The translations under genes and the position numbers were made by a program. Positions 1-64,000 of a stretch of 64,000 bases of DNA are shown here, one piece after another; position 1 is the first letter of the stretch; the number at the start of each line of letters is the position of its first letter. The DNA is taken from the NCBI RefSeq assembly GCF_019216885.1, contig NZ_JAAQRC020000001.1, positions 4,467,501-4,531,500 on the forward strand. The letters are read 5' to 3'. This stretch comes from Methylobacterium sp. SyP6R (GTDB taxonomy: Bacteria > Pseudomonadota > Alphaproteobacteria > Rhizobiales > Beijerinckiaceae). The notes beneath the pieces are model-generated. The model saw nothing but the letters and a program-made list of their open reading frames with translations. It ran no database searches and had not been told where the DNA came from.

Positions 1-948
1 GCGCAGGCTCCGGCTGTCGCGGCGGACCGCGCGCGGATCGTGTGGCGGATGCCGACCGAGTATCCCGCCAGCACCATGCCGGGCGAGGGGCTCGCCACCT
101 TCGCGCACCTCGCAGCCGAGCGCAGCGGCGGGCGGCTCGCGGTCGCGCCGAGCTTCGATGCCGCCGCGGGCTTACGCTCCGGCGCGATGATCGACGCCGT
201 GGCGGCCGGCACGGTCGAGGCGGCGGACGCCTTCACCGGGCCGCTGGCGGCGGTCGATCCGGTCTTCGCCCTGTCCTCCCTGCCCTTCCTGGCGACCTCG
301 ATCGAGGAGGCGAAAGCCCTTGCGGCGATCGCCCGGCCGGCCTATGCCCGGGTGCTGGCCGCGCATGGCCAGCGGCTGCTCTACGTCACGCCCTGGGCGC
401 CGTCGGGAATCTGGTCGCGCCGTGCCCTCACCGACACCGCCGACCTGAAGGGCCTCCGGATCCGCACCTACGACGCGACCTCCACGGCTCTGTTCGCCGC
501 GGCGGGGGCGCAGGCCGTCAACCTGTCCCAGGCCGACGCGATCCCGCAGGTGAAGGCCGGCGCCGTCGACGCGATGCTCTCCTCCGGCGACGGCGGGGTC
601 GGGCGCCGCCTGTGGGAGCAGCTGCCGCACTTCACGGCGGTGCAATACGCGATGCCGATCTCGATCGCCGTGGTGTCCATCCGGGCCTACGAGGCCCTGC
701 CGGAAGCGTTGCGCCAAGCCGTCGACGCGGCGGCGGCCGAGACGGAGGCGCGGCAATGGGCGGCGATCCGCACCCGCCTCGACGAGAATTTTTCCCGCAT
801 GCGCCAGAACGGCGTCGTCATCGGCGACCCGCCCGCGCCGGCGATCACCGCATTGCTCGCCAAGGCCGGCGAGGCGGCCGTCGCGGCCTGGGAGGCGAAG
901 ACCGGTCCGGAGGGTGCGCGGATCCTGGCTGCCTATCGCGGGCGCTGA
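1..948 (+). CDS. TRAP transporter substrate-binding protein, DctP family (5' truncated)
   Basis: The reading frame is open from the first base, so the start and most of the signal peptide lie before the window; the visible part opens with AQAPAVAADRARIVWRMPTE, which looks like a signal-peptidase site followed by the first mature strand. About 315 residues are visible. The pattern is that of DctP periplasmic binding proteins: a distal LKGLRIRTYD stretch and then the QADAIPQVKAGAVDAM region that shapes the ligand pocket. In the family the protein captures organic acids and hands them to DctQM membrane subunits. Those subunits are not seen here and could lie upstream. It is followed by a convergent hypothetical gene after 7 bases. 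Family assignment is firm; substrate is unknown. Confidence 0.85.
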   Translation, partial: AQAPAVAADRARIVWRMPTEYPASTMPGEGLATFAHLAAERSGGRLAVAPSFDAAAGLRSGAMIDAVAAGTVEAADAFTGPLAAVDPVFALSSLPFLATSIEEAKALAAIARPAYARVLAAHGQRLLYVTPWAPSGIWSRRALTDTADLKGLRIRTYDATSTALFAAAGAQAVNLSQADAIPQVKAGAVDAMLSSGDGGVGRRLWEQLPHFTAVQYAMPISIAVVSIRAYEALPEALRQAVDAAAAETEARQWAAIRTRLDENFSRMRQNGVVIGDPPAPAITALLAKAGEAAVAAWEAKTGPEGARILAAYRGR

Positions 949-955
949 CGCGGTC

Positions 956-1684
956 TCACGCCTCGGCGGGAGCCTGCCGGCGCAAGCCTGCCTTCGCGGC
1001 CTCCATCCGCATCCCGGCCTCCTCGGCTGCAAGGGACGGTGCCTGCCGGCCGAGCCCCAGGGCCTCGTCGAGAATCGCCACCGCCTCGGCCCAGGCGCCG
1101 GGCCAGAACAGGGCGGCGGCCTCGACCGCGTCGGCGGCGGTGCGGGCATCGATCTCGGCGGCGAAGAGCGCGGCGCGGGCGGCCGCCGCCGCACGGGCGC
1201 CCCGCACCCAGGTGCCCTGGCGGCCGGCGGCCTCGGCCAGCGAGCCGGCCGACCAGGCGGCGTGGCGCGCCACCGTCACGGCAGCGTCCAGGTCCGGCGC
1301 CGCCCGGCAGGCGGCGGCGTGCCGCACCAGCCCGGCCCGCTCCAGCACCGGCGCCAGCAGGCGGCGCACACCCTCGTGCACGAGGTGGGCGGTGCGCGCC
1401 GCCTCGACCGCCGCGGAATCGGCGGAGCCAGCGAGGCGCAGCACGAAGGCCATCAGCCGCGGGCGCTCGGCATCCGGCATGGCGTCGTTGAGGCCGAGCG
1501 CGTAGGCCGCGAGCGGGCCCGAGAAGCAGGGTGGGCAATCGGCCGAGGAGCGGATCGCCCGGTAGGGCAGGCCCGCCGCCACCACCGCCGCCTCGTTGAT
1601 GCAGGTGCCGCCATCCGGGCCCGGGAAGGTGTGCGAGCCCGGCAGCAGCCGCCAGTTCAGGATGGAGTCGAAGGGGCCGGGCAT
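956..1684 (-). CDS. Conserved hypothetical protein, 242 aa
   Basis: I chose the ATG at 1684 because GGGAG sits about six bases upstream and the next residues (MPGPFDSILNWRLLPGSHTF) start the conserved-looking part; a longer frame runs to 1810 without a better start. The protein has a CINEAAVVAAGLPYR stretch, a DCPPCFSGPLAAYALGLND segment containing a CPPC motif, and then an alanine-rich helical half. I do not recognise a family with a known function. The paired cysteines could bind a metal or form a disulfide, which is inference. It is convergent with the TRAP binding protein and not in an obvious operon. Confidence 0.65.
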   Translation of the reverse strand: MPGPFDSILNWRLLPGSHTFPGPDGGTCINEAAVVAAGLPYRAIRSSADCPPCFSGPLAAYALGLNDAMPDAERPRLMAFVLRLAGSADSAAVEAARTAHLVHEGVRRLLAPVLERAGLVRHAAACRAAPDLDAAVTVARHAAWSAGSLAEAAGRQGTWVRGARAAAAARAALFAAEIDARTAADAVEAAALFWPGAWAEAVAILDEALGLGRQAPSLAAEEAGMRMEAAKAGLRRQAPAEA

Positions 1685-1916
1685 GAATTCTCCCGCCGGG
1701 GGCTTTTCGCGGTCCGTGGCCCGCGAAACTGGCAGGGTTTCCGTCCGGCGGCGAGCCCTATTCATGGAGACGGGACGGCCGCGCGCGAAGGACGACATGG
1801 AGTGCGGCATCGCGTCCCCGTCCCGATCGGGTTGCGAACTCGGAACATATAGTGAACATTAACCCGTATGGGCATCGCCCGCCCGGGCGCGCGACCATCG
1901 GGGAGAGAGGATCGGC

Positions 1917-2168
1917 ATGACACGCTACCGCTTCCACTGCACCAACGGGTCCGAGTGCGTCCTGGATGCCGAGGGCAGTCTCGTCCGGAGCCCGATGGCC
2001 CTCGCCCGCCACGCCCGCGCGGTCGCCGAGGCGGCGATGCGGAGCCTCGACGTCGACGACTGGGCCGAGTGGCGGGTGAGCGTGCACGACCTGACCGGAA
2101 AGCGGGTCTGGGTCGAGCCATTCGTGACGCAGGACTTGTCGGCGGAAGACGCGGCGCTGGCGGCGTGA
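1917..2168 (+). CDS. DUF6894 family small protein
   Basis: An 83-residue protein starting MTRYRFHCTNGSECVLDAEG, the typical opening of DUF6894 proteins (a short beta hairpin ending in D-x-E-G), followed by a helix with ARHARAVAEAAMRSL and a strand around WRVSVHDLTGKRVW. The ATG at 1917 is preceded by a GGGGAGAGAGG Shine-Dalgarno sequence. Such proteins are abundant and often multi-copy in Methylobacterium and Bradyrhizobium; no function is established. It stands alone, with a convergent gene beginning its stop 25 bases downstream. Confidence 0.75.
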   Translation: MTRYRFHCTNGSECVLDAEGSLVRSPMALARHARAVAEAAMRSLDVDDWAEWRVSVHDLTGKRVWVEPFVTQDLSAEDAALAA

Positions 2169-2193
2169 GACTCGTCGCCCGGGCGCTCAGGGG

Positions 2194-3123
2194 TCAGTCG
2201 CTCGCGAGGAAGGTATCGTAGACGGCGCGAATCCCCGGCAGATCCTCTTGCGCCGTCCAGGCCTCGACGATGCTGCGATAGGCCGGGCCCGGCCGATCGG
2301 TCGCCAGCACGGCGTCGATACGCGCCACCACCTCGCGCCCCCAGGGCGTGCCGGCGCACATCACCCGGGCGAAGACCGGTTGCCGGTTCTCCTCGGCGAA
2401 GGGCAGGCCCACGAAGGCGCTCGGCTGCCCGATCTGACGGGCATTGTAGGCCGCAATGCTGGAGAACTCGACGAGGTAGTCGAGCCGGTCGTTCAGCAGC
2501 ATGCGGAACGCCTCGCCGAACTCGGAATGGGTCTGTCCCGGCGGATATTGCCGGAACAGCGCATCGACCGCCGGCGCGATGGCGCGGTTGCGCAGCATGC
2601 TGGTGCGCAAGTCGCGGTGCTCGGTGAGCAGGCTGCGCAGGGACAGGGGCTCGAGCGCCTCGAAGCGGGCGCGGTTCGCGGCGCGCACGACGATGCGCAG
2701 GGGATAGAACATCGCCACCGGGCGCGAGAACACCGCGAAGCCCTCGCGCTCGGGGGTCCTCACGCCGCCGACGAAGCACCATTCCTCGCCGTTCTTGAGC
2801 GAGGTCATGATGCGCGGGAACGGCACGTTCAGCGTGGCGTGAGTGTACTCGGTCAGCCGATCGCTCAGGAGCCGGCGGATTCGGTCGAAGATGCCGGTGT
2901 CGCGGTTCTCGCCCTCTGTCATCATGTAAGGGGGGGCATCGTAGACCGACCACGTGATCTGCCTGGTGATCTGCGTGTCCCGAGCCTGCGCGACGACTTG
3001 GTCCTGCGCGACGACTTGGCCCTGCGCGACGACTTGGCCCTGCGCAGCTTGGGTGCGCGCCGGCACCGGGACCGACAGAGCGAGCGCGATGACCAGACCG
3101 GTGAGACCGCGCCGCTTCACCAT
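2194..3123 (-). CDS. TIGR02285-like periplasmic substrate-binding family protein, copy 1
   Basis: 309 residues. A signal peptide (MVKRRGLTGLVIALALSVPVPA) is followed by a low-complexity run of QVVAQ repeats and then a type-II binding-protein fold: WSVYDAPPYMMTEGE, a central LNDRLDYLVEFSSI segment and a C-terminal AWTAQEDLPGIRAVYDTFL. This resembles the TIGR02285 group related to family-3 amino-acid-binding proteins, usually without a cognate permease. No transporter genes adjoin. A close paralogue follows on the same strand (3347-4189). AGGA precedes the ATG. The ligand is unknown. The odd part is the repeat linker, encoded by an 18-bp tandem repeat absent from the paralogue. Confidence 0.75.
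   Translation of the reverse strand: MVKRRGLTGLVIALALSVPVPARTQAAQGQVVAQGQVVAQDQVVAQARDTQITRQITWSVYDAPPYMMTEGENRDTGIFDRIRRLLSDRLTEYTHATLNVPFPRIMTSLKNGEEWCFVGGVRTPEREGFAVFSRPVAMFYPLRIVVRAANRARFEALEPLSLRSLLTEHRDLRTSMLRNRAIAPAVDALFRQYPPGQTHSEFGEAFRMLLNDRLDYLVEFSSIAAYNARQIGQPSAFVGLPFAEENRQPVFARVMCAGTPWGREVVARIDAVLATDRPGPAYRSIVEAWTAQEDLPGIRAVYDTFLASD
2986..3039. repeat. Three tandem 18-bp units inside a coding region
   Basis: Three copies of CTGCGCGACGACTTGGYC lie head to tail (2986-3003, 3004-3021, 3022-3039), followed by a degenerate part-unit. Each adds six residues (QVVAQG/D) between the signal peptide and the binding fold of the 2194-3123 protein, so copy-number change would keep the frame. 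Confidence 0.9.
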
Positions 3124-3346
3124 GACGATTCCTGCGATGTCCTTAAGGCCGGTCGTCGGTCAATGCCGGCCTCGTCTTCAAGATCGGGTTAAATACAGCC
3201 GGTTTTCGGGAAAATTTTCAAGGCATAGGCTGCCGATCGTACAATTCTAGATTGTATGTGCGGCGTCGATCCCTCGGTGATCCGGCCGTCCGGCATGAAC
3301 TGCGCCGGCCTTCGCGGGTGCCCGTCGACCCGGGCCGCGCGTGACG

Positions 3347-4189
3347 TCAATCGCTCGCCAGGAAGGCGTCGTAGACGGCACGGATGCGCGGCAGGTCCTC
3401 CGGCGCGGCCCAGGCCTCGACGATGCTGCGATAGGCTGGGCCCGGTCGCTCGGTCGCCAGCACGGCGTCGATGCGCGCCACCACCTCGCGCCCCCAGGGC
3501 GTGCCGGCGCACATCACCCGGGCGAAGACCGGCTCGGGGCTCTCGGCGAAGGGAAGGCCCACGAAATCGTCGGCCTGAGCGATCTGGCGGGTGTGGTAGG
3601 CCGTGATGCTGGAGAAATCGACGAGGTAGTCGAGCCGGTCGTTCTGCAGCATGCGGTACGCCTCGATGAACCGGGCATAGGTTTGCCCCGGCGGATACTG
3701 CCGGAACAGCGCATCGACCGCCGGTGCGATCGCGCGGTCTCGCAGCACGCTGGTGCGCAAGTCGCGGTGCTCGGTGAGCAGGCTGCGCAGGGAGAGCGGC
3801 CCGAGCGCCTCGAAGCGGGCGCGTTTCGAGGCATGCACGACGATGCGCAGCGGATAGAACATCGCCACCGGGCGCGAGAACACCGCGAAGTCCTCGCGCT
3901 CGGGGGTCCTCACGCCGCCGACGAAGCACCATTCCTCGCCGTTCTTGAGCGAGGTCACGATGCGCGGGAACGGCACCGTGACGCTCGTGACGGCATAATC
4001 GGTCAGCCGCGAGGCCAGGAGCCGGCGGATTCGGTCGAAGATGCCGGTTCCGCGGTGATCGCCCTCGGTGATGGTGAAGGGCGGCGCGTCGAAGACCGGC
4101 CACGTGAGCGGCGTGCTTCCGGCCAGCGCCGGTTCCGGGACGACGAGGCCGAGCGCAAGGACCAGACTGACGAGATCGCGTCGCCTCAC
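3347..4189 (-). CDS. TIGR02285-like periplasmic substrate-binding family protein, copy 2
   Basis: Close paralogue of the 2194-3123 protein: long stretches such as SLKNGEEWCFVGGVRTPERE and the segment after MFYPLRIVV are nearly identical. I start it at the GTG at 4189 because its signal peptide (VRRRDLVSLVLALGLVVPEPALA) and the upstream bases then align with copy 1; the frame extends to 4246 but those residues have no match in copy 1. About 280 residues, with no QVVAQ linker. The 223-bp gap to copy 1 suggests separate expression. A tandem duplication with divergence in the ligand-side segments (FIEAYRM versus FGEAFRM, DDFVGLPFAE versus SAFVGLPFAE) hints at different ligands. That is inference. 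Confidence 0.72.
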   Translation of the reverse strand: MRRRDLVSLVLALGLVVPEPALAGSTPLTWPVFDAPPFTITEGDHRGTGIFDRIRRLLASRLTDYAVTSVTVPFPRIVTSLKNGEEWCFVGGVRTPEREDFAVFSRPVAMFYPLRIVVHASKRARFEALGPLSLRSLLTEHRDLRTSVLRDRAIAPAVDALFRQYPPGQTYARFIEAYRMLQNDRLDYLVDFSSITAYHTRQIAQADDFVGLPFAESPEPVFARVMCAGTPWGREVVARIDAVLATERPGPAYRSIVEAWAAPEDLPRIRAVYDAFLASD

Positions 4190-4356
4190 GATGCTGGTTC
4201 CCGCAAACCTCGTTCGTCCACCAATGAATAGGTGCCGTCCCTTCAAGATCGGGTTAATCGCGTGAGGCCATAGGGACCACGTCGTCTCTTGCGAGAGTCG
4301 CGCCGTGATCGGGCGCCGGAATTCGGTTCTCGGCAGGGTGGCGGCGCATTATGGGC

Positions 4357-6192
4357 TCACGTCGGCGGCACGATCCAGGGCACCCGGCGCCAGCGCGTCT
4401 CGCGCAAGGTGCGCTCGGCATAGGTGCCGGCCACCGCCTCCCGCCCGCCCTGGGCCGCGAGGTCGAGGACGAGGGCGCTGTGGATGAAGGCGAGGTGGCT
4501 GAAGGCCTGCGGGAAGTTGCCCAGGAAGGTGCGGTCCTCCGCCACCTCCTCGGCGTAGAGCCCCAGATCGTTCTGGAGCGCCCGCAGGGCGTCGAACCGG
4601 GTCCGGGCCTCCTCGGTCCGGCCGAGCCAGGCCAGCGCGTCGACGAGCCAGAAGGCGCAGATCAGGAAGGTGCCCTCGTGGCCGGGCAGCCCGTCGTCGT
4701 TGCGGTAGCGGTAGACGAGCGGGCCGTGGCCGAGGCGCTCGATCACCACCTCGACCGTGCGGGCGAAGACCGCCTCGTCGACCGGAAAGCCCACCATCGG
4801 GGCGATCAGCAACGCCGCATCGGGATCGTCGCCGCCGACATATTGCGGGTAGTAGCCGTCCCGCGAGTGAACCGCCTCGCCGTTGACCCGGGCCACGATG
4901 GCGTCGCGGGCCGCGCACCAATGCGGCCGCTCGCCGAACAGCCGGATCGCCCGGTCGACCGCGACCCAGTTCATGATCGCGGCGTGCAGGTAATGCTCCT
5001 CGGGCTTGCGCGGCTCCCACAGGCCGGCATCCGTCTCGTGCCAGTGGGCGGCGGCGAAATCGGCCAGCCGGATCGCCTGGCGCTCCATCGCCTCGGGGAT
5101 GGTGCCGCCGAGGGTGCGGTACAGGTGGATGAGGTCGAGCACCTGACCGTAGGCGTCGCTCTGGTGCTGCTCGGCCGCCTCGTTGCCGTAGCGGACCGGG
5201 GCGCTGCCGCGCCAGCCCTCGAAATGCGCCGCCTCGTGTTCTGTCAGGTCGGTCTCGCCGGCGATGGCGTAGAGGGGGCGCAGGCCCCCCTCGTCGCGCT
5301 CGGCCAGGGTGCCGACGAAGCGGAAGAAGGCTTCCGCCTCCGCCACCATGCCGAACTTCTTCAGCACGTAGAAGGACAGGCAGGCGTCGCGGATCCAGCA
5401 GAACCGGTAATCCCAGTTGCGGATGCCGCCGATCTCCTCCGGCAGCGAGGTGGTGGCCGCCGCCACGATGGCACCGGAGGGTGCGTAGGTCAGGGCCTTG
5501 AGGGTGAGCGCGCTGCGCAGGAGCTGGTCGCGGAGCGGCCCGTCATAGGCGGCGCCGGCCGACCAGCCGGTCCAGGCCCGGCGCGCCGTCTCCATCAGCT
5601 CGCGCGGGCGCAACGCCGTGCGGGCCGCTGCGCCGCCGGGATAGAGCGCGAAGGCCTGCTCGCCGCCATGCTCGATCGTGAACCGGGCCACCGCCGCGCC
5701 GCCCTCGATCGCGAGAGGCAGATCGGTAATCACGTCCGGCAGCCCCTCGGCGCCGGCGCCGCCCGACACCGGCCTGAGCGTGGGGAAGGATTCCGAAAAA
5801 CCCGCCAGCGGCCGGTAGACCGCCCGCATCGGCACCGCGCCGGACACGCCGGAGACGAGGCGCACCAGGCAGGGCAGCGTCCGTCCCGATTCTCGAGCGA
5901 GCATGAAGTCGTGCACCGTCGCCGCCCCGGTGGCGCAGGTGAAGGTGGTCTCGAGGATGTTGGTGCCCGGCAGATAGAGCCGTGCACTCTCGAACGGCCC
6001 TTCCGGCGCGAGGGCGAAGAAGCCGCCGCGCCGGCGGTCGAGCAGGCGGGAGAAGACCGGGGGCGCATCGAATCGCTCGAGGCAGGCCCAGTCGATCGAG
6101 CCGTCGCGGGCGACGAGGGCGCAGCCGTGGCAGTTGCCGATCAGGCCGTAGGCCTCGATGGGCTGGTAGGGCCGGGCGTCCGGATCGTGCAT
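4357..6192 (-). CDS. Glycoside hydrolase family 15 protein (glucoamylase/trehalase-like)
   Basis: 611 residues, normal for bacterial GH15 enzymes. The N-terminal beta-sandwich opens with the family signature PIEAYGLIGNCHGCALVARD and GSIDWACLERFDAPPVFSRL. The (alpha/alpha)6 catalytic barrel follows with IRNWDYRFCWIRDACL, the likely general-acid region GLWEPRKPEEHYLHAAIMNW, and the likely base region GHEGTFLICAFWLVDAL. There is no signal peptide, so it probably acts in the cytoplasm on alpha-glucans or trehalose. The ATG at 6192 is used; a TTG two codons earlier is possible. It is divergent from the ribokinase-like gene across a 344-bp gap. Family is firm; substrate is open. Confidence 0.85.
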   Translation of the reverse strand: MHDPDARPYQPIEAYGLIGNCHGCALVARDGSIDWACLERFDAPPVFSRLLDRRRGGFFALAPEGPFESARLYLPGTNILETTFTCATGAATVHDFMLARESGRTLPCLVRLVSGVSGAVPMRAVYRPLAGFSESFPTLRPVSGGAGAEGLPDVITDLPLAIEGGAAVARFTIEHGGEQAFALYPGGAAARTALRPRELMETARRAWTGWSAGAAYDGPLRDQLLRSALTLKALTYAPSGAIVAAATTSLPEEIGGIRNWDYRFCWIRDACLSFYVLKKFGMVAEAEAFFRFVGTLAERDEGGLRPLYAIAGETDLTEHEAAHFEGWRGSAPVRYGNEAAEQHQSDAYGQVLDLIHLYRTLGGTIPEAMERQAIRLADFAAAHWHETDAGLWEPRKPEEHYLHAAIMNWVAVDRAIRLFGERPHWCAARDAIVARVNGEAVHSRDGYYPQYVGGDDPDAALLIAPMVGFPVDEAVFARTVEVVIERLGHGPLVYRYRNDDGLPGHEGTFLICAFWLVDALAWLGRTEEARTRFDALRALQNDLGLYAEEVAEDRTFLGNFPQAFSHLAFIHSALVLDLAAQGGREAVAGTYAERTLRETRWRRVPWIVPPT

Positions 6193-6536
6193 CGGCAAAG
6201 GCTCGGGCGAGAGGAGGCGGAATTGCGGGGATGGGTGCCCCGGGAACCGGCGTCGCCGCCGCCTCCCCCTGACGCCCTTGCCCCAGCGGCATTGCGGACG
6301 AATCGCGCGGTTTCGCCGGGTGTTCCTGCAGGCGAGCGGAAATTTTTCCGCGGATGAAGGCCAGGGTGAAAACGTGGCCTTCGTTTCGGCACCGCCGGTC
6401 GTTCGATGGCGTCGATGGTGCGGCTCCCGTAAAAGTTCCCGATCGCCCCGCCCGCCCCCTTCCCGTTCCTGCGCATCGGTGACATCGACCGACGTCGCGC
6501 CCGGCGCCTGCCCGAAGCCGCCCCAGGAGAAACCCC
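6193..6536. other. Divergent intergenic region, 344 bp
   Basis: Lies between the divergently transcribed GH15 gene and the ribokinase-like gene, so it should hold promoters for both. I see no clear operator, repeat or RNA structure in it. Confidence 0.5.
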
Positions 6537-7421
6537 GTGATCGTCTGCTTCGGCTCGCTGAATGCCGACCTGATCTTCCGCCTCCCCGAGATCCCGCGCT
6601 CGGGCCAGACGCTGCTGGCCGACGATCTCGCCGTGCAGGCGGGCGGCAAGGGCGCGAACCAGGCCGTGGCCGCGGCCCGGGACGGGGCAGAGGTCGCGAT
6701 GGTCGGCGCCGTCGGCGGCGATGCCCTCGCCGAGGTGGCGCTGTCGGGTCTGCGCGAGGCGGGTGCCGACATCGCCCGGGTCCGTACCGTGGCGGCGGCG
6801 ACGGGCTGCGCCTCGATCTGGATCGACGCGGCGGGCCGCAACCGCATCGCGGTGGCGCTGGGGGCGAACGCGCAGGCCCGGGCCGATCAGGTTGCGGATA
6901 CCGATCTCGCCCGGGCGACCTCGCTGCTCCTCCAGATGGAGGTCGAGGCGGCCGAGACCGCTGCGCTCCTGCGCCGGGCCCGGGCTACGGGCCTGCGGGC
7001 GATCCTCAACCTCGCTCCCGCCCTGCCGCTCGACGCCGACACCCTGCGGCTCGCCGGCCTCCTCGTCGTCAACGAGGACGAGGCGGAGGCGACCGCCGCG
7101 CGGCTCGGCTGCGCGCCGGAGGCGGCCTCCCTGCGGGCGGTGCTCGGCATCGACGTGGTGCACACCCTCGGCGAGGCCGGCTCGGAGGCGGCGACGGCGG
7201 ACGGCGCCTGGCACGTCCCGGCCCGGGCGATCGACCCGGTCGACACCACCGCGGCGGGCGACTGCTTCGTCGGCGTCCTGGCGGCGGCGCTCGATCGCGG
7301 CACGCCGTTGCGCGCGGCGATGGAGCGGGCGAGCGTCGCGGCCGCCCTCGCCTGCGGGCGGCGGGGCAGCCAGGCGAGCCTGCCGTGGTGCGCGGAGACC
7401 GACCGGGCGCTCGGAGCCTGA
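6537..7421 (+). CDS. Ribokinase-like PfkB-family carbohydrate kinase
   Basis: 294 residues. The N-terminal IVCFGSLNADLIFRLPEIPRSG and GGKGANQAVAAARDG carry the sugar-contacting Asp and the GGKGAN motif of ribokinases. The C-terminal DPVDTTAAGDCFVGVLAAAL is the PfkB signature 2 with the anion-hole GAGD variant and catalytic Asp. It therefore phosphorylates a sugar or nucleoside, probably ribose-like, with ATP in the cytoplasm. The GTG at 6537 follows CCAGGAGAAACCCC. It is slightly shorter than E. coli RbsK (309). No sugar transporter adjoins, so it may serve salvage of nucleoside-derived pentose. It ends exactly where the convergent reductase gene ends. Confidence 0.82.
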   Translation: MIVCFGSLNADLIFRLPEIPRSGQTLLADDLAVQAGGKGANQAVAAARDGAEVAMVGAVGGDALAEVALSGLREAGADIARVRTVAAATGCASIWIDAAGRNRIAVALGANAQARADQVADTDLARATSLLLQMEVEAAETAALLRRARATGLRAILNLAPALPLDADTLRLAGLLVVNEDEAEATAARLGCAPEAASLRAVLGIDVVHTLGEAGSEAATADGAWHVPARAIDPVDTTAAGDCFVGVLAAALDRGTPLRAAMERASVAAALACGRRGSQASLPWCAETDRALGA

Positions 7422-8378
7422 TCAGACCGGGCAGGTTCCGGGATCGGCCTGGACCGGGAAGGCGGCCTCCCGCGCCTTGATCAGGGCGACCACGGTGTCG
7501 TTGACCGGTGTCGCCACCCCGCATCGCCGGCCCAGGCGCGGAATCGACCCGTTGATCGCCTCGACCTCGCCGCGGCGCCCGGCCCGATGGTCGAGCAGCA
7601 TCGAGGGCCGGGCATCGGGAATCCTGCCGCCGAGGCGGCGGATATGCTCGATCGGGTCACCGACCTGGAGGTTCACCCCCATGGCCTCCGCCACGGCGAT
7701 CGCCTCCTCGGCGCATCCCTTCGCCACTCGCCAGGCCTCCGGATCGGCCATCACCCCGCCGATAGTCAGGCCCGTGAGCGTGGTGGTGCCCGAGAAGGTG
7801 ACGTTCATGATCAGCTTCTCCCACACCATCCGGCCGAGATCGTCGAACAGGCTGGTCCTGAACCCGGCCGAGTCCCAGATCGCCGCCGAGGCCTCCAGGC
7901 GCTCGCGCGGCAGGCCCGCGAAGGCGCCGAAGCGGATCATCTCGAGGCCGTTATGATGCGCGTGGCCGGGGGCCCGCATCGAGGCGCCGAAGCCGCCGAC
8001 CACGCCGACGGCGATCCGGTCCGGGTCGATGAATGTCGCCGCCACCTCCGGCGAGCCGAGCCCGTTCTGGATCGTCTGCACCACCGTCCCGGGCCCGATC
8101 AGCGGGGCGCAACTCCCGGCCGCCGCCGCGACGTCGAAGGCCTTGGTGGCGACGATGACGAGGTCGCAGGGGCCGATCCCCTCCGTCGTGGTGCCGGCGC
8201 TCGCGAGCCGCACGGTGCGGTCGCCGCTCGCGCCCTCGACGCGCAGGCCGTTCTCCCGCATCGCCGCCGCATGATCGGCCCAGAGCGTGACGGCGTGCAC
8301 CGCGTGGCCCACCGACGCCATCAGGCCTGCATAGACCGAGCCCATGGCGCCGCATCCGACGATCGCGACCTTCGCCAT
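7422..8378 (-). CDS. 2-dehydropantoate 2-reductase family (ApbA/PanE-like) oxidoreductase
   Basis: 318 residues starting MAKVAIVGCGAMGSVYAGL, a Rossmann nucleotide-binding loop (GxGxxG). The ATG at 8378 is preceded by a strong GGGAGGAA. The EKLIMNVTFSGTTTLTGLTIG segment holds the conserved lysine and asparagine of ketopantoate reductases, and the C-terminal helical domain contains the RPSMLLDHRAGRRGEVEAINGS signature. The expected reaction is NADPH reduction of a 2-keto acid, ketopantoate in the classic enzyme. panB is in the window but 48 kb away, and this gene has no pantothenate neighbours. Alphaproteobacteria often carry several paralogues, so a different 2-hydroxyacid substrate is possible. 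Confidence 0.8.
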   Translation of the reverse strand: MAKVAIVGCGAMGSVYAGLMASVGHAVHAVTLWADHAAAMRENGLRVEGASGDRTVRLASAGTTTEGIGPCDLVIVATKAFDVAAAAGSCAPLIGPGTVVQTIQNGLGSPEVAATFIDPDRIAVGVVGGFGASMRAPGHAHHNGLEMIRFGAFAGLPRERLEASAAIWDSAGFRTSLFDDLGRMVWEKLIMNVTFSGTTTLTGLTIGGVMADPEAWRVAKGCAEEAIAVAEAMGVNLQVGDPIEHIRRLGGRIPDARPSMLLDHRAGRRGEVEAINGSIPRLGRRCGVATPVNDTVVALIKAREAAFPVQADPGTCPV

Positions 8379-8487
8379 CCTGTTTCCTCCCGGGGGCGTC
8401 ATCCGATTCCGGAGCGCCCGTCTCGTTGGAGGACAATCGACAGGACCGGCGCGCGGCTGTCCAGACGAAAGATCGGCTCGGGTTTCC

Positions 8488-8674
8488 CCTCTCCCCGCGG
8501 GCGGGGAGAGGCCTGAGCTCCGAAGGGGCTCAGGGAGCCCGAAGGGCGGGGGTGAGGGGGTGTTTCCGCAGGAGCCTTACGCGTCGAGACCCCCTCACCC
8601 TCTCTCCGGCTGCGCCTCCGCTTGCTGCGTCTCCTGAACGGAGACGCAGCCCTCTCCCCGCCCGCGGGGAGAGG
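8488..8674 (+). repeat. Palindromic intergenic repeat, family A, copy 1 (187 bp)
   Basis: Bounded by perfect 24-bp terminal inverted repeats (8488-8511 and 8651-8674), each of which is itself a hairpin built on CCTCTCCCCG/CGGGGAGAGG. The inside has further pairing blocks, including an 11-bp stem GCTGCGTCTCC/GGAGACGCAGC. A second copy in the same orientation is at 39917-40104. It carries no gene. Size and ends resemble a non-autonomous miniature element or a structured intergenic repeat. Confidence 0.85.
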
Positions 8675-8780
8675 AGAGAACCCGCGGCCTTTCGTTTCCC
8701 GGATGATCCTCGTGCGAGACGAACGAACGGAAAATCGTGCATCGCCGCTGGCCGATCCGGCGCCGCTCCCGTATCAGGCG

Positions 8781-8808
8781 GTAGGAGCTTTCCTCTCATT
8801 CGTCATAC
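8781..8808 (+). promoter_or_regulatory. NikR-type operator upstream of nikA
   Basis: GTAGGA-N16-TCATAC matches the E. coli NikR consensus GTATGA-N16-TCATAC with one mismatch and exact spacing. It ends 10 bases before the nikA ATG and touches its AGGAG Shine-Dalgarno sequence, so bound regulator would block the ribosome-binding region or an overlapping promoter. Identification is by motif only. Confidence 0.65.
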
Positions 8809-8818
8809 CAGGAGCCCG

Positions 8819-10408
8819 ATGCCCAAGCTGGCGAGCCTCGCCGTCGCCGCCCTGCTGGCCGGCACCGTCCTGCCGATGACCGTGGCGGCCGCGGACGGCC
8901 CACAGCTCACCTATTCCTGGCCGACCAATGTCGGGCCGCTGAACCCGCATCTCTACGCCCCCAACCAGATGTTCGCGCAGGCCAGCGTCTATGAGCCGCT
9001 GGTGAGGGCCCGCGCCGACGGCACGGTCGAGCCCTGGCTCGCCACCGCCTGGACGATCTCGACGGACGGGCGGACCTACGACTTCACCTTGCGTCCGGGC
9101 GTGACCTTCAGCGACGGGACGCCTTTCGACGCCGCGGCGGTGAAGGCGAACTTCGATGCGATCCTGGCCAACCGTGCCCGCCACGACTGGCTCGACCTGG
9201 CGCGGCAGATCGACCGCACCGAGGTCACCGGCCCCCTCGCCTTCCGGCTGGTGCTCAAGGCCGCGCACGATCCGACGTTGAAGGAACTCGCACTGCCGCG
9301 GCCCTTCCGCTTCGTCTCGCCCGCCGCCATGGGCCCGGGGAGCACCACGGCGGGCGGCATCAGGGCGCCGGTCGGCACCGGGCCGTGGCGCCTCGTCGAG
9401 ACGCGGCTCGGCATCTCCGATACCTTCGCCGCCAACCCGACCTACTGGGGCGACAAGCCGGCCTTCGCGCGCCTCGTCGTCAAGGTGATCCCCGACCCCA
9501 ACACCCGCGCCATCGCGCTCCAGACCGGCGAGGTCGATCTCGTCTACGGCGCCGCCGGGCAGATCCCGTCGGAGGCCTTCCTGCGCCTGCGCGAGCAAGC
9601 CCCGGCCTTCTCGGCCGCGGTATCAGGGCCGCTCGCCACTCGGGTCCTCGCGCTCAACTCCGCGCGATTCCCCACCGACGATCCCGCGGTGCGGCGCGCG
9701 ATCAACCAGGCGGTCGACAAGGACACCCTGGTCCGCACCGTCCTCGACGGGATCGAGCCCCGCGCCGATTTCCTGTTCGCCCCCACCATTCCCTACGCCG
9801 ATGTCGGGCTGACACCCTACGGCTTCGACCGGGCGGCGGCGGACAAGTTCCTCGACGAGGCCGGCTGGGCCCGGGGCCGCGACGGGGTACGCGCGAAAGC
9901 CGGGCGCCCGTTGGCGCTCGAACTCGACTTCGTCGGCACCAACGCCCAACAGAAGGCCATCGCCGAGGTGATCCAGGCCGATCTCGCCCGGATCGGCATC
10001 GCCGTGCGCCTCGTCGGCGAGGAGGAGAGCGCGATCCTCGCCCGCCAGAAGGACGGGCGCTTCGGCCTGATCTTCGGCGAGACCTGGGGGCCGCCCTACG
10101 ATCCCGCCTCCTTCGTCAGCGCGATGCGGGCGCCCTCGCACGCCGATTACCAGGCGCAGAAGGGCCTGCCCGACAAGGCCGGGATCGACGCCGCGATCAC
10201 GGCGGCCCTCGCCGCCACCGACCCGGCCGAGCGGCAACGCCTTTACGCGAGAATCCTGACCATGCTGCACGAGGCGGCGGTGTACCTGCCGATCTCCCAT
10301 GCCGTGGCGATCGAGGTCCACCGCGCCAGGGTCACGGGCGTGCGGTTCGGTGCGACGCTCAACGAGATCCCCTTCGCCGCCATGCGGCCGGCCGGGGCGT
10401 CCCGCTGA
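8819..10408 (+). CDS. nikA: Nickel ABC transporter substrate-binding protein NikA
   Basis: 529 residues. A signal peptide ([19 protein letters not shown] to AADG) precedes a family-5 solute-binding fold ([38 protein letters not shown]). The C-terminal half is strikingly like E. coli Nik[21 protein letters not shown] then [12 protein letters not shown]. His441 in that segment corresponds to the nickel-ligand His416 of mature E. coli NikA, and the Trp of TWG is also kept. It should bind Ni(II) with a chelator in the periplasm and deliver it to NikBC. The ATG at 8819 has AGGAG eight bases upstream. First gene of a tightly overlapping six-gene operon. Confidence 0.9.
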
Positions 10409-11349
10409 TGCTGCGCTTTGCCGCCGCCCGCCTGGCACTGATCCCCCCGATGCTGCTCGGCGTCTCGCTTCTCGTCTTCACCATGTTGCGGCTGGGGCCG
10501 GGCGACCCGGCGCTCGACTATCTGCGCCTGTCGCAGGTTCCGCCGACCGACGCGGCCATCGCCGATGCCCGGGCGATGCTCGGCCTCGATCGCCCCTTCG
10601 TCGTCCAGTACCTCGACTGGCTGTGGCACGCGCTGCACGGCGATTTCGGCCTCTCCTACGCCACGCGCCGGCCGGTACTGCCGGAGCTTCTCGGCTACCT
10701 GCCCGCCACGCTCCAGCTCGCCGGGACGGCACTCGTGGTCAGCCTCGCATTGAGCCTGCCGCTCGGCGCCTGGGCGGCCGGGCATCGCGGCGGGTGGCAG
10801 GACCGGCTGGTGCGCGGCGTCGCGGTGCTCGGGGTCTCGCTGCCGAATTTCTGGATCGCCTTCCTGCTCGTCGCCACCTTCTCGGTGTCCCTCGGCTGGC
10901 TGCCGGCAACGGGGAGCGGCACCGCGCTCCACCTCGTCATGCCGACGCTGGCGATCGGCCTGATGTCGCTCTCGGTCAATGCCCGGCTCCTGCGGGCGAG
11001 CATGCTGGAGGTGGCAGGCGCGCGTCACGTGCTCTATGCCCGCCTGCGCGGTCTTCCTGAGCGCGCCGTGACCCGCCGCCATGTCTTGCGCAACGCCCTC
11101 GTGCCCGTCGTCACGGCGACGGGGATGCATGTCGGCGAGCTACTGGGCGGCGCTCTGGTGGTCGAGACGATCTTCTCCTGGCCGGGCATCGGCCGCTACG
11201 CCGTCTCGGCGATCTACGATCGCGACTACCCGGTGATCCAGTGCTTCACCCTGGTGATGACGGTGGTGTTCGTCCTGTGCAACCTCGCGGTCGACCTCGC
11301 CTATGCCTGGCTCGATCCGCGCATCCGCCTCGCGGGAGACGCCGCGTGA
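10408..11349 (+). CDS. nikB: Nickel ABC transporter permease NikB
   Basis: 313 residues, the usual length. The N-terminal [24 protein letters not shown] is the first membrane span of the DppB/NikB family, followed by [11 protein letters not shown] in the periplasmic loop. The coupling helix region [20 protein letters not shown] contains the family EAA-like motif that meets the ATPases, and [11 protein letters not shown] follows it. About six membrane spans. The start codon overlaps the nikA stop (TGATG), indicating translational coupling. It forms the membrane channel with NikC. Confidence 0.9.
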
Positions 11350-12188
11350 GGATCTCCGGCCTCGCCACCGCCCGCCCCGGGCCGGTCACCGTTGCGGGAG
11401 CGCTCGCCGCCTGCTTCGTGCTCCTCGCCCTCGTCGGACCGCTCGCGGCCCCCCACGATCCCCTGGCGGTCGATCTCGCCCATCGGTTCGAGGCGCCGAA
11501 CCTCACGCATCTCCTCGGCACCGACCATCTCGGCCGCGACATCCTCTCGCGGCTGATCGCCGGGGCGCGCACCACCCTCGGCTCGGTCCTGGTCGTGCTC
11601 GCGCTTGTCGTGGCGCTCGGCCTCTCGGTCGGGGGGCTCGCCGGGATGGTGGGAGGACGGGTCGATGCCGGGCTGATGCGCCTGTGCGACGTCTTCCTCA
11701 CCGTGCCGACCTTCGTGCTGGCCCTGTTCATGATCGGCGCGCTCGGCACCGGCCTCGTCAACGTGGTGGCGGCCATCGTGCTGTCGCACTGGGCCTGGTA
11801 CGCGCGGATCGTGCGCGGCCTCGTCCTGGAGTTGAAGACCCGCGATTACGTGCTGGCGGCGCGGATCGCCGGCGCGCCGCCGCTCGCGATCTTCGCCGAG
11901 CACGTGCTGCCCGGCGTGGTGCCGCCGCTCGCCGCGCTCGCCACCCTCGATATCGGCCACATGGCGCTCCACGTCGCCGGGCTGTCCTTCCTCGGCCTCG
12001 GCGTGCAGCCGCCGACACCGGAATGGGGCGTGATGATCAACGACGGGCGCCCGTTCTTCTGGACCCGGCCGTTCCTCGTCGTCTGGCCGGGGCTCGCGAT
12101 CGCCCTTTCGGTGCTGGCCTTCAATCGCCTCGGCGACGCCCTGCGCGACCGCCTCGACCCGACGCTCGTCGCGGGACGCGGACTGTGA
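11346..12188 (+). CDS. nikC: Nickel ABC transporter permease NikC
   Basis: 280 residues from a GTG overlapping the nikB stop by four bases. It shows the DppC/NikC pattern: an N-terminal span, [25 protein letters not shown] (the GTDxxGRD motif of this permease group), then the EAA region around [20 protein letters not shown] and a final span. Together with NikB it makes the membrane pore. The neighbouring order nikABCDE is complete. Confidence 0.9.
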
Positions 12189-12967
12189 GCGCGCAGACGC
12201 TCCGGATCGACGGCCTTCGCGTCGAGACCTGGCGAGGGCGCGAGACACGACCTCTGGTGCGGGACGTGACCCTGGATCTGCACGAAGGCGAGGTCCTGGC
12301 CCTCGTCGGCGCCAGCGGGTCCGGCAAGTCGCTCGCCTGCGCCGGCCTCCTCGGGGTATTGCCGCCGGGCACGCGGCAGGCGGGCGGGCGCATCCTCCTC
12401 GGCGGGACGGAGGCGAAGCCGGAGGCCTTGCGCGGCCGGGCCGTCGCCAGCGTGCTCCAGGCGCCGCGCACCGCCTTCAACCCCCTGCGGACGCTTCGAG
12501 ACCATGCCGGCGAGACCCTGGCGGTGGCGGGGATCCGCGGCCGGGCCGGGCGGGAGGCAATGAACGAGGCCCTAGCGGCGGTCGGGCTCGGCGAGGATCC
12601 GGGCGTGCCGGACCTCTATCCGTTCCAGATGTCGGGCGGGATGCTGCAGCGGGCGATGATCGCGCTGGCACTCCTTTCCCGGGCGCCCTTCCTCGTCGCC
12701 GACGAACCGACCACCGATCTCGACCTCGTCGCGCAGGCCGGCATCCTCGATCTCCTCGCTCGCCTCGTCCGCAAGCACGATCTGGGATTGCTGATCGTCA
12801 CCCATGATCTCGGCGTCGTCGCCCGCCTCGCCGACCGGGTGGCGGTGATGGAGGAAGGCCGCATCGTCGAGACGGGCGATGTCTCCCGCCTGTTCGCAGA
12901 GCCGGCGCATCCGGCGACGCGGGCCCTCCTCGACGCCCATCGTGCGCTGCACGAGGTCCAGGCATGA
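12185..12967 (+). CDS. nikD: Nickel ABC transporter ATP-binding protein NikD
   Basis: 260 residues, starting at a GTG that overlaps nikC by four bases. Walker A is GASGSGKS, the Q-loop is VLQAPRTAFNPL, the signature is MSGGMLQRAMIALAL, Walker B is FLVADEPTTDLD, and the switch His is in LLIVTHDLGVVARL. It lacks the C-terminal oligopeptide-type Fe-S/Cys extension, as NikD usually does. It pairs with NikE to power import. Confidence 0.9.
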   Translation: MSAQTLRIDGLRVETWRGRETRPLVRDVTLDLHEGEVLALVGASGSGKSLACAGLLGVLPPGTRQAGGRILLGGTEAKPEALRGRAVASVLQAPRTAFNPLRTLRDHAGETLAVAGIRGRAGREAMNEALAAVGLGEDPGVPDLYPFQMSGGMLQRAMIALALLSRAPFLVADEPTTDLDLVAQAGILDLLARLVRKHDLGLLIVTHDLGVVARLADRVAVMEEGRIVETGDVSRLFAEPAHPATRALLDAHRALHEVQA

Positions 12968-13767
12968 CGGCGCTGCTGACGGCGGAAGGGCTCGGCAAGA
13001 CCTATCCGGGCGCCGGCTGGCGGAAGGCGGCCCGACCGGTCCTGGCCGGGATCGACCTCGCCCTCGCGGTGGGGGAATGCGTCGCCCTGATCGGCCGCAG
13101 CGGCTCGGGCAAGAGCACGCTGGCCCGCCTGCTCCTCGGGCTGGAAGACGCCGATGACGGAACGGTTCGGTTTCGCGGCGCGCCCCTCGGCACGCTCGAC
13201 CGCGACGGCCGGCGGGCCTTCCGCGCCGCGGTGCAGATGGTGCTCCAGGATCCGCTCTCGGCGGTGAATCCCCGGCACAGTATCGGGCGGATCGTCGCCG
13301 AGCCCCTGCGCCACCTGACCGGCCTGTCGGGCCCGGAGCGGGAGGCGCGGGCCGCGGAAGTCCTCGACATGGTCGGCCTCGACCCGGCCGAAGCCGGTCG
13401 GCTGCCCGGCCAGCTCTCCGGCGGCCAGGTGCAGCGGGTCGGACTCGCCCGGGCGCTCGCCACCCGGCCCGCCCTCGTGCTCCTCGACGAGGCGATCTCG
13501 AACCTCGACGCGCCGCGCCAGGTCGATATCCTCGACCGCCTCTCGGACCTGCGCCGCCGGCACGGGACCGCCTTCCTCCTCGTCACCCACGACGTGCGGC
13601 TGGCACGCCGCTTCGCCGACCGGGTCGTGGTGCTGAGCGAGGGGCGGATCGTCGATATGTCGGCCTGCAGGTCGGGTCTCGGCAGGACTTGCCTCACCCT
13701 GTCGCACCCGGCGGCGTGCGCCCTCGTGGATGCCGTCCTGCCCGCCACGCCCAAGGAGATCGGCTGA
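12964..13767 (+). CDS. nikE: Nickel ABC transporter ATP-binding protein NikE
   Basis: 267 residues. Walker A GRSGSGKSTLARLLLG, Q-loop QMVLQDPLSAVNPRHSIG, signature LSGGQVQRVGLARALA, Walker B LVLLDEAISNLD and switch His in LLVTHDVRLA are all present. Walker B has the EAISNLDAP variant typical of NikE. ATG overlaps the nikD stop by four bases. Near the C-terminus a short cysteine-containing stretch (SACRSGLGRTCLTLSHPAA) lies between the last ABC strand and the tail; similar insertions occur in the family. Confidence 0.9.
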   Translation: MTALLTAEGLGKTYPGAGWRKAARPVLAGIDLALAVGECVALIGRSGSGKSTLARLLLGLEDADDGTVRFRGAPLGTLDRDGRRAFRAAVQMVLQDPLSAVNPRHSIGRIVAEPLRHLTGLSGPEREARAAEVLDMVGLDPAEAGRLPGQLSGGQVQRVGLARALATRPALVLLDEAISNLDAPRQVDILDRLSDLRRRHGTAFLLVTHDVRLARRFADRVVVLSEGRIVDMSACRSGLGRTCLTLSHPAACALVDAVLPATPKEIG

Positions 13768-14243
13768 TGCAGCGGATCACCGTCACCCTCGACCCGGACC
13801 TCGTGGCCGAGGTCGACCGGATCGCCGAACGGCGCGGCTATGCCGGCCGTTCGGAGGCGATGCGCGACCTTCTGCGGCGCGGCCTCGCCGAGACCCGCCG
13901 CGCGCTCGACCCCGACCTTTGTTGCGTGGCGACCTTCACCTTCGTCGCCGAGGCCGGCCTGCGCGACCTCGGCCAGCGCCTCGCCGCGATCCAGCAGCAG
14001 CGGCACGACCTCGTGATCGCGCAGCTCCAGGTCCCCCTCGACCACGATGCGAGCCTGCACACGCTCCTCGTCCGCGGCCGGGTGCGCGAGATCCTCGACT
14101 TCGCCGACGCGGTCGCGACCCAGCGCGGCATCCGCCACGACAGCCTCTCGATCATCCCGGCCCGGATCGAGCTCGGCGACCACCGCCACGGTCCGGATCC
14201 GCATGCCTCCAGCCCGCACCCCCACGAGCATATCCGGACGTGA
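13767..14243 (+). CDS. nikR: NikR-like ribbon-helix-helix regulator lacking nickel ligands
   Basis: 158 residues, start overlapping the nikE stop. The N-terminal ribbon-helix-helix MQRITVTLDPDLVAEVDRIA and GRSEAMRDLLRRGL keeps the DNA-contact residues R3, T5 and T7 of E. coli NikR. The C-terminal ACT-type domain aligns without gaps through HDL, FADAV and QRGIRH. All four high-affinity nickel ligands are replaced: H76 to Q77, H87 to Q88, H89 to P90, C95 to S96. A 25-residue tail rich in His (DHRHGPDPH, HPHEH) is added. It probably still binds the operator before nikA, but how it senses metal is unclear. The symbol reflects homology and position, not proven nickel response. Confidence 0.82.
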   Translation: MQRITVTLDPDLVAEVDRIAERRGYAGRSEAMRDLLRRGLAETRRALDPDLCCVATFTFVAEAGLRDLGQRLAAIQQQRHDLVIAQLQVPLDHDASLHTLLVRGRVREILDFADAVATQRGIRHDSLSIIPARIELGDHRHGPDPHASSPHPHEHIRT

Positions 14244-14409
14244 TCCGGGCCGGCCTCGTCGCGGTGAGCCGCCCGGCGACCGACCATCCGGCCGGCGGCG
14301 CCCCGGTCCTGCCGCTTGACGGCGGCGGCTTCGACACCGCCATTCGACCGGGGCGCATCCTTCGGGCGAGTGTCGCCCGTCCGCGGCCGCCGCGATCGTC
14401 GGCGGCGTC

Positions 14410-14447
14410 CTCTTCCACGCCCGAGATCCTCTTCCACGCCCGAGATC
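14410..14447. repeat. Tandem 19-bp direct repeat
   Basis: Two identical copies of CTCTTCCACGCCCGAGATC abut (14410-14428, 14429-14447) in the 233-bp gap between nikR and the RidA gene, 30 bases before the RidA start. It may be a simple slippage duplication. Confidence 0.85.
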
Positions 14448-14476
14448 TTGTCCACATCCACGACCAGGAGCCACGC

Positions 14477-14938
14477 ATGACCCCCGAACAGAAGCTCGCC
14501 GAGCTCGGCCTGACCCTGCCCCAGGTGCCGGTACCGGTCGCCAACTACGTGCCCTACCGCATCGTCGGCGACCTGCTCTACCTCTCGGGCCAGGGTCCGA
14601 AGCGCCCGGACGGCACCTATCGCCCCGGCCGGCTCGGCCGCGACGCCACGATCGAGGAGGGCTACGCCGACGCGCAACTGGCGGGATTGCAGCTCCTCGC
14701 CGTCGCCAAGGCGGCGCTCGGCGACCTGTCGCGGGTCAAGGCGGTGGTGAAGCTGCTGGGGATGGTCAATGCCGAGCCCGATTTCGCCGACCATCCGAAG
14801 GTCATCAACGGATGCTCGGATCTTCTGGTCGACGTGCTCGGCGATGCCGGCCGCCACGCCCGCTCGGCGGTCGGGATGGGCTCGCTGCCCAACGCCATGA
14901 CGGTCGAGGTCGAGGCGATCCTGCAGATCGCGCCCTGA
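14477..14938 (+). CDS. RidA family protein (YjgF-like), 153 aa
   Basis: 153 residues of the longer RidA subgroup (about 150 residues rather than the 130 of classic RidA). It begins MTPEQKLAELGLTLPQVPVP and has YRIVGDLLYLSGQGPK, KAALGDLSRVKAVVKLLGMV and the C-terminal GSLPNAMTVEVEAILQI. In classic RidA a C-terminal Arg and Glu bind the 2-aminoacrylate-type enamine; here VEVEA keeps the acidic part while the classic RVEIE-type Arg is not evident, so deaminase activity is uncertain. AGGAG precedes the ATG. It follows nikR by 233 bp and is probably expressed separately. Confidence 0.85.
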   Translation: MTPEQKLAELGLTLPQVPVPVANYVPYRIVGDLLYLSGQGPKRPDGTYRPGRLGRDATIEEGYADAQLAGLQLLAVAKAALGDLSRVKAVVKLLGMVNAEPDFADHPKVINGCSDLLVDVLGDAGRHARSAVGMGSLPNAMTVEVEAILQIAP

Positions 14939-14983
14939 GAGGCTGTTCGAGTGGGCCGGCCCGACGCAAACTCTCCCCGTCAT

Positions 14984-15010
14984 CCCGGGGCCGCGAAAGC
15001 GGAACCCGGG
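14984..15010 (+). terminator. Stem-loop after the RidA gene
   Basis: CCCGGGG-CCGC-GAAA-GCGG-AACCCGGG forms a hairpin with a GAAA tetraloop 46 bases after the RidA stop. No T-run follows, so it is either a factor-independent weak terminator or a small intergenic repeat. Confidence 0.4.
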
Positions 15011-15095
15011 AACCGTAACCGCGCACGGTTCCGAAGCAGGCGCACGGCGTTCCGCATCGCCCTTCGGATGAGATGAGAAATATTGCTTCGATCGA

Positions 15096-15890
15096 TCACA
15101 TGGTGATGCCCATCATCCCCGATCCGGCGATCACATCCGCGTCGGGTTTCTCATCGATGCCTCCGTGCTCCCCGCCAACCGACGGGCGTTGGCAGAGATA
15201 GACGTCGTCGAACCGGGCGACCTGCCGCAGCGCCGCGAAATCCGGGATGCCGAGCCGCTGGCGCCGCAGCGTGATCAGGCCGGCCTGGCGCAGGTCCTGG
15301 AGCGTACGGTTCACGTGGACGGTCGAGATCCCGACCGTCTCGCCGAGATCTTCCTGCGTGAGCGGCAGGATGCAGCCGTCGTGGTCGGTCAGCCCGACCG
15401 CCCGCAGGCGGGAGACGATGTCGCAGAACAGGTGCGCGATCCGCTCCTTGGCGGTGCGAAAGCCGATATTGGCCGTCCATTCCCGCTGGATGGCCGACGT
15501 CGCCAGCATGTCGAGCCAGACGGCCCGCATGATGGGCGGGTGGCCGTCCATCGCGGACAGGAGGATGGGGCCGGGGATCCGGGCGGCGCGCACCGGCGTC
15601 AGCGTGCCGACCGAGTAGTTGACGATGCCCGGAAAGACGATCGGCGTCCCGCACAGGTCCCCGGGCATGAGGTAGGCGGTGATCTGCCGGCGCCCGTCCT
15701 CCAGCTGCTTGTAGGCGCAGGCCCAGCCTTCCAGGATCGCCCATACCGCCTTGGCGGCGGCATCTTCGCGAAGGAGGTCGTGGTCGGGCCCGATCCAGTC
15801 GGCATCGCGGACGAGCCGTCCCAGCACGGCCTCGTCGTCCGGGGAGAGGCGCGCGTAGCGACCGAACTTGCGGATCAGGTGATGCGGCAT
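15096..15890 (-). CDS. Crp/Fnr family transcriptional regulator
   Basis: 264 residues from the ATG at 15890 (a TTG start at 15956 would lie inside an Fnr-like box). The cyclic-nucleotide-binding-like beta-roll includes ILEGWACAYKQLEDGRRQITAYLMPGDLCG. The C-terminal winged helix has LTQEDLGETVGISTVHVNRTLQDL. The recognition helix carries V-H-V-N-R where Fnr/FixK have E-x-x-S-R, so its DNA target probably differs from TTGAT half-sites. No N-terminal cysteine cluster is seen, so it is not an oxygen-sensing Fe-S Fnr. Many such proteins exist in rhizobia and Methylobacterium with unknown signals. A perfect Fnr/FixK-type site lies 52 bp upstream. Confidence 0.82.
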   Translation of the reverse strand: MPHHLIRKFGRYARLSPDDEAVLGRLVRDADWIGPDHDLLREDAAAKAVWAILEGWACAYKQLEDGRRQITAYLMPGDLCGTPIVFPGIVNYSVGTLTPVRAARIPGPILLSAMDGHPPIMRAVWLDMLATSAIQREWTANIGFRTAKERIAHLFCDIVSRLRAVGLTDHDGCILPLTQEDLGETVGISTVHVNRTLQDLRQAGLITLRRQRLGIPDFAALRQVARFDDVYLCQRPSVGGEHGGIDEKPDADVIAGSGMMGITM

Positions 15891-15942
15891 CCTCGGCCTC
15901 GACGGTCCCACCGGGAGGATGGGGACCGCCAGGCTTGCCGCA

Positions 15943-15956
15943 TTGATCTGGATCAA
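15943..15956. promoter_or_regulatory. Fnr/FixK-type box TTGATCTGGATCAA
   Basis: A perfect TTGAT-N4-ATCAA dyad, the consensus for Fnr, FixK and Anr. It lies 52 bases upstream of the Crp/Fnr-family gene start and 33 bases downstream of the convergent-side beta-helix gene end, so it most likely controls the regulator. The encoded regulator lacks the usual read-out residues, so another Fnr/FixK may bind here. Confidence 0.55.
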
Positions 15957-15988
15957 ACGGGGCCGTCATGCGCCGGATCCGGGATGCC

Positions 15989-16966
15989 TCACTCGACGGT
16001 GTTGGGCGCCACCACGTTGCCGGTCCCGTGATCGCCGTTATCGATGCTGCTGCCGAACGGGTAGCCGGCATCCTCCCCACAGGTCAGCCGCCAGCCGTTG
16101 CGGGAATTCACCACGATCGCCGCGGCCGGGAAGAACCCGCCGGTGCGGAAGCGGTTTCCGGTGATAACGTTGTCCGAGGGCGTCTGGTGGCGCACCGTGC
16201 CGCCCTCCCCGCAATTGCGGTAGAGGCGCACGCCGCCCTGGCCCCGCAGGATGAAGCGGTTGCCGGTGATGCGGTTGCGCGCCGACCCGTCGACGGCGAC
16301 GGCCTCGCGTCCGGTCTCGGTCTCGATGTCGTTGTCCACGATGCGGTTCTCGGCGCTCTCGGCGTCGAGGTAGAGCGCCGTCGAGACCGAGCGGCCGGCG
16401 AGACGCGAGCCCTGGAGGGTGACCCGGGTCACGCCGGGCCCGAGATAGAGCGGGATCGGCCCGGCCGCGACGATGGTCGTACCGGTGATCGTCACGCCGG
16501 TCGGCGCCGCGGCTTGCGCGCGCTCGGTGTGGCCCAGGCTGTGGGAGGATTCACGCAGGAGCGGCCCCTGTCCGTTCTCGCCCATGCCCCAGATCCGGAC
16601 ATGGCCGAACACCGTGCAGTCGCGGATGCGGATGTCCGAGGGCCGGTCCCACGGCTCACCCGGGCGAGCCGGGGCCTTGGAGCGGATCGCGATCGTGTAG
16701 GTGCCCAGATGCGCCGGCACGTCCGGCCGGCCGAGAGTGGCGCCGGCGCAATCGAGCGTGACGCCGGATGCGGATCCACCCTCGATCACGATGCGCTTGA
16801 GCACGTGGTCGCCGGGGGACAGGCGCAGGCTGCAGGTGAGGGAGACGGCCTCCTCGTCGGCCGTCGGCGGCGCGCGCAGGCGCACCAGAACGGCCGCGTC
16901 ACAGGGCGCGGCCGTTGCAGCCCGCACGAGGGCGGGAGGATCGAGGGGGGGTAGTGCCGGGATCAC
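15989..16966 (-). CDS. Right-handed parallel beta-helix repeat protein (NosD/pectate-lyase-like)
   Basis: About 325 residues with repeating coil motifs: SDIRIRDCTVFGHVRIWGMG, GVTITGTTIVAA, TRVTLQGSRLAGR, ENRIVDNDIETETG, RNRITGNRFIL and DNVITGNRFRTGG. These N-x-I-x-x-N-x-I/F coils are typical of PbH1 repeats in polysaccharide-acting or surface proteins. Conserved cysteines (DCAG, RDC, YRNCGEGG, LTCGEDAG) suggest disulfides outside the cytoplasm, yet no signal peptide is visible. The start is uncertain: I use the GTG at 16966; the frame stays open to 17083, which would overlap the small gene upstream. Function unknown. Confidence 0.65.
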   Translation of the reverse strand: MIPALPPLDPPALVRAATAAPCDAAVLVRLRAPPTADEEAVSLTCSLRLSPGDHVLKRIVIEGGSASGVTLDCAGATLGRPDVPAHLGTYTIAIRSKAPARPGEPWDRPSDIRIRDCTVFGHVRIWGMGENGQGPLLRESSHSLGHTERAQAAAPTGVTITGTTIVAAGPIPLYLGPGVTRVTLQGSRLAGRSVSTALYLDAESAENRIVDNDIETETGREAVAVDGSARNRITGNRFILRGQGGVRLYRNCGEGGTVRHQTPSDNVITGNRFRTGGFFPAAAIVVNSRNGWRLTCGEDAGYPFGSSIDNGDHGTGNVVAPNTVE

Positions 16967-17027
16967 ACCGTGATCCGGAGGGGCGCACCCGGCCCGCCGG
17001 GACAGCGGGATGGGTGCACCGGGCGGC

Positions 17028-17231
17028 TTACCAACGTCCGCTGCTGGCGGAGTGCATGCTGCGCTCGACGGCCGCGAGGGCACTGGCCTCGGCCTTGGCC
17101 TCCGTCGGATGCGGACGGTCCGACCGCTCGATCAGCTTGCCGTTCCGACGGATGGCCCACTGGAACTGGCCAGCCGGCTTGGTGATGGGAGAAATCTCGA
17201 TGGTGAAGGGAGTGGAAGTGTTGTCTGCCAT
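17028..17231 (-). CDS. Small conserved hypothetical protein, 67 aa
   Basis: Starts at the ATG at 17231 (MADNTSTPFTIEISPITKPA), followed by GQFQWAIRRNGKLIERSDRP and an alanine-rich helix KAEASALAAVERSM. The pattern, a two-stranded hairpin reading W-x-I-R-x-N-G-K and a short helix, resembles short DUF1508-like single-repeat proteins common in rhizobia. No function is known. The frame of the beta-helix gene, if extended, would overlap it. Confidence 0.6.
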   Translation of the reverse strand: MADNTSTPFTIEISPITKPAGQFQWAIRRNGKLIERSDRPHPTEAKAEASALAAVERSMHSASSGRW

Positions 17232-17362
17232 GACACCCATATAGGGAAGAAGCGCGCGCGTTTCTACCCGTCCCCCCTCGGATCGACGCGTAGCCGTCAT
17301 GCGCGGGGGTTCGGGGTGGCGTCCCGGCGCTCGGGCCTGCCACCTCCACCGCCGAGCCCGTC

Positions 17363-17575
17363 CTACCTTTGCTCGACGCGGTCGCGCCCGGTTGCGGGGC
17401 CCTGCCCGACGGCGTCACCGGCGGCGGCGGCGGCCAGGGCGACCCGGTCCGGCACATCCTCCTCCGAGCCCCACCAGATCGTCTCGCCGCTCGCCATGCG
17501 GGCGTAGCGGGCCTGCCCGCGAATCCCGACCTCGACGACCCGCCCGGGCCGCCCCGACTTGCGTCCGACATCCAT
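17363..17575 (-). CDS. Possible small hypothetical protein, 70 aa
   Basis: From the ATG at 17575 (GGGAG about 12 bases upstream): MDVGRKSGRPGRVVEVGIRG, then QARYARMASGETIWWGSEED and a low-complexity tail. The WWG and basic N-terminus look protein-like, but there is no family I recognise and this GC-rich region has open frames in all phases. It could be spurious. Confidence 0.35.
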   Translation of the reverse strand: MDVGRKSGRPGRVVEVGIRGQARYARMASGETIWWGSEEDVPDRVALAAAAAGDAVGQGPATGRDRVEQR

Positions 17576-17858
17576 GATCGCCGCTCCCGCGCCCCCTCCA
17601 CCGAACGCCGCTCCCGGCCCCGGGTTCGAGCGGGGCCGTACGAAACGCGGGGGGCGGACCGCCCGGGCCGGCGGTCCCAGACTTACCATTTCACTTGTTC
17701 CACCCCGGGCGAAGCCTGGTTGCCGCGGTCTTTGCAAGCTTAATCCCCATGAAATCGTACGAGCGGACCGCTTTATCGGAGGGTTGTTCGGTCATGCCGG
17801 TTGACCCTGGAGCGGCAGGCGCCCATCACAGGACGGGTTGGTATTTTGGAAGAAAAAA

Positions 17859-18356
17859 ATGGACGACGCAGTCTCCCTCACCTCTCCGATGATCGAGCTG
17901 ACGAGTGACATCGTCGGCGCCTACGTCTCGAACAACAACGTTCCGGTAGCAGATCTGCCCGGCCTGATTGCATCGATACACGCAACGCTGGTCGGCCTCG
18001 ATCAGCCGGCGCCCGAGCCGGTGGAGGACCATAAGGTCACCGCCGCGCAAATCCGGAAATCCGTGACGCCGGACCACATCACGAGCTTCCTCGACGGCAA
18101 GCCGTACAAGAGCCTGAAGCGGCACCTCACGACGCGCGGCTACACGCCGGACGAGTACCGCCAGAAGTTCGGCCTGCCCTACGACTATCCGATGGTGGCG
18201 GCGAGCTACGCGGCCCAGCGCTCCGAGCTCGCCAAGAGCCTCGGCCTCGGCCAGATCCGGCGCGAGCGCGCTGCGGCCCAGCGGGCCCAGGCCGAGACCA
18301 AGGCCGAGCCCGCGGCACCGGCCCGCCGCGGCCGGCCGCGCAAGTCCGAGGCCTGA
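17859..18356 (+). CDS. mucR: MucR/Ros family transcriptional regulator with altered zinc finger
   Basis: 165 residues. The N-terminal oligomerisation part (ELTSDIVGAYVSNNNVPVAD, LPGLIASIHATL) and the DNA-binding part (IRKSVTPDHITSFLDGKPYK, SLKRHLTTRGYTPDEY, YPMVAASYA) are clearly MucR. Of the Ros zinc ligands C79, C82, H92 and H97, only the H92 equivalent (His89) remains; the others become Ser76, Asp79 and Arg93, and one residue is deleted. The tail RRGRPRKSEA contains an AT-hook core. The ATG at 17859 follows GGAAG. MucR proteins act as H-NS-like silencers of exopolysaccharide, motility and virulence genes. Stands alone. Confidence 0.88.
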   Translation: MDDAVSLTSPMIELTSDIVGAYVSNNNVPVADLPGLIASIHATLVGLDQPAPEPVEDHKVTAAQIRKSVTPDHITSFLDGKPYKSLKRHLTTRGYTPDEYRQKFGLPYDYPMVAASYAAQRSELAKSLGLGQIRRERAAAQRAQAETKAEPAAPARRGRPRKSEA

Positions 18357-18377
18357 ACGGGTTCCGCAAGGAACGGT

Positions 18378-18403
18378 CGCCGGTTCCGCGACGGGAACCG
18401 GCG
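18378..18403 (+). terminator. Stem-loop after mucR
   Basis: A perfect 10-bp stem CGCCGGTTCC/GGAACCGGCG with a six-base loop starts 21 bases after the mucR stop. No T-run follows, so termination is inferred from position and stability only. Confidence 0.5.
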
Positions 18404-18616
18404 AGACCAGGGGAATCCGGCAGCCTGTTTGACTGGCGAGATCGGCGTCGTCATGGCATTCTCCATCCCATGAGCGAGCCCATCTCGAGCGCCTGTCTGA
18501 GCACCCAAGACTTGAGTCAGGCGGGATCGTCCTATCCTCTAACCCCATCCTGAGGTGGAAGAGTAGGATATCCATAATCCCTCTCGGTTTTTTTCAAATC
18601 ACTCCGCTCAAACAGG

Positions 18617-18694
18617 CTCTGAGGTGCGACCGGAGGAAGCCTCGATGGAGGAGTCCACGGATCATCGCGACGTCTGGAGCCCTCCGTCGAGGCC
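18617..18694. repeat. Degenerate intergenic repeat, family B, copy 1
   Basis: CTGAGGTGCGACCGGAGGAAGCC resembles (in 20-base parts CTGAGGTGCGAC and GCCTCGA-GGAGG) the left arms of the copies at 35064-35198 and 56821-56930; the right arm CCTCCGTCGAGGCC is the inverted partner. Strongly decayed. Confidence 0.5.
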
Positions 18695-18928
18695 GCGACG
18701 CGGCGCCTCGGGACGAGGTTGCGGGTGGGGGCGAGTCACCCGATCGGCCATCCAGGCTCCGAGCAGACGACACGTCGGCATCCCGACGCCCCTGGCGGTC
18801 GAGTGCCGGGCCGGTCGCCGATGGCCTTCCCCTGCCCGGCAGGCGCATCGCCCCCGCGGCATCGGCGCTTGGCGGGCGATCCGCGGCCGGTCATCCTCGC
18901 CGACCGACGGACTCGGGAGGACATGCGG

Positions 18929-20527
18929 ATGCCGGCTCACGACACCACGCCCTATCGCACGCAGAACTGGACGGTGACGAAGCCGGTCGCGTCGGGCCGG
19001 AACGGGATCGTGGTGGCGCAGAACCGCGAGGCCGCCGAGGCGGGCGCGGCGATCCTCGCAGCCGGCGGCAACGCCGCCGATGCGGCCTTCGCCACCGCCT
19101 TCGCCCTGGCGGCGGTCGAGCCCTGGAACAGCGGGCTCGGCGGCATCGGCTTCGCCCTGGTGCTGCCGGCCGGCGCCGCGCGGGCGACGGTCGTCGATTT
19201 CGGGCCGGTGTCGAGCCGCAACACGAAGGCCGCGGACTATCCTCTCACCGGCCGGGAAAAGCGCGACCTGTTCACCTGGCCCGAGGTGGAGGGCGACCGC
19301 AACGTCCACGGGCCGCTCTCGTTCTGCATCCCCTCGGCGGTGGCGGGCTACGCCGCGCTGCACGAGGCGTTCGGGACGGGCCGCCCGGTCGCGGAATTGC
19401 TGGCGCCGGCCATCGCGCTGGCGCGGCGGGGCCTGGCCCAGGACTGGTTCACCACCCTGAAGATCGCCTCCTCGGCCTCGTTGCTGCGGCTCTACGAGGA
19501 GAGCGCGCGGATCTACCTGCCGGACGGGCTGCCGCCGGTGCCGCCCTACCAGGGCACGCCCGGCTTCCGGCCCCTCGGCCGCCTGGCCGAGACGCTGGAG
19601 CGGCTGGCGGAACGCGGCCTGCGCGACTTCTACGAGGGCGGGATCGCCCGCGACCTCGCCGCCGACGTCGCGGCCGTCGGCGGCGTGATCGACCGGGACG
19701 ACCTGGCCGGCTGCTTGGCCGGCTTGCGCGACGCGCCGACCCTCGCGTGGCGCAGCGACCACCTCGTCCACCATGCGGGCGGCCTCACCGCCGCGCCGAC
19801 GCTGGCCGAGGTCGTCGCCGGCATGGCGGAGGTCGCCCTCCCGCCCTCCGGCCCGGACGCCGCCTGGTTTTCCACCCTCTCGACGGTCATGCGCGACGCC
19901 TATGCCCGGCGCCTTTCGGGCTTGGGCGCGGCCGGGGAGACGGGCGACACACCTGGCGATACCTGCACGACGCATCTCACGGTCGTCGACCGGGACGGGA
20001 TGCTGGTCTCGCTGACGACGACGCTGCTCTCGTCGATGGGCAGCCGGGTCGTGCTGCCGAAAACCGGCGTGCTGATGAACAACGGCGTGATGTGGTTCGA
20101 TCCGCGCCCCGGCAGCGCCAACGCGATCGCCGCGAGCGCGCGCCCGCTCTGCAACATGTGCCCGGTCATCGTCACGCCGCGCACGGGCGACGGTCCGCGC
20201 CTCGCCGCCGGCGCATCGGGCGGGCGGCGAATCCTGGCGAGCGTCTACCAGACCCTCGCTTACCTCATCGATTTCGGCATGGAGGCGGGCGAGGCGGCCC
20301 ACGCACCGCGCATCGACGTCTCGGGCCCGGACGGCGCCACGGCGGATGCCCGCCTCCCGCAGGCCGTGCGCGACGCCCTCGCGGCGGCGGGCCCGCTGGC
20401 GGTGGTGGAGCACGGCGTCCTGCCGATCAACTTCGCCTGCCCCAACTTCGTCAGGCTGGAAGGCGGCGAGGCTAGTGCGTGCAGCGACGTCGCCTCGCCG
20501 TGGTCGGCGGCCGTGGCGGCGGGGTAG
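18929..20527 (+). CDS. Gamma-glutamyltransferase family protein (GGT/oxamate-amidohydrolase-like)
   Basis: 532 residues from the ATG at 18929, which has GGGAGG eight bases upstream (an ATG two codons earlier is too close to it). The large-subunit part has GIVVAQNREAAEAGAAILAA, AFALAAVEPWNSGLGGIGFA and DFYEGGIARDLA. The small-subunit start is DTCTTHLTVVDRDGMLVSLT, containing the TTH nucleophile-threonine motif at which the precursor cleaves itself. MNNGVMWFDPRPG and ASGGRRILASV complete the family pattern. No signal peptide is seen, so a cytoplasmic amidohydrolase role (as for HpxW) is as likely as classic periplasmic glutathione hydrolysis. Stands alone. Confidence 0.82.
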   Translation: MPAHDTTPYRTQNWTVTKPVASGRNGIVVAQNREAAEAGAAILAAGGNAADAAFATAFALAAVEPWNSGLGGIGFALVLPAGAARATVVDFGPVSSRNTKAADYPLTGREKRDLFTWPEVEGDRNVHGPLSFCIPSAVAGYAALHEAFGTGRPVAELLAPAIALARRGLAQDWFTTLKIASSASLLRLYEESARIYLPDGLPPVPPYQGTPGFRPLGRLAETLERLAERGLRDFYEGGIARDLAADVAAVGGVIDRDDLAGCLAGLRDAPTLAWRSDHLVHHAGGLTAAPTLAEVVAGMAEVALPPSGPDAAWFSTLSTVMRDAYARRLSGLGAAGETGDTPGDTCTTHLTVVDRDGMLVSLTTTLLSSMGSRVVLPKTGVLMNNGVMWFDPRPGSANAIAASARPLCNMCPVIVTPRTGDGPRLAAGASGGRRILASVYQTLAYLIDFGMEAGEAAHAPRIDVSGPDGATADARLPQAVRDALAAAGPLAVVEHGVLPINFACPNFVRLEGGEASACSDVASPWSAAVAAG

Positions 20528-20643
20528 AGTCTGCACGTGCGCGAGAGGCCGTCGTCGACGCCGGGCGCGGGGCACAAGCCGTCCGCGGCGTCCCGTCCCG
20601 TGTGGACGGGCGGCAAGTGTCCTGCTACCACGCCATCCGGCCA

Positions 20644-20720
20644 GGCCCCGTAGCTCAGCTGGATAGAGCAGCCGCCTTCTAAGCGGCAGGTCGTAGGTTC
20701 GAGCCCTACCGGGGTCGCCA
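20644..20720 (+). tRNA. tRNA-Arg (anticodon TCT)
   Basis: A 77-base cloverleaf. The acceptor stem GGCCCCG pairs with CGGGGTC (one G-T pair), followed by discriminator G and an encoded CCA. The D-loop has AGCTCAGCTGGAT, the anticodon stem GCCGC/GCGGC holds the loop CTTCTAA with anticodon TCT (reads AGA/AGG), and the T arm is GTAGG-TTCGAGC-CCTAC. Confidence 0.97.
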
Positions 20721-21081
20721 TCTCCACGTCCCCCGTTCGACGACAGGGCGCCCTCATCGGCTCAGGCTCCAATCGTACGGCCCCCCGGCGCGGCGTTTCC
20801 GGCGGCCGGCCGCGCCACGGCCGGCCTTGGGGGCCGCGACCTGTCGGACGATGCCGGCGGACGACCGGAGCCAAGGGCGACACGGCCGCCGGACCCGGCC
20901 CGAGACGAGGCCGGACCGCGCCTCCGTCCCCGGAGCCGCCGCTTCGCAATACCTTAGTATGACCGGCGCAGATCAATGTATGTGCCATTCTATATTTTGC
21001 GACGATATTTCGAATGCAGGAAAAAATTATCTTCGAGACAGACGCCGCGCTGATAGGCGGCGGAATTTCGGAGATAGTCAG
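20721..21081. other. 361-bp gap downstream of tRNA-Arg
   Basis: GC-rich for its first 220 bases, then an A+T-richer stretch (about 20945-21080) leading to the small secreted protein, likely its promoter region. No integrase or tRNA-end duplication was seen, so there is no sign of an island at this tRNA. Confidence 0.5.
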
Positions 21082-21345
21082 ATGTTGCACCGGCTGATCT
21101 TTGCCTCCGCCTTGCTGGCCGCCACCACCGGCAGCGTCCTCGCGCAGCAGACGCACACGATCGACGTGTGGGGCGCGCGGATCGAGGTGCCGAACCAGGG
21201 CCCCGGCGGCCTGTTCGGCGACGGCGCGATGCGCCCGCGCGATGGGGGTCTCGCGGCCGGTGCGACGCTGGCAGGGATCGCGCCGGCCCGGTCTTTGGCG
21301 CCTACCGCTCCCGCCCTTCTGGACACGCGCGGCCGGCGGCGGTGA
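21082..21345 (+). CDS. Small secreted hypothetical protein, 87 aa
   Basis: MLHRLIFASALLAATTGSVLAQQ is a clean signal peptide with an AxA-type cleavage site; the mature part (HTIDVWGARIEVPNQGPGG) is about 65 residues, Pro/Ala/Gly-rich, and without cysteines. GGAGA lies nine bases before the ATG. No family recognised. Preceded by a locally A+T-rich leader, which supports a real promoter. Confidence 0.6.
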   Translation: MLHRLIFASALLAATTGSVLAQQTHTIDVWGARIEVPNQGPGGLFGDGAMRPRDGGLAAGATLAGIAPARSLAPTAPALLDTRGRRR

Positions 21346-21369
21346 GCGCAGGTTGCGCTCCCCTGCAGA

Positions 21370-21408
21370 CCCGCATCGTGTCACCCGGGCCGGGTGACAC
21401 GATGCGGG
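21370..21408. terminator. Perfect 19-bp inverted repeat
   Basis: Arms 21370-21388 and 21390-21408 are exact reverse complements around a single G (outer part CCCGCATCGTG/CACGATGCGGG). It lies 24 bases after the small secreted protein gene and before the decayed SDR. It can work as a bidirectional terminator hairpin, though it has no T-run. Confidence 0.6.
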
Positions 21409-21422
21409 CAGCCGGGTGATGC

Positions 21423-21840
21423 CGGACAGGTCGCCGTCCGCGCTCCGGACGCGGTAGCAGCATCCGCCGGGCGCGTCCTCCACCCGGGGTGCCGTCGCGG
21501 ATCAGCGGGATCCGGGCGGCGTAGGCGGCCCGGGCCGCCCGGTCGTGCATCGTCCTGGCGATCTCGGTCTGGAACGCGCTGCGCGCGATGGTATCGACGG
21601 TGATGGTGTGGGCGGCAAGCCCCACCGCCTGACCCTGGTCGGGAGTTCGAGCCCCGCCCTGGCCAAGCCGTAGGCCGCCTGCCCGTTGCCGCCGCGCCGG
21701 CCCGACAGCGAGGCGATACTGATGACCGTGCCGCCGCCCACGCGCATGAAGGCGGTCGCGACGGACAGGCCGATGGTCCCGCCCTGTCGACGAGGGCGGC
21801 CTTGCCCGCGAGCCGCTGCGTCGTCTCCTCACCTCCATCG
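21423..21840 (-). pseudogene. Remnant of a short-chain dehydrogenase/reductase
   Basis: Reading the minus strand, one frame gives GGGTVISIASLSGRRGGNGQ then AAYGLARAGLELPTRV, the SDR strand plus catalytic Y-x-x-x-(K/R) region; after a shift near 21640 another frame gives HTITVDTIARSAFQTEIART and AAYAARIPLIRDGTP, which is the usual SDR continuation. The N-terminal Rossmann part and the C-terminal end are missing or scrambled, and the catalytic Lys reads as Arg. At least one frameshift, so it cannot make an intact enzyme. It lies just downstream of the DUF1537 kinase gene and may once have belonged to the same pathway. Confidence 0.65.
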
Positions 21841-21842
21841 TC

Positions 21843-23234
21843 TCACGAGGCGGCACGGCCACCCTGCTTGACGGCCAGGAAGAAATCGGGCCGGCCGACC
21901 TGGCCGCCCTTCAGCGCCAGTTCGAGCCCGTCGAGGGGCGTGTCGGGGCCATGCGCCCGGCAGACCGGCGAACCCGGATCGAGGGGCCCGAGCGCGGTGA
22001 GCGCGTCGATGCCGAGCTGCATCGCGGCATGACCCGAGGTGTCGCCGCCCGCGATCACCGCCCGGGTCAGGCCGGCGGCCCGCACGATCTCCCGCAGGGC
22101 GTGGCCGAGCCCGGCGCCAAGCCGCTCGCTCGCCTGGACCGGATCGAGACCGGCGACGGACACTGCCTCCCGCAGGGCGGCGACGCCCGAATCGTCCGGG
22201 CCGGCCGCGCTGTAGACCAGGGGATCGCGCCCCGCGCCGAGGGCGCGGAGAGCCGCCTCGACCGCCCGGCCGATCTCGCGCGCGAACGCTTGGTCATCGA
22301 CCACGAGGCGGGCGTCGAGCCGGATGCCGGCAAAGCCCCGGTCGAGGGCGTGGGCGATCTGGCCGGCCGTCGCCGGCGAGACCGAGCCGGAAACCACCGC
22401 CATCCGCGCGACCGGGCCGGGCCGGGAGACCGGCGGCTCGGCCGGCAGCAGGCCGGCGGCGCGCCAATGGGCGACCAGGGCGGCCTCGATCCCCTGCGAC
22501 CCGATGGCGAAGACCGGGCGCCCGCCCCGCTCCCAGATCAGCCGCCCGGCCTCGGCCAGGGTCTCGGCATCGAGCACGTCGAGAGACACGATCCGGGCGC
22601 CCTCCTCCCTCGCCCGGGCCAGCGCCGCATCGCCCGCGCCGCGTTTCATCGCCACGAAGTCGACGAGACCGATCGGGAGCGCCGTCTGGCGGGCGAGATG
22701 GCGTCCGAGATCGGCCTCGTCCATCGGCGTGACCGGGTGGCGGGCCATGGTCGGGTGACGGTCGAGGCGGTGGCCCCGGCCGTCGGCCATCGCGAACAGG
22801 TGGCCGAAGCTCTGGTAGCGCCCCATCCCCGGATCGGCGACGACCATCGGGATCCAGTCGCCGGCAAAGACGCTGTGGCCGATCTCGGCGGCCCGGCCGA
22901 TGGAGCCGACATGCGGCGCCGAATCGAAGGTCGAGCAGACCTTGTAATGCGCCACCGGCGCGTCGAGCGAGGCGAGGAGCCGGAAGGCGGGCGGCAATTC
23001 CCGGTCCATCCAGGCCGGCGGCTGCGAGCGCGCCACCCCGGCGATGCCGATGGCGCGGGCGCCCGCGAAGGCCTTCAGGCGCGCCGCGCCGGGAACCGAG
23101 AGGAACAGCACGGTCTCGAGTCCGGCGAAGGCCAGCACCTCCATCGCCGCCGAGGAGCCGGTGAAATCGTCGCCGTAGAAGGCGACGAGCGGGCCGTCGG
23201 GGAGCGCACGGAAGGCCTGGATATTCGGGGTCAT
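21843..23234 (-). CDS. DUF1537 four-carbon acid sugar kinase family protein (3-oxo-isoapionate-kinase-like)
   Basis: 463 residues. The N-terminal domain starts LVAFYGDDFTGSSAAMEVLA, the DDxTGS substrate motif of the family; YKVCSTFDSAPHVGSIGRA is a further sugar-acid-binding segment. The C-terminal ATP domain has VVSGSVSPATAGQI, VIAGGDTSGHAAMQLG and LALKGGQVGRPDFF. These kinases phosphorylate four- or five-carbon sugar acids. Its ATG overlaps the stop of the RuBisCO-like gene (ATGA), so the pair is co-translated. Kinase plus RuBisCO-like decarboxylase is the OiaK/OiaX arrangement known from D-apionate breakdown; that substrate assignment is inference from context. Confidence 0.8.
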   Translation of the reverse strand: MTPNIQAFRALPDGPLVAFYGDDFTGSSAAMEVLAFAGLETVLFLSVPGAARLKAFAGARAIGIAGVARSQPPAWMDRELPPAFRLLASLDAPVAHYKVCSTFDSAPHVGSIGRAAEIGHSVFAGDWIPMVVADPGMGRYQSFGHLFAMADGRGHRLDRHPTMARHPVTPMDEADLGRHLARQTALPIGLVDFVAMKRGAGDAALARAREEGARIVSLDVLDAETLAEAGRLIWERGGRPVFAIGSQGIEAALVAHWRAAGLLPAEPPVSRPGPVARMAVVSGSVSPATAGQIAHALDRGFAGIRLDARLVVDDQAFAREIGRAVEAALRALGAGRDPLVYSAAGPDDSGVAALREAVSVAGLDPVQASERLGAGLGHALREIVRAAGLTRAVIAGGDTSGHAAMQLGIDALTALGPLDPGSPVCRAHGPDTPLDGLELALKGGQVGRPDFFLAVKQGGRAAS

Positions 23235-24505
23235 GCGGCGCCCTCCAGCGCCTGCGCCAGGGCCTGATGGGTGCGGGCGTGGTCGGACAGCGGAATGCCC
23301 GCCACCGCCGCCTCCCAGGCCTGGCGGAACGCCGCCACCCCCTCGCCCGGCCCGCCCGGATGGGCGACGATGCCGCCGCCCGCGGTGACGATGAGATCGG
23401 TGGAGCCGAGCGCCGCGTAGGTGCCCGGCGCCTGCCGCACCGTCTGGCCGGACGAGAAGACCGGCATGGCCAGGCACGGCTTGTCGGGGAACAGCGGGGT
23501 CAGGCAGGTCCGAGCCGAGGCGACGACGCTGTCGTCGTCCTCCGAGAACTTGTTGTCGAGGCCGTTGACGTGCATGTGGTCGGCGCCGGCGAGCCGCCAG
23601 ATCTTCTGCCAGGCGACGTAGGACCACCCGAGCAGCGGGTGACGGGTCAGCGCGCCCCAGCCGTTGCGGTGGGCGTGGATCGGCAACTCGCTCATCCGCG
23701 CCAGCTCGATCATGCCGACGAGGCCGACCGAGTTGAGGCTCGCCATCACGCAGGTACCGCCGAGATCGCGCACGAGATCGTGGCGGCGGCGCATCTGATC
23801 GATCTCGCCGGTGAGGTTGAAGGCGACCATCACCTTCTTCCCCGTCCGTTCGGCATGGTCGTTGACGACCCGCATCACCGCGCGCGCCCGGTCGTCGAAC
23901 GGGCAATGCGGCCCGTCGGCCTGCAACTCGTCGTCCTTGATGAAGTCGATCCCGCCCTCGCACAGGGTGCGGACCAGGGCGGCGGTCTCGTCCGGCCCGA
24001 AACCGACGCTCGGCTTGACGATGGTGCCGATGATCGGCCGCCCCTCGACGCCGGCGAGGCGGCGCGTGCCTTCGATCCCGAAGCGCGGGCCCGGATAGGC
24101 CTCGGCGAAGGCCTGCGGCAGCCGGATGTCGAGGAGGCGCAGGCCCGTGACCGGGCGCAGCTCGAACAGGTTGCCGGCCACCGTGGCGAGCAGGTTCGGC
24201 AGCGAGGGGCCGAGATTCTCGATCGGCCAGGACAGGGTGACGCGGGCACGGCGCAACTTGCCTGCGTCGATGGCGGCGGTGGTCGGCAGCGACGGGGCCG
24301 CGACGCCCTCCTCCAGCACCTCCAGCCGCTCGACCCGGGCGGCGGAACGGGCCTTGAGTTCCGGCGTCTCGCCCGGCACCGGCACGAAGGTGCCGCTCGA
24401 TTGCTCGCCGGCCATCGTCTCCGCCACACGGCGGGGATCGCTCGCGGTCTCCAGGAGATAATCGGCCTCGATCCGGACCGGAGGCGCGGCGGGGTGCTGG
24501 CTCAT
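23231..24505 (-). CDS. RuBisCO-like protein (ribulose-bisphosphate carboxylase large-subunit family; OiaX-like decarboxylase)
   Basis: 424 residues. Active-site landmarks of the RuBisCO superfamily are kept: K164 (GTIVKPSVGFG), the carbamylated-Lys/metal motif K190-D192-E193 (DFIKDDE), H279-R280 (HAHRNG), H312, and the phosphate-binding SSGQ and TAGGGIVAHP loops. K177 of true RuBisCO is Ser, so it is not a carboxylase. With metal and phosphate sites intact it fits the form IV enzymes that decarboxylate or isomerise sugar phosphates, as OiaX does with 3-oxo-isoapionate 4-phosphate. First gene of a two-gene unit with the kinase. A GAGTGA sequence just before the ATG is a weak ribosome site. Confidence 0.85.
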   Translation of the reverse strand: MSQHPAAPPVRIEADYLLETASDPRRVAETMAGEQSSGTFVPVPGETPELKARSAARVERLEVLEEGVAAPSLPTTAAIDAGKLRRARVTLSWPIENLGPSLPNLLATVAGNLFELRPVTGLRLLDIRLPQAFAEAYPGPRFGIEGTRRLAGVEGRPIIGTIVKPSVGFGPDETAALVRTLCEGGIDFIKDDELQADGPHCPFDDRARAVMRVVNDHAERTGKKVMVAFNLTGEIDQMRRRHDLVRDLGGTCVMASLNSVGLVGMIELARMSELPIHAHRNGWGALTRHPLLGWSYVAWQKIWRLAGADHMHVNGLDNKFSEDDDSVVASARTCLTPLFPDKPCLAMPVFSSGQTVRQAPGTYAALGSTDLIVTAGGGIVAHPGGPGEGVAAFRQAWEAAVAGIPLSDHARTHQALAQALEGAA

Positions 24506-25136
24506 TCACTCGATTCCGATCGCGGCGCCGATACGGGGCGCACCGACGAGTCTAGAACATCGCCCGTTCGCACTGCAATCGGTCGATGTTCTTGGCCTCG
24601 GATTTCACAGCATTTTCTATGGAGATCCGATCGTCACTCAAAGTTAGGAAGCGCTCCAAGCGGAACTGCATGTATGGACAACAAAACAGCAGGTTGCGCG
24701 GTGCCGGCGCAACAGCCGAGAGCATGAACCCTCCGTTCTCTGCGGGGGAGGGTGGACCCTGCGTCAGCAGGGGCCGGGAGAGGGGCAGCGCGACGCCGAT
24801 CCAGGGAGCGCCCTTCAAAACGGTTCAGTCTTATCCGGAACCGTGGTTCCCCTCTCCCGCCCCACTCCGTGGGGCACCCTCCCCCGCAGAGGGGGGAGGG
24901 TTTGCGGCGGTCGACGCTCCCATGCTCTTGCAGCCGTTCGCGACACGTCGGGTAGACTGGATGGCACAACTCCGCTCAGCTCGGTTTCGAACTGTTTTTT
25001 GCTGGCCCCATGATCATTTCGACGGATCACACTCAGGGAAGATTCGGGCTTTCTAGATCTGGATTTCGGCGCAGAGGCTGTGAGGACAAATCCCGGCCTC
25101 CGAGGAAAACGGCTTCCGACGCCGCCTCGCCCCCGC
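24506..25136. other. 631-bp gap upstream of the RuBisCO-like gene
   Basis: Contains the family D repeat. The 220 bp next to the RuBisCO-like gene are relatively A+T-rich (ATTTTCTATGGAGATCCGAT around 24611) and probably hold its promoter. No gene is credible here. Confidence 0.5.
24729..24900 (-). repeat. Palindromic intergenic repeat, family D, copy 1 (172 bp)
   Basis: Ends are hairpin-forming inverted repeats built on CCCTCC...CGGGGGAGGGT and ACCCTCCCCCGCAGAGG. Internal pairs include GCCCCACTC/GTGGGGC. The reverse complement of this copy matches the element at 32062-32232 over nearly its whole length. The left end of this copy is decayed (GTTCTCTG for the CCCTCTG of the other copy). Confidence 0.85.
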
Positions 25137-26012
25137 TCAACCGGCGAACCGCATCTCCGGCACGCCGCGCACGCCCAGATCATGGATGGCGAACAGGCTG
25201 CCGCGCAAAGGCCCGTCTCCAGGGAAGCGCGGCAGGGGAGGCTTGGCCATCGAGGTCACGAACAGGATGTCGAGGTTCGGACCGCCGAACATGACGCTCG
25301 TCACCTTCTTGACCGGCATCTCGATCACGCGGTCCACCGTGCCGTCGGGCCGGTAGCGGACGAGCTTGCCGTCATAGACCAGCGCGTTCCACAGGCAGCC
25401 CTCGGCATCGACGGTCGAGCCGTCGGCTGCGCCGCCGCCCGACGTGTCGACCGGCGCGAAGGTCCGGCGGTTCGAGACGTCGCCCGTCGCGGTGTCGTAA
25501 TCGTAGGCCCAGATCTCGCCCGACCAGGTGTCGTTGAAGTAGAAGGTGCCGCCATCCGGGCTCCAGCACGGGCCGTTCGAGCAGATGATGCCGGAATCGA
25601 GCCGGTGCACGGAGAGGTCGGGATCGAGGCGGTAGAGCGCTCCGTTGGCGCCCTCCTCCATCGTGTCCATCGAGCCGGCGACGAAGCGGCCCTGGCGGTC
25701 GACCTTGCCGTCGTTGAGCCGGTTCGCCGGCCGGTCGGGCTCGGGATCGTGGATCAGGGTGACCTCGCCGGTCTCGAAGTCGAGGGCGTGGAAGCCGCGC
25801 TGGAGCGAGACGATCGCCCCGCCGCCGCGGCGCAAGGCCATCGAGCCGATCTTCTGCGGCACGTCCCAGGCCCGGATCTCGCGCCCGTCCACGGTGCAGC
25901 GGAAGACCCGCCCGTCGAAGCTGTCGATCCAGTACAGGCGCTGCTCCTCCACGTCCCAGAGCGGGCCCTCGCCGAGGGTCGTCTTGACGTCCGCCAGGAT
26001 CTCGATGCGCAT
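25137..26012 (-). CDS. SMP-30/gluconolactonase/LRE family protein (sugar-acid lactonase)
   Basis: 291 residues forming a six-bladed propeller. Family landmarks are LGEGPLWDVEEQRLYWIDSF (metal-ligand Glu), NRLNDGKVDRQGRFVAGSMD (Asn and Asp of the divalent-metal site), SNGPCWSPDGGTFYFNDTWS and GSTVDAEGCLWNALVYDGKL (Asp general base region). Such enzymes open five- or six-membered sugar lactones. A GGGAGGAGT Shine-Dalgarno sequence precedes the ATG. It is last in a run with the ABC importer (37 bp after the permease gene), so the imported substrate is probably an aldose oxidised to a lactone or the lactone itself. Confidence 0.87.
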   Translation of the reverse strand: MRIEILADVKTTLGEGPLWDVEEQRLYWIDSFDGRVFRCTVDGREIRAWDVPQKIGSMALRRGGGAIVSLQRGFHALDFETGEVTLIHDPEPDRPANRLNDGKVDRQGRFVAGSMDTMEEGANGALYRLDPDLSVHRLDSGIICSNGPCWSPDGGTFYFNDTWSGEIWAYDYDTATGDVSNRRTFAPVDTSGGGAADGSTVDAEGCLWNALVYDGKLVRYRPDGTVDRVIEMPVKKVTSVMFGGPNLDILFVTSMAKPPLPRFPGDGPLRGSLFAIHDLGVRGVPEMRFAG

Positions 26013-26049
26013 GGACTCCTCCCGTGTCGTCTTGTTGGTGAAACCCGCC

Positions 26050-28116
26050 TCAATCGCGCAGGGCGAGCACGGCCCCGAGCACGACGAGGCCGAAGATGAT
26101 GTCCCGCACCGCGTGGGGCAGCATGGTGCCGGCGAGCAGCGTCGAGAGCGCGGTGAGCAGCAGCACGCCGCCGAGCATGCCGGGATAGCGGCCCCGCCCG
26201 CCGGTGATCAGGCTGCCGCCCACCACCACCGCGGCGATCGAGGGCAGCAGGTACTCGTCGCCCATGCCGAGGCTGGCCTGGCCGCTGAACGAGGCGAGCA
26301 GGATGCCGACGAGCGCCGCGCAGAAGCCCGACAGGGCGTAGACCCCGATGAGCGTGCCGCCGACGCCGACGCCGCTGAAGCGGGCGGCGAGCGGGCTGTT
26401 GCCGATGGCGTAGACCCGGCGTCCGAACACGGTGCGGCCGAGCAGGATCGCGGCGGCGAGCGCGAAGGCGAGGACGCCCCACACCACCGGCGTGGCGCCG
26501 AGGAACTGGCCCGTCATCACCCAGCGCATCCCCGGCGAGGCGAAGCCCGACGGGGTGCCGCCGCTATAGACGAGCGCCGCCCCCTGGAGGATGCCGTTCA
26601 TGGCGAGCGTCATCACGATCGGCGGCAGGCCGAACAGCACGATGCCGAGCCCGTTGACCGCGCCGAGCGCGGTCCCGAGGCCGAGGCCCAGCGGCACGGC
26701 CCACAAGGCCGCCTGGTCCGAGCCGCCGACGAGGCCCGCCACCACGATGCCGGTGAGCGAGATCATCCAGGGCAGGGACAGGTCGAGGCCGCCGGTCAGG
26801 ATCGCCGTGCCCTGGCCGAGCGCCAGGATCGCCAGGAAGGACGACAGCACGACCAGCGAGTTGAAGAAGCCCGGATTGGTCAGCGCGTTGCCGTTGACGA
26901 CTTGCGTCGCCACCAGCACCAGGACCAGGCCGACATAGGCGGGAAGCGTGTATTTCAGCGCCTCGCGATTCCGCACCAGCCAGCCGGAGGCGGCGGGCGC
27001 GTGGCTGCGGCGCGCCACCGGCGGCAGCACGAGCTTTGGACGGTGCGAGCGGTGGGCGGCGGCAAGCGTACCGTCCCGCCGGGCCTTGAGGGTGAGGAGC
27101 CCGAGCCGGAGGTAATCTGCCAGCGCCGAGTGCCGGCCGAGCGAGCCGCCGATGACGGCGAGGATCAGCAGCGTCCCTTCGGCCACCGACGAGTAGAAGG
27201 CCGGCACGTCGAGGGCGAGCAGGATGTTGACGGCGATCATCAGCGTGTAGGCGCCGATGATCGAGCCGATCGCGCCGCCGCGCCCGCCCCCCAGCACCGT
27301 TCCGCCGAGCGCCACCGCGGCGAAGATCTGGAGCAGCATGGAATTCCCGACCAGCGGATCCGCCGATCCGGTCTGCGCCGACACGAAGGCGCCCGCCGCG
27401 CCGTAGAAGGTTCCCGCCAGCACGTAGGCCCGGAAGGTGACGAAGCGGGTGTCGAGGCCCGAGGCGAAGGCCGCGTCCTCGTCGCTGCCAACGGCATAGA
27501 GACCGATGCCGAACCGCGTCGCCTTGACGAGGAGCCAGACCAAGGCCGCGCCCGCCACGACGAGCACCGGCGCCGGCAGAATTCCCGGGATCGCGTCGCC
27601 GGTGAAGAAGGCGACGAATTCGGGGGCGATGGTGCCGCCCGGCTTGTCGCTGACGAGAAGCGTCACGCCCTGGACGATGAACATCGTCGACAGCGTCACC
27701 ACGATTGGCTGCATCCGCACATAGGCGACGAAGACGCCGTTGAACGCCCCGACCACGGCGCCGATGCCGAGCGCGATCAGGCCGAACAGGACCTGCGAGC
27801 CGATGCTCGGTCCCATTCCGGTCCCGAGCACGACGTTGACCAGCGAGACCACGGCGCCGGCCGAGAGGTCGAACCCGCCGGTGAGCACCACGAAGGTCTG
27901 CCCGACCGCCGCCAGCGCCAGCGCCGCCCCGCCGGAAGAGACGAAGCTGAACTGGAAGTAGTTGAACCCCGAGATCGCCACGACGACCCCGAACAGGATC
28001 GCGAAGACGGTCAGCGCGATCAGCACGCCGCGGTGGCGCGCCAGGCCCGGCCGCCACGCGCCGGGGCGGGCGCCAGGCCGCCGAGGGGCGGCGGAGGTCG
28101 CGGCGAGGCTCGTCAT
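26050..28116 (-). CDS. Fused double permease of an RbsC-type sugar ABC transporter
   Basis: 688 residues, twice the usual 320-350. The first half (about 1-345) and the second half (about 385-688) are each complete BPD_transp_2 permeases: half one has LTGGFDLSAGAVVSLVNVVL and GGGRGGAIGSIIGAYTLMI, half two has LTGGLDLSLPWMISLTGIVV and GGRGRYPGMLGGVLLLTAL. The link is a basic stretch around KARRDGTLAAAHRSHRPKL. The two halves are clearly diverged, so this is an old fusion of two permease genes into one asymmetric dimer. No stop or frameshift interrupts it. The ATG overlaps the ATPase stop (ATGA). Partner of the ATPase and binding protein upstream. Confidence 0.88.
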   Translation of the reverse strand: MTSLAATSAAPRRPGARPGAWRPGLARHRGVLIALTVFAILFGVVVAISGFNYFQFSFVSSGGAALALAAVGQTFVVLTGGFDLSAGAVVSLVNVVLGTGMGPSIGSQVLFGLIALGIGAVVGAFNGVFVAYVRMQPIVVTLSTMFIVQGVTLLVSDKPGGTIAPEFVAFFTGDAIPGILPAPVLVVAGAALVWLLVKATRFGIGLYAVGSDEDAAFASGLDTRFVTFRAYVLAGTFYGAAGAFVSAQTGSADPLVGNSMLLQIFAAVALGGTVLGGGRGGAIGSIIGAYTLMIAVNILLALDVPAFYSSVAEGTLLILAVIGGSLGRHSALADYLRLGLLTLKARRDGTLAAAHRSHRPKLVLPPVARRSHAPAASGWLVRNREALKYTLPAYVGLVLVLVATQVVNGNALTNPGFFNSLVVLSSFLAILALGQGTAILTGGLDLSLPWMISLTGIVVAGLVGGSDQAALWAVPLGLGLGTALGAVNGLGIVLFGLPPIVMTLAMNGILQGAALVYSGGTPSGFASPGMRWVMTGQFLGATPVVWGVLAFALAAAILLGRTVFGRRVYAIGNSPLAARFSGVGVGGTLIGVYALSGFCAALVGILLASFSGQASLGMGDEYLLPSIAAVVVGGSLITGGRGRYPGMLGGVLLLTALSTLLAGTMLPHAVRDIIFGLVVLGAVLALRD

Positions 28117-29654
28117 GCGTGCGCTCCGTGGCGCGCGGCGCCCCCGAGGGCCCCGCGCATGATCCGCTCTTCCTCGATCGCCTCGCCCTGCATCTCGTCG
28201 ACGACAGTCCCGCCATAGAGGACGAGGACCCGGTCGCACAGGTTCACCAGTTCGGTGATCTCGGTCGAGTAGAACAGAACCGCGCCGCCCGCCGCCGCGA
28301 AGTCGCGCATCAGGCCGTAGAGCTGGTGCTTGGTGCCGATGTCGATGCCGCGGGTCGGATCGAACATCAGCAGCACGCGGCCGCCGGTGATCAGCCACTT
28401 GGCGATGGCGATCTTCTGCTGGTTGCCGCCGCTGAACGCACCCGCCGGGGTGAAGATGGCGCGCGGATGGATATCGACCTGTTCGAGCGCCGCCGCCACG
28501 TCCCGGCGCTCGGCCGCCCGGTCGACGAACCCGAAACGGGCATAGCGGTCGATCACCGGCAGCGAGACGTTGAAGCGGCCGTCCCGCTTCAGGAACAGGC
28601 CCTCGGTCTTGCGCTCCTCCGGCACCAGGGCGAGGCCGATCTCCGGCCGGATCGCGTCCTGCGGCGAGCGCAGGGTGATCGGTCGGCCATCGACCGACAG
28701 GGTGCCTTCGGTGAGCGGGACCAGGCCGAAACAGGCGTGGAAGAGGTCCTGCTGGCCCATGCCCTGGAGACCGGCGATGCCCAGGATCTCGCCCGGCCAG
28801 AGCGAGAAGGCGGCTTGGCGCAGCTTGCCGCCGGTGCTCAGGCCCTCCCCGCTCAGGACCGGGACGGCCCCCGCCGGGCGGGGCGCCGGCACCGGCTTTG
28901 GCGGGAAGGTGGCCTCGAGCGAGCGCCCGATGATCATCCGGATCACCGTGTCGTCGTCGACCTCGCCCACCCGGGCGGTGCCGGCCTCCTTGCCGTTGCG
29001 CAGGACGGTGAGGCGGTCGCAGAACAGGCGCACCTCGGCCATGCGGTGCGAGATGAAGATCGTCGTCACGCCCTCGGCCTTGAGCCGGGCGATGAGCCCG
29101 CCGAGCCAGTCGATGTCGCCGCCCGAGAGTGCCGAGGTCGGCTCGTCGAGGAGGAGGATGCGCGGTGTCCGATACACCGCCCGGGCGATCTCGATCTTCT
29201 GGCGCTGCGGCAGGTCGAGGGCGCGCACCTCCGCCCGGGTGTCGATGTCCGACAGCCCGATCCGGTCGAGATGGGCGCGGATCGCCGCCTCGCCCTCGCG
29301 CCGGCGCAGCAGGCCCCACCTTCCGCGGGGGGCGTAGGGCATCAGCATGGTCTCGGCGACCGTGAGATCCGGCACCAGGCTGATCTCCTGGAACGCGGTC
29401 TGGATGCCGAGCCGGTGGGCGTCCGACGGGCACGCCATCGCGGCCGGCGCGCCGAAGACCCGGATCTCGCCGGAACTGGGCCGGATCAGGCCCGAGAGCA
29501 GCTTGACGGTGGTGGACTTGCCGGCGCCGTTCTCGCCGAGCAGCGCGTGGACCTCGCCGGCCGCGACGCGGATCGTGGCGCCGCCGAGCGCCACGGTCGC
29601 CCCGTAGGTCTTGACGATGGACTCGAGCGTGAGCGCGTCGACGCTGTCGGTCAT
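28113..29654 (-). CDS. Sugar ABC transporter ATP-binding protein (tandem RbsA/MglA type)
   Basis: 513 residues with two ABC domains. Domain 1 has Walker A GENGAGKST (40-48), a degenerate signature LDLPQRQKIEIARA and Walker B LLLDEPTSALSG. Domain 2 has the usual degenerate Walker A GLQGMGQQDLF, signature FSGGNQQKIAIAKWL and Walker B LLMFDPTRGIDIG. This is the standard CUT2-type ATPase that energises ribose/galactose-family uptake. The start at 29654 is chosen because MTDSVDALTLESIVKTYG begins the first domain; the frame is open further upstream. It overlaps the permease gene by four bases and follows the binding-protein gene after 154 bp that hold a hairpin. Confidence 0.9.
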   Translation of the reverse strand: MTDSVDALTLESIVKTYGATVALGGATIRVAAGEVHALLGENGAGKSTTVKLLSGLIRPSSGEIRVFGAPAAMACPSDAHRLGIQTAFQEISLVPDLTVAETMLMPYAPRGRWGLLRRREGEAAIRAHLDRIGLSDIDTRAEVRALDLPQRQKIEIARAVYRTPRILLLDEPTSALSGGDIDWLGGLIARLKAEGVTTIFISHRMAEVRLFCDRLTVLRNGKEAGTARVGEVDDDTVIRMIIGRSLEATFPPKPVPAPRPAGAVPVLSGEGLSTGGKLRQAAFSLWPGEILGIAGLQGMGQQDLFHACFGLVPLTEGTLSVDGRPITLRSPQDAIRPEIGLALVPEERKTEGLFLKRDGRFNVSLPVIDRYARFGFVDRAAERRDVAAALEQVDIHPRAIFTPAGAFSGGNQQKIAIAKWLITGGRVLLMFDPTRGIDIGTKHQLYGLMRDFAAAGGAVLFYSTEITELVNLCDRVLVLYGGTVVDEMQGEAIEEERIMRGALGGAARHGAHA

Positions 29655-29724
29655 GTCGGGTTCTCGATGGGGCGAACGGTAAGGGTTCCGCCAGGCGCGC
29701 TCGAATAAGGGTCGAGCACTTCCC

Positions 29725-29746
29725 CCCTCCCCCACTCGGGAGAGGG
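29725..29746 (-). terminator. Hairpin in the binding-protein/ATPase gap
   Basis: Read on the transcribed strand, CCCTCTCCC-GAGT-GGGGGAGGG makes a nine-bp stem with one G-U pair. Hairpins at this place in binding-protein-first operons often protect upstream mRNA or reduce read-through, which would raise the binding protein above the membrane parts. Function is inferred from position. Confidence 0.45.
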
Positions 29747-29808
29747 AATCCCGCGCTTGACCGGACGTGACGTAGATCAAGGAGAAGCCGCGGGTGGGCG
29801 CCTTGCAC

Positions 29809-30945
29809 TCACTGCCCCTTCTCGGGCTCCGCGTTCAGCGCCGCCTTGAGCCCGACCTCGGGGGTCTTGTCCGAGAAGATCGAGGCGAACCAGCCGGGAT
29901 TCGGCACCGACGAGGGCTGGAAGGCGTTGCAGCCCTCCGCCATCTCCTGCCACGAGCCGGTCTTGCAGAGCTTCACGGTCTCGTTCGTCACCACCGGCAG
30001 CGGCAGGATCGTGTCGCGCGCCACCTCCTTGCCGTCGAGCTTGGCGAGGACGAGCTTGAGGGCGTAGGCGCCCGAATAGGGCGGCGAGGCGTAGGAGATG
30101 CGCGGCGCGCCCATCGGCGCGTAGGCGCCGTTGGCGCCCTCCACCGCGGTGCCCTTCGGCAGCATCTGGATCCGGCCGCCATTCGAGCCCTCGCCCGCGC
30201 AGGGCTTGAGCTTGTCGGCGGGGATCCCGGCCTCGAGCTGCATCTGGTTGGCGGTGAAGCAGCCGACCTGCATCCACAGCCCGTCGATCTTGTCCCAGCC
30301 CTGGGTCGCCAGGATCTTGGAGAGCTCGGTCCGGGCGACCGCCTGGCTCCACATGCCGGGCGCCTCGGCCACGATCTTGAGGCCCGGGTGCTTGGCGAAC
30401 ACCGCCTTGGCGGCCTCGGTCCGGCCGCTATCGATCGAGGTCCCGGGCACGCCGGTGATCGCCACGATGGTGCCCTTGCCGCCGAGCTTGGCCGCCAGCC
30501 ACTCGGCGGTGACCCGTCCGGCCTCGGCCTGGTCGATATGGACGTTGTGGGCGCAAGGCTCGGTGATCTCGCCGTCATAGGCGATCACCATCACGCCCTT
30601 GGAACAGGCGTTCTTGACGACCTGGTTGAGGGCAGTGGGCGAGATCGGGAACACCACGATCGCCTTGGCGCCGGCCTGGACCATGGCGTTGATCTGCTGG
30701 ATCTGCTTCTGGGCGCTGGGGCCGGCGACCTGGACCTGGAGGTCGATCTTCGCCGCGACGGCCGGGCTTGCCGCCATCGCCTTGATCATGTTGGCGGCCT
30801 CGGCCTGCCAGTCGTTCCCGATATAGCTCATGCTCAGGAAGACTTTCGCCTTCTCTTGCGCCTTCTCCTGGGCGGAGGCCGCGCCGGCCCACCCGGCCGT
30901 CAGGCAGAGGGCGGCCATCCCGGCCGAGATCAGCGTCCTGGTCAT
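29809..30945 (-). CDS. Sugar ABC transporter substrate-binding protein (periplasmic-binding family 4, RbsB-like)
   Basis: 378 residues. Signal peptide MTRTLISAGMAALCLTAGWAG to AASAQ, with GGAGGGGAC before the ATG at 30945. The mature protein has QVQVAGPSAQKQIQQINAMV, AGAKAIVVFPISPTALNQVV and VMVIAYDGEITEPCAHNVHI, the pattern of pentose/hexose-binding proteins, plus IVAITGVPGTSIDSGRTEAA at the hinge. Cysteines (ACSKG, EPCAH, GCFTAN, KPCAGEG, KLCKTG, EGCNAF) are numerous for the family and may form three disulfides. First gene of the importer operon, divergent from the GntR regulator. Ligand unknown. Confidence 0.88.
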   Translation of the reverse strand: MTRTLISAGMAALCLTAGWAGAASAQEKAQEKAKVFLSMSYIGNDWQAEAANMIKAMAASPAVAAKIDLQVQVAGPSAQKQIQQINAMVQAGAKAIVVFPISPTALNQVVKNACSKGVMVIAYDGEITEPCAHNVHIDQAEAGRVTAEWLAAKLGGKGTIVAITGVPGTSIDSGRTEAAKAVFAKHPGLKIVAEAPGMWSQAVARTELSKILATQGWDKIDGLWMQVGCFTANQMQLEAGIPADKLKPCAGEGSNGGRIQMLPKGTAVEGANGAYAPMGAPRISYASPPYSGAYALKLVLAKLDGKEVARDTILPLPVVTNETVKLCKTGSWQEMAEGCNAFQPSSVPNPGWFASIFSDKTPEVGLKAALNAEPEKGQ

Positions 30946-30989
30946 CTGAGGTCCCCTCCCGGGCGATTCTCGAGCGCTTTGCGCCTTTT

Positions 30990-30999
30990 TTTGATCAAA
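30990..30999. promoter_or_regulatory. Palindrome TTTGATCAAA in the divergent promoter region
   Basis: A perfect 10-bp dyad, extended by a second GATCA two bases on (TTGATCAAAGATCA), sits 45 bases from the binding-protein start and 96 from the GntR start. Position and symmetry suit a GntR/FadR-family operator controlling both directions; binding is inferred. Confidence 0.4.
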
Positions 31000-31094
31000 G
31001 ATCACACATCGAAAACCGCCACAAGGCCTTTGTTCGGGCGGCGGCCTTGGCTAAGGTCGCGGCGTCACCCACCCGAGACCGAGCCGGATCCGAC

Positions 31095-31832
31095 ATGGCG
31101 CCCGTGCGTGCGCACCAAGAGCTGCCGTATTCGCCCGTGTCGCGGGCGACGATCCAGGATCACGTCTATCTGCGGATGCGGGAAATGATCCTGACCGGCG
31201 GGATCGAGCCCGGCCGCACGGTGACGGTGCAGAGCCTGGCTGAAGCCTTCGGCGTCAGCGCCATGCCGGTGCGCGAGGCGATGCACCGGCTGGTCGCCGA
31301 GAAGGCGCTCACCAACGTCGCCGGGCGCTCGGTCGGCATCCCGTTCCTGTCGCCGGAGCGCCTGGACGACCTCCAGCGCGTGCGGATCGAGGTCGAGGGC
31401 ACGGCGATCGGATGGGCCGCCGAGAGCATGCCGCCCGAGGCTTTGCCCGTGCTGGACGGCCTCATCGCGGAGATGGAGGAGGCCAAGGACCGGGGCGACC
31501 GCGCCCGCTACGTCCCGGCGAACCGGGCCTTCCACTTCGCGATCTACCGGGCCTCGGGCTCGGAGGCGCTCCTGTCGATCATCGAGTCACTGTGGTTGCA
31601 GATCGGCCCGTTCTTCAACCTGCTGGGCGCAAGCGACGCCTGGGGCGCGTCGAACGACCACCACCGGGTGATGCGCGCGGCCATCGCCGCGCGCGACCCC
31701 GCGACGGCGCGCGCGGCCCTGCGGCGGGACATTGACGATGCCGCCGTGATGCTGCGCCGGGTGCTGAGCGAGGAGGCGGCGCCGGCGCCGCGGGCAAGAC
31801 GCCGGAAGGTGGTGGTGATGGGGACGGCGTGA
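31095..31832 (+). CDS. GntR family regulator, FCD (FadR C-terminal) subfamily
   Basis: 245 residues from the ATG at 31095 (a TTG 16 codons earlier is open). The winged helix is IQDHVYLRMREMILTGGIEP, VTVQSLAEAFGVSAMPVREA, MHRLVAEKALTNV. The FCD domain has the metal-site pattern NRAFHFAIYRASG with Asn in the usual Asp position, and later DHHRVMRAAI; the final His of the family site reads as Asp (RRDIDDA). FCD proteins sense small organic acids and repress catabolic operons. It is divergent from the sugar importer across 149 bp and is the obvious local regulator. Confidence 0.85.
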   Translation: MAPVRAHQELPYSPVSRATIQDHVYLRMREMILTGGIEPGRTVTVQSLAEAFGVSAMPVREAMHRLVAEKALTNVAGRSVGIPFLSPERLDDLQRVRIEVEGTAIGWAAESMPPEALPVLDGLIAEMEEAKDRGDRARYVPANRAFHFAIYRASGSEALLSIIESLWLQIGPFFNLLGASDAWGASNDHHRVMRAAIAARDPATARAALRRDIDDAAVMLRRVLSEEAAPAPRARRRKVVVMGTA

Positions 31833-32382
31833 GCGGCGGATTGGTCGAGCTGGGATCGGCGGCGTCGCCAAGCACGCCCTTATCGACCTCCCACACCGCC
31901 GTGCCGTTCCAACATCGGTCAGAGCCTATTCGATGAGATCATCGAGAATTGACATCATCTATCTCATCCCGAAATGAAGCTTGCCAAGAAACCGGGATTC
32001 AAAAAAAGCTTTCGGTGAGGGACGAGACCGGCTCCCTTCCCCAGTAAAGCGCACGCTCGAACCCTCCCCCCTCTGCGGGGGAGGGTGCCCCACGGAGTGG
32101 GGCGGGAGAGGGGAACCACGCTTCCAGATAAGGCAGAGCCGTTCTGAAGGGCGCTCCCTAGATCAGCGTCGCGCTGCCCCTCTCCCGGCCGCTGCTGACG
32201 CAGGGTCCACCCTCCCCCGCAGAGGGGGGAGGTTTCGCGCGCACTGCTTCTTGATGATCTCGGCCCGAGCAAACCCTGCAAAACAGACAAGCCAAAATCG
32301 CATCGCTTCTGAAGATTGTTTCGAACGGACTCTCACGCGAATAGGCTGTTTTAAATATCTCCGACCGCACGACCGGCCCCAC
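31833..32382. other. 550-bp gap between the GntR gene and the old yellow enzyme gene
   Basis: Both flanking genes converge on it. It contains the family D repeat and otherwise no credible gene or RNA. Confidence 0.55.
32062..32232 (+). repeat. Palindromic intergenic repeat, family D, copy 2 (171 bp)
   Basis: Inverted relative to the copy at 24729-24900. Its ends are near-perfect inverted repeats of about 23 bp (CCCTCCCCCCTCTGCGGGGG and its complement), each able to fold on itself. Internal stem GCCCCAC/GTGGGGC is the same as in copy 1. With copy 1 it brackets the lactonase/importer/GntR block. Confidence 0.85.
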
Positions 32383-33459
32383 TCACCCCGCCGCCGGATA
32401 ATCCACATACCCCTTCGCCCCACCCGCATACCACGTCTCGGCATCATCGGCGGAGAGTGGCAGACCCTCGGCGATCCGCCGCGGCAGGTCGGGATTGGCG
32501 ATGAACGGGCGCCCGAACGCGATCGCGTCGGCCGCGCCGGCATCGAGGGCGGCCTGGCCTCGCGCCCCGTCATAGTCGGAATTGAGCACGAAGGCGCCCT
32601 GGAACGCCGCGCGCATCCGCGGCGCCACCGGCGGGCGCTCGGCCTTGCCGTTGGTGCCCTCATAGCCCGGCTCGCGCACCTCCAGGAAGGCGATGCCGAT
32701 CGCGGAGAGCGCCGCCGAGGCCGCCTCGAACAGCGGCTCGGGGTTGCTGTCGTTCACCCCCTGGCGCTCCTCGTTCGGCGACAGGCGCACGCCGGTGCGC
32801 TCAGGCCCGACGATCTCGGCCACCGCCGCCACGACCTCGCGCAGGAACCGGATCCGGTTCTCGATCGAACCGCCGTAGCGGTCGGTGCGGAAATTGGCGT
32901 TGTCGCGCAGGAACTGGTCGATGAGGTAGCCGTTCGCGGCGTGGATCTGCACCCCGTCGAAGCCGGCCTCCAGCGCGTGGCGGGCCGCCTGCCGGTAATC
33001 GTCGAGGACGGCGCGGATATCCTCCTCGGTCATGGCGCGGGCCTCGACATGGGGCGCCTTGCCCTCGTAGGTCCGCGCCAGGCCCGGCATCGTGGTCGCC
33101 GAGGAGGAGACCGGCTGGCCGCGCCCGGGCAGGCTCGGATGCACCACCCGTCCCATGTGCCAGAGCTGCGACACGATCAGCCCGCCCGCCTCGTGCACGG
33201 CGGCGGTGACCGGGCGCCAGGCCTCGACCTGCTCAAGGTTCCAGATGCCCGGCGCGTAGGGCCAGCCGAGACCCTGCGGGCTGATCCCGGTCGCCTCCGA
33301 GATGATGAGGCCGGACGATGCCCGCTGAGCGTAGTATTCGACCATCATCCCGGTCGGCACGTGGTCGCGGGTGGCTCGCGCCCGGGTGAGCGGCGCCATG
33401 AAGACCCGGTTCTGCGCATCGAGCGCGCCGAGCCGGATCGGGTCGAGGAGACGGGGCAT
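32383..33459 (-). CDS. Alkene reductase, old yellow enzyme family (NemA-like)
   Basis: 358 residues, an FMN-binding TIM barrel. MPRLLDPIRLGALDAQNRVF and APLTRARATRDHVPTGMMVE give the N-terminal FMN region; GFDGVQIHAANGYLIDQFLR holds the His-Asn pair that binds the substrate carbonyl or nitro group; DRYGGSIENRIRFLREVV and GAADAIAFGRPFIANPDLP complete the FMN-phosphate site. It reduces activated C=C bonds and nitro compounds with NAD(P)H in the cytoplasm. GGAG lies before the ATG. The TetR/NemR regulator often beside such genes is absent. The next gene upstream on the strand is a secreted phosphatase 36 bp away, possibly co-transcribed. Confidence 0.9.
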   Translation of the reverse strand: MPRLLDPIRLGALDAQNRVFMAPLTRARATRDHVPTGMMVEYYAQRASSGLIISEATGISPQGLGWPYAPGIWNLEQVEAWRPVTAAVHEAGGLIVSQLWHMGRVVHPSLPGRGQPVSSSATTMPGLARTYEGKAPHVEARAMTEEDIRAVLDDYRQAARHALEAGFDGVQIHAANGYLIDQFLRDNANFRTDRYGGSIENRIRFLREVVAAVAEIVGPERTGVRLSPNEERQGVNDSNPEPLFEAASAALSAIGIAFLEVREPGYEGTNGKAERPPVAPRMRAAFQGAFVLNSDYDGARGQAALDAGAADAIAFGRPFIANPDLPRRIAEGLPLSADDAETWYAGGAKGYVDYPAAG

Positions 33460-33495
33460 CGGGAACTCCGCTGCGTGGGAGAGGGCCTGTCGTGG

Positions 33496-34914
33496 TCAGC
33501 GGGTCGTCTGCTGCTGCGGCCGGCGCGAGGCGGCGAGCGCCGCGGCCTTGCCGGCGGCGGCATAGAGGTTCAGGCGCGAATAGACCCCGAAGGCCGAGCC
33601 GTCGTCGAGGAAGCCGCCGCCGGGCCCCTGCGTCTGCGTCAGGATGGCGTTCGCCTCGGCCAGGCTCACCGACGGGAAGGCCGCGGTCAGGAGGTACCCG
33701 GCCTCCGGCGCGAGCTTGCCGACATCCTCGACCGTGTTCGCGGTGTTCTGGTGGACCACCGGAAGGCCGTAGGTCTGGGTGGTGGCGTAGAAGGCCTCGT
33801 TGGCGGCAGCATCCTTGAACCGGCTGGTATCGTCGGCGGCGCAAGCCGCGACCGTGTCGCCGCAGGCATCCTTGAGGACCATCGCGAGGTCGTTGCGCGC
33901 CGCCTCCAGGGCCGCGCGGTAATCGGAGATCGCGACCGCGTCGTTGGTCTGCCGGCTCATCTCGGCGATGACCGCCGGGTTCTTGCGGATCTGGCCGACA
34001 TAGGCCGGATCGTTGGCGAGCAGGTGGGCGAGCGCGTGCAACGCCACCGTGCGCCCGCCGAGCACGTCCATGGCGTAATGCGCGCCGAGGACGATGCGGT
34101 TGTTGCCGTACTCGGCCGCCCGCACGATCATCTGCTGGTAGCGTTCGGGCACCAGCAGCGCGAGGACGACCGATTCGGTGTAGCCGTAGGTGGTGTGGCC
34201 GCTCGGATAGGACGGGCTGTCGGTCAGGTTCTGGCTCGGCCCGTGCAGCCAGTCGAGGCTGTGCGAGGCGTGCTTGAAGTAATCGTCTCCCCGATAGGCG
34301 TAGAGCTGCGGCAGGGTCTGGAACGGCCGGGAATTGCCGAAGGCGTCGGCCCCCTTGCTGCCGCCCGGCCGGTCATAGGCCTTGCCGAACACGTCCGGCA
34401 CGCCGCCGCGGGCCGCGAAGATGCCCTTGGCCGCCTCCGAGACCGGGTTCTTGCCGTCGGTGGTGCCGTTGGCGAAAAAGTACTTTCCGGAATTCGAATC
34501 GGATTTCGTGATGTTGTTGGTGTAGCCGAGGAGATCGGCCACCGACTGGGTCACGTTGCTGAACGTCTTGTAGTCGGCGTAACGCGCCTTGTCCTGGTAG
34601 ATCGCGCCGAGCCGGCTGCCGAGCCCGTCGGCGAGTTCGGTGGCGTTGCCGTCGGTGATGAAGGCGTCGCGCAAGGCGAGCTGGCGCTGCTGGTCGAGGG
34701 GCAGGAGATGCGGCTGCTTTTGCGTGCCGAACTGGATGTCGCCGGTCACCGTCAGGTTGGCATCGAGCGCCGCCCGCCCCTCCGGCGTCGCCTGGAGCAC
34801 GCTGACCGTGGCGAGCCCCTGGAGCGCGACGAGGTTCGTCGCGGTCTGCGCCTCCGCCCCGACCGGCAGCATCAGGCCGAGAAAAGCGAGACCGTGAATG
34901 GCCGCCCTGCGCAT
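33496..34914 (-). CDS. Secreted PAP2-superfamily acid phosphatase
   Basis: 472 residues. Signal peptide MRRAAIHGLAFLGLMLPVGAEAQ. The phosphatase motifs of the vanadium-haloperoxidase/PAP2 fold are present: PSYPSGHTTYGYTES (motif 2 with SGH) and NRIVLGAHYAMDVLGGR (motif 3, R-x5-H-x3-D). The N-terminal third and C-terminal third are extra compared with 250-residue class A acid phosphatases; the family is known from soil bacteria as a large periplasmic form. It should release phosphate from organic esters in the periplasm. Cysteine pair near 360 (ACGDTVAAC). Confidence 0.85.
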   Translation of the reverse strand: MRRAAIHGLAFLGLMLPVGAEAQTATNLVALQGLATVSVLQATPEGRAALDANLTVTGDIQFGTQKQPHLLPLDQQRQLALRDAFITDGNATELADGLGSRLGAIYQDKARYADYKTFSNVTQSVADLLGYTNNITKSDSNSGKYFFANGTTDGKNPVSEAAKGIFAARGGVPDVFGKAYDRPGGSKGADAFGNSRPFQTLPQLYAYRGDDYFKHASHSLDWLHGPSQNLTDSPSYPSGHTTYGYTESVVLALLVPERYQQMIVRAAEYGNNRIVLGAHYAMDVLGGRTVALHALAHLLANDPAYVGQIRKNPAVIAEMSRQTNDAVAISDYRAALEAARNDLAMVLKDACGDTVAACAADDTSRFKDAAANEAFYATTQTYGLPVVHQNTANTVEDVGKLAPEAGYLLTAAFPSVSLAEANAILTQTQGPGGGFLDDGSAFGVYSRLNLYAAAGKAAALAASRRPQQQTTR

Positions 34915-35242
34915 CGTGTCGCCCCCCCTGTGTTCGGGCGGCAGGAAACGACGGGAGCGGGCTCCTGTCCAGCCCGGCGGGTCGATGGCGTCTATGCGTC
35001 GGACCGGATCACGATACGGGACCGTGGCGGGACGCCGACCGGGGCCGCCATTCCCACCCGCGGCCTCATTCTGAGGTGCGACTGAAAGGAGCCTCGAAGG
35101 AGGGCTCCAGACGTCTCGGCGATCCCTGGAGCGCTCCCTCGAGGTCAGTCGATCTGCGATCGTGCGCGATCTCCGATCGCCGACACCTCAGGATGAGGTG
35201 GTGGGTGGGAGCGACGGAGCGACAGATGCGCCACCCTGACGT
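34915..35242. other. 328-bp gap with family B repeat
   Basis: Lies downstream of the CzcA gene and upstream of the PAP2 phosphatase gene; the repeat fills the centre. A direct repeat of GTCTACGCATCGGACCG-like sequence (TCTATGCGTCGGACCGGATC near 34991 and TCTACGCATCGGACCGCTCC near 35242) flanks it. Confidence 0.5.
35064..35198. repeat. Intergenic inverted repeat, family B, copy 2
   Basis: Starts CCTCATTCTGAGGTGCGAC and ends CACCTCAGGATGAGG, its inverted partner; inside lies GCCTCGAAGGAGGGCTCCAG. Shares these blocks with the copies at 18617-18694 and 56821-56930. Confidence 0.75.
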
Positions 35243-38200
35243 CTACGCATCGGACCGCTCCTTCCCCCGAACGCCTTCGCGATCATCCGCCGGCTGCTGG
35301 CCGACGCGCAGCCGCGCGACGATCGGATACACCGCCGGCAGCAGCACCAGGGTGAGGAGCGTCGCGGTGACGAGCCCGCCGATGACCACGGTGGCGAGCG
35401 GGCGCTGCACCTCGGCGCCGGCACTGGTCGAGAGCGCCATCGGCAGGAAGCCGAGCGTGGCGACGAGCGCCGTCGTCATCACCGGGCGCAGGCGGCGCTC
35501 GGCGGCCTCGGTGGCGGCCTCGCGCGGGGAGAGGCCGGCGCGCTCCAGGTCGCGCAGGGTGCTCATCAGCACCACGCCGTTCAGCACCGCGATGCCGAAG
35601 GTGGCGATGAAGCCGATCGCCGCCGAGACCGAGAACGGCAGGCCGCGGGCATAGAGCGCCAGGATGCCGCCGGTCGCCGCCACCGGCACGTTGAGGAAGA
35701 TGAGGCCCGCGACCCGGATGTCGGAGAACAGCACCACCAAGAGCACCAGGATCGCCGCGAGCGCCGCCGGCACCACCACGGACAGCCGGGCGGTCGCCTC
35801 CTGGAGGTTCTGGAATTGCCCGCTCCAAACCAGGGAATAGCGCGGCGGCAGGCTCACCTGCGCCGTCACGGCGGCTTGCGCCTCGGCGACGAAGCTCTGC
35901 ACGTCGCGCCCGCGCACGTTGGCCTGGACCGAGATGCGGCGCTGCAACCGCTCGCGGCTGATCTGGGCCGGGCCGGTCGCGACCTCGACCGAGGCGACGA
36001 GGGAGAGCGGCACGGTGCCCTTGCCCTTGCCCCCGACCGGGAGCGCCCGCACCCGCTCGATGTCGGCGCGGTCGTTCCCCGCCAGCCGCACCACGATGTC
36101 GGTGATGGCGTTGTCGTCACGATAGACCTGGCCCGACGGCCGGCCGCCGATCGCCTCGACCACGTCGAGGATGTCGCTGGCGCTCACCCCGTAGCGGGCG
36201 GCCGCCGCCCGGTCGACCGTGATCGACAGGGCCGGCATCCCGGCCTGGGATTCGGCCTTCACGTCGCTCGCGCCGGGCACGGCCGAGACCGCCCGCACGA
36301 TGGCGTCGGCCTTGTCCTTCAGCACCCCGAGATCGTCGCCGTAGAGGCTGATCGCCACGTCGCCGCGCACGCCCTCCAGCAGGTCGTCCATCCGCATCTG
36401 GATCGGCTGCGAGAAAGCGTAGGCGACGCCCGGCACCTCCTGGCGCAAGCGGTCGCTGAATGCCGCGACGAGGCCGTCCTGGTCCTTCGCCGTGGTCCAG
36501 GTCGCGGGGTCGGTCAGCGTGATGAAGCTGTCGGTCGATTCGACGCCCATCGGGTCGGTCGGGATCTCGGCGCTGCCGGTGAGCGAGACCACCCGCTTCA
36601 CCTCCGGGAACGACTTCAGCACCGCCTCGATCCGACGCATGGTCTTCAGCGAGGCGTCGAGGTTGATGCCCGGCAGCTTCTCCGAGGTGACGACGATCGA
36701 GCCTTCCGAGAGCTTCGGCAGGAACTCGCCGCCGAGCCGGGTGGCGAGGACGCAACTTCCGGCAAACAGCGCCAGGGTGACGAGGATCGTCGCCCCCGCC
36801 CGCCGCTCGGCGACGCGCAGGACCGGCGTGTAGACCGTCCGCATCCCGTGGACGAGGCGCGTCTCGCGCTCGCCGATCCCGCGCCCCGAGAGCACCAGGG
36901 CGGCGAGCGCCGGCATCAGCGTCAGGGTGAGAAGGAGCGAGCCGGCGAGCGCCAGGATCACCGCCACCGCCATCGGCCGGAACATCTTGCCGGCCACCCC
37001 TTCGAGGGCCAGCACCGGCAGGTAGACCAGGATGATGATCGCCACCGCGACCATCACCGGCCGCGCCACCTCCGCCGCCGCGTCGCGGATGACCGCGTGG
37101 GCCGGGCGCTCCGGATGCTCGCCGCGGGCGCGCAGGACGTTCTCGATCATCACCACGGCGCCGTCGACGATGAGGCCGAAATCGATCGCGCCCAAGCTCA
37201 TCAGGTTGCCCGACAGGCCGAGGAAGCGCATGCCCGCGAAGGCGAGCAGCATCGAGAGCGGGATCGCGGCGGCCACCACCAGCCCGGCCCGCAGGTTGCC
37301 GAGGAGCAGGAGCAGCACCACGATCACCAGCACCGCCCCCTCGACGAGGTTGTGGGCGACGGTGTGGATCGTGCGCTCGACGAGAGCCGAGCGGTCGTAA
37401 TAAGGCACGATGGCGATGCCGGGCGGCAGGAGCGGGCGCAACTCCTCGATCGTCGCCTTCACCCGCTCGACGACCGCGCTGGCATTCTCACCCTGCTGCA
37501 TCATGGCGATGCCGACCACGGTCTCGCCGGCGGCATCGTGGGTCACCGCGCCGAGGCGCACTTTCGGCGCCTCCACCACCTCGCCGAGGCTCGCGACCGT
37601 CACCGGTACGCCGCCGGGATGGGTCGCCACCACGATCCGGGCGATGTCGTCGGGACCCGTCGCTAGCCCTAAGCCCCGGATCACCTCCTGCTGGTCGTTG
37701 TGCTCCAGATAGGCGCCGCCCCGGGCGAGGTTGTTCTCGGCGAGCGCCGTGTAGACCTGGCTCAAGCTGACGCCGTAGCGCTGCAAGCTCTCGGCCGAGA
37801 TCCGGACCTCGTAGGTGGGCAATTGCCCACCATAGATGTTCACGTCGGCGATGCCCGGCGTGAGCTTGAGGCGCGGCGCGATCGTCCATTGCAGCAGGCG
37901 CTTCAGCTCCATCGGCGAATAGGCCGGCCCGCGCAGCTCGAACTGGTAGATCTCGCCGAGGCCCGTCGCCATCGGCCCCATCTGCGGGTCGCCGATGCCG
38001 GCCGGCATCATCGCCTTGGCCTGGGGCAGGCGCTGGAACACCTGGGAGCGGGCCTCGGTGATCGACATCCCCTCGTCGAAGGTGACGTAGACCGCCGAGA
38101 CGCCGAAGCGCGAGGTCGACCGGATGCCGGTGAGGCCCGGCGCGCCCGCCATCGCGCTCTCGACCGGGAAGCTCACCAGCCGCTCGACCTCGAGCGGCCC

Positions 38201-38365
38201 GAGCCCGGGCGAGAGCGTCAGGATCATCACCTGCTTGGGCGAGATGTCGGGTACCGCGTCGATCGACAGGCCCCGGAGGTTGACGATCCCGCCGGCGGCA
38301 CCGGCGAGCGCCACCACCAGCACGAGCCAACGGCGGCGGATCAGGAGGGCGAACCAGGCTTTCAT
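35243..38365 (-). CDS. CzcA-type heavy-metal efflux RND transporter, inner-membrane pump
   Basis: 1040 residues, full length. The N-terminal span is followed by AVPDISPKQVMILTLSPGLG and PLEVERLVSFPVESAMAGAP, typical of the HME subgroup. Transmembrane helix 4 carries LGAIDFGLIVDGAVVMIENV near residue 400, whose Asp residues conduct protons in Czc-type divalent-cation pumps; this DFG-x3-DGA form is that of Zn/Co/Cd exporters rather than the Cu/Ag type. It exports metal ions across the envelope with CzcB, whose gene ends seven bases upstream. No CzcC outer-membrane gene is in the window. Expression is probably set by the divergent two-component system. Confidence 0.9.
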   Translation of the reverse strand: MKAWFALLIRRRWLVLVVALAGAAGGIVNLRGLSIDAVPDISPKQVMILTLSPGLGPLEVERLVSFPVESAMAGAPGLTGIRSTSRFGVSAVYVTFDEGMSITEARSQVFQRLPQAKAMMPAGIGDPQMGPMATGLGEIYQFELRGPAYSPMELKRLLQWTIAPRLKLTPGIADVNIYGGQLPTYEVRISAESLQRYGVSLSQVYTALAENNLARGGAYLEHNDQQEVIRGLGLATGPDDIARIVVATHPGGVPVTVASLGEVVEAPKVRLGAVTHDAAGETVVGIAMMQQGENASAVVERVKATIEELRPLLPPGIAIVPYYDRSALVERTIHTVAHNLVEGAVLVIVVLLLLLGNLRAGLVVAAAIPLSMLLAFAGMRFLGLSGNLMSLGAIDFGLIVDGAVVMIENVLRARGEHPERPAHAVIRDAAAEVARPVMVAVAIIILVYLPVLALEGVAGKMFRPMAVAVILALAGSLLLTLTLMPALAALVLSGRGIGERETRLVHGMRTVYTPVLRVAERRAGATILVTLALFAGSCVLATRLGGEFLPKLSEGSIVVTSEKLPGINLDASLKTMRRIEAVLKSFPEVKRVVSLTGSAEIPTDPMGVESTDSFITLTDPATWTTAKDQDGLVAAFSDRLRQEVPGVAYAFSQPIQMRMDDLLEGVRGDVAISLYGDDLGVLKDKADAIVRAVSAVPGASDVKAESQAGMPALSITVDRAAAARYGVSASDILDVVEAIGGRPSGQVYRDDNAITDIVVRLAGNDRADIERVRALPVGGKGKGTVPLSLVASVEVATGPAQISRERLQRRISVQANVRGRDVQSFVAEAQAAVTAQVSLPPRYSLVWSGQFQNLQEATARLSVVVPAALAAILVLLVVLFSDIRVAGLIFLNVPVAATGGILALYARGLPFSVSAAIGFIATFGIAVLNGVVLMSTLRDLERAGLSPREAATEAAERRLRPVMTTALVATLGFLPMALSTSAGAEVQRPLATVVIGGLVTATLLTLVLLPAVYPIVARLRVGQQPADDREGVRGKERSDA

Positions 38366-38372
38366 GGCAGCC

Positions 38373-39734
38373 TCAATCCGTCGCGCCGAGGAGGCTGCGC
38401 AGCAGGATCGCCTTGAGGCCGAAGCTGCCTTGCGTCGCCACCGTCTCGCCGGGTGCGACGCCCTTCGTCACCTCGACCCAGTCGGCCCGCTGCACCCCGA
38501 GGGCGAGCGCCCGCTTCTCGAACCGGTCGTCGCCCGTCCGCACGAAGGCGACCGGCCCGTCCTCGGTCTGCTGCACGGCGCTCGCGGGAAGCGTCGTGCC
38601 CTCGCGGCCGAGATCGGCGGCGATCTCGACCGACACGAACATGTTGGCGCGTAAAGCCCCCCCCGGATTGGCGATCTCGATCCGGGCCGGCGCGGTGTTG
38701 GTCGCCGGGTCGATCGCGGCGTTGACCGAGCGGACCCGGCCCTCGAAGGTCGGGTGGTCGGGCACCGGCGCCCGGATGGTGGCGGCATCGCCCGGCTTCA
38801 CCGCGGCGATGTCGCGGCCGTAGAGATTCGCCAGCACCTGGATCCGCGACGGGTCGGCCACCGTGAAGGCGTCGCTGTTGGTATCGACCACCTCGCCGAG
38901 GGTGATGCCGCTCGCCGTCACCACCCCGTCGATCGGCGACACGATGGCGCTGGTGCCGGCCGGCGCCCCGGGCTCGGGGGCGAGGCGGGCATATTGCGCC
39001 GAGTAGAGGTCGAGCTTCGCCTTCGCCGCCAGCGTCGCGGCATGCGCCTTGGCGAGGTCGACCTGGCGGCGATCGACCTCGGCCTGGGCGACGCCCATCA
39101 CCTTGAGGAGATCCTGGCCGCGCTTCAGGTTGATCTCGGCGACCTTCTCGGTCGCCTGCGCTTCGGCGAGGCTGGCCTGCGCCTCCGCCAGGCCGTTGCG
39201 GGCCTCGAGCAGGCCGGCGGCATCGAGGGTGGCGAGGCTCTGGCCGGCCCGGACGAGATCGCCCGGCTGCACCGCCAGGGTCAGGACGCGGCCGGCGGTG
39301 CGGGGCTTGAGATGGGTGACGCGGCGCTCGTCGAAGGCGATCGTGCCCGGCGCCCGCACCGGCAGGACGATGCGCCGGGTCTCGGCCCGGCCGAAGGCAA
39401 GGCCGATGCGGGCTTGGCCGGCCTCGTCGAGGGTCACGAGGTTCGGGTCGGCCGGGGCGGCGCTTTCCTGCGGCGCCGGGGCGGGGGCCGGTGCCATGAG
39501 GCCGAGCCGGGCGAGAACGGGGGCCAGCATCGGCCCTGCGGCGTCGCGAGAGGCCCAGCCGGCGCCGGCCAGTGCCACGAGGACCGCGATGAGGACGAGG
39601 CCGCGCCAGGGCGGCCGCCGACCCGGACGCGACGGCCGGAGGGCCGGTGTCTCGGTCTTGCGCTCACGCGGACGCGCCTCGCTCTCGGCGACGCGCGCGA
39701 CGGTCTCGACGGCCAGGAGCACGGCCTCACTCAC
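38373..39734 (-). CDS. CzcB-type RND efflux periplasmic adaptor (membrane fusion protein)
   Basis: 453 residues. A cytoplasmic leader of about 45 residues rich in Arg and Pro precedes a membrane span (GLVLIAVLVALAGAGWA). Then come the lipoyl half-motifs (HLKPRTAGRVLTLAVQPGDL and SPIDGVVTASGITLGEV), an alpha-hairpin of AQASLAEAQATEKVAEINLK type, and the beta-barrel (IRAPVPDHPTFEGRVRSVNA). It links CzcA to an outer-membrane channel. It lacks the His-rich metal-binding N-terminus of CzcB from Cupriavidus. The start is uncertain: GTG at 39734, with an alternative GTG four codons later. Confidence 0.87.
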   Translation of the reverse strand: MSEAVLLAVETVARVAESEARPRERKTETPALRPSRPGRRPPWRGLVLIAVLVALAGAGWASRDAAGPMLAPVLARLGLMAPAPAPAPQESAAPADPNLVTLDEAGQARIGLAFGRAETRRIVLPVRAPGTIAFDERRVTHLKPRTAGRVLTLAVQPGDLVRAGQSLATLDAAGLLEARNGLAEAQASLAEAQATEKVAEINLKRGQDLLKVMGVAQAEVDRRQVDLAKAHAATLAAKAKLDLYSAQYARLAPEPGAPAGTSAIVSPIDGVVTASGITLGEVVDTNSDAFTVADPSRIQVLANLYGRDIAAVKPGDAATIRAPVPDHPTFEGRVRSVNAAIDPATNTAPARIEIANPGGALRANMFVSVEIAADLGREGTTLPASAVQQTEDGPVAFVRTGDDRFEKRALALGVQRADWVEVTKGVAPGETVATQGSFGLKAILLRSLLGATD

Positions 39735-40220
39735 CCTGCTGGATTGGAATCATTCCAACACCTATGCGCGGGGGCGGGCCTCGCCACTAAATTCGCGTTC
39801 ATCCGGTGGTTTCCGCTGGGATGGCGGGGCGTTTCGGAACAAACCCTGGTTTTCGATCTGCGCCTCTCTGCCTGCTCAGCAGGGCTGTCCCGGAAAAGAC
39901 GTGGCGCGGGAAATCCCCTCTCCCCGCGGGCGGGGAGAGGCCTGAGCTCCGAAGGGGCTCAGGAAGCCCGCAGGGCGAGGGTGAGGGGGTATTTCCGGAT
40001 GAGCCTCACTCGTCGAGACCCCCTCACCCTCGCTCCGGCTACGCCTCCGCTTGCTTTGCCCCCAACAAGGGGGGCAAAGCCCTCTCCCCGCCCGCGGGGA
40101 GAGGGGAAACCTGCGCCACTTTTCTCCTTGGACAGTCCTTTCCACATGAGTGAAGGAAAAAATGCGAACCTTCACGGCGAATTTTTATCCATCGATAAAG
40201 CAAAAACTTGCGAGAAAACC
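39735..40220. other. 486-bp divergent gap between czcB-like and response-regulator genes
   Basis: The family A repeat takes the middle. The 115 bp before the response regulator are A+T-rich (GAATTTTTATCCATCGATAA near 40180) and likely hold its promoter. No clear phospho-regulator direct repeat was picked out. Confidence 0.5.
39917..40104 (+). repeat. Palindromic intergenic repeat, family A, copy 2 (188 bp)
   Basis: The same 24-bp terminal inverted repeats as copy 1 (39917-39940 and 40081-40104) with about the same length. The internal 11-bp stem is GCTTTGCCCCC/GGGGGCAAAGC, differing from copy 1 at four pairs, each compensated on the other arm. Same orientation as copy 1. Confidence 0.85.
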
Positions 40221-40898
40221 GTGGCAAAGCTACTGCTGATCGAGGACGATGTCGCGACCGCCGAGGAGATCCTGGCCGATCTCGGCGGACGCGGGCACGC
40301 GGTGGCCTGGGCGGCGACCGGGCCGGAGGGGGCGGAGCGTGCGCGCGGGGAACCTTGGGATGCGATCGTCCTCGACCGGATGCTGCCGGGGCTCGACGGG
40401 CTGACGCTGCTGCAAGGCTTGCGTACAGCCGGCGACCGGACCCCGGCCCTGCTGCTCTCGGCGCTCTCCGATGTCGACGAGCGGATCCGGGGCTTGCGGG
40501 CGGGGGGCGACGATTACCTCGCCAAGCCCTTCGTGCTGGCCGAGCTCGCCGCGCGGATCGAGGCGCTCCTGCGCCGCCCGACCGACACCCGCGAGACGCT
40601 CCTGCGGGTCGGCAGCCTGGAGATCGACCTGATCGCCGGGACCGGCCGGCGCGGCAGCCGCGACTTGGAGTTGCTGCCGCGGGAACTCACCCTGCTCGAA
40701 TACCTGATGCGCCGCCCCGGCCAGGTCGTGACCCGGGCGCTGCTGTTCGAGGAGGTGTGGAACTACCGCTTCACCCCGAAATCCAACCTGATCGACGTGC
40801 ATCTCGGCCGCCTGCGCCGCAAGCTGGAGGCGGCCGGCGAGCCGCCGGTGATCCACAGCGTGCGCGGCATCGGCATCATGCTGGCTCCCGATGACTGA
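40221..40898 (+). CDS. OmpR-family response regulator (CzcR/CusR-like)
   Basis: 225 residues. Receiver domain: LLLIEDD acidic pair, phospho-acceptor Asp52 in IVLDRMLPGLDG, and Lys of DDYLAKPF. The winged-helix output domain is ELTLLEYLMRRPGQVVTRAL and NLIDVHLGRLRRKLEAAGEP. The GTG at 40221 (GAGAAA upstream) is used; an in-frame ATG at 40146 would add 25 residues not seen in the family. It overlaps the kinase gene by eight bases and is divergent from the CzcA/CzcB genes, so metal-induced control of the pump is likely. Confidence 0.9.
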   Translation: MAKLLLIEDDVATAEEILADLGGRGHAVAWAATGPEGAERARGEPWDAIVLDRMLPGLDGLTLLQGLRTAGDRTPALLLSALSDVDERIRGLRAGGDDYLAKPFVLAELAARIEALLRRPTDTRETLLRVGSLEIDLIAGTGRRGSRDLELLPRELTLLEYLMRRPGQVVTRALLFEEVWNYRFTPKSNLIDVHLGRLRRKLEAAGEPPVIHSVRGIGIMLAPDD

Positions 40899-42321
40899 CC
40901 TGTTTTCCTCCACCACCTTCCGCTGGGCGCTCGGGATCGCCCTGTGGTCGGCCTTGCTCGCGCTCGCCATGTTCGGCTTCGTCTACTGGCAGACGGCCGC
41001 GTTCCTGCGGGAGGAGCTGGCCGAGACGCTGCGGCTCGAAGTGCGGGCCGCCGCCGAGGACCCGGCCGGCACGGTCGGCCGGGTCGAGACCTGGATCGCC
41101 ATGGACCGCCACGCCACCCATTACGGCGGGGTGTTCGGGCCGGATGGGGCGCGGCGGGCCGGCAACCTCGTCGCCCTGCCCTCCCGGCTCGCCCGGGACG
41201 GCGACGCGGCCCGGGTCGCCGCGACGATCGAGACGACGGAAGGCCCGGTCTCCGACGAGGTCTGGGCGACGGCCTTGGCGCTTCCCGGCGGCGGTACCGT
41301 GGTGATCGGCCACGACACCGACGAGATCGACCGGGTGCGGAAGACCACCTTGAGGGCGATGGGGTTGGGCCTGGCCCCCGCCCTCCTCCTGTCCGGCCTC
41401 GGCGGCCTGGTGCTGGCGAGCCGGGCGCGCCGGCGCCTCGCCGTCACCGAGGCGGCGCTCGCCGAGGTGATGCGCGGCGACCTGCGCAAACGCCTGCCGG
41501 TGGGCGCGCGGGGCGACGAGTTCGACCGCCTCGCCGGCAACGTCAACCGGATGCTCGACGAGATCGAGCGGCTGGTGGAGGAGGTCCGCAGCGTCGGCGA
41601 CGCGGTCGCGCACGACCTGCGCACGCCGCTGACCCGGATGCGCGCGCGGTTGGAGCGGAGCCGCGAGCAGGCGGCGAGCGTGGAGGAGTTTCGCGACGCG
41701 ATCGACCAGGGCCTCGCCTGGATCGACCAGACGCTCGCCATGGTCACTGCCGTCTTGCGCATCGGGGAGATCGAGCATGGCCGGCGCCGCGCCGGCTTCG
41801 CGCCGGTCGATCTCGCGCAGATCGTGCGCGAGGCCGCCGAGTTCTTCGAGCCGGTGGCGGAGGACAAGGAGGTCGCACTCACCGTCACGGTCGCGACGGG
41901 GGCTTTCGCCGTCGAGGGCGACCGCGACCTCCTGTTCGAGGCCGTCTCGAACCTGATCGACAACGCGGTGAAGTTCACGCCGCCCGGCGGGACGGTGCGG
42001 GTCGGGCTGGACAACGGAGAGGCCGGCTTGACGGTCGTCGTGGAGGATTCCGGCCCCGGCATCCCCCGGGGAGAATGGGTTCAGGTCTTCCGGCGCTTCT
42101 ATCGGGCCGAGCGCGCCCGCCGGACGCCCGGCAACGGCCTGGGTCTCGGGCTCGTGGCGGCGATCGCCCGGCTGCACGGCTTCTCGGTGGCGGTCGGGGA
42201 CACGCCCGACGGGGGCGCGCGGTTCACGATCCTCGTGCCTCTCGCCGGTTCCGATGAGGCGGGCATCCCCGCGCGTCGGGACCGACCGGCGCGCGAGCGG
42301 ATCCCGAGCCGAATCCTATAG
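40891..42321 (+). CDS. Sensor histidine kinase (CzcS-like)
   Basis: 476 residues. Membrane spans at about 13-33 and 158-178 bracket a 120-residue periplasmic sensor containing AMDRHATHYGGVFGPDG. A HAMP domain (RRRLAVTEAALAEVMRGDL) leads to the H-box DAVAHDLRTPLTRMRARLER, N-box LFEAVSNLIDNAVKFTPPG, G1 VVVEDSGPGIP and G2 GNGLGLGLVAAIARLHG. The periplasmic part has few His or Cys residues, so the sensed metal is not obvious. Its last six bases overlap the end of the convergent membrane-protein gene. Confidence 0.9.
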   Translation: MTDLFSSTTFRWALGIALWSALLALAMFGFVYWQTAAFLREELAETLRLEVRAAAEDPAGTVGRVETWIAMDRHATHYGGVFGPDGARRAGNLVALPSRLARDGDAARVAATIETTEGPVSDEVWATALALPGGGTVVIGHDTDEIDRVRKTTLRAMGLGLAPALLLSGLGGLVLASRARRRLAVTEAALAEVMRGDLRKRLPVGARGDEFDRLAGNVNRMLDEIERLVEEVRSVGDAVAHDLRTPLTRMRARLERSREQAASVEEFRDAIDQGLAWIDQTLAMVTAVLRIGEIEHGRRRAGFAPVDLAQIVREAAEFFEPVAEDKEVALTVTVATGAFAVEGDRDLLFEAVSNLIDNAVKFTPPGGTVRVGLDNGEAGLTVVVEDSGPGIPRGEWVQVFRRFYRAERARRTPGNGLGLGLVAAIARLHGFSVAVGDTPDGGARFTILVPLAGSDEAGIPARRDRPARERIPSRIL

Positions 42322-43455
42322 ATAACGCAGCACCGGATGCCGCCCACGCCGCTTCAGCCCGACCATCCAGCGGCAGGCGCCGTAGAGCGGCAAGCCGAGC
42401 ACCAGCGCGACCAGCCAGAGCTGCGCCGGCGAGCCGAGTTCGACCTTGCCGGAGGGGCCCGTCAGCCCGGCCGCGAAGGCGAGATCGTAGAGCCCGCGCA
42501 GCAGCCAGAGATGGACGAGGTAGAAGAACAACGGCGCGCCGCCGAACACCCGCAGCCAGCCGAGGCGCGATGCCGGCAGCGCCTCGAACACGGCGAGGAG
42601 CCAGAGCCCGAGCCCCAGCGTCAGCAGCAGGAAATCGGCCGAGGGCGGATACTTGGTGAGGTTCAGGAAGGACAGGATCGTCATCCCGAGGGTCGGGCCG
42701 GCCTGCCACGGCACCGGATCGCCGTAGCCGTTGAGCCCGCGCAGCACCAGGAAGCCCGCCAGGGCCGCCGCCCCGAGGGCGAGGAGCCGGCGGCGCCGGG
42801 CCCGGGGATCGGTCGCGAACCACGGCCCGAGGACGTAGCCCGCCGCCGCGACGCCGATCCAGGGCAGCACCGGGTAGGAGGTGCGGGCCACGCCCCAGGG
42901 CAGGTCGAGCAGGCCGCGCTGGTGCAGGATCGACCACGGCACGTAGCCGGCCTGGCCCGGCGCGAGCACGATCCCGTCGAGGAGGTTGTGCCCCAGCACG
43001 ATCAGGAGCGCGGCCACCGCGAGGGCCGGACGCGGCAGCCGCAGGAGCCCCGCGAGCGCGATCATGCCGAGGCCGATCGCCCAGATCACCTGCAGGTAGA
43101 GGACCGGCGGCAGCATCCGGCCGGTCCAGGCGAGGTTCACCAGCGTGACCTCGAGCCCGACCAGGAACAGGCCGCGGGTGAGGAGAAAGCGCGCCGTCGC
43201 GCCAGTGCCGTGCCGGCGCGCGTAGAGGCTCGCCGAGAGGCCGGTGAGCAGGAGGAAGACCGGTGCGCAGAGATGCGAGATCAGCCGCGTCACCACGAGG
43301 TCGGGCGCGGTGACGCTCAGATCCATCGGGTCGCGGACCTGGGCGTGGACGTAGAAGATGTCCCGCACGTGATCGACCAGCATCAGCAGCATGACGAAGC
43401 CGCGCAAGGCATCGATCGAGCCGATGCGGGCGGTGGGGGTATCCGGCGCCGTCAC
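42316..43455 (-). CDS. DUF1624/HGSNAT-like acyltransferase-family membrane protein
   Basis: 379 residues starting at a GTG at 43455 (VTAPDTPTARIGSIDALRGF). RIGSIDALRGFVMLLMLVDHVRD is the signature of DUF1624 proteins, with the Asp-x-x-R-G and the His thought to act in acetyl transfer in HGSNAT. About ten hydrophobic spans follow (ISHLCAPVFLLLTGLSASLYA, LPWIGVAAAGYVLGPWF, LFFYLVHLWLLRGLYDLAFA). Probably an envelope-sugar acyl transferase. The start overlaps the stop of the 80-residue gene upstream, which in turn overlaps the TonB receptor stop, so the three form one unit. Confidence 0.8.
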   Translation of the reverse strand: MTAPDTPTARIGSIDALRGFVMLLMLVDHVRDIFYVHAQVRDPMDLSVTAPDLVVTRLISHLCAPVFLLLTGLSASLYARRHGTGATARFLLTRGLFLVGLEVTLVNLAWTGRMLPPVLYLQVIWAIGLGMIALAGLLRLPRPALAVAALLIVLGHNLLDGIVLAPGQAGYVPWSILHQRGLLDLPWGVARTSYPVLPWIGVAAAGYVLGPWFATDPRARRRRLLALGAAALAGFLVLRGLNGYGDPVPWQAGPTLGMTILSFLNLTKYPPSADFLLLTLGLGLWLLAVFEALPASRLGWLRVFGGAPLFFYLVHLWLLRGLYDLAFAAGLTGPSGKVELGSPAQLWLVALVLGLPLYGACRWMVGLKRRGRHPVLRYL

Positions 43456-43694
43456 GATGCCGTCTCGGAGGCCAGCCGCGAGAGGAGCCGGCGCACGTCG
43501 GGCGGCGTCCAGACCCGGCCGCCGCGGGGCTTGCGCACCCCGCGCCGGGTCAGGGAGGCGGCGATGCCCTCGGGCGTCCCGCCGGCCTCCGCCGTGATGG
43601 CGGCCAGGACCGGCGCGAGACGCTGGCGGTAGTGCCGGGCACGGGCGGCGGCTGCATCCCGGCCGGCATCGCCCTTGCGGAGAACGGCCGCCAT
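43452..43694 (-). CDS. 80-aa protein resembling a recombinase C-terminal motif
   Basis: MAAVLRKGDAGRDAAAARAR starts at an ATG overlapping the stop of the TonB receptor gene. The segment ITAEAGGTPEGIAASLTRRG, VRKPRGGRVWTPPDVRRLL is the pattern seen in the recombinase domain of large serine recombinases (the helix-turn-helix with a ban on wrong G-I-P-T-P-R-G-G-x-W). It has no catalytic domain. Either a free-standing DNA-binding domain or a domesticated fragment. Translational overlap at both ends argues that it is a real gene. Confidence 0.65.
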   Translation of the reverse strand: MAAVLRKGDAGRDAAAARARHYRQRLAPVLAAITAEAGGTPEGIAASLTRRGVRKPRGGRVWTPPDVRRLLSRLASETAS

Positions 43695-45823
43695 CAGAAC
43701 CGCACCGACAGGGTGCCGGTGAACCGCCGCGGGGCACCCGGATAGACCCGGAAGACGTTGAGCGAACTCTCGTAATAGGTGGTGTCGAAGATGTTCTCGA
43801 CGTTCAGGCCGAAACGGACGTTCTCCCACTTGTAATAGGCCAGCGCGTCGACGGCGATGTAGCCCGGCAGCCGGAAGGCGCCGCCATTGGCGTCGCCCGC
43901 CCGCTCGCCGACGGCGCGCACGCCGCCGCCGATCCCGAACCCCTTCCAGGGGCCCTCCTGCGCCTCGTGCACCGCGAGCAGGCTGCCCGAGTGGCGCGGC
44001 ACGTTGATGAGCGGGGCACCCACCGGCAGCACGTTGTCCTTCGTGACGACGGCGTCGGCGAAGACGTAGCCGGCCAGGACCTTGATCGACGGCGAGAGCT
44101 GGCCGGCCGCCGTGAACTCGAAGCCCTGGCTGCGCACCGCGCCGGCGGCGATCGAGAAGCCGGTGTTGTTGGGATCGGCGGTGAGGACGTTCTGGCGCTC
44201 GACCCGGAAGGCGGCGCCGGTCAGGCTTAAACGCCCGCCATACAGGTCGAGCTTGGTGCCGACCTCGTAGCCGAGGCCAGTCTCCGGCGCGAACGGGCCG
44301 TTGAACGACGAGGCGGCCGCGTCGGGCCCGATATTCGGCCGGAAGCTCGTGCCGACATTGGCGTAGAGCGACAGCTCCGGCAACGGCTGGTAGACGAGGC
44401 CGGCCCGGGGCGTGGCGGCGAAGTAGGTCTGGTCGCTCCGGACCCCGGTGGTGCGCTCGCGGAACGACTGCTCGAAGAAGTCGAACCGCACGCCGACCAG
44501 CGCCTTCCACTCGGGCGACAGCGCGATCTGGTCCTGGGCGTAGAGCGCCGTGTTGGTGACCTGCTCGAACCCGTTGGTCTGACGGGTGTAGTTCGGAAGC
44601 AGCCGGCCGTAGACCGGGGCGTAGATGTCGAGGGAATAGGGATCCTGGCGGGTGTTGGAGCGGATCTGCTGGTAGGTGCCGTCGGTGCTCTCGCGCTCGA
44701 AGCCCAGCAGCAGGGTGTGGCCGATCCCGGCGGTATCGAAGCGCCCGACCAGCTCGGCCTGGCCGAGGGCCACGGCGGCGCGGTAGTTGCGATAGTTGCG
44801 GTCGCGCAGGACCGTGCGGTTGTCGGCGGCGATGTCCCGCACCTCGACCGCCTCGCCGGCGAGCGAGTTGGAGTTGAGGTAGGTGGCAAGCCGCATCTGC
44901 CAGTCGGCATCGAAGCGGTGGTCGACCCGGATCTGCATCGAGTCGTTGGTCTGCCGGATGCTCTGGCCCGGCTCGCCGAGGAAGCGCGAGATCGGCAGGA
45001 ACCCGAGCCGGTTGTCGATCGCGATGACGCCGCGGTCGAACACCGTGCGGTTCCTCAGGAACTCGGTCTCGACCGTGACCTTGGTGTCGGGCGTGACCTG
45101 CCAGCTCACGACGGGGGCGACGAACAGCCGGTCGCCGTCGACGAAATCGCGAAAGCTGTTCTGGCGCCCGGCCGCGAGGTTGAAGCGGTAGAGGAGCGTG
45201 CCGTCCTCGTTGAGCGCACCGCCCGAATCGACCGTGCCGCGGACCTGCTCGAACGAGCCCCAAAGCCCGCCCATCTCGACGAAGCGTTCCGCGGTCGGCT
45301 GCTTGGTGATGATGTTGACGAGGCCGCCCGGGTCGCTGCGCCCGAACAGGCCGCCGCCGGGGCCCTTCAGCACCTCGATCCGCTCGACGTTCTGGGCGTC
45401 GGGCGGCGGCGGGAACCCGCGGTTGAGGGGAAAGCCGTTCTTGTACAGCTCCGAGGTGGTGACGCCCCGGATGGCGTAGCTGAAGATGGTGAGGCCGCCG
45501 AAATTGTTCTGCTGCGCGACGCCCGGCATATAGGTGAGGACGCGGTCGACCCGCGTCGCCGCGAGGTCGGTGACGACCTCTCGCGGCGCGACGGTGACGA
45601 CCTGCGGCACGTCGCGCTGGGGCGTATCGGTCTTCGTGCTGCTCACCGCCCGGTCGCCGCGAAAGCCCGGGGTCGGGCCGATGAGCCCGATCGTGCCGGC
45701 GGCGGAGGGCGCCGGGAGCGCAGGGGCGCCCGCCACCACGACCTCGTCGAGGGCGATGGTCTCCTGCCCGTGCGCGGTGCCGGCCGCGAGGCTCAACCCC
45801 AGGGCGGTCGCCAGGGCGGGCAT
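43694..45823 (-). CDS. TonB-dependent siderophore receptor
   Basis: 709 residues. Signal peptide MPALATALGLSLAAGTAHGQ, then ETIALDEVVVAGA, a likely TonB box. The plug domain has QVVTVAPREVVTDLAATRVD, GLTIFSYAIRGVTTSELYKN and RIEVLKGPGGGLFGRSDPGG (the GPxxxLFG motif). The 22-strand barrel ends in VYPGAPRRFTGTLSVRF with terminal Phe. Closest in style to FhuE/FoxA hydroxamate-siderophore receptors. The start at 45823 lacks a clear Shine-Dalgarno sequence; in-frame TTG codons just upstream are alternatives. Probably iron-regulated. Two small downstream genes overlap it. Confidence 0.9.
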   Translation of the reverse strand: MPALATALGLSLAAGTAHGQETIALDEVVVAGAPALPAPSAAGTIGLIGPTPGFRGDRAVSSTKTDTPQRDVPQVVTVAPREVVTDLAATRVDRVLTYMPGVAQQNNFGGLTIFSYAIRGVTTSELYKNGFPLNRGFPPPPDAQNVERIEVLKGPGGGLFGRSDPGGLVNIITKQPTAERFVEMGGLWGSFEQVRGTVDSGGALNEDGTLLYRFNLAAGRQNSFRDFVDGDRLFVAPVVSWQVTPDTKVTVETEFLRNRTVFDRGVIAIDNRLGFLPISRFLGEPGQSIRQTNDSMQIRVDHRFDADWQMRLATYLNSNSLAGEAVEVRDIAADNRTVLRDRNYRNYRAAVALGQAELVGRFDTAGIGHTLLLGFERESTDGTYQQIRSNTRQDPYSLDIYAPVYGRLLPNYTRQTNGFEQVTNTALYAQDQIALSPEWKALVGVRFDFFEQSFRERTTGVRSDQTYFAATPRAGLVYQPLPELSLYANVGTSFRPNIGPDAAASSFNGPFAPETGLGYEVGTKLDLYGGRLSLTGAAFRVERQNVLTADPNNTGFSIAAGAVRSQGFEFTAAGQLSPSIKVLAGYVFADAVVTKDNVLPVGAPLINVPRHSGSLLAVHEAQEGPWKGFGIGGGVRAVGERAGDANGGAFRLPGYIAVDALAYYKWENVRFGLNVENIFDTTYYESSLNVFRVYPGAPRRFTGTLSVRF

Positions 45824-46304
45824 GGGATGATGAAGAGGCGGGCGGGTTCTCAACGAAGCATACTCGATGTTGCCGCGCGAATGCGTCCGGGCGAGTGGCA
45901 GGCCGAAGGCCGCGCGAAAATCGCGCGGCGCACAGCCCGACCGCTCCCCCGGGCCGCACCGCCCGCGGGACGTGACCGCGCCGCGAGGCGCATGCCGAGG
46001 CAGGTCTCTAGCTCGCGGAGCACCGGTCCCGCCTCGCCTTCCCGGTGCCAGGCGCACCAGTGGCTTTCGGCGGCGGGTCATCTCCGCTCACAGTTGCGGG
46101 GGCAGCCTCGGCCTCACCGCGGATGCTCCCGCATCCGATGGGGTCACCGAGCTCCCGCTTCGCCCGCGGGCTCAGCACCCGGGGAACCTTGGCGGCACCA
46201 TCCATGGCAGCCCGACCGTGCGTAAGCAACACTCGGAAACGCAATGTAATAATGTTGCCGAACTTGTGTCCACAGGAACACACCGGCCGGCGACGGGCCC
46301 GGGC
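45824..46304. other. 481-bp gap upstream of the TonB receptor gene
   Basis: Leader of the TonB receptor gene. An A+T-rich interrupted dyad GCAATGTAATAATGTTGC (46241-46258) stands out against the GC-rich background and may be a metal-regulator operator; it is about 420 bp from the start codon I chose. Otherwise nothing is recognised. Confidence 0.4.
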
Positions 46305-47237
46305 CTACTCGCCGCGCAGGAAGGCCGCCGTCGCCGGATGGAGCCAGGATGCCGGAACCGCCCCCGACAGGTCGCGGGGGTCGCTCGGCCGCTCGTGCGG
46401 CAGGTGCCGGGCGAGGGCCGGCTTCGCCTTGTCGATCGCTGCGACGAAGCGGGCCACCGCCGCCGGGTCGAGGCCGGGCTTGCCGAGGATGAAGCTCCAC
46501 GATCCCACGGTGTCGATTGCCGCGTCCTGGCCCGGGAAGGTGCCGGGCGCCACGGTGATGCGCCGCAAGGACGGGCTCGCCGCCAGGATCGCCGGAAGAG
46601 CCGTCGCCGGGGGGCCGAGGAAGCGAGCCCCGCCCGGACCCTCGGCCATCGCCCGGAAGCCCGGCCAGCCGGTGCCGCCGCCGAACAGGGCCGCGGCCTG
46701 GCCTGCCCGTACCATCGCCGGGCCGTCGCCGGCACGGTCGAGGAGAATCGGCCCGATGTCGCGCTCGGGGTCGATGCCTGCCCCGCGCAGGATCGTCCGG
46801 CCCATGGCGGTGAGGCCGGAACTGCGCGTGCCCAGGGCCACCGGTTGCCCGCGCAGGTCGTCGAGGCTGCGAACCGGGCTGTCGGCCGGCACCACGAACA
46901 GGCCCGGCGCCGCGTAGACCGGGGCGATCACGGTCACGGCCGGCGGCGCGCCCTGCTGGCCAAGCGCCTCGTAGGCGTATTCGCCCTGGACGAGGCCGAG
47001 ATCGACCCGTCCGTCACGCAGGAGAACCAGGTTCTCGGTCGAGCCCTTGCTGGAGCGCAACTCCACGGTGAGATCCGGGTCCACCTCCCGGATCGCCGCC
47101 GCCAGCGCCTCGCCATAGGCCGGGAAGCCGCCGCCGGGCGTCGCGGTGGCCAGGACGAGGCGCAGGGGCTCGCCAGCATGGGCGGAGGTTAGGAGACCGA
47201 TCCAGGCGGCTGCAGCGATCAACCTGCGATTCAACAT
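46305..47237 (-). CDS. TAXI-family TRAP transporter solute-binding protein
   Basis: 310 residues. Signal peptide MLNRRLIAAAAWIGLLTSAHA, then LRLVLATATPGGGFPAYGEA, the opening of TAXI proteins (TGxxxGxYYP-like), RSSKGSTENLVLLRDGRVDL (Q-x-S-x-A-x-x-L position), and ALGTRSSGLTAMGRTIL. TAXI proteins bind small organic acids such as glutamate or 2-oxoglutarate and work with a fused DctQM. No membrane partner is nearby, so it is an orphan binding protein or uses a distant permease. The ribosome site before the ATG is weak. Confidence 0.8.
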   Translation of the reverse strand: MLNRRLIAAAAWIGLLTSAHAGEPLRLVLATATPGGGFPAYGEALAAAIREVDPDLTVELRSSKGSTENLVLLRDGRVDLGLVQGEYAYEALGQQGAPPAVTVIAPVYAAPGLFVVPADSPVRSLDDLRGQPVALGTRSSGLTAMGRTILRGAGIDPERDIGPILLDRAGDGPAMVRAGQAAALFGGGTGWPGFRAMAEGPGGARFLGPPATALPAILAASPSLRRITVAPGTFPGQDAAIDTVGSWSFILGKPGLDPAAVARFVAAIDKAKPALARHLPHERPSDPRDLSGAVPASWLHPATAAFLRGE

Positions 47238-47428
47238 GGGTTAAGGTGTCCTCGACCGTCCCGACGGTGGTGCCACCCGGCCCGCCTCCGCTCAAGCCAC
47301 GGCTCACGCCGTCCACCGGCATAGGGGCCGCCTGCGGTGCCACGCATGCGATCGGGCCGTCACCTCCCCTGCCCGTCGACGGTCGGGTTGCCGTTCCGGC
47401 GGCGGGCCTGCCCCGCCCGCCGGAAGCC

Positions 47429-49777
47429 TCACGCCGCCGCGTTCTCGTCTCCAGGCTCCTCGCTCGTATGCTCGGCGAAATGGGCGATTGGGCCGGGGCG
47501 GCCGAGAAGATAGCCCTGCGCCTCGTGGCAGTTCTCGGCCCCCAGGAAGGCGAGCTCGGCCGAGGTCTCGACGCCCTCCGCCAGGACCGGCAGGCCCAGC
47601 CCCCTCCCTAAGCCCAGCACCGCCCGCATGATCGCCGCGGTCTCGTGGTTGACGTCGACGGCGCGGATGAACGACCGGTCGATCTTGATCTTGTCGAACG
47701 GGAAGGCGCGCAGGTTCGACAGGGACGAGTAGCCGGTGCCGAAATCGTCCATGGCGATCCGCACCCCCATCGCCTTGACCCGGCGCAGGGCGGCGAGCGC
47801 CCGCACCGGATCGCGCACGAGCGCCGTCTCGGTGATCTCGAGTTCGAGCCGGGCGGGAGAGAGGCCGGTGGTGATCAGGACCTCGTGGACGAGCTCGGCG
47901 AAGCCCGGGGCGTGGAGCTGCACCGCCGAGACGTTGACGGCGATGCGCAGCGGCTTGTCCCACGAGGCCGCCTCGCGGCAGGTCTCGCGCAACACCCACT
48001 CGCCGATGCCGAGGATGCTGCCGGTCTCCTCCGAGATCGGGATGAACTGGTCCGGCGGGACGTTCCCCCGCTCCGGGTGCTGCCAGCGCAGCAAGGCCTC
48101 GAAGCCGACGACGATCCCGGTGTCGATCGCCATCTGCGGCTGGTAGACGATCCGGAACTCGCCCCGCTCGACGGCGTGGCGCAGGTCGTGCTCGAGGGAG
48201 CGGCGATCGCGGATCTGCGCGGCGAGCACCGGTTCGAAGAACCGGTGGACGCCCCGTCCATGGTTCTTGGCGCAGTACAGCGCGGCGTCGGCGTGGTTGA
48301 GCAGGGTCTGGGCGTCCTCCGCGTCGGTCGGGCACAGCGCGATGCCGATGCTGGTCGCCAGGATCGGGCCGGCGCCCGCCCGCTGGTTGCCCTCGCGGAT
48401 CACCCGCAGGATCTCCTCGGCGAGGAGCCCGGCCTCCTCAGCGCGCGCGAGGTCCGGCATCACGATCGCGAACTCGTCGCCGCCGAGGCGCGCCATCATC
48501 TGCCGCGGGCCGAGAACCGGGGCGATCCAGCGCGCCAGGGCCTGGAGCAGGCCGTCGCCCATGGCGTGGCCGTAGAGGTCGTTGACGTCCTTGAAGCGGT
48601 CGAGGTCGAGGCAGAGGACGGCCACGAGGCGGCCGCCGGAGCGCGCCGCGGCGATCTCCTCGTCGAGGCGGGCGCGGAAGCTCGCCCGGTTCGGCAGGCC
48701 GGTCAGGGTATCGTGGTGGGCCAGGAACTGGATGTCCCGCTCGGCCTTGCGCCGTGCCCGCAGGTCGCGGACCGCGACGGCGTGGAAGGGCCGGTTGCCG
48801 AGCGGCCGCCGGATCACGTCGACCGGCAGCGCCTCGCCGTCCGCTCCCCTGAGTTCGGCCTCGACGAGGTGGCCGTTCGGGCCGGCGTCGAGGCGCGCGA
48901 CCACGACCTCGGGCAGGATCTCGGTGATCGGCCGTCCGACCAGAGCCGCCGGCGTCCGGCCGATCAGCTCGGCGAGGCTGGTATTGACGGTCACGATGCG
49001 CCGGCCCTCGCAGATCGCGATGCCCTCGACCGCGGCGTCGGCGAGGCTGTTCATCAGATCCTGCGACTCGCGCCGGCGCCGGGCGCGGCCGTCCAGAGTC
49101 AGGCCGGTGAAGGCGAGGACGAGGAGCGTCAGGCTGGCAAAGCCCAGCGAAGCGGCGAACTCGCCGCCGCTGGCCGTCGGCACGAGCCCGCCGGCGGCCA
49201 GGCTGAGCGTGACCGCGTGCGGCAGCATCACCGCGCAGGACAGGAGCAGGGCTCCGGCGCCGCGGCTCGCCGGGCTCTCCCGCAGGCTGCAATTCAGGGC
49301 GAGGCCGGCGAGCACGATCCCGGCCGCCCCGGACAGGGCGAGGCCGGCGAGCCAGGCCGGACCGCCCGCCCCCGGCAGGCTCGCCGAGGCCGAGGCTGCG
49401 ACCGCGGCGAGGCCCAGTCCGATCAGGCCGCCGCCGAGAGCCGGCCCGACGCGGCGGGGCGCCGAGACGGCGGCCCGCAGGCCGCCCCCGGCGAAGAGCA
49501 CCATGAGCACGAGGCCGAGCAGCAGGATCTCGCTCCGGCGCAGCATCTCGTCGGGGGCGCGGATCGCGGCCTGTGCGATCACCTGGCTCGCCCACAGCCC
49601 GAACCCGCCGGCGATGGCGGCGGCCGAGATCCAGATCCCCCGGCTGGTGCCGCTCGTGGCACGGGCATGCTGGAGCAGGTCGATCGTGGTGATCGCGGCG
49701 AGCACGCCGATCAGCAGCGACAGGCCGATAAGCCGCCCGTCATGCAGGGCAAGCAGGGTTTCGGCGGTCTGCAGCAT
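47429..49777 (-). CDS. Membrane PAS-GGDEF-EAL protein (cyclic-di-GMP turnover)
   Basis: About 782 residues. The first 240 contain seven or eight membrane spans of MHYT-like or 7TM type (LIGLSLLIGVLAAITTIDLL, LLGLVLMVLFAGGGLRAAV). A PAS domain follows (AAVEGIAICEGRRIVTVNTS, LAELIGRTPAALVGRPITEI), then a GGDEF domain with an intact RLGGDEFAIVMP and an EAL domain with EALLRWQHPERG, ALEITETAL-like ELEITETAL and IAMDDFGTGYSSL. Both enzymatic motifs look active, so it can make and break cyclic-di-GMP. The start is uncertain: ATG 49777 or an upstream GTG at 49810. Probably adjusts motility and biofilm. Confidence 0.88.
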   Translation of the reverse strand: MLQTAETLLALHDGRLIGLSLLIGVLAAITTIDLLQHARATSGTSRGIWISAAAIAGGFGLWASQVIAQAAIRAPDEMLRRSEILLLGLVLMVLFAGGGLRAAVSAPRRVGPALGGGLIGLGLAAVAASASASLPGAGGPAWLAGLALSGAAGIVLAGLALNCSLRESPASRGAGALLLSCAVMLPHAVTLSLAAGGLVPTASGGEFAASLGFASLTLLVLAFTGLTLDGRARRRRESQDLMNSLADAAVEGIAICEGRRIVTVNTSLAELIGRTPAALVGRPITEILPEVVVARLDAGPNGHLVEAELRGADGEALPVDVIRRPLGNRPFHAVAVRDLRARRKAERDIQFLAHHDTLTGLPNRASFRARLDEEIAAARSGGRLVAVLCLDLDRFKDVNDLYGHAMGDGLLQALARWIAPVLGPRQMMARLGGDEFAIVMPDLARAEEAGLLAEEILRVIREGNQRAGAGPILATSIGIALCPTDAEDAQTLLNHADAALYCAKNHGRGVHRFFEPVLAAQIRDRRSLEHDLRHAVERGEFRIVYQPQMAIDTGIVVGFEALLRWQHPERGNVPPDQFIPISEETGSILGIGEWVLRETCREAASWDKPLRIAVNVSAVQLHAPGFAELVHEVLITTGLSPARLELEITETALVRDPVRALAALRRVKAMGVRIAMDDFGTGYSSLSNLRAFPFDKIKIDRSFIRAVDVNHETAAIMRAVLGLGRGLGLPVLAEGVETSAELAFLGAENCHEAQGYLLGRPGPIAHFAEHTSEEPGDENAAA

Positions 49778-50033
49778 GAGAGAGTCACGTCCAGCCTCGG
49801 CTTCCGGCACCGTGGCGGAAAGCCGGTTGCGAAGCGGTAAAATACATCGGCCGATTCCCGCATTCGCGAGCGAACCGCACGGAATTAGACCGGTTATACT
49901 GCGTCGGCGGTGCTCGATCTGCGGTTGTCGGCACCGGCGGACCCTCGGGCAGGAAAACAGTCATATCCTGCCGCAACCCGGGGCCGACCTTTCGCGAGGG
50001 CGCCGAGGACCATGACCGGGATGCCGACGAGCC

Positions 50034-50536
50034 TCAATCGCCGTCGAGCCGCAGGTGCGTGATCGCGCAGCCCCGCGCCACGAGATCCGTCGGGTCGAGG
50101 TCGGGAAACAGTCCGGCGTAGCGGCGCACCAGGGCCGCGGCGAGCGCCTCCGCATCCCGGATCGTCGGCAGCGAGGCTGCAAACAGCTCCGGCGTCACCG
50201 CCGCCACGGGTACGCGCTGGTGCACCGCCACGCACAGGCCGGTCCGGAATCGGCTCGGGTCGAGGACCGGCAGTTCCTCGGCGCCATCGGGCCGGCGGCG
50301 CCCGGCCCGACGGATCGGCAGCAGGGCGTAGCGCAGGCCGACGCGATTGATCGTGCGTTCGAGGTTGAAGTGGACGAGGTCGCGGCCGGGGCCCCCAACT
50401 CCGAAAAATCCGCTTCGTGCAGGCGGATCAATGCGTCGACGCCGAGCGACGCAGTAAGATCGGCGACCGCGACGACCCGCGTCGCACCGCCCTCCTCCAC
50501 GGCGACGTGGCGGCTGTTCGAGATCGGCAGGGACAT
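50034..50536 (-). pseudogene. Hypothetical protein interrupted by a frameshift
   Basis: MSLPISNSRHVAVEEGGATR continues to LIRLHEADFSELG in one frame; after the run GGGGGCCCC (about 50388-50396) the likely continuation GRDLVHFNLERTINRVGLRY is in another frame and runs to ITHLRLDGD at 50034. The combined length, about 166 residues, reads as one protein. The shift lies in a G/C homopolymer, so it may be a sequencing error rather than a real mutation. Family unknown. It starts seven bases after the AMP nucleosidase gene and was probably in its operon. Confidence 0.6.
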
Positions 50537-50542
50537 GGGAGA

Positions 50543-51997
50543 CTACCGGAACGGCGGCTCGTCGAAGCTTCGCAGCTTGCGCGAGTGCAGGCCGTGGCGG
50601 TTGCGCCGCAAGGTATCGAGGGTGGCGAGCCCGATCAGCAGGTGCTCGCCCACCGCCCGCTCGTAGAAGGCGTTGGCGGCGCCCGGCAGCTTGATCTCGC
50701 CGTGCAGCGGCTTGTCGGAGACGCAGAGCAGCGTGCCGTAGGGCACCCGCAGGCGGTAGCCTTGCGCCGCGATGGTGCCGCTCTCCATGTCGACGCCGAT
50801 CGCCCGGGACAGGTTGATCCGTCGCCGCTCCTGCGACCAGCGCAATTCCCAGTTGCGGTCGTCGTAGGTCACCACCGTGCCGGTGCGCAGGCGCCGCTTC
50901 AAGGCCTCCGCCTGCTCGCCGGTGACGGCGGCTGCGGCCTCCTGAAGCGCCACCTGGACCTCGGCCAGAGCCGGGATGGGGACGTCCGGCGGCACCACCT
51001 CGTCGAGGATCCGGTCGCGGCGCAGGTAGCCGTGGGCCAGCACGTAGTCGCCGATGGTCTGCGACTGGCGCAGGCCCCCGCAATGGCCGACCATCAGCCA
51101 GCAATGCGGCCGCAGCACCGCCAGATGGTCGGTGATCGTCTTGGCGTTGGAGGGGCCGACGCCGATATTGACGAGGCTGGTGCCTTGTCCGTCCCGCGCC
51201 ACGAGGTGGTAGGCCGGCATCTGGAAGCGGTGCCAGGGCGAGGCGGCGATGAGCGCATCGGCCGCGGCCCCCGCCGCCTCCCCGGCCTCGACCGCGACGC
51301 CGCCGGGCAGGACCAGGCGGGCGTAGCGCTCGGGCTCGGCGGCGAGCGCCTTCAGGCCGACCCGCACGAACTGGTCGACGTAGCGGTGGTAGTTGGTGAG
51401 CAGGATCCAGGGCTGGATCTGGCGCCAGTCGGCCCCGGTATAGTGGACGAGGCGGCGCAGCGAGTAATCGACCCGCGGCCCGTCGAACAGGGCGAGCGGC
51501 CGGGGCTCGTCGCCGGCCTCCAGCCACAGCCCGTCGGCGATCTCGTCGCCGACGCTCGACAGCATCGGGGTCGGGAAGTGGCGCGCGAGGTCGCTGGAGG
51601 TGACGCCGCGGGCCAGCTCCGCCCCGGGCTCGACGACGTAGGGGTACGGGATCTCCTGGGCGCTCAGGCCCACCTCGATCGTGGCGCCGTAATCCTGCAC
51701 CAGCGGCCGCAGCTGCTCCAACAGGTAGGCGCGGAAATGCGCCGGCTGGGTCAGGGTGGTGGCATAGACGCCCGGGCCCTGGAACTTCGCGGTGGCGCGG
51801 GTGATCCGCGGCATCGGCCCGGTCGGGCTGTAGGTCAGGCGCAATTCGGGGTAGCGGAAGTTGAGCCGCTCGGCGGCGTCGGGGGCTACGCCCTCCGCGA
51901 GGAAGCGCGTCAGCGCGTCCCGCAGGCTGCCGGCGGCGGCGGCGTGGAGCGCCGCCAGGCGGTCGACCGCCGTCTCGGGATCGGCCACCGTCTCCAT
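50543..51997 (-). CDS. amn: AMP nucleosidase
   Basis: 484 residues, the same length as E. coli Amn. The N-terminal domain has LNFRYPELRLTYSPTGPMPR and FQGPGVYATTLTQPAHFRAY; the phosphorylase-fold catalytic domain has TSLVNIGVGPSNAKTITDHL, CWLMVGHCGGLRQSQTIGDY and INLSRAIGVDMESGTIAAQG, where the ME-S motif contacts ribose. It splits AMP into adenine and ribose 5-phosphate, adjusting the adenylate pool. The ATG at 51997 begins METVADPETAVDRLAALHAA. A frameshifted hypothetical gene follows closely; TrmO is divergent. Confidence 0.93.
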   Translation of the reverse strand: METVADPETAVDRLAALHAAAAGSLRDALTRFLAEGVAPDAAERLNFRYPELRLTYSPTGPMPRITRATAKFQGPGVYATTLTQPAHFRAYLLEQLRPLVQDYGATIEVGLSAQEIPYPYVVEPGAELARGVTSSDLARHFPTPMLSSVGDEIADGLWLEAGDEPRPLALFDGPRVDYSLRRLVHYTGADWRQIQPWILLTNYHRYVDQFVRVGLKALAAEPERYARLVLPGGVAVEAGEAAGAAADALIAASPWHRFQMPAYHLVARDGQGTSLVNIGVGPSNAKTITDHLAVLRPHCWLMVGHCGGLRQSQTIGDYVLAHGYLRRDRILDEVVPPDVPIPALAEVQVALQEAAAAVTGEQAEALKRRLRTGTVVTYDDRNWELRWSQERRRINLSRAIGVDMESGTIAAQGYRLRVPYGTLLCVSDKPLHGEIKLPGAANAFYERAVGEHLLIGLATLDTLRRNRHGLHSRKLRSFDEPPFR

Positions 51998-52117
51998 CGG
52001 TCTCAGTTCGTCGGCGAACACGGTCGATCGGTCTCCCTGATGCCCCGGAGACGAGCCTATACCGGGCGGAGCGGCGGGGCGACCCGGATCCCGCCCCTGA
52101 AACGACGGGACACCACG

Positions 52118-52657
52118 ATGAGCGAAGCGGATTTCGGCCCGCGGCCTGGCGAGACGAGCATCGAGTTGCCGGCGGCGTTCGACGCCGGACTCTACTTCGT
52201 CGGCCGGGTGCGCACGCCCTGGACCGCGCGGGCGGACTGCCCGCGCAACTCCGCGCAGTCGGACGCGGTCTGCACGCTGGAGGTCGATGCCCGCTTCGCC
52301 CCGGCCTTGGCGAGCCTCGAGGGCACCACCCACCTGATCGTGCTCTACTGGATGGACCGGGCGCCGCGGAACCTGGTGGCGCAGCAGCCCCGGCACGCGC
52401 CGGAGCCGCGCGGCACCTTCTCGCTGCGCTCGCCGGCCCGCCCGAACCCGATCGCCGTCTCGGTGGTCGAACTGCTGGGCATCGAGGGCGGGACCTTGCG
52501 GGTGCGCGGGCTCGACTGCCTCGACGGCACGCCGCTCCTCGACATCAAGCCCTACTTCGCCTCGACCGATGCGCGGCCGCAGGCGCAGGTCCCCCGGCGG
52601 CAGGCGGCGGCGACCGAGGCGGTCAGCGACGGCGCAGACGCGTCAGCCGCGCCTTGA
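52118..52657 (+). CDS. trmO: tRNA (N6-threonylcarbamoyladenosine37-N6)-methyltransferase TrmO
   Basis: 179 residues. GLYFVGRVRTPWTARADCPR, TTHLIVLYWMDRAPRNL and FSLRSPARPNPIAVSVVELL are the characteristic segments; RSPxRPNPI is the SAM-binding signature of the TsaA/TrmO beta-barrel methyltransferases. It methylates t6A37 in certain tRNAs. Slightly shorter than E. coli TrmO (235), lacking the C-terminal extra domain, as is common outside enterics. Its 3' end overlaps the convergent GNAT gene by 35 bases. Confidence 0.88.
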   Translation: MSEADFGPRPGETSIELPAAFDAGLYFVGRVRTPWTARADCPRNSAQSDAVCTLEVDARFAPALASLEGTTHLIVLYWMDRAPRNLVAQQPRHAPEPRGTFSLRSPARPNPIAVSVVELLGIEGGTLRVRGLDCLDGTPLLDIKPYFASTDARPQAQVPRRQAAATEAVSDGADASAAP

Positions 52658-53765
52658 GCCAGTCCTTCGCGGCGTGCTGCCGCCGGGCCAGATCGGCGAG
52701 GCGTTCCGCCGAGGGCCCGCCGGGTGGCGAGACGACGACCTCGGTGACGCGGACGCGCTCGGGATACAGGTCGTCGAGCACCGCGCTCGCCAGGGTCGCC
52801 GAATCGAGCCGGTCGGCGAAGCGCGTCTCGTGCAGGGCCCGGACGATCTCGGCTTCCAGCAGCACGCCGGGGGCGAGCGTGCGCAGGTCTTCGTCGTAGG
52901 CGGTCTTGAGCAGGGTGGCGGTGCCGCCGCAGACCAGCGCCAGGCTCGCGGCGACGACCCGCCCGTCGAGGCGCAAAAGGTCGGCCCGCGCGGTCACCGA
53001 CCCGTCGCCGGCACGAAACAGGGTTTTGGCGAAATTTTCGGTCTGCCGCCGGCAGGCGAGCGCGGTGCCGGCCCGCCCCTTCCAGCCGCGGCGTTCCAGG
53101 GCGAGGAACTCCGCGACCGCGCCCGCCAGGTCGCCATCCGGCCCGACCGCCTCGACCGTGACGGCGCCGGCCTCGTCGAGGCGGCGGCGGCGGCGGCGCA
53201 GGTCCTTGAGCCGGCCCTTGTGCGGGTGCTCGCGCAGGAAGGCGTCGTGGCTCATGCGCCGGTCGAGGACAGGACGCAGGAAGCCCGCGACCTCCGCGGT
53301 GCCCCAGCCGTCGCGGGCGAGCGCGGGACGGAGGGCCGATCCCTCCGCCGGCAGGAGCGGCCACCACCACGGGTGCCCGAGCCCCCGCATGCCGGCGACG
53401 AGCGCAGCGAGCGCCGGGGCGCCCTCGGGTCCGGCAACGACGAGCGGCGCCGTCACCGTGAGGTAGGGCGAGGCGAAGGGCCGGGCGATCCAGCCGAGCC
53501 CGAGGGGCCCGCGCCCGATCCGGAAGGGCAGCAGGGCCAGAAGGTCAGACCCTGCGCGCACCGCGAGGCAAGGCAGATCCTCCGGCGCCAAGCCGTGGTC
53601 GCGATGCGCCTCCAGCACCCGCCGCGCATAATCGGGCGTCGGCCCGTCGGCGCGGGCGACCAGGGCGTCCCAGGCTGCCGGCTCCCGGCTCAACGAGGCG
53701 AGGGTCGTGACCTCGCAGGCCGGGGCGACGGTGACGATGGGGAACGGGATCGCGTGCGCGTTCAT
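52623..53765 (-). CDS. GNAT-family acetyltransferase (CelD/BcsL-like)
   Basis: 380 residues with the Acetyltransf_6 pattern: EVTTLASLSREPAAWDALVA, PDLLALLPF-like SDLLALLPFRIGRGPLGLGW, ARDGWGTAEVAGFLRPVLDR, LALERRGWKGRAGTALACRR and GTATLLKTAYDEDLRTLAPG. Proteins of this group sit in polysaccharide clusters and probably acylate sugars or lipids in the cytoplasm. Its ATG overlaps the stop of the flippase gene, so the two work together, most likely to modify and export a surface polysaccharide. No glycosyltransferase is in the window. Confidence 0.78.
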   Translation of the reverse strand: MNAHAIPFPIVTVAPACEVTTLASLSREPAAWDALVARADGPTPDYARRVLEAHRDHGLAPEDLPCLAVRAGSDLLALLPFRIGRGPLGLGWIARPFASPYLTVTAPLVVAGPEGAPALAALVAGMRGLGHPWWWPLLPAEGSALRPALARDGWGTAEVAGFLRPVLDRRMSHDAFLREHPHKGRLKDLRRRRRRLDEAGAVTVEAVGPDGDLAGAVAEFLALERRGWKGRAGTALACRRQTENFAKTLFRAGDGSVTARADLLRLDGRVVAASLALVCGGTATLLKTAYDEDLRTLAPGVLLEAEIVRALHETRFADRLDSATLASAVLDDLYPERVRVTEVVVSPPGGPSAERLADLARRQHAAKDWLKARLTRLRRR

Positions 53766-55072
53766 CGGGCGAAGGCCGGTGTGAGGAGACCGAGGCGGCG
53801 ATGGGCGAGCCACGCCAGGACGCCGCCTCTCCCGGCGGTCACCAGGGCGGCGGCGAGCGCCGCGCCGGTGAGGCCGAGGAGGGGGACCAGCACCAGCGTG
53901 AGGACCACCGCCGCGGTAAGGAGCGCGACCGTGACGGCGGCACAGGCCCATTCCGCCCCCAGCATGGTCAGCAAGTCCTCCGCCGGCCCGAAGGCGGCGG
54001 CGAGACCGTGGCCGGCGACGAGGAGCGCGAGGAGCGGCAGGGCGTCGCGGAAATCGGGACCGAACAGGCCGAGGAGCAGCGGACCCGCCGCCACGACGCC
54101 GAGGCCGGTCGCCAGGGTGGCCAGCAGCGTGAGGCGCGACCAGCGCCGGACCAGGGCTTCGAGCCCGGCCCGGTCGCCCCGCGCCTGCGCCTCGGCAAAG
54201 CGCTGCGCGGTGACCGAGGAGGCGGCGTACTGGACGAAGACCACGAATTGCAGGAGCCGCGTCGCCGCGAAATAGGCGCCGACCTCCGCCGGCGGCAGCA
54301 GGAAGCCCAGCACCAGCACGTCGACGAAGTTGAAGCCGGAACCGGCGAGATCGATCAGCGCCATCGGCAGGGCCGCCCGCATCCACTCGCGCCACGGAAA
54401 CAGGGCGCGCGCCGGCGCACGCTCCCGCCACAGGCGCCGCAGCAGGAGCGCGGCCTGGAGCGCGAGCGACAGGGCGGTGGCGGCGAGCGTGCAGGCGACG
54501 GCGATCGCGGCCTCGGCCGGCGCCCCGAACCCGACCGCCGCCAGCATCAGGGCCATCATCAGGCCCTGCCGCAGGAGGTAGGGCGGCGCGACCGCGAGCA
54601 GCGTCCAGTGACGGCCCCGCGCGACCCCCTCGCAGAAATCCTGGAGCGCAAAGAGCGGTAGCACCAGGGCGGCGACGAGCAGCGGACCCGCGTAATCTCC
54701 GGCGACGAGGCCGGGATGGAGCCAGAGGAGCCCGGCGCCGAGCCCCGCCAGGGTCGAGGCCGCCGCGAGGGAGAACAAGGCCCCGAATGCGAGGAAGCCG
54801 CGCTCCGGCCCGGCGGCGCCTTGCGCCCGGTAAGTCGGCAGGAAGCGGCAGGCGGCCTGCGACAGGCCCCAGGTCGAGGCATGGCCGAGCAAGGCGGTCC
54901 AGACCCAGATCGTGGCAAAGATTCCGTATTCCTCGCCGCCCATCAGACGGGCCATCAGCACCTGGGCCACGAAGGCGCAGGCCGCTGCGGCGATGCGCAC
55001 GCCGAACACCGCGAGCGCGGTACCGGCGCCACCGCCCGCCTCCGCCTCACCGATCGAAGCCCCGGCCGCCAT
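53762..55072 (-). CDS. Polysaccharide/lipid flippase (Wzx/MurJ-type, MOP superfamily)
   Basis: 436 residues with twelve or so hydrophobic spans: FGVRIAAAACAFVAQVLMAR, LGHASTWGLSQAACRFLPTY, LPMALIDLAGSGFNFVDVLV, and a final LVTAGRGGVLAWLAHRRLGL. The pattern of a first helix, GxxxYGIFATIWVW and a long basic loop WSRLTLLATLATGLGV matches polysaccharide-biosynthesis export proteins. It probably flips a lipid-linked glycan across the inner membrane. Overlaps the acetyltransferase gene by four bases, first in the pair. Confidence 0.82.
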   Translation of the reverse strand: MAAGASIGEAEAGGGAGTALAVFGVRIAAAACAFVAQVLMARLMGGEEYGIFATIWVWTALLGHASTWGLSQAACRFLPTYRAQGAAGPERGFLAFGALFSLAAASTLAGLGAGLLWLHPGLVAGDYAGPLLVAALVLPLFALQDFCEGVARGRHWTLLAVAPPYLLRQGLMMALMLAAVGFGAPAEAAIAVACTLAATALSLALQAALLLRRLWRERAPARALFPWREWMRAALPMALIDLAGSGFNFVDVLVLGFLLPPAEVGAYFAATRLLQFVVFVQYAASSVTAQRFAEAQARGDRAGLEALVRRWSRLTLLATLATGLGVVAAGPLLLGLFGPDFRDALPLLALLVAGHGLAAAFGPAEDLLTMLGAEWACAAVTVALLTAAVVLTLVLVPLLGLTGAALAAALVTAGRGGVLAWLAHRRLGLLTPAFAR

Positions 55073-55195
55073 CCCGCCGCTCCGAATCGCGCTGCACGAG
55101 GGTCTTCAATAGCCGGTCGGGCTTGCGGGCGGGTTAAGTGGACCGGGTCAAAGCCAGGAAATCACATCCGGGGACCCGTGCCGAACTCGGGCGCC

Positions 55196-55642
55196 TCACG
55201 GCTCCCCGGCGGGTGCCGCCGGCACCTCGCTGTCGGCACGCGGCTCGGCATTGGCCACGGCCTTTGTGGTGAGCAGCGGTTCGAGGCGCCGGGCCAGTTC
55301 CTGGCCGAGATGGCGGGTATAGGTGCCGGTGAAGTAGCGGCCGCCGGCGCCGCGGCCGTCGAGATGGTCGCGGGCCTTGGTCATCGCGTCGACCTCGGGC
55401 CGGCACAGGAAGCCGATCACGCCCGCCGCCTCGTACCAGCGCCCGGCCCGGGCATGGGCGAGTGCCGCCGGATTGTTGCCGATGGTCTCGGCGAAGCAAT
55501 CGGTCGCCGCCTGTTCCAGCGGAGTGAGCACTGCGCGCCGGTGCTCGGCGCGGGGATTCGGAGCCGCCGCCGCCGGGTGGGCCGCGGCGGTCAGCTCCAA
55601 CGCCGCCAGGGTGCAGATCGCGCCGTAAAGCAGAACTCTCAT
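55196..55642 (-). CDS. Secreted hypothetical protein, 148 aa
   Basis: Signal peptide MRVLLYGAICTLAALELTAA to AAAAP. The mature part is helical with a cysteine pair (TDCFAETIGNNPAALAHARA and IGFLCRPEVDAMTKARDHLD), followed by GRYFTGTYTRHLGQELARRL. Similar small periplasmic proteins are common in Methylobacterium; no function is known. Single gene between the flippase and panB. Confidence 0.65.
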   Translation of the reverse strand: MRVLLYGAICTLAALELTAAAHPAAAAPNPRAEHRRAVLTPLEQAATDCFAETIGNNPAALAHARAGRWYEAAGVIGFLCRPEVDAMTKARDHLDGRGAGGRYFTGTYTRHLGQELARRLEPLLTTKAVANAEPRADSEVPAAPAGEP

Positions 55643-55876
55643 ATCCGGGCCTCGGCCGAATCAACCGCATCTAACCCGGCAAGCCTCATGCCGATCAAGG
55701 GCGGATCTTGGGCGAAATCCGCGCGAGATATCGAATTCCGGACCTGTGTGCTTTCGGCCCGAAGCTGAGCCGAGCAGAGAGGGCCACCCGCTCGTACGGG
55801 CTGCACCGGGGGCCGAGGCCGTCTACAACACGCCCGGCAAACAGGCGGGGCCCCGCCGGAACGAGGAAGCCGTGCC

Positions 55877-56719
55877 ATGTCGCAGGTCGTGGAAACCCGC
55901 CGTCTGACGACCCTGGACATCGCCCGGCGCAAGGCGGACGGACGCAAGATCGTCGCGCTGACCGCCTGCCACGCGCAGATGGCCGGCCTCATCGACCCTC
56001 ATTGCGACGTGATCCTGGTCGGTGACTCGCTCGGCATGGTGATGCACGGGCTCGATTCGACCCTGCCCGTGACCCTGGACATGATGATCCTCCAGGCGCA
56101 GGCGGTGATGCGGGGCACGCGACGGGCACTCGTCGTCGTCGACATGCCGTTCGGCTCCTACGAGGCGAGCCGGGAGCAGGCCTTCGCCAGCGCGGCCCGC
56201 ATCCTGAAGGAGACGGGGGCAGGGGCGGTGAAGCTGGAGGGCGGCGCGCGCTTCGCCGAGACGGTGACCTTCCTGACCCAGCGGGGCGTGCCGGTGATGG
56301 GCCATATCGGCCTTACCCCGCAATCGATCCACACGATGGGCGGCTTCCGGGTGCAGGGGAAAGGGCCTGACGCCCCGCGCCTGCTCCTGGAGGATGCCCG
56401 GGCGATCAGCGAGGCCGGCGCCTTCGCGATCGTGCTGGAGGGCATCGTCGAGCCGGTGGCCCGCACCATCGCGCGTGCGCCGGAGGTGACGGCTCCCACC
56501 ATCGGCATCGGCGCCTCGCCGTTCTGCGACGGCCAGATCCTCGTTCTGGAGGACATGCTCGGCCTGTCCGAGCGCACCCCGAAATTCGTCCGGCAGTACG
56601 GACGCTTACGCGCCGAGATCGATGCGGCGGTGCGCCTCTATGCCGAGGAAGTCCAGGCCGGACGTTTCCCCGATGAGGCGCATACCTACGGCGAGCGCCA
56701 GGAATTGCCGAAGGTCTGA
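55877..56719 (+). CDS. panB: 3-methyl-2-oxobutanoate hydroxymethyltransferase
   Basis: 280 residues. [20 protein letters not shown] and [20 protein letters not shown] hold the metal-binding Asp and the substrate site; [26 protein letters not shown] (Lys and Glu contacts) and [40 protein letters not shown] are all PanB signatures. It makes ketopantoate from 2-oxoisovalerate with methylene-tetrahydrofolate, the first step of pantothenate synthesis. panC is not adjacent. AGGA lies before the ATG. Confidence 0.93.
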
Positions 56720-56820
56720 CGCGATCTCCGCTCCAGGTTTTCCGCCCCTGACCTCAGCCCGGGAACCTATTCGACCTGCGACACCACGATCGCAACGGGC
56801 TTTCCTATCCTACCCTCCCA

Positions 56821-56930
56821 CCTCATCCTGAGGTGCGAACGCAGCGAGCCTCGAAGGAGGGCTTCAGGGAGCTCGGAGACTTCCGGATCTCGCCTTCGAG
56901 GCTCGCTTCGCTCACATCTCGGGATGAGGT
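56821..56930. repeat. Intergenic inverted repeat, family B, copy 3
   Basis: The best preserved of the three copies: left arm CCTCATCCTGAGGTGCGAAC with GAGCCTCGAAGGAGGGC, right arm GCCTTCGAGGCTCG and ATCTCGGGATGAGG in inverted order. About 110 bp, able to fold into one long hairpin. It lies between panB and the next secreted protein and could end transcription from both sides. Confidence 0.8.
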
Positions 56931-56961
56931 CGCGAGTGGAGGAGCCCCATGCCGACGCGCG

Positions 56962-57345
56962 CTAGCCGCGGCGCTCGGCGTTCCAGCGGCCCTTGCAGGA
57001 ATTGGAGCCGGAGGTGGTCCAGTTGCCGAAGCCGGTGCCGTCGCCCAGGCGGCCGACGACCTGCGCCGCGGCATCGCCCCGGCTGATCGTCGCCCGCACG
57101 GCGCCGCTCGGTTGCACCCGGCCCGACACGGTGAAGTCGCCGCCGCCAGCGTAGCGGGCCTGGCCGTTCTGGATGATGACGCCGTAGCGGTAGGCCTTGT
57201 CGCAGGTCCCACTCTCGGTGATGACCTCGACGCTCCAGGTGCCGTCGAAGCGATTGGGTGCCTTGGCGCTGGTTCTGGCAGCGGCCGGCGCCACGGCACC
57301 GGCCAGACAAGCTCCCGCCGCGAGGGCGGACACGATCAGCCTCAT
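56962..57345 (-). CDS. Secreted hypothetical protein, 127 aa
   Basis: Signal peptide MRLIVSALAAGACLAGAVAP to AAAR. The mature part is a small beta domain: NRFDGTWSVEVITESGTCDK, AYRYGVIIQNGQARYAGGGD, FTVSGRVQPSGAVRATISRG and GTGFGNWTTSGSNSCKGRWN. Two cysteines probably form a disulfide. The G-x-W-x-V/I-x-I start and the strand repeat pattern are typical of small lipocalin-like periplasmic proteins of rhizobia. GAGGATC precedes the ATG. Function unknown. Confidence 0.7.
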   Translation of the reverse strand: MRLIVSALAAGACLAGAVAPAAARTSAKAPNRFDGTWSVEVITESGTCDKAYRYGVIIQNGQARYAGGGDFTVSGRVQPSGAVRATISRGDAAAQVVGRLGDGTGFGNWTTSGSNSCKGRWNAERRG

Positions 57346-57437
57346 GATCCTCGTTTCCCGGTTCGGTCTGGCGTCAAACTCGGCAGCAGGCGGTTGGTTG
57401 CCGCAATGCAGCGTTTCCGCGCGTTAACCGGCCACAC

Positions 57438-58868
57438 TCACGCGGCCCTCGCTTCCGCCGCCAGGGTCGCCGCCCGCCGCAGGTCGTCGACGAAGCCCAC
57501 ATACGCGTCCTCCCGCGCCCCGTCGGGCAGTCGCAGCAGGTAGGAGGGATGGACCGTGACGAAGCCCCGATACGGCTTGTCGCCGAAACTCGCCGGTCCG
57601 CGGGCGCGGGTGATCGGCACCTGCCGGCCCGACAGCGCCAGCATCGCGGTGGCGCCGAGCGCCACGACGACGCGTGGCGCCACGAAGGCGAGCTCGCGTT
57701 CGAGCCACCAGCGGTAATGCGCCACCTCGCCGGCGCCGGGCTTCTGGTGGATGCGCCGCTTGCCCCGAACCTCGAACTTGAAGTGCTTGACCGCATTGGT
57801 GAGATAGGTCCGCTCGCGGTCGATCCCGGCCTCGCGCAACGCCCGCGACAGGAGCTGGCCCGCCGGACCGACGAAGGGCCGCCCGTGCACATCCTCCTGA
57901 TCGCCCGGTTGCTCGCCGACGAAAGCGATGTCCGCGCCGAGCGGACCTTCGCCGAGGACGGCCTGCGTCGCGCCCGGCACCAGCGGCTCGGAGGCGCGGA
58001 TGATTGCGTTCAGCGCTTCCAACGAGTCGGGCTCCTGCGCCGCCATCGCGGCGAGCGCCCGCGCCGGCACGCGCTTCATCGGCGCCTCGGGGGCGCGGGC
58101 GATCATCTCGCCCACGCGCCGGCCGGCCTCGCGGACCAAGCCGGGGATCGCCGCGGCCTCGGGCAGGTTGTGCCAGTATTTCTTCGGCATCTCGGCCCGC
58201 ATCGCCGCCAGGTTGGTGCGGGCAGGATTGAAGGTGCTGGAATAGTAGTCGGTCCAGCCGGCCTCGAAGGCGTCCGCATCCGGCACGTCCTCGCGCCGGC
58301 CCGGCGGCCCGAAGGTCAGGGCCCGTCCGTCCCAATGGGCCGAACCGTCCGGCGTCAGGATCGACCAGTCGAAGGAGGGGAAGCGCGCGGAGAAGAACGG
58401 CGCCGCCTCGGCCAGGATGTGATGCTCGGGCTCGAACCAGGCGGCGAATCGCTCACGCCCTCCCGCCCCCGCCCCGGCGCGGCGGAAGCGCAGGAAGGCG
58501 TGCATCTTGTGCAGGTCGCGCGCCACGCTTTTCCGCATCAGGTACAGGCGATGGACCAGCGGGTCGCTCGCCACCTCGGCAAGATGCCGCTCTCCCCCCG
58601 CCACCCGCCAGACCAGCCGGTGCAGAAGCGCATAGCGCTCGGGATCGCGGTGCATGACGACAGATGGGATCAGGGCCGCCACCGCCCGCGGCAGTGCGAG
58701 GGCCGGGCCGGGCTCCGTCAGTTCCGCCTCGGCAAACAGCGAGGCAGCCTCACCGTCGATCCAGGTCACCGCCTCCGGTGGGATGCCTGCCGGGACGAGG
58801 CGCCGGATCGCCACGCGGAACCCCGCGAGGTCGGCGCCGGCCTGGAGCCGGATGGTGTGGGCGCGCAT
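57438..58868 (-). CDS. udgX: DUF4130-UdgX fusion: uracil-DNA cross-linking glycosylase family protein
   Basis: 476 residues. Residues 1-260 are the DUF4130/TIGR03915-type domain (LLHRLVWRVAGGERHLAEVA, DLHKMHAFLRFRR, YYSSTFNPARTNLAAMRAEM, MPKKYWHNLPEA). Residues 275-476 are a family-4-like uracil-DNA glycosylase: GEQPGDQED (318-326), GRPFVGPAGQLLSRALREAG and HPSYLLR. KRRIH (370-374) is the extra loop that defines UdgX, whose His bonds covalently to the abasic site after uracil removal; no Fe-S ligands can be judged beyond that. The ATG at 58868 is used. Upstream, within 266 bp of repeats, is the radical SAM gene of the same strand. A DNA-damage role is expected. Confidence 0.88.
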   Translation of the reverse strand: MRAHTIRLQAGADLAGFRVAIRRLVPAGIPPEAVTWIDGEAASLFAEAELTEPGPALALPRAVAALIPSVVMHRDPERYALLHRLVWRVAGGERHLAEVASDPLVHRLYLMRKSVARDLHKMHAFLRFRRAGAGAGGRERFAAWFEPEHHILAEAAPFFSARFPSFDWSILTPDGSAHWDGRALTFGPPGRREDVPDADAFEAGWTDYYSSTFNPARTNLAAMRAEMPKKYWHNLPEAAAIPGLVREAGRRVGEMIARAPEAPMKRVPARALAAMAAQEPDSLEALNAIIRASEPLVPGATQAVLGEGPLGADIAFVGEQPGDQEDVHGRPFVGPAGQLLSRALREAGIDRERTYLTNAVKHFKFEVRGKRRIHQKPGAGEVAHYRWWLERELAFVAPRVVVALGATAMLALSGRQVPITRARGPASFGDKPYRGFVTVHPSYLLRLPDGAREDAYVGFVDDLRRAATLAAEARAA

Positions 58869-58870
58869 CC

Positions 58871-58990
58871 AGAGCATTTTCCGATGAAGTGGAGACCGGT
58901 TCGTCGCAGGCAATGCGGCAAACCAAAGACCTAAGCAGATTTCGCAAACGTGGACGCCGGTTTTGCGGAAAAAATCTGCGACAAACAAGG
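58871..58990 (-). repeat. Degenerate intergenic repeat, family C, copy 1
   Basis: AGAGCATTTTCCGATGAAGT and CCGGTTCGTCGCAG match, in inverted orientation, the copy at 59031-59139. A second small inverted repeat (GCAGATTT...AAATCTGC, 58936-58980) is nested in it. It directly abuts the UdgX start codon, so it forms the leader of that gene. Confidence 0.75.
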
Positions 58991-59030
58991 ATCTAAGCTG
59001 ACGAAGCGTCGGCCTGCCAACGCAAGTCTG

Positions 59031-59139
59031 CTCTAGAGCACTTCACGATCGCGTTGCCATCGCGAAGCTCTCTAGGACTTTGATTTTGCCGCATTTTCTG
59101 CGACGAACCGGCATCCACTTCGTCGGAAAATGCTCTAGA
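59031..59139 (+). repeat. Intergenic miniature repeat, family C, copy 2 (109 bp)
   Basis: Ends are short inverted repeats TCTAGAGCA and TGCTCTAGA; inside are CACGATCGCGTTGCCATCGC and TTGCCGCATTTTCTGCGACG. Such boxed elements are frequent between genes in Methylobacterium and rhizobia. Its right end supplies the TAG stop codon (59135-59137, minus strand) of the radical SAM gene. Confidence 0.8.
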
Positions 59140-60346
59140 ACAGGCTCAGCTGGCGCGGCGGCTCGGCGAGACGCGCGCGCAGGTCGAGCCGATCGGTGAG
59201 CCGCGTCGGCGCATAATCGGCCGCGATCAGGAACGGCCGGGCCCGCTTGAGACCCGATGTCAGGCGGGCGACATCGTCGAGGCGCAGCGTCGCATGGCGG
59301 CGCGCCGCCACGATCTTGTCCACCGCCCGCACGCCGAGGCCCGGCACCCGTAGCAGCATCTCCCGGTCGGCCCGGTTGACGTCGACGGGGAAGCGGTCGC
59401 GGTTGCGCAGGGCCCAGGCGAGCTTCGGGTCGACGTCGAGGGCGAGCATGCCGGATTCGGTCGCCCCGGCCACGTCGTCGGGCGAGAATTCGTAGTACCG
59501 CATCAGCCAGTCGGCCTGGTACAGCCGGTGCTCGCGCTGGAGCGGCGGCGATTGGCTCGGCAGGATCGAGGCCGCGTCGGGAATCGGGCTGAAGGCCGAG
59601 TAGTAGATCCGCTTCAGGCCGTAATGGTCGTAGAGGCGGGCGCTGGTGCGGATCAGCGATTCGTCGGTGCTGGCATCCGCCCCGACGATGACCTGCGTCG
59701 ATTGCCCGGCGGGGGCGAAGCGGCGCTTCTCCTCTTTGGCCTGCAGGATGCGCTCGCCCATCTGCCCCATCGCGGTCTGGATCGCGGCGCCGTCCTTCTC
59801 CGGCGCCAGCCGTTCCAGGCTCGCCTCGGTCGGAAGTTCGAGGTTGATCGAGAGCCGGTCGGCGTAGAGCCCGGCCTGCTCGATCAGCCACGGGCTCGCC
59901 TCGGGGATGGTCTTGAGGTGGATGTAGCCGCGAAAGCCGTGCCGCTGGCGCAAGGTCTTCGCCACCCGGATCAGCTGCTCCATCGTGTGGTCGGGCGAGC
60001 GGATGATGCCGGAGGACAGGAACAACCCCTCGATGTAGTTGCGCTTGTAGAACTCGACCGTCAGCGTCACCACCTCGTCGACCGAGAACTTCGCTCGTCG
60101 CACATTCGAGGAACGCCGGTTGACGCAATAGGCGCAGTCGAACAGGCAATAATTGGTGAGCAGGATCTTGAGCAGCGAGACGCAGCGCCCGTCCGGCGTG
60201 TAGGCGTGGCAGATTCCCGCCCCCGTCGTCGAGCCGAGCCCGCCGGCCTCGGCCTTGCGCTTCGGCGCCCCCGACGAGGCGCAGGAGGCATCGTATTTCG
60301 CCGCGTCGGCGAGAACCGTCAGCTTCTTCTTGAGGGCGTCATCCAT
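59135..60346 (-). CDS. Putative DNA modification/repair radical SAM protein (TIGR03916-like)
   Basis: 403 residues. The radical SAM cluster is C67-x3-C71-x2-C74 (CLFDCAYC), preceded by KILLTNY; an N-terminal conserved part reads KLTVLADAAKYDASCASSGA and GICHAYTPDGRCVSLLKI. The barrel includes GLFLSSGIIRSPDHTMEQLI, RLSINLELPTEASLERLAPE and RIYYSAFSPIPD. A C-terminal helix-hairpin-helix (DREMLLRVPGLGVRAVDKIV) should bind DNA. The family is paired with DUF4130/UdgX genes in many bacteria, as here. A LexA box lies 18 bases upstream of the ATG. The reaction is unknown. Confidence 0.9.
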   Translation of the reverse strand: MDDALKKKLTVLADAAKYDASCASSGAPKRKAEAGGLGSTTGAGICHAYTPDGRCVSLLKILLTNYCLFDCAYCVNRRSSNVRRAKFSVDEVVTLTVEFYKRNYIEGLFLSSGIIRSPDHTMEQLIRVAKTLRQRHGFRGYIHLKTIPEASPWLIEQAGLYADRLSINLELPTEASLERLAPEKDGAAIQTAMGQMGERILQAKEEKRRFAPAGQSTQVIVGADASTDESLIRTSARLYDHYGLKRIYYSAFSPIPDAASILPSQSPPLQREHRLYQADWLMRYYEFSPDDVAGATESGMLALDVDPKLAWALRNRDRFPVDVNRADREMLLRVPGLGVRAVDKIVAARRHATLRLDDVARLTSGLKRARPFLIAADYAPTRLTDRLDLRARLAEPPRQLSLF

Positions 60347-60364
60347 TCCTGCAAACTGGCTTTC

Positions 60365-60379
60365 GTTCGTGATTTGTTC
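60365..60379 (-). promoter_or_regulatory. Candidate LexA (SOS) box, GTTC-N7-GTTC
   Basis: GTTCGTGATTTGTTC is an exact match to the alphaproteobacterial LexA consensus GTTC-N7-GTTC. It is 18 bases before the radical SAM start codon, a position where LexA would cover the promoter. The divergent 69-residue gene starts 119 bases away on the other side. Confidence 0.65.
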
Positions 60380-60498
60380 AAGGTGGAAGGTGCCGTCCTC
60401 CCGTGGTCGAAAGCCGCATCAGGGGGCGCAGGAACCCATCGCGCCGCCCCTCGTTGTCTGCCCGATTGGAATTGTTCTGATTTGCAAGGAGGCACACG

Positions 60499-60708
60499 AT
60501 GGCGACGAACCCGTCCGCGAACTGCCGCAGCTGCCGCTACTTCGACGACCACAAGCTGAACGGCGCCGCCGCGCAGGGTGAGGAGGGCCTGTGCCGCTTC
60601 AACCCTCCCGTGAGCCAGCCCGAGCCGCAGGGACACGGCCTGTGGCCGGTGGTCTCGGCGCAGGATTGGTGCGGGCATTTCTCGCCGGAGATGATGGCGG
60701 GCGAGTAA
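60499..60708 (+). CDS. Small four-cysteine protein, 69 aa
   Basis: MATNPSANCRSCRYFDDHKL, then EGLCRFNPPVSQPE, GLWPVVSAQDWCGHFSPEM. Cys9, Cys12, Cys32 and Cys58 are spaced C-x2-C...C...C, suited to one zinc or Fe-S site. GGAGG sits seven bases before the ATG. Conserved-looking small protein with no known function. It is divergent from the SOS-linked radical SAM gene and has its own terminator. Confidence 0.75.
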   Translation: MATNPSANCRSCRYFDDHKLNGAAAQGEEGLCRFNPPVSQPEPQGHGLWPVVSAQDWCGHFSPEMMAGE

Positions 60709-60734
60709 CAGCGCTCACGCCCAGGAGTGTCCGG

Positions 60735-60763
60735 AAGGCCGGTCCCGCGAGGGCCGGCCTTTC
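60735..60763 (+). terminator. Rho-independent terminator after the 69-aa gene
   Basis: AAGGCCGG/CCGGCCTT makes an eight-bp stem with an 11-base loop, followed by TTTCTGGTTT. It starts 26 bases after the stop codon. Confidence 0.75.
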
Positions 60764-60890
60764 TGGTTTCAGGTTCAGGAGAACCCGGGCGAGCCCCGCC
60801 GGGTCTACGATCGGGCGCCTGCCGACGGCGGAACCCTCCCATCCCGGATACGTTGCGCAGGCTCTTCAAGTCCCAACGGATGGTTGCCCG

Positions 60891-62240
60891 ATGCCGGACG
60901 ATGTCACCGCCCTCTCGCGCCGGAGCCTGATGATGGCCGGCGGCGCCACCCTGGTCGGCCTCGGCAGCGGGGCTGCGCAGGGGGCACCCGGGCAAGGTAC
61001 GCCCGGACCCGAGCGTCCGGTCGATACCGGCAAGGTCGAGAACGGCAAGGTGACGTTTCCGAACTGGCGCGGCCCCTCCGACCGGCCGTCCGCGCCGCCA
61101 CCGGCGCCGCTGCCGCCGGGCGAGCGGGTCGGCTTCGCGATCGTCGGCCTCGGCCGGCTGTCGCTGGAAGAAATCCTGCCGGCCTTCGGCGAGTGCCGGA
61201 AGGCGAAGCCGGTCGCCCTGATGTCGGGCTCGCCCGAGAAGGCCAAGGCGGTGGCGGCGCAATACGGCGTCAAGCCGGAGGCGATCTACGGCTATGACGG
61301 CTGGGATGCGCTCGCCCGCAATCCGGAGGTGAAGGCGGTCTACATCGTGACCCCGAACGCGCTCCACCGCGACCAGGTGATCGCCGCCGCGAGCGCCGGC
61401 AAGCACGTGCTGTGCGAGAAGCCGATGGCGGTCTCGTCGGGCGAGGCGCGGGCGATGATCGATGCCTGCGCGAGCGCGAAGGTGAAGCTGATGATCGCCT
61501 ATCGCTGCCAGTACGAGCCCCATAACCGCGAGGTCGTGCGGCTGGTGCGCAGCGCCAAGTACGGCAAGGTCAAGCTCATCGAGGCGACCAACACCCAGAC
61601 CATGAGCCTGCCCGAGCAGTGGCGGATGAAGGCGGCGTTGGCCGGAGGCGGCGCGCTGCCGGATATCGGGCTCTACTGCCTCAACGGGGTGCGGGCGCTG
61701 ATGGGCGAGGAGCCGGTTTCGGTCCAGGCGCAGGTCCATTCGCCGGACGATCCGCTCTACCGCGAGGTCGAGGAGACCGTGGCCTTCACCTTACGCTTTC
61801 CCTCGGGGGCGCTGGCGCTCTGCTCCACCAGCTACGGCGCGCACGAGACCCGCTCGCTCACCGTGCAGGCCGAGGGCGGCGCGATCCAGCTCCAGAACGC
61901 CTTCGCCTACGAGGGCCAGCGCCTATTCCTGAACCATCGCGAGGGCAAGGCCGAGGCGAAGGAGGAGCGGGTGCTCGGCGCCAAGAACCAGTTCGCCCTC
62001 GAGATCGACCACATGGCGACCTGCATCCTGGAGAACCGCACGCCCCGCACCCCGGGCGAGGAGGGCCTGCAGGACCAGATCCTGATGGAGGCGATCTACG
62101 AGGCCGCCCGCACCGGCAACGCGGTGGCGCTGAAGGGCCCGGAGCGGATCGTCGGCAAGGGCGAAAAGGACCAGGGCAAGGATCAGGCGGGCAAGGCTCT
62201 CGACCAGACCCGCGGTCCGGAGCCGGAGGAGGCCGGTTAG
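60891..62240 (+). CDS. Gfo/Idh/MocA-family oxidoreductase with Tat signal (glucose-fructose-oxidoreductase-like)
   Basis: 449 residues. A twin-arginine signal, SRRSLMMAGGATLVGLGSGA (R10-R11), exports it folded with its cofactor. The Rossmann domain begins VGFAIVGLGRLSLEEILPAF; AGKHVLCEKPMAVSSGEARA is the family EKP motif; GGGALPDIGLYCLNGVRALM contains the Asp-x-x-x-Tyr/His active site. The C-terminal 30 residues are Lys/Glu-rich and disordered. Similar to Zymomonas glucose-fructose oxidoreductase, which keeps NADP bound and works in the periplasm on sugars. A stand-alone gene; a promoter should lie in the 182 bp after the terminator. Confidence 0.85.
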   Translation: MPDDVTALSRRSLMMAGGATLVGLGSGAAQGAPGQGTPGPERPVDTGKVENGKVTFPNWRGPSDRPSAPPPAPLPPGERVGFAIVGLGRLSLEEILPAFGECRKAKPVALMSGSPEKAKAVAAQYGVKPEAIYGYDGWDALARNPEVKAVYIVTPNALHRDQVIAAASAGKHVLCEKPMAVSSGEARAMIDACASAKVKLMIAYRCQYEPHNREVVRLVRSAKYGKVKLIEATNTQTMSLPEQWRMKAALAGGGALPDIGLYCLNGVRALMGEEPVSVQAQVHSPDDPLYREVEETVAFTLRFPSGALALCSTSYGAHETRSLTVQAEGGAIQLQNAFAYEGQRLFLNHREGKAEAKEERVLGAKNQFALEIDHMATCILENRTPRTPGEEGLQDQILMEAIYEAARTGNAVALKGPERIVGKGEKDQGKDQAGKALDQTRGPEPEEAG

Positions 62241-62456
62241 GGCATCGTCTGACGGGGCGGGGCCGGTTCGGCGTCGCGGAGCAGCCTGGGCCGTCGCGGC
62301 GGGCACCGGCATACGCCCGACCCCCGATCATGGCACGGCCGCGGTCGCCGTCGAGGCGCGCCACGGCACACCCCCGATGCGCTCCTCAAGCTGGACAAGA
62401 CCCGCCCGCTCCTGCCACTCTCCCGCGAAACAACATTTCGCAGGGTGGAAACTCCA

Positions 62457-63215
62457 ATGATCAGTGCGGATCTGCGCGGGCGCTGCGTGCTCGTCACCGG
62501 CGGCGCCTCGGGAATAGGGCTGGCTGCCGTCACGCTGTTTGCCCGCTGCGGCGCCGGCGTGGTGCTCAATCATCTCGCCGAGGATGCCCGCGGGCCGGAA
62601 GCCGCCGCGCGGCTGGCGGCCGAGGGCCTGAAGGTCCAGGCGCTCGCCGGCACCGTCTCGGTGCCGGGCGAGGCGGAAGCCATGGTGGCGCGGGGGATCG
62701 ACGCGCTCGGCGGCCTCGACGTGCTCATCAACAATGCCGGCACCCCGGCCACGACCACGCCGATTGACTTTGCCGACCTCGACGCCATGACCGAGGAGTT
62801 CTGGCAGACCATCCTGGCGACGAACCTGATCGGCCCCTATCGCTGCGCCCACGCGGCGGCGCCTGCGCTCCGCCGCGCCAAGGGCGCCATCGTCAACACC
62901 GCCTCGGTGGCCGGGCTCGGGCAGCGCGGCTCCAGCATCGCCTATTCGGCGAGCAAGGCGGGGCTCATCAACCTCACCCGCAGCCTCGCCCGGGCGCTCG
63001 CGCCGGATGTCCGGGTCAACGCCGTGGCGCCGGGCCTGGTCGAGACGCCCTGGACGGCGCCATGGTCGCAGGAGCGCAAGGCCGATTCCGTCGCCCGTAC
63101 CCTGCTCGGCCGCATGGCGAAGCCCGAGGACATCGCGCAGGCCATGCTGTTCCTCGCCGCCGGCGCGCCTTACGTCACCGGCCAGACCCTGGCGGTCGAC
63201 GGCGGCATGCTCTGA
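62457..63215 (+). CDS. SDR-family NAD(P)-dependent oxidoreductase
   Basis: 252 residues from the ATG at 62457 (a GTG four codons earlier is possible). CVLVTGGASGIGLAAVTLFA is the TGxxxGIG cofactor loop, NNAG the second motif, SVAGLGQRGSSIAYSASKAG the catalytic Ser-Tyr-Lys, and MAKPEDIAQAMLFLAAGAPY, VTGQTLAVDGG the usual end. It oxidises or reduces an alcohol group. The BKACE gene starts 11 bases after its stop, so the SDR probably makes the 3-keto acid that the BKACE enzyme splits. Confidence 0.88.
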   Translation: MISADLRGRCVLVTGGASGIGLAAVTLFARCGAGVVLNHLAEDARGPEAAARLAAEGLKVQALAGTVSVPGEAEAMVARGIDALGGLDVLINNAGTPATTTPIDFADLDAMTEEFWQTILATNLIGPYRCAHAAAPALRRAKGAIVNTASVAGLGQRGSSIAYSASKAGLINLTRSLARALAPDVRVNAVAPGLVETPWTAPWSQERKADSVARTLLGRMAKPEDIAQAMLFLAAGAPYVTGQTLAVDGGML

Positions 63216-63226
63216 GGGAGGGACGG

Positions 63227-64000
63227 ATGTCTCGCAAGACCGTCATCACCTGCGCCCTCACCGGCTCGTTCGATACGCCCGCGAAGAACCCCGCCGTGCC
63301 GGTGAGCCCGCAAGGGATCGCGCAGTCGGCGCTCGAGGCTGCCGCGGCCGGCGCCGCGGTGGTGCATATCCACGTCCGCGATCCGCAGACCGCCAAGCCC
63401 AGCATGGAGCTTGCCCTCTACCGCGAGGTGGTCGAGCGGATCCGCGACAAGAATGCCGACGTGATCCTCAACCTCACCACCGGGGCCGGCGGGCGCTACG
63501 TCGCCGGCGATCCCGACCCAGGCGTGGCGGGCCCCGGCACGACCCTGGCCTCGCCGGAGGCGCGCACCCGCCACGTCACGGCGTTGCGGCCGGAGGTCTG
63601 CACCCTCGACGTGGCGACGATGAATTTCGGCGAGCACGCCTTCATGAACACGCCCGCCCATCTGCGGGCGATGGCGGCGCTGATCCGCGAGGCGGGGGCG
63701 AAGCCCGAGATCGAGGTGTTCGACCTCGGTCAGATCGAACTGGCTCGCCATCTGATCGCGGAAGGCCACCTCGACTCCCCGCCCTTGTTCCAGATCTGCC
63801 TCGGCATCCCGTGGGGCGCGCCGGCGACGCCCGAGACCCTGCTGCAGATGCGCGACCGCCTGCCCAAGGACGCGGTGTGGTCGGCCTTCGGCATCTCGCG
63901 GGCCGAGTTCCCGATGGTGGCGCTCGCCGCCACGGCCGGGGGCCACGTCCGTGTCGGGCTCGAGGACAACCTGTACCTGTCGCGCGGCGAGCTCGCCCCG
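63227..64000 (+). CDS. 3-keto-5-aminohexanoate cleavage enzyme family (BKACE), 3' truncated
   Basis: 258 codons are visible to the window end with no stop. GAGGGAGGGACGG precedes the ATG. VITCALTGSFDTPAKNPAVP, VVHIHVRDP (the zinc-binding H47-x-H49), LNLTTGAGGRY, EVCTLDVATMNFG and KPEIEVFDLGQIELARHLIA are BKACE signatures; GISRAEFPMVALAATAGGHV, RVGLEDNLY follows. The enzyme condenses a beta-keto acid with acetyl-CoA and splits it to acetoacetate and a new CoA ester. Classic context is lysine fermentation; in alphaproteobacteria such genes with an SDR often serve carnitine or hydroxy-acid breakdown. Here the substrate is not set by the visible genes. Confidence 0.9.
   Translation, partial: MSRKTVITCALTGSFDTPAKNPAVPVSPQGIAQSALEAAAAGAAVVHIHVRDPQTAKPSMELALYREVVERIRDKNADVILNLTTGAGGRYVAGDPDPGVAGPGTTLASPEARTRHVTALRPEVCTLDVATMNFGEHAFMNTPAHLRAMAALIREAGAKPEIEVFDLGQIELARHLIAEGHLDSPPLFQICLGIPWGAPATPETLLQMRDRLPKDAVWSAFGISRAEFPMVALAATAGGHVRVGLEDNLYLSRGELAP

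Follow-up and report, generated by a model that had tools for sequence, protein, structure and literature searches.

A LexA-type operator before a radical SAM–DUF4130 gene pair in Methylobacterium and other Pseudomonadota, with UdgX as an optional part

We analyzed a 64,000-nucleotide stretch of the genome of Methylobacterium sp. SyP6R (the window) in which a radical SAM gene is followed by a DUF4130–UdgX fusion gene. The best overall explanation, to which we assign a probability of about 0.5, is that the two genes form a LexA-repressed radical SAM–DUF4130 operon for DNA damage, with UdgX as an accessory. The evidence comes from LexA-type sites that recur before orthologous radical SAM genes, and from the co-occurrence of the three protein families across sampled genomes.

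Results

Gene products of the operon

An initial annotation of the window had described a DUF4130–UdgX fusion gene, a radical SAM gene, and an exact GTTC-N7-GTTC repeat 18 bases before the start codon of the latter. Profile matches and a pattern search confirmed the coordinates, the families, and the repeat with its spacing. The features are as follows.

57438–58868, minus strand: DUF4130–UdgX fusion gene, 476 aa, from profile matches and motifs
58149–58868, minus strand: DUF4130 (TIGR03915) part, residues 1–240, from a profile match
57441–58148, minus strand: UdgX part, residues 241–476
57747–57761, minus strand: R-loop KRRIH with H374, aligned to the cross-linking H109 of Mycobacterium smegmatis UdgX
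58870–59137, no strand: dispersed inverted repeat between the two genes, arms 58870–58893 and 59114–59137, from arm copies in the genome
59135–60346, minus strand: radical SAM protein, TIGR03916 (rSAM_link_UDG), 403 aa, ATG start at 60346
59297–59386, minus strand: C-terminal helix-hairpin-helix-like stretch, presumed DNA contact, from a weak HHH_3 match
60125–60148, minus strand: CX3CX2C radical SAM cluster motif, C67/C71/C74, from the sequence motif
60182–60283, minus strand: N-terminal stretch with C22, C46, H47, and C55, candidate residues for an additional metal (auxiliary Fe-S) site, from invariance
60365–60379, no strand: LexA-type direct repeat GTTC-N7-GTTC, GTTCGTGATTTGTTC on the plus strand, exact pattern match

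The fusion gene most likely starts at the ATG at 58868, not at the TTG at 58988. Its DUF4130 part scored 119.3 bits with the Pfam model (cut-off 27) and 186.8 bits with TIGR03915 (cut-off 112.25), and its UdgX part scored 292.9 bits with TIGR03914 (cut-off 189.95). The UdgX motifs GEQPG, KRRIH, and HPSYLLR were all found in the translation, and the family 4 UDG model TIGR00758 stayed below its cut-off (99.2 versus 125.3 bits). The cross-linking role of the R-loop histidine is described for H109 of M. smegmatis UdgX in the available part of PMC10359453; the corresponding H374, together with E319 and Q320, was invariant in the fused UdgX sequences aligned (47/47). In the DUF4130 part, residues H120, R127, R162, W168, W205, Y208, R217, W232, and E237 were invariant in 47/47 and 29/29 sequences. 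Comparison of DUF4130 with solved structures by sequence revealed no relative (best E value 0.68), and in a fold search with the model of the whole fusion the UDG domain dominated the matches listed. Neither protein of the pair matched any PADLOC family at an E value of 0.01, and a known anti-phage defence system was rejected as a reading.

The radical SAM protein scored 558.7 bits with TIGR03916 (cut-off 343.5), the sole match in the NCBIfam scan; we took this family to be the COG4277 of the literature. The Pfam Radical_SAM model (PF04055) reached 28.2 bits, just below its gathering cut-off of 29.5 and weak alone, and the CX3CX2C motif and the fold agree with it. This motif, already pointed out in the initial annotation, is present as C67, C71, and C74, and a fold search with the protein model returned barrel folds like those of lipoyl synthase, HydE, and biotin synthase. 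The likeness to lipoyl synthase lies in the fold only, with a different cysteine spacing (C22-x23-C46-x8-C55) and no match to an NCBIfam lipoyl synthase model. No spore photoproduct lyase (SPL) model was among the NCBIfam or Pfam matches of the protein, and no SPL was among the fold-search matches listed, the latter being no evidence either way.

At the C-terminal helix-hairpin-helix that had been proposed, HHH_3 matched residues 321–350 (E value 1.5e-4) at 22.2 bits, below the cut-off of 27 bits, which is weak alone, and a ComEA-related match to the same stretch was also weak (E value 0.013). At the other end of the protein, C22, C46, H47, and C55 were, like the CX3CX2C cysteines, invariant in 82/82 sequences (53/53 and 29/29). 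Because of this invariance, the sequence suggests a candidate second metal centre in the N-terminal part, where residues 22–27, 43–46, 48–54, and 56–58 of the predicted structure have pLDDT values below 50, so that a joint site of the four residues is tentative.

LexA-type sites upstream of the radical SAM gene

Within the window, GTTC-N7-GTTC occurred twice against 1.19 expected, a count reached by 35 of 100 shuffles and weak alone; genome-wide, it occurred 139 times versus 95 for the reversed pattern. What raises the box at 60365–60379 above chance is its position and its conservation before orthologues. As a positive control, the promoter of the single lexA gene over cut-off in the same genome contains a box without any mismatch. 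The recA gene has a box with one mismatch only.

The initial annotation had proposed that the box be sought before this gene pair in other Methylobacteriaceae, and had named its lack upstream of orthologues as a refutation; the proposal withstood this check. Among 111 genomes of the genus, 109 had a match to the radical SAM family and 108 were over cut-off; the box was present in all 30 of these 108 whose loci were read (30/30). It was likewise found before the radical SAM gene in 19/20 loci of the class, 77/80 named loci, and 25/25 loci of a phylum sample. The named loci were the top 80 among 592 confirmed candidates and those of the phylum sample the 25 best-scoring new alphaproteobacterial ones, so that the loci read are the better-scoring of each search rather than random, and the sets may have species in common. 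The sub-cut-off loci L051–L058 were left out of the tally and L047 was counted in. Loci lacking the box before the radical SAM gene were L034, L102, and L110 from Alphaproteobacteria and L104 from Xanthomonas dyei; a locus on a viral contig (L139) had it. The distance from the box to the nearest start codon was mostly 0 to 30 bases, and 81 to 88 bases in 6/25 loci of the phylum sample. As background, 31 boxes were counted in 971,405 bases outside the promoter windows of the same sequences, or 0.005 per 150 bases.

None of the promoters from 29 Pseudomonadota genomes outside the class contained GTTC-N7-GTTC (0/29). At the same promoter place, we found CTGT-N8-ACAG, which we take to be the E. 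coli-type LexA site, as an exact copy in 19/29 and, allowing one mismatch, in 24/29. Elsewhere in those loci, only four exact copies were present in 134,533 bases. Five of the 29 loci (L189, L191, L203, L210, and L214) had neither site type, even with one CTGT mismatch. That LexA-type sites of two kinds occupy one position ahead of this gene in different classes suggests that selection maintained the SOS induction of the pair as the DNA specificity of LexA changed.

A promoter box, its conservation in orthologues, and an encoded LexA, the sequence marks of membership in an alphaproteobacterial LexA (SOS) regulon, were thus all found. From this sequence evidence, we consider it almost certain that the radical SAM–DUF4130 operon is under LexA control, and the SOS control put forward for the window is strongly supported at this level.

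Co-occurrence of radical SAM, DUF4130, and UdgX genes

All three families were searched for in one identical, even draw of 289 genomes of the class, where radical SAM was over cut-off in 22, UdgX in 30, and DUF4130 in 23. Matches below the curated cut-off, which accounted for 12 of 34 matched genomes in the class search for radical SAM and 12 of 97 in that of the phylum sample, were not counted. DUF4130 came next on the same strand for 22/22 radical SAM genes of the class, at a distance of some 640 bases in one genome (G120). The remaining DUF4130 gene of the class, the 23rd, is in G262, where the neighbouring radical SAM gene has an internal deletion; this genome is not among the 22. UdgX over cut-off was at the locus in 15 of the 22, elsewhere in 2 (G136 and G327), and nowhere in 5 (G246, G256, G276, G322, and G337). 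A UdgX gene with no radical SAM gene was found in 13/289 genomes of the class.

Outside the class, DUF4130 over cut-off stood beside radical SAM in 29/29 genomes, and UdgX was over cut-off in 10 of them, always at the locus. A weak sub-cut-off UdgX match was seen in G691; in G653, the contig ends shortly past DUF4130, and UdgX was not found elsewhere in that genome. For the 51 genomes combined, DUF4130 adjoins radical SAM in 51/51, UdgX is over cut-off at the locus in 25/51, and it is over cut-off nowhere in 24/51. Among the 78 named loci showing DUF4130, UdgX was fused in 71, and 2 of the other 7 end with the contig (L072 and L129).

Of 16 regions upstream of UdgX genes away from the pair, one (L152) had a LexA box, which lies 80 bases ahead of the profile match, and UdgX as the cause of the SOS control was therefore rejected. 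Twelve of the regions came from genomes with UdgX and no radical SAM gene, two from G190 and G283, where the UdgX gene is a second copy, and two from G136 and G327, where it is unlinked to the pair; a 17th region (L141) was excluded for its short length. Because of the co-occurrence counts, and because UdgX genes standing alone are mostly boxless, radical SAM and DUF4130 very probably make up the core of the constant SOS-controlled unit, and UdgX is an optional add-on in the Pseudomonadota sampled.

A co-directed ORF lay close downstream in 29/78 loci. Seven of these 29 ORFs were scanned and gave one cupin, one LysE, one MlaE, and four without a family; a downstream operon partner was rejected on these counts. 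A sphingomonad variant has a hemerythrin-like gene within the operon (three hemerythrin proteins were scanned), a hint that shielding the Fe-S enzyme from oxygen may be important in aerobes.

Gene spacing and the intergenic repeat

The 24-base arm of the inverted repeat has 77 genome copies with at most two mismatches (reversed control, 0). The repeat overlaps the radical SAM stop codon and goes with an intergenic gap of 266 bases. Within the genus, the gap between radical SAM and DUF4130 was 50 to 267 bases in 14/28 loci and at most 14 bases in 14/28; among named loci, it was at most 38 bases, or the genes overlapped, in 67/78; for these counts, the alignment was used to extrapolate the DUF4130 starts. 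In the window, UdgX is likely to be co-transcribed, although the wide gap makes this less certain than at loci with abutting genes.

Discussion

We propose that LexA would repress the operon until DNA damage leads to its cleavage, upon which the radical SAM enzyme and the DUF4130 protein would be made together. The radical SAM protein may bind DNA through its helix-hairpin-helix and generate a 5'-deoxyadenosyl radical at C67/C71/C74, and a putative additional centre, Fe-S or another metal, at C22/C46/H47/C55 would take part in the reaction on a damaged nucleotide. DUF4130 would act as the obligate partner, recognising the lesion, flipping it, or completing its repair. Roughly half of the genomes have a UdgX domain fused to DUF4130; this domain may have an accessory role, trapping uracil or abasic sites encountered at the same lesions. 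That the radical chemistry acts directly on DNA is a tentative proposal, to which we give somewhat less than even odds. We are more doubtful still about the full picture, a widespread SOS-induced two-protein enzyme for radical base repair or rewriting with a second, Cys3His-type metal centre and UdgX as an option. To our knowledge, direct radical DNA repair is nearly a one-enzyme field; if the proposal is true, the pair would stand next to spore photoproduct lyase as a new class of enzyme that repairs DNA by radical chemistry. The partner of interest for the radical SAM protein shifts from UdgX to DUF4130, and strains naturally without UdgX offer a clean genetic background.

Two alternatives, equally improbable in our estimate, deserve weighing. 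The radical SAM protein could be a maturase that modifies the DUF4130 protein instead of DNA, DUF4130 being the actual repair enzyme. The C-terminal helix-hairpin-helix-like stretch favours DNA as the substrate, and the DUF4130 columns conserved at 95% or more include no glycine or cysteine. The operon could also provide an SOS-induced base excision step that deals with uracil or wrongly inserted nucleotides where error-prone polymerases act, the radical SAM protein having an ancillary role. Such a role has been suggested in print for this operon, but it rests on a uracil-DNA glycosylase that is not over cut-off at 26/51 loci (including those of G691 and G653), and the operator, sought at all 26, was missing in only a few.

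Much less probable as the general function is the repair step offered by the initial annotation, in which the radical SAM protein resolves or prepares an adduct that UdgX forms covalently with DNA. The cross-linking histidine is kept in every fused UdgX aligned, and the genes are adjacent and have the operator in common. However, UdgX and radical SAM are not always together, as 24/51 genomes have the pair without UdgX over cut-off and 13/289 have UdgX without the pair; moreover, the authors of PMC10359453, in the text available, suggest that RecA-dependent pathways or proteases may resolve UdgX–DNA complexes. We give next to no credence to the box being a chance match in an operon outside SOS control: the pattern is indeed common in this genome, but such a reading is contradicted by its conservation and position and by the second site type that occupies the corresponding promoter place in genomes outside the class.

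The radical SAM–DUF4130 operon has partial precedents. The initial annotation had called the joint function of these families undescribed, and no paper to the contrary was met in the literature searched: a full-text search found no paper joining UdgX with radical SAM or with LexA, or naming TIGR03916, and one paper for DUF4130. The SOS link and the family association are nevertheless in print, and SOS control of this operon is already known in kind. In its accessible portion, PMC8565304 infers SOS regulation of a COG1573–COG4277 operon in Bacteroidetes and cites earlier reports that a system based on uracil-DNA glycosylase is SOS-regulated in Verrucomicrobia and, from a Caulobacter paper, in Alphaproteobacteria. 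Excerpts of PMC3765255 present DUF4130 as an enzyme with a predicted role in mutagenesis that is associated with uracil DNA glycosylases and with radical SAM proteins of the SplB-like type. Unspecified radical SAM proteins appear in the LexA regulons of Streptomyces venezuelae (PMC9380542, in part) and of Gram-positives and Balneolaeota (PMC7739468, in part); the portions available of PMC1839093, PMC12700426, and PMC10776899 hold nothing on the operon. New here are the operator survey across Pseudomonadota, the switch from one site type to another, and the dispensability of UdgX to the unit, all of which may be partly published already.

The Bacteroidetes operon, as it appears in the available text of PMC8565304, is alike in having the same two families, a LexA-type motif upstream, and two genes. 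Its operators are GGA-N5-TCC or CTAA-N5-TTAG, in contrast to GTTC-N7-GTTC here, and it is treated as UDG-based excision, whereas the UDG part is optional in Pseudomonadota. The NCBIfam families TIGR03916, TIGR03915, and TIGR03914 (rSAM_link_UDG, SAM_7_link_chp, and UDG_fam_dom), all matched over cut-off, already state the linkage in their names, which are silent on the operator and on the obligate parts. M. smegmatis UdgX was crystallised as chains of about 210 residues with one domain, whereas UdgX is here fused behind DUF4130 with a LexA site upstream. Lipoyl synthase, HydE, and biotin synthase have the barrel fold and CX3CX2C in common with the radical SAM protein of the window. Lipoyl synthase has an N-terminal three-cysteine auxiliary cluster with the motif CX4CX5C. 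The window protein differs from these enzymes in its C22-x23-C46-x8-C55 arrangement, its added C-terminal helix-hairpin-helix-like stretch, and its DNA-repair gene context. The spore photoproduct lyase SplB is a radical SAM enzyme too, and is SOS-regulated in several species according to the accessible part of PMC8565304. The DUF4130-associated radical SAM proteins are termed SplB-like in the excerpts of PMC3765255, whereas the protein of the window matched TIGR03916 alone in NCBIfam.

LexA-type boxes and adjacent open reading frames

The predicted LexA box of the radical SAM gene is located between this gene and a divergent ORF whose start is preceded by AAGGAGG, and this single box could serve both. 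The window contains a second exact LexA-type box, the same in sequence as the site preceding many radical SAM orthologues. A short ORF (1917-2168, 83 aa) begins 59 bases after it, and is possibly a further SOS gene.

60499-60708, +, divergent ORF of 69 residues with four cysteines
1843-1857, GAACATATAGTGAAC (as on +), second exact LexA-type box

Variation of the operon in other genomes

A hemerythrin-domain gene lies between the radical SAM and DUF4130 genes in four loci, of which three are from Sphingomonas/Sphingobium and one from a Pseudomonadota MAG. The three proteins scanned gave a Pfam match to hemerythrin, and the one in L135 was assigned by likeness to these.

Hemerythrin-domain genes between radical SAM and DUF4130
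L088, 4153-4635
L106, 5485-5958
L128, 5259-5747
L135, about 5727-6197 (by likeness)

The alphaproteobacterial locus L218 (genome G262) retains the LexA box and DUF4130, but its radical SAM gene carries an internal deletion that joins the N-terminus to about residue 275. This locus represents decay of the radical SAM-DUF4130 pair. LexA-type sites of the kinds sought were not found upstream in L191, L203, and L214, loci of three genomes of one family outside Alphaproteobacteria. These share a near-palindromic CTCATCCAATGAGACC upstream of the radical SAM gene, possibly a terminator or a different operator.

Repeats, and relatives in plasmid and phage records

Two intergenic inverted repeats are present in the window. 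The first overlaps the stop codon of the upstream radical SAM gene, and its arm has 77 copies in the genome when up to two mismatches are allowed. The second, spotted by eye, resembles dispersed palindromic repeats.

58870-59137, inverted repeat with arms TAGAGCATTTTCCGACGAAGTGGA, between the radical SAM and DUF4130-UdgX genes
56820-56930, inverted repeat, CCTCATCCTGAGGTGCGA then CTTCGAGGCTCGC

Relatives of the radical SAM gene occur in 158 plasmid records (58 from Phaeobacter), 142 of them predicted to be non-mobilizable, and in 10 phage records, including two of 240 kb from Acinetobacter phages.
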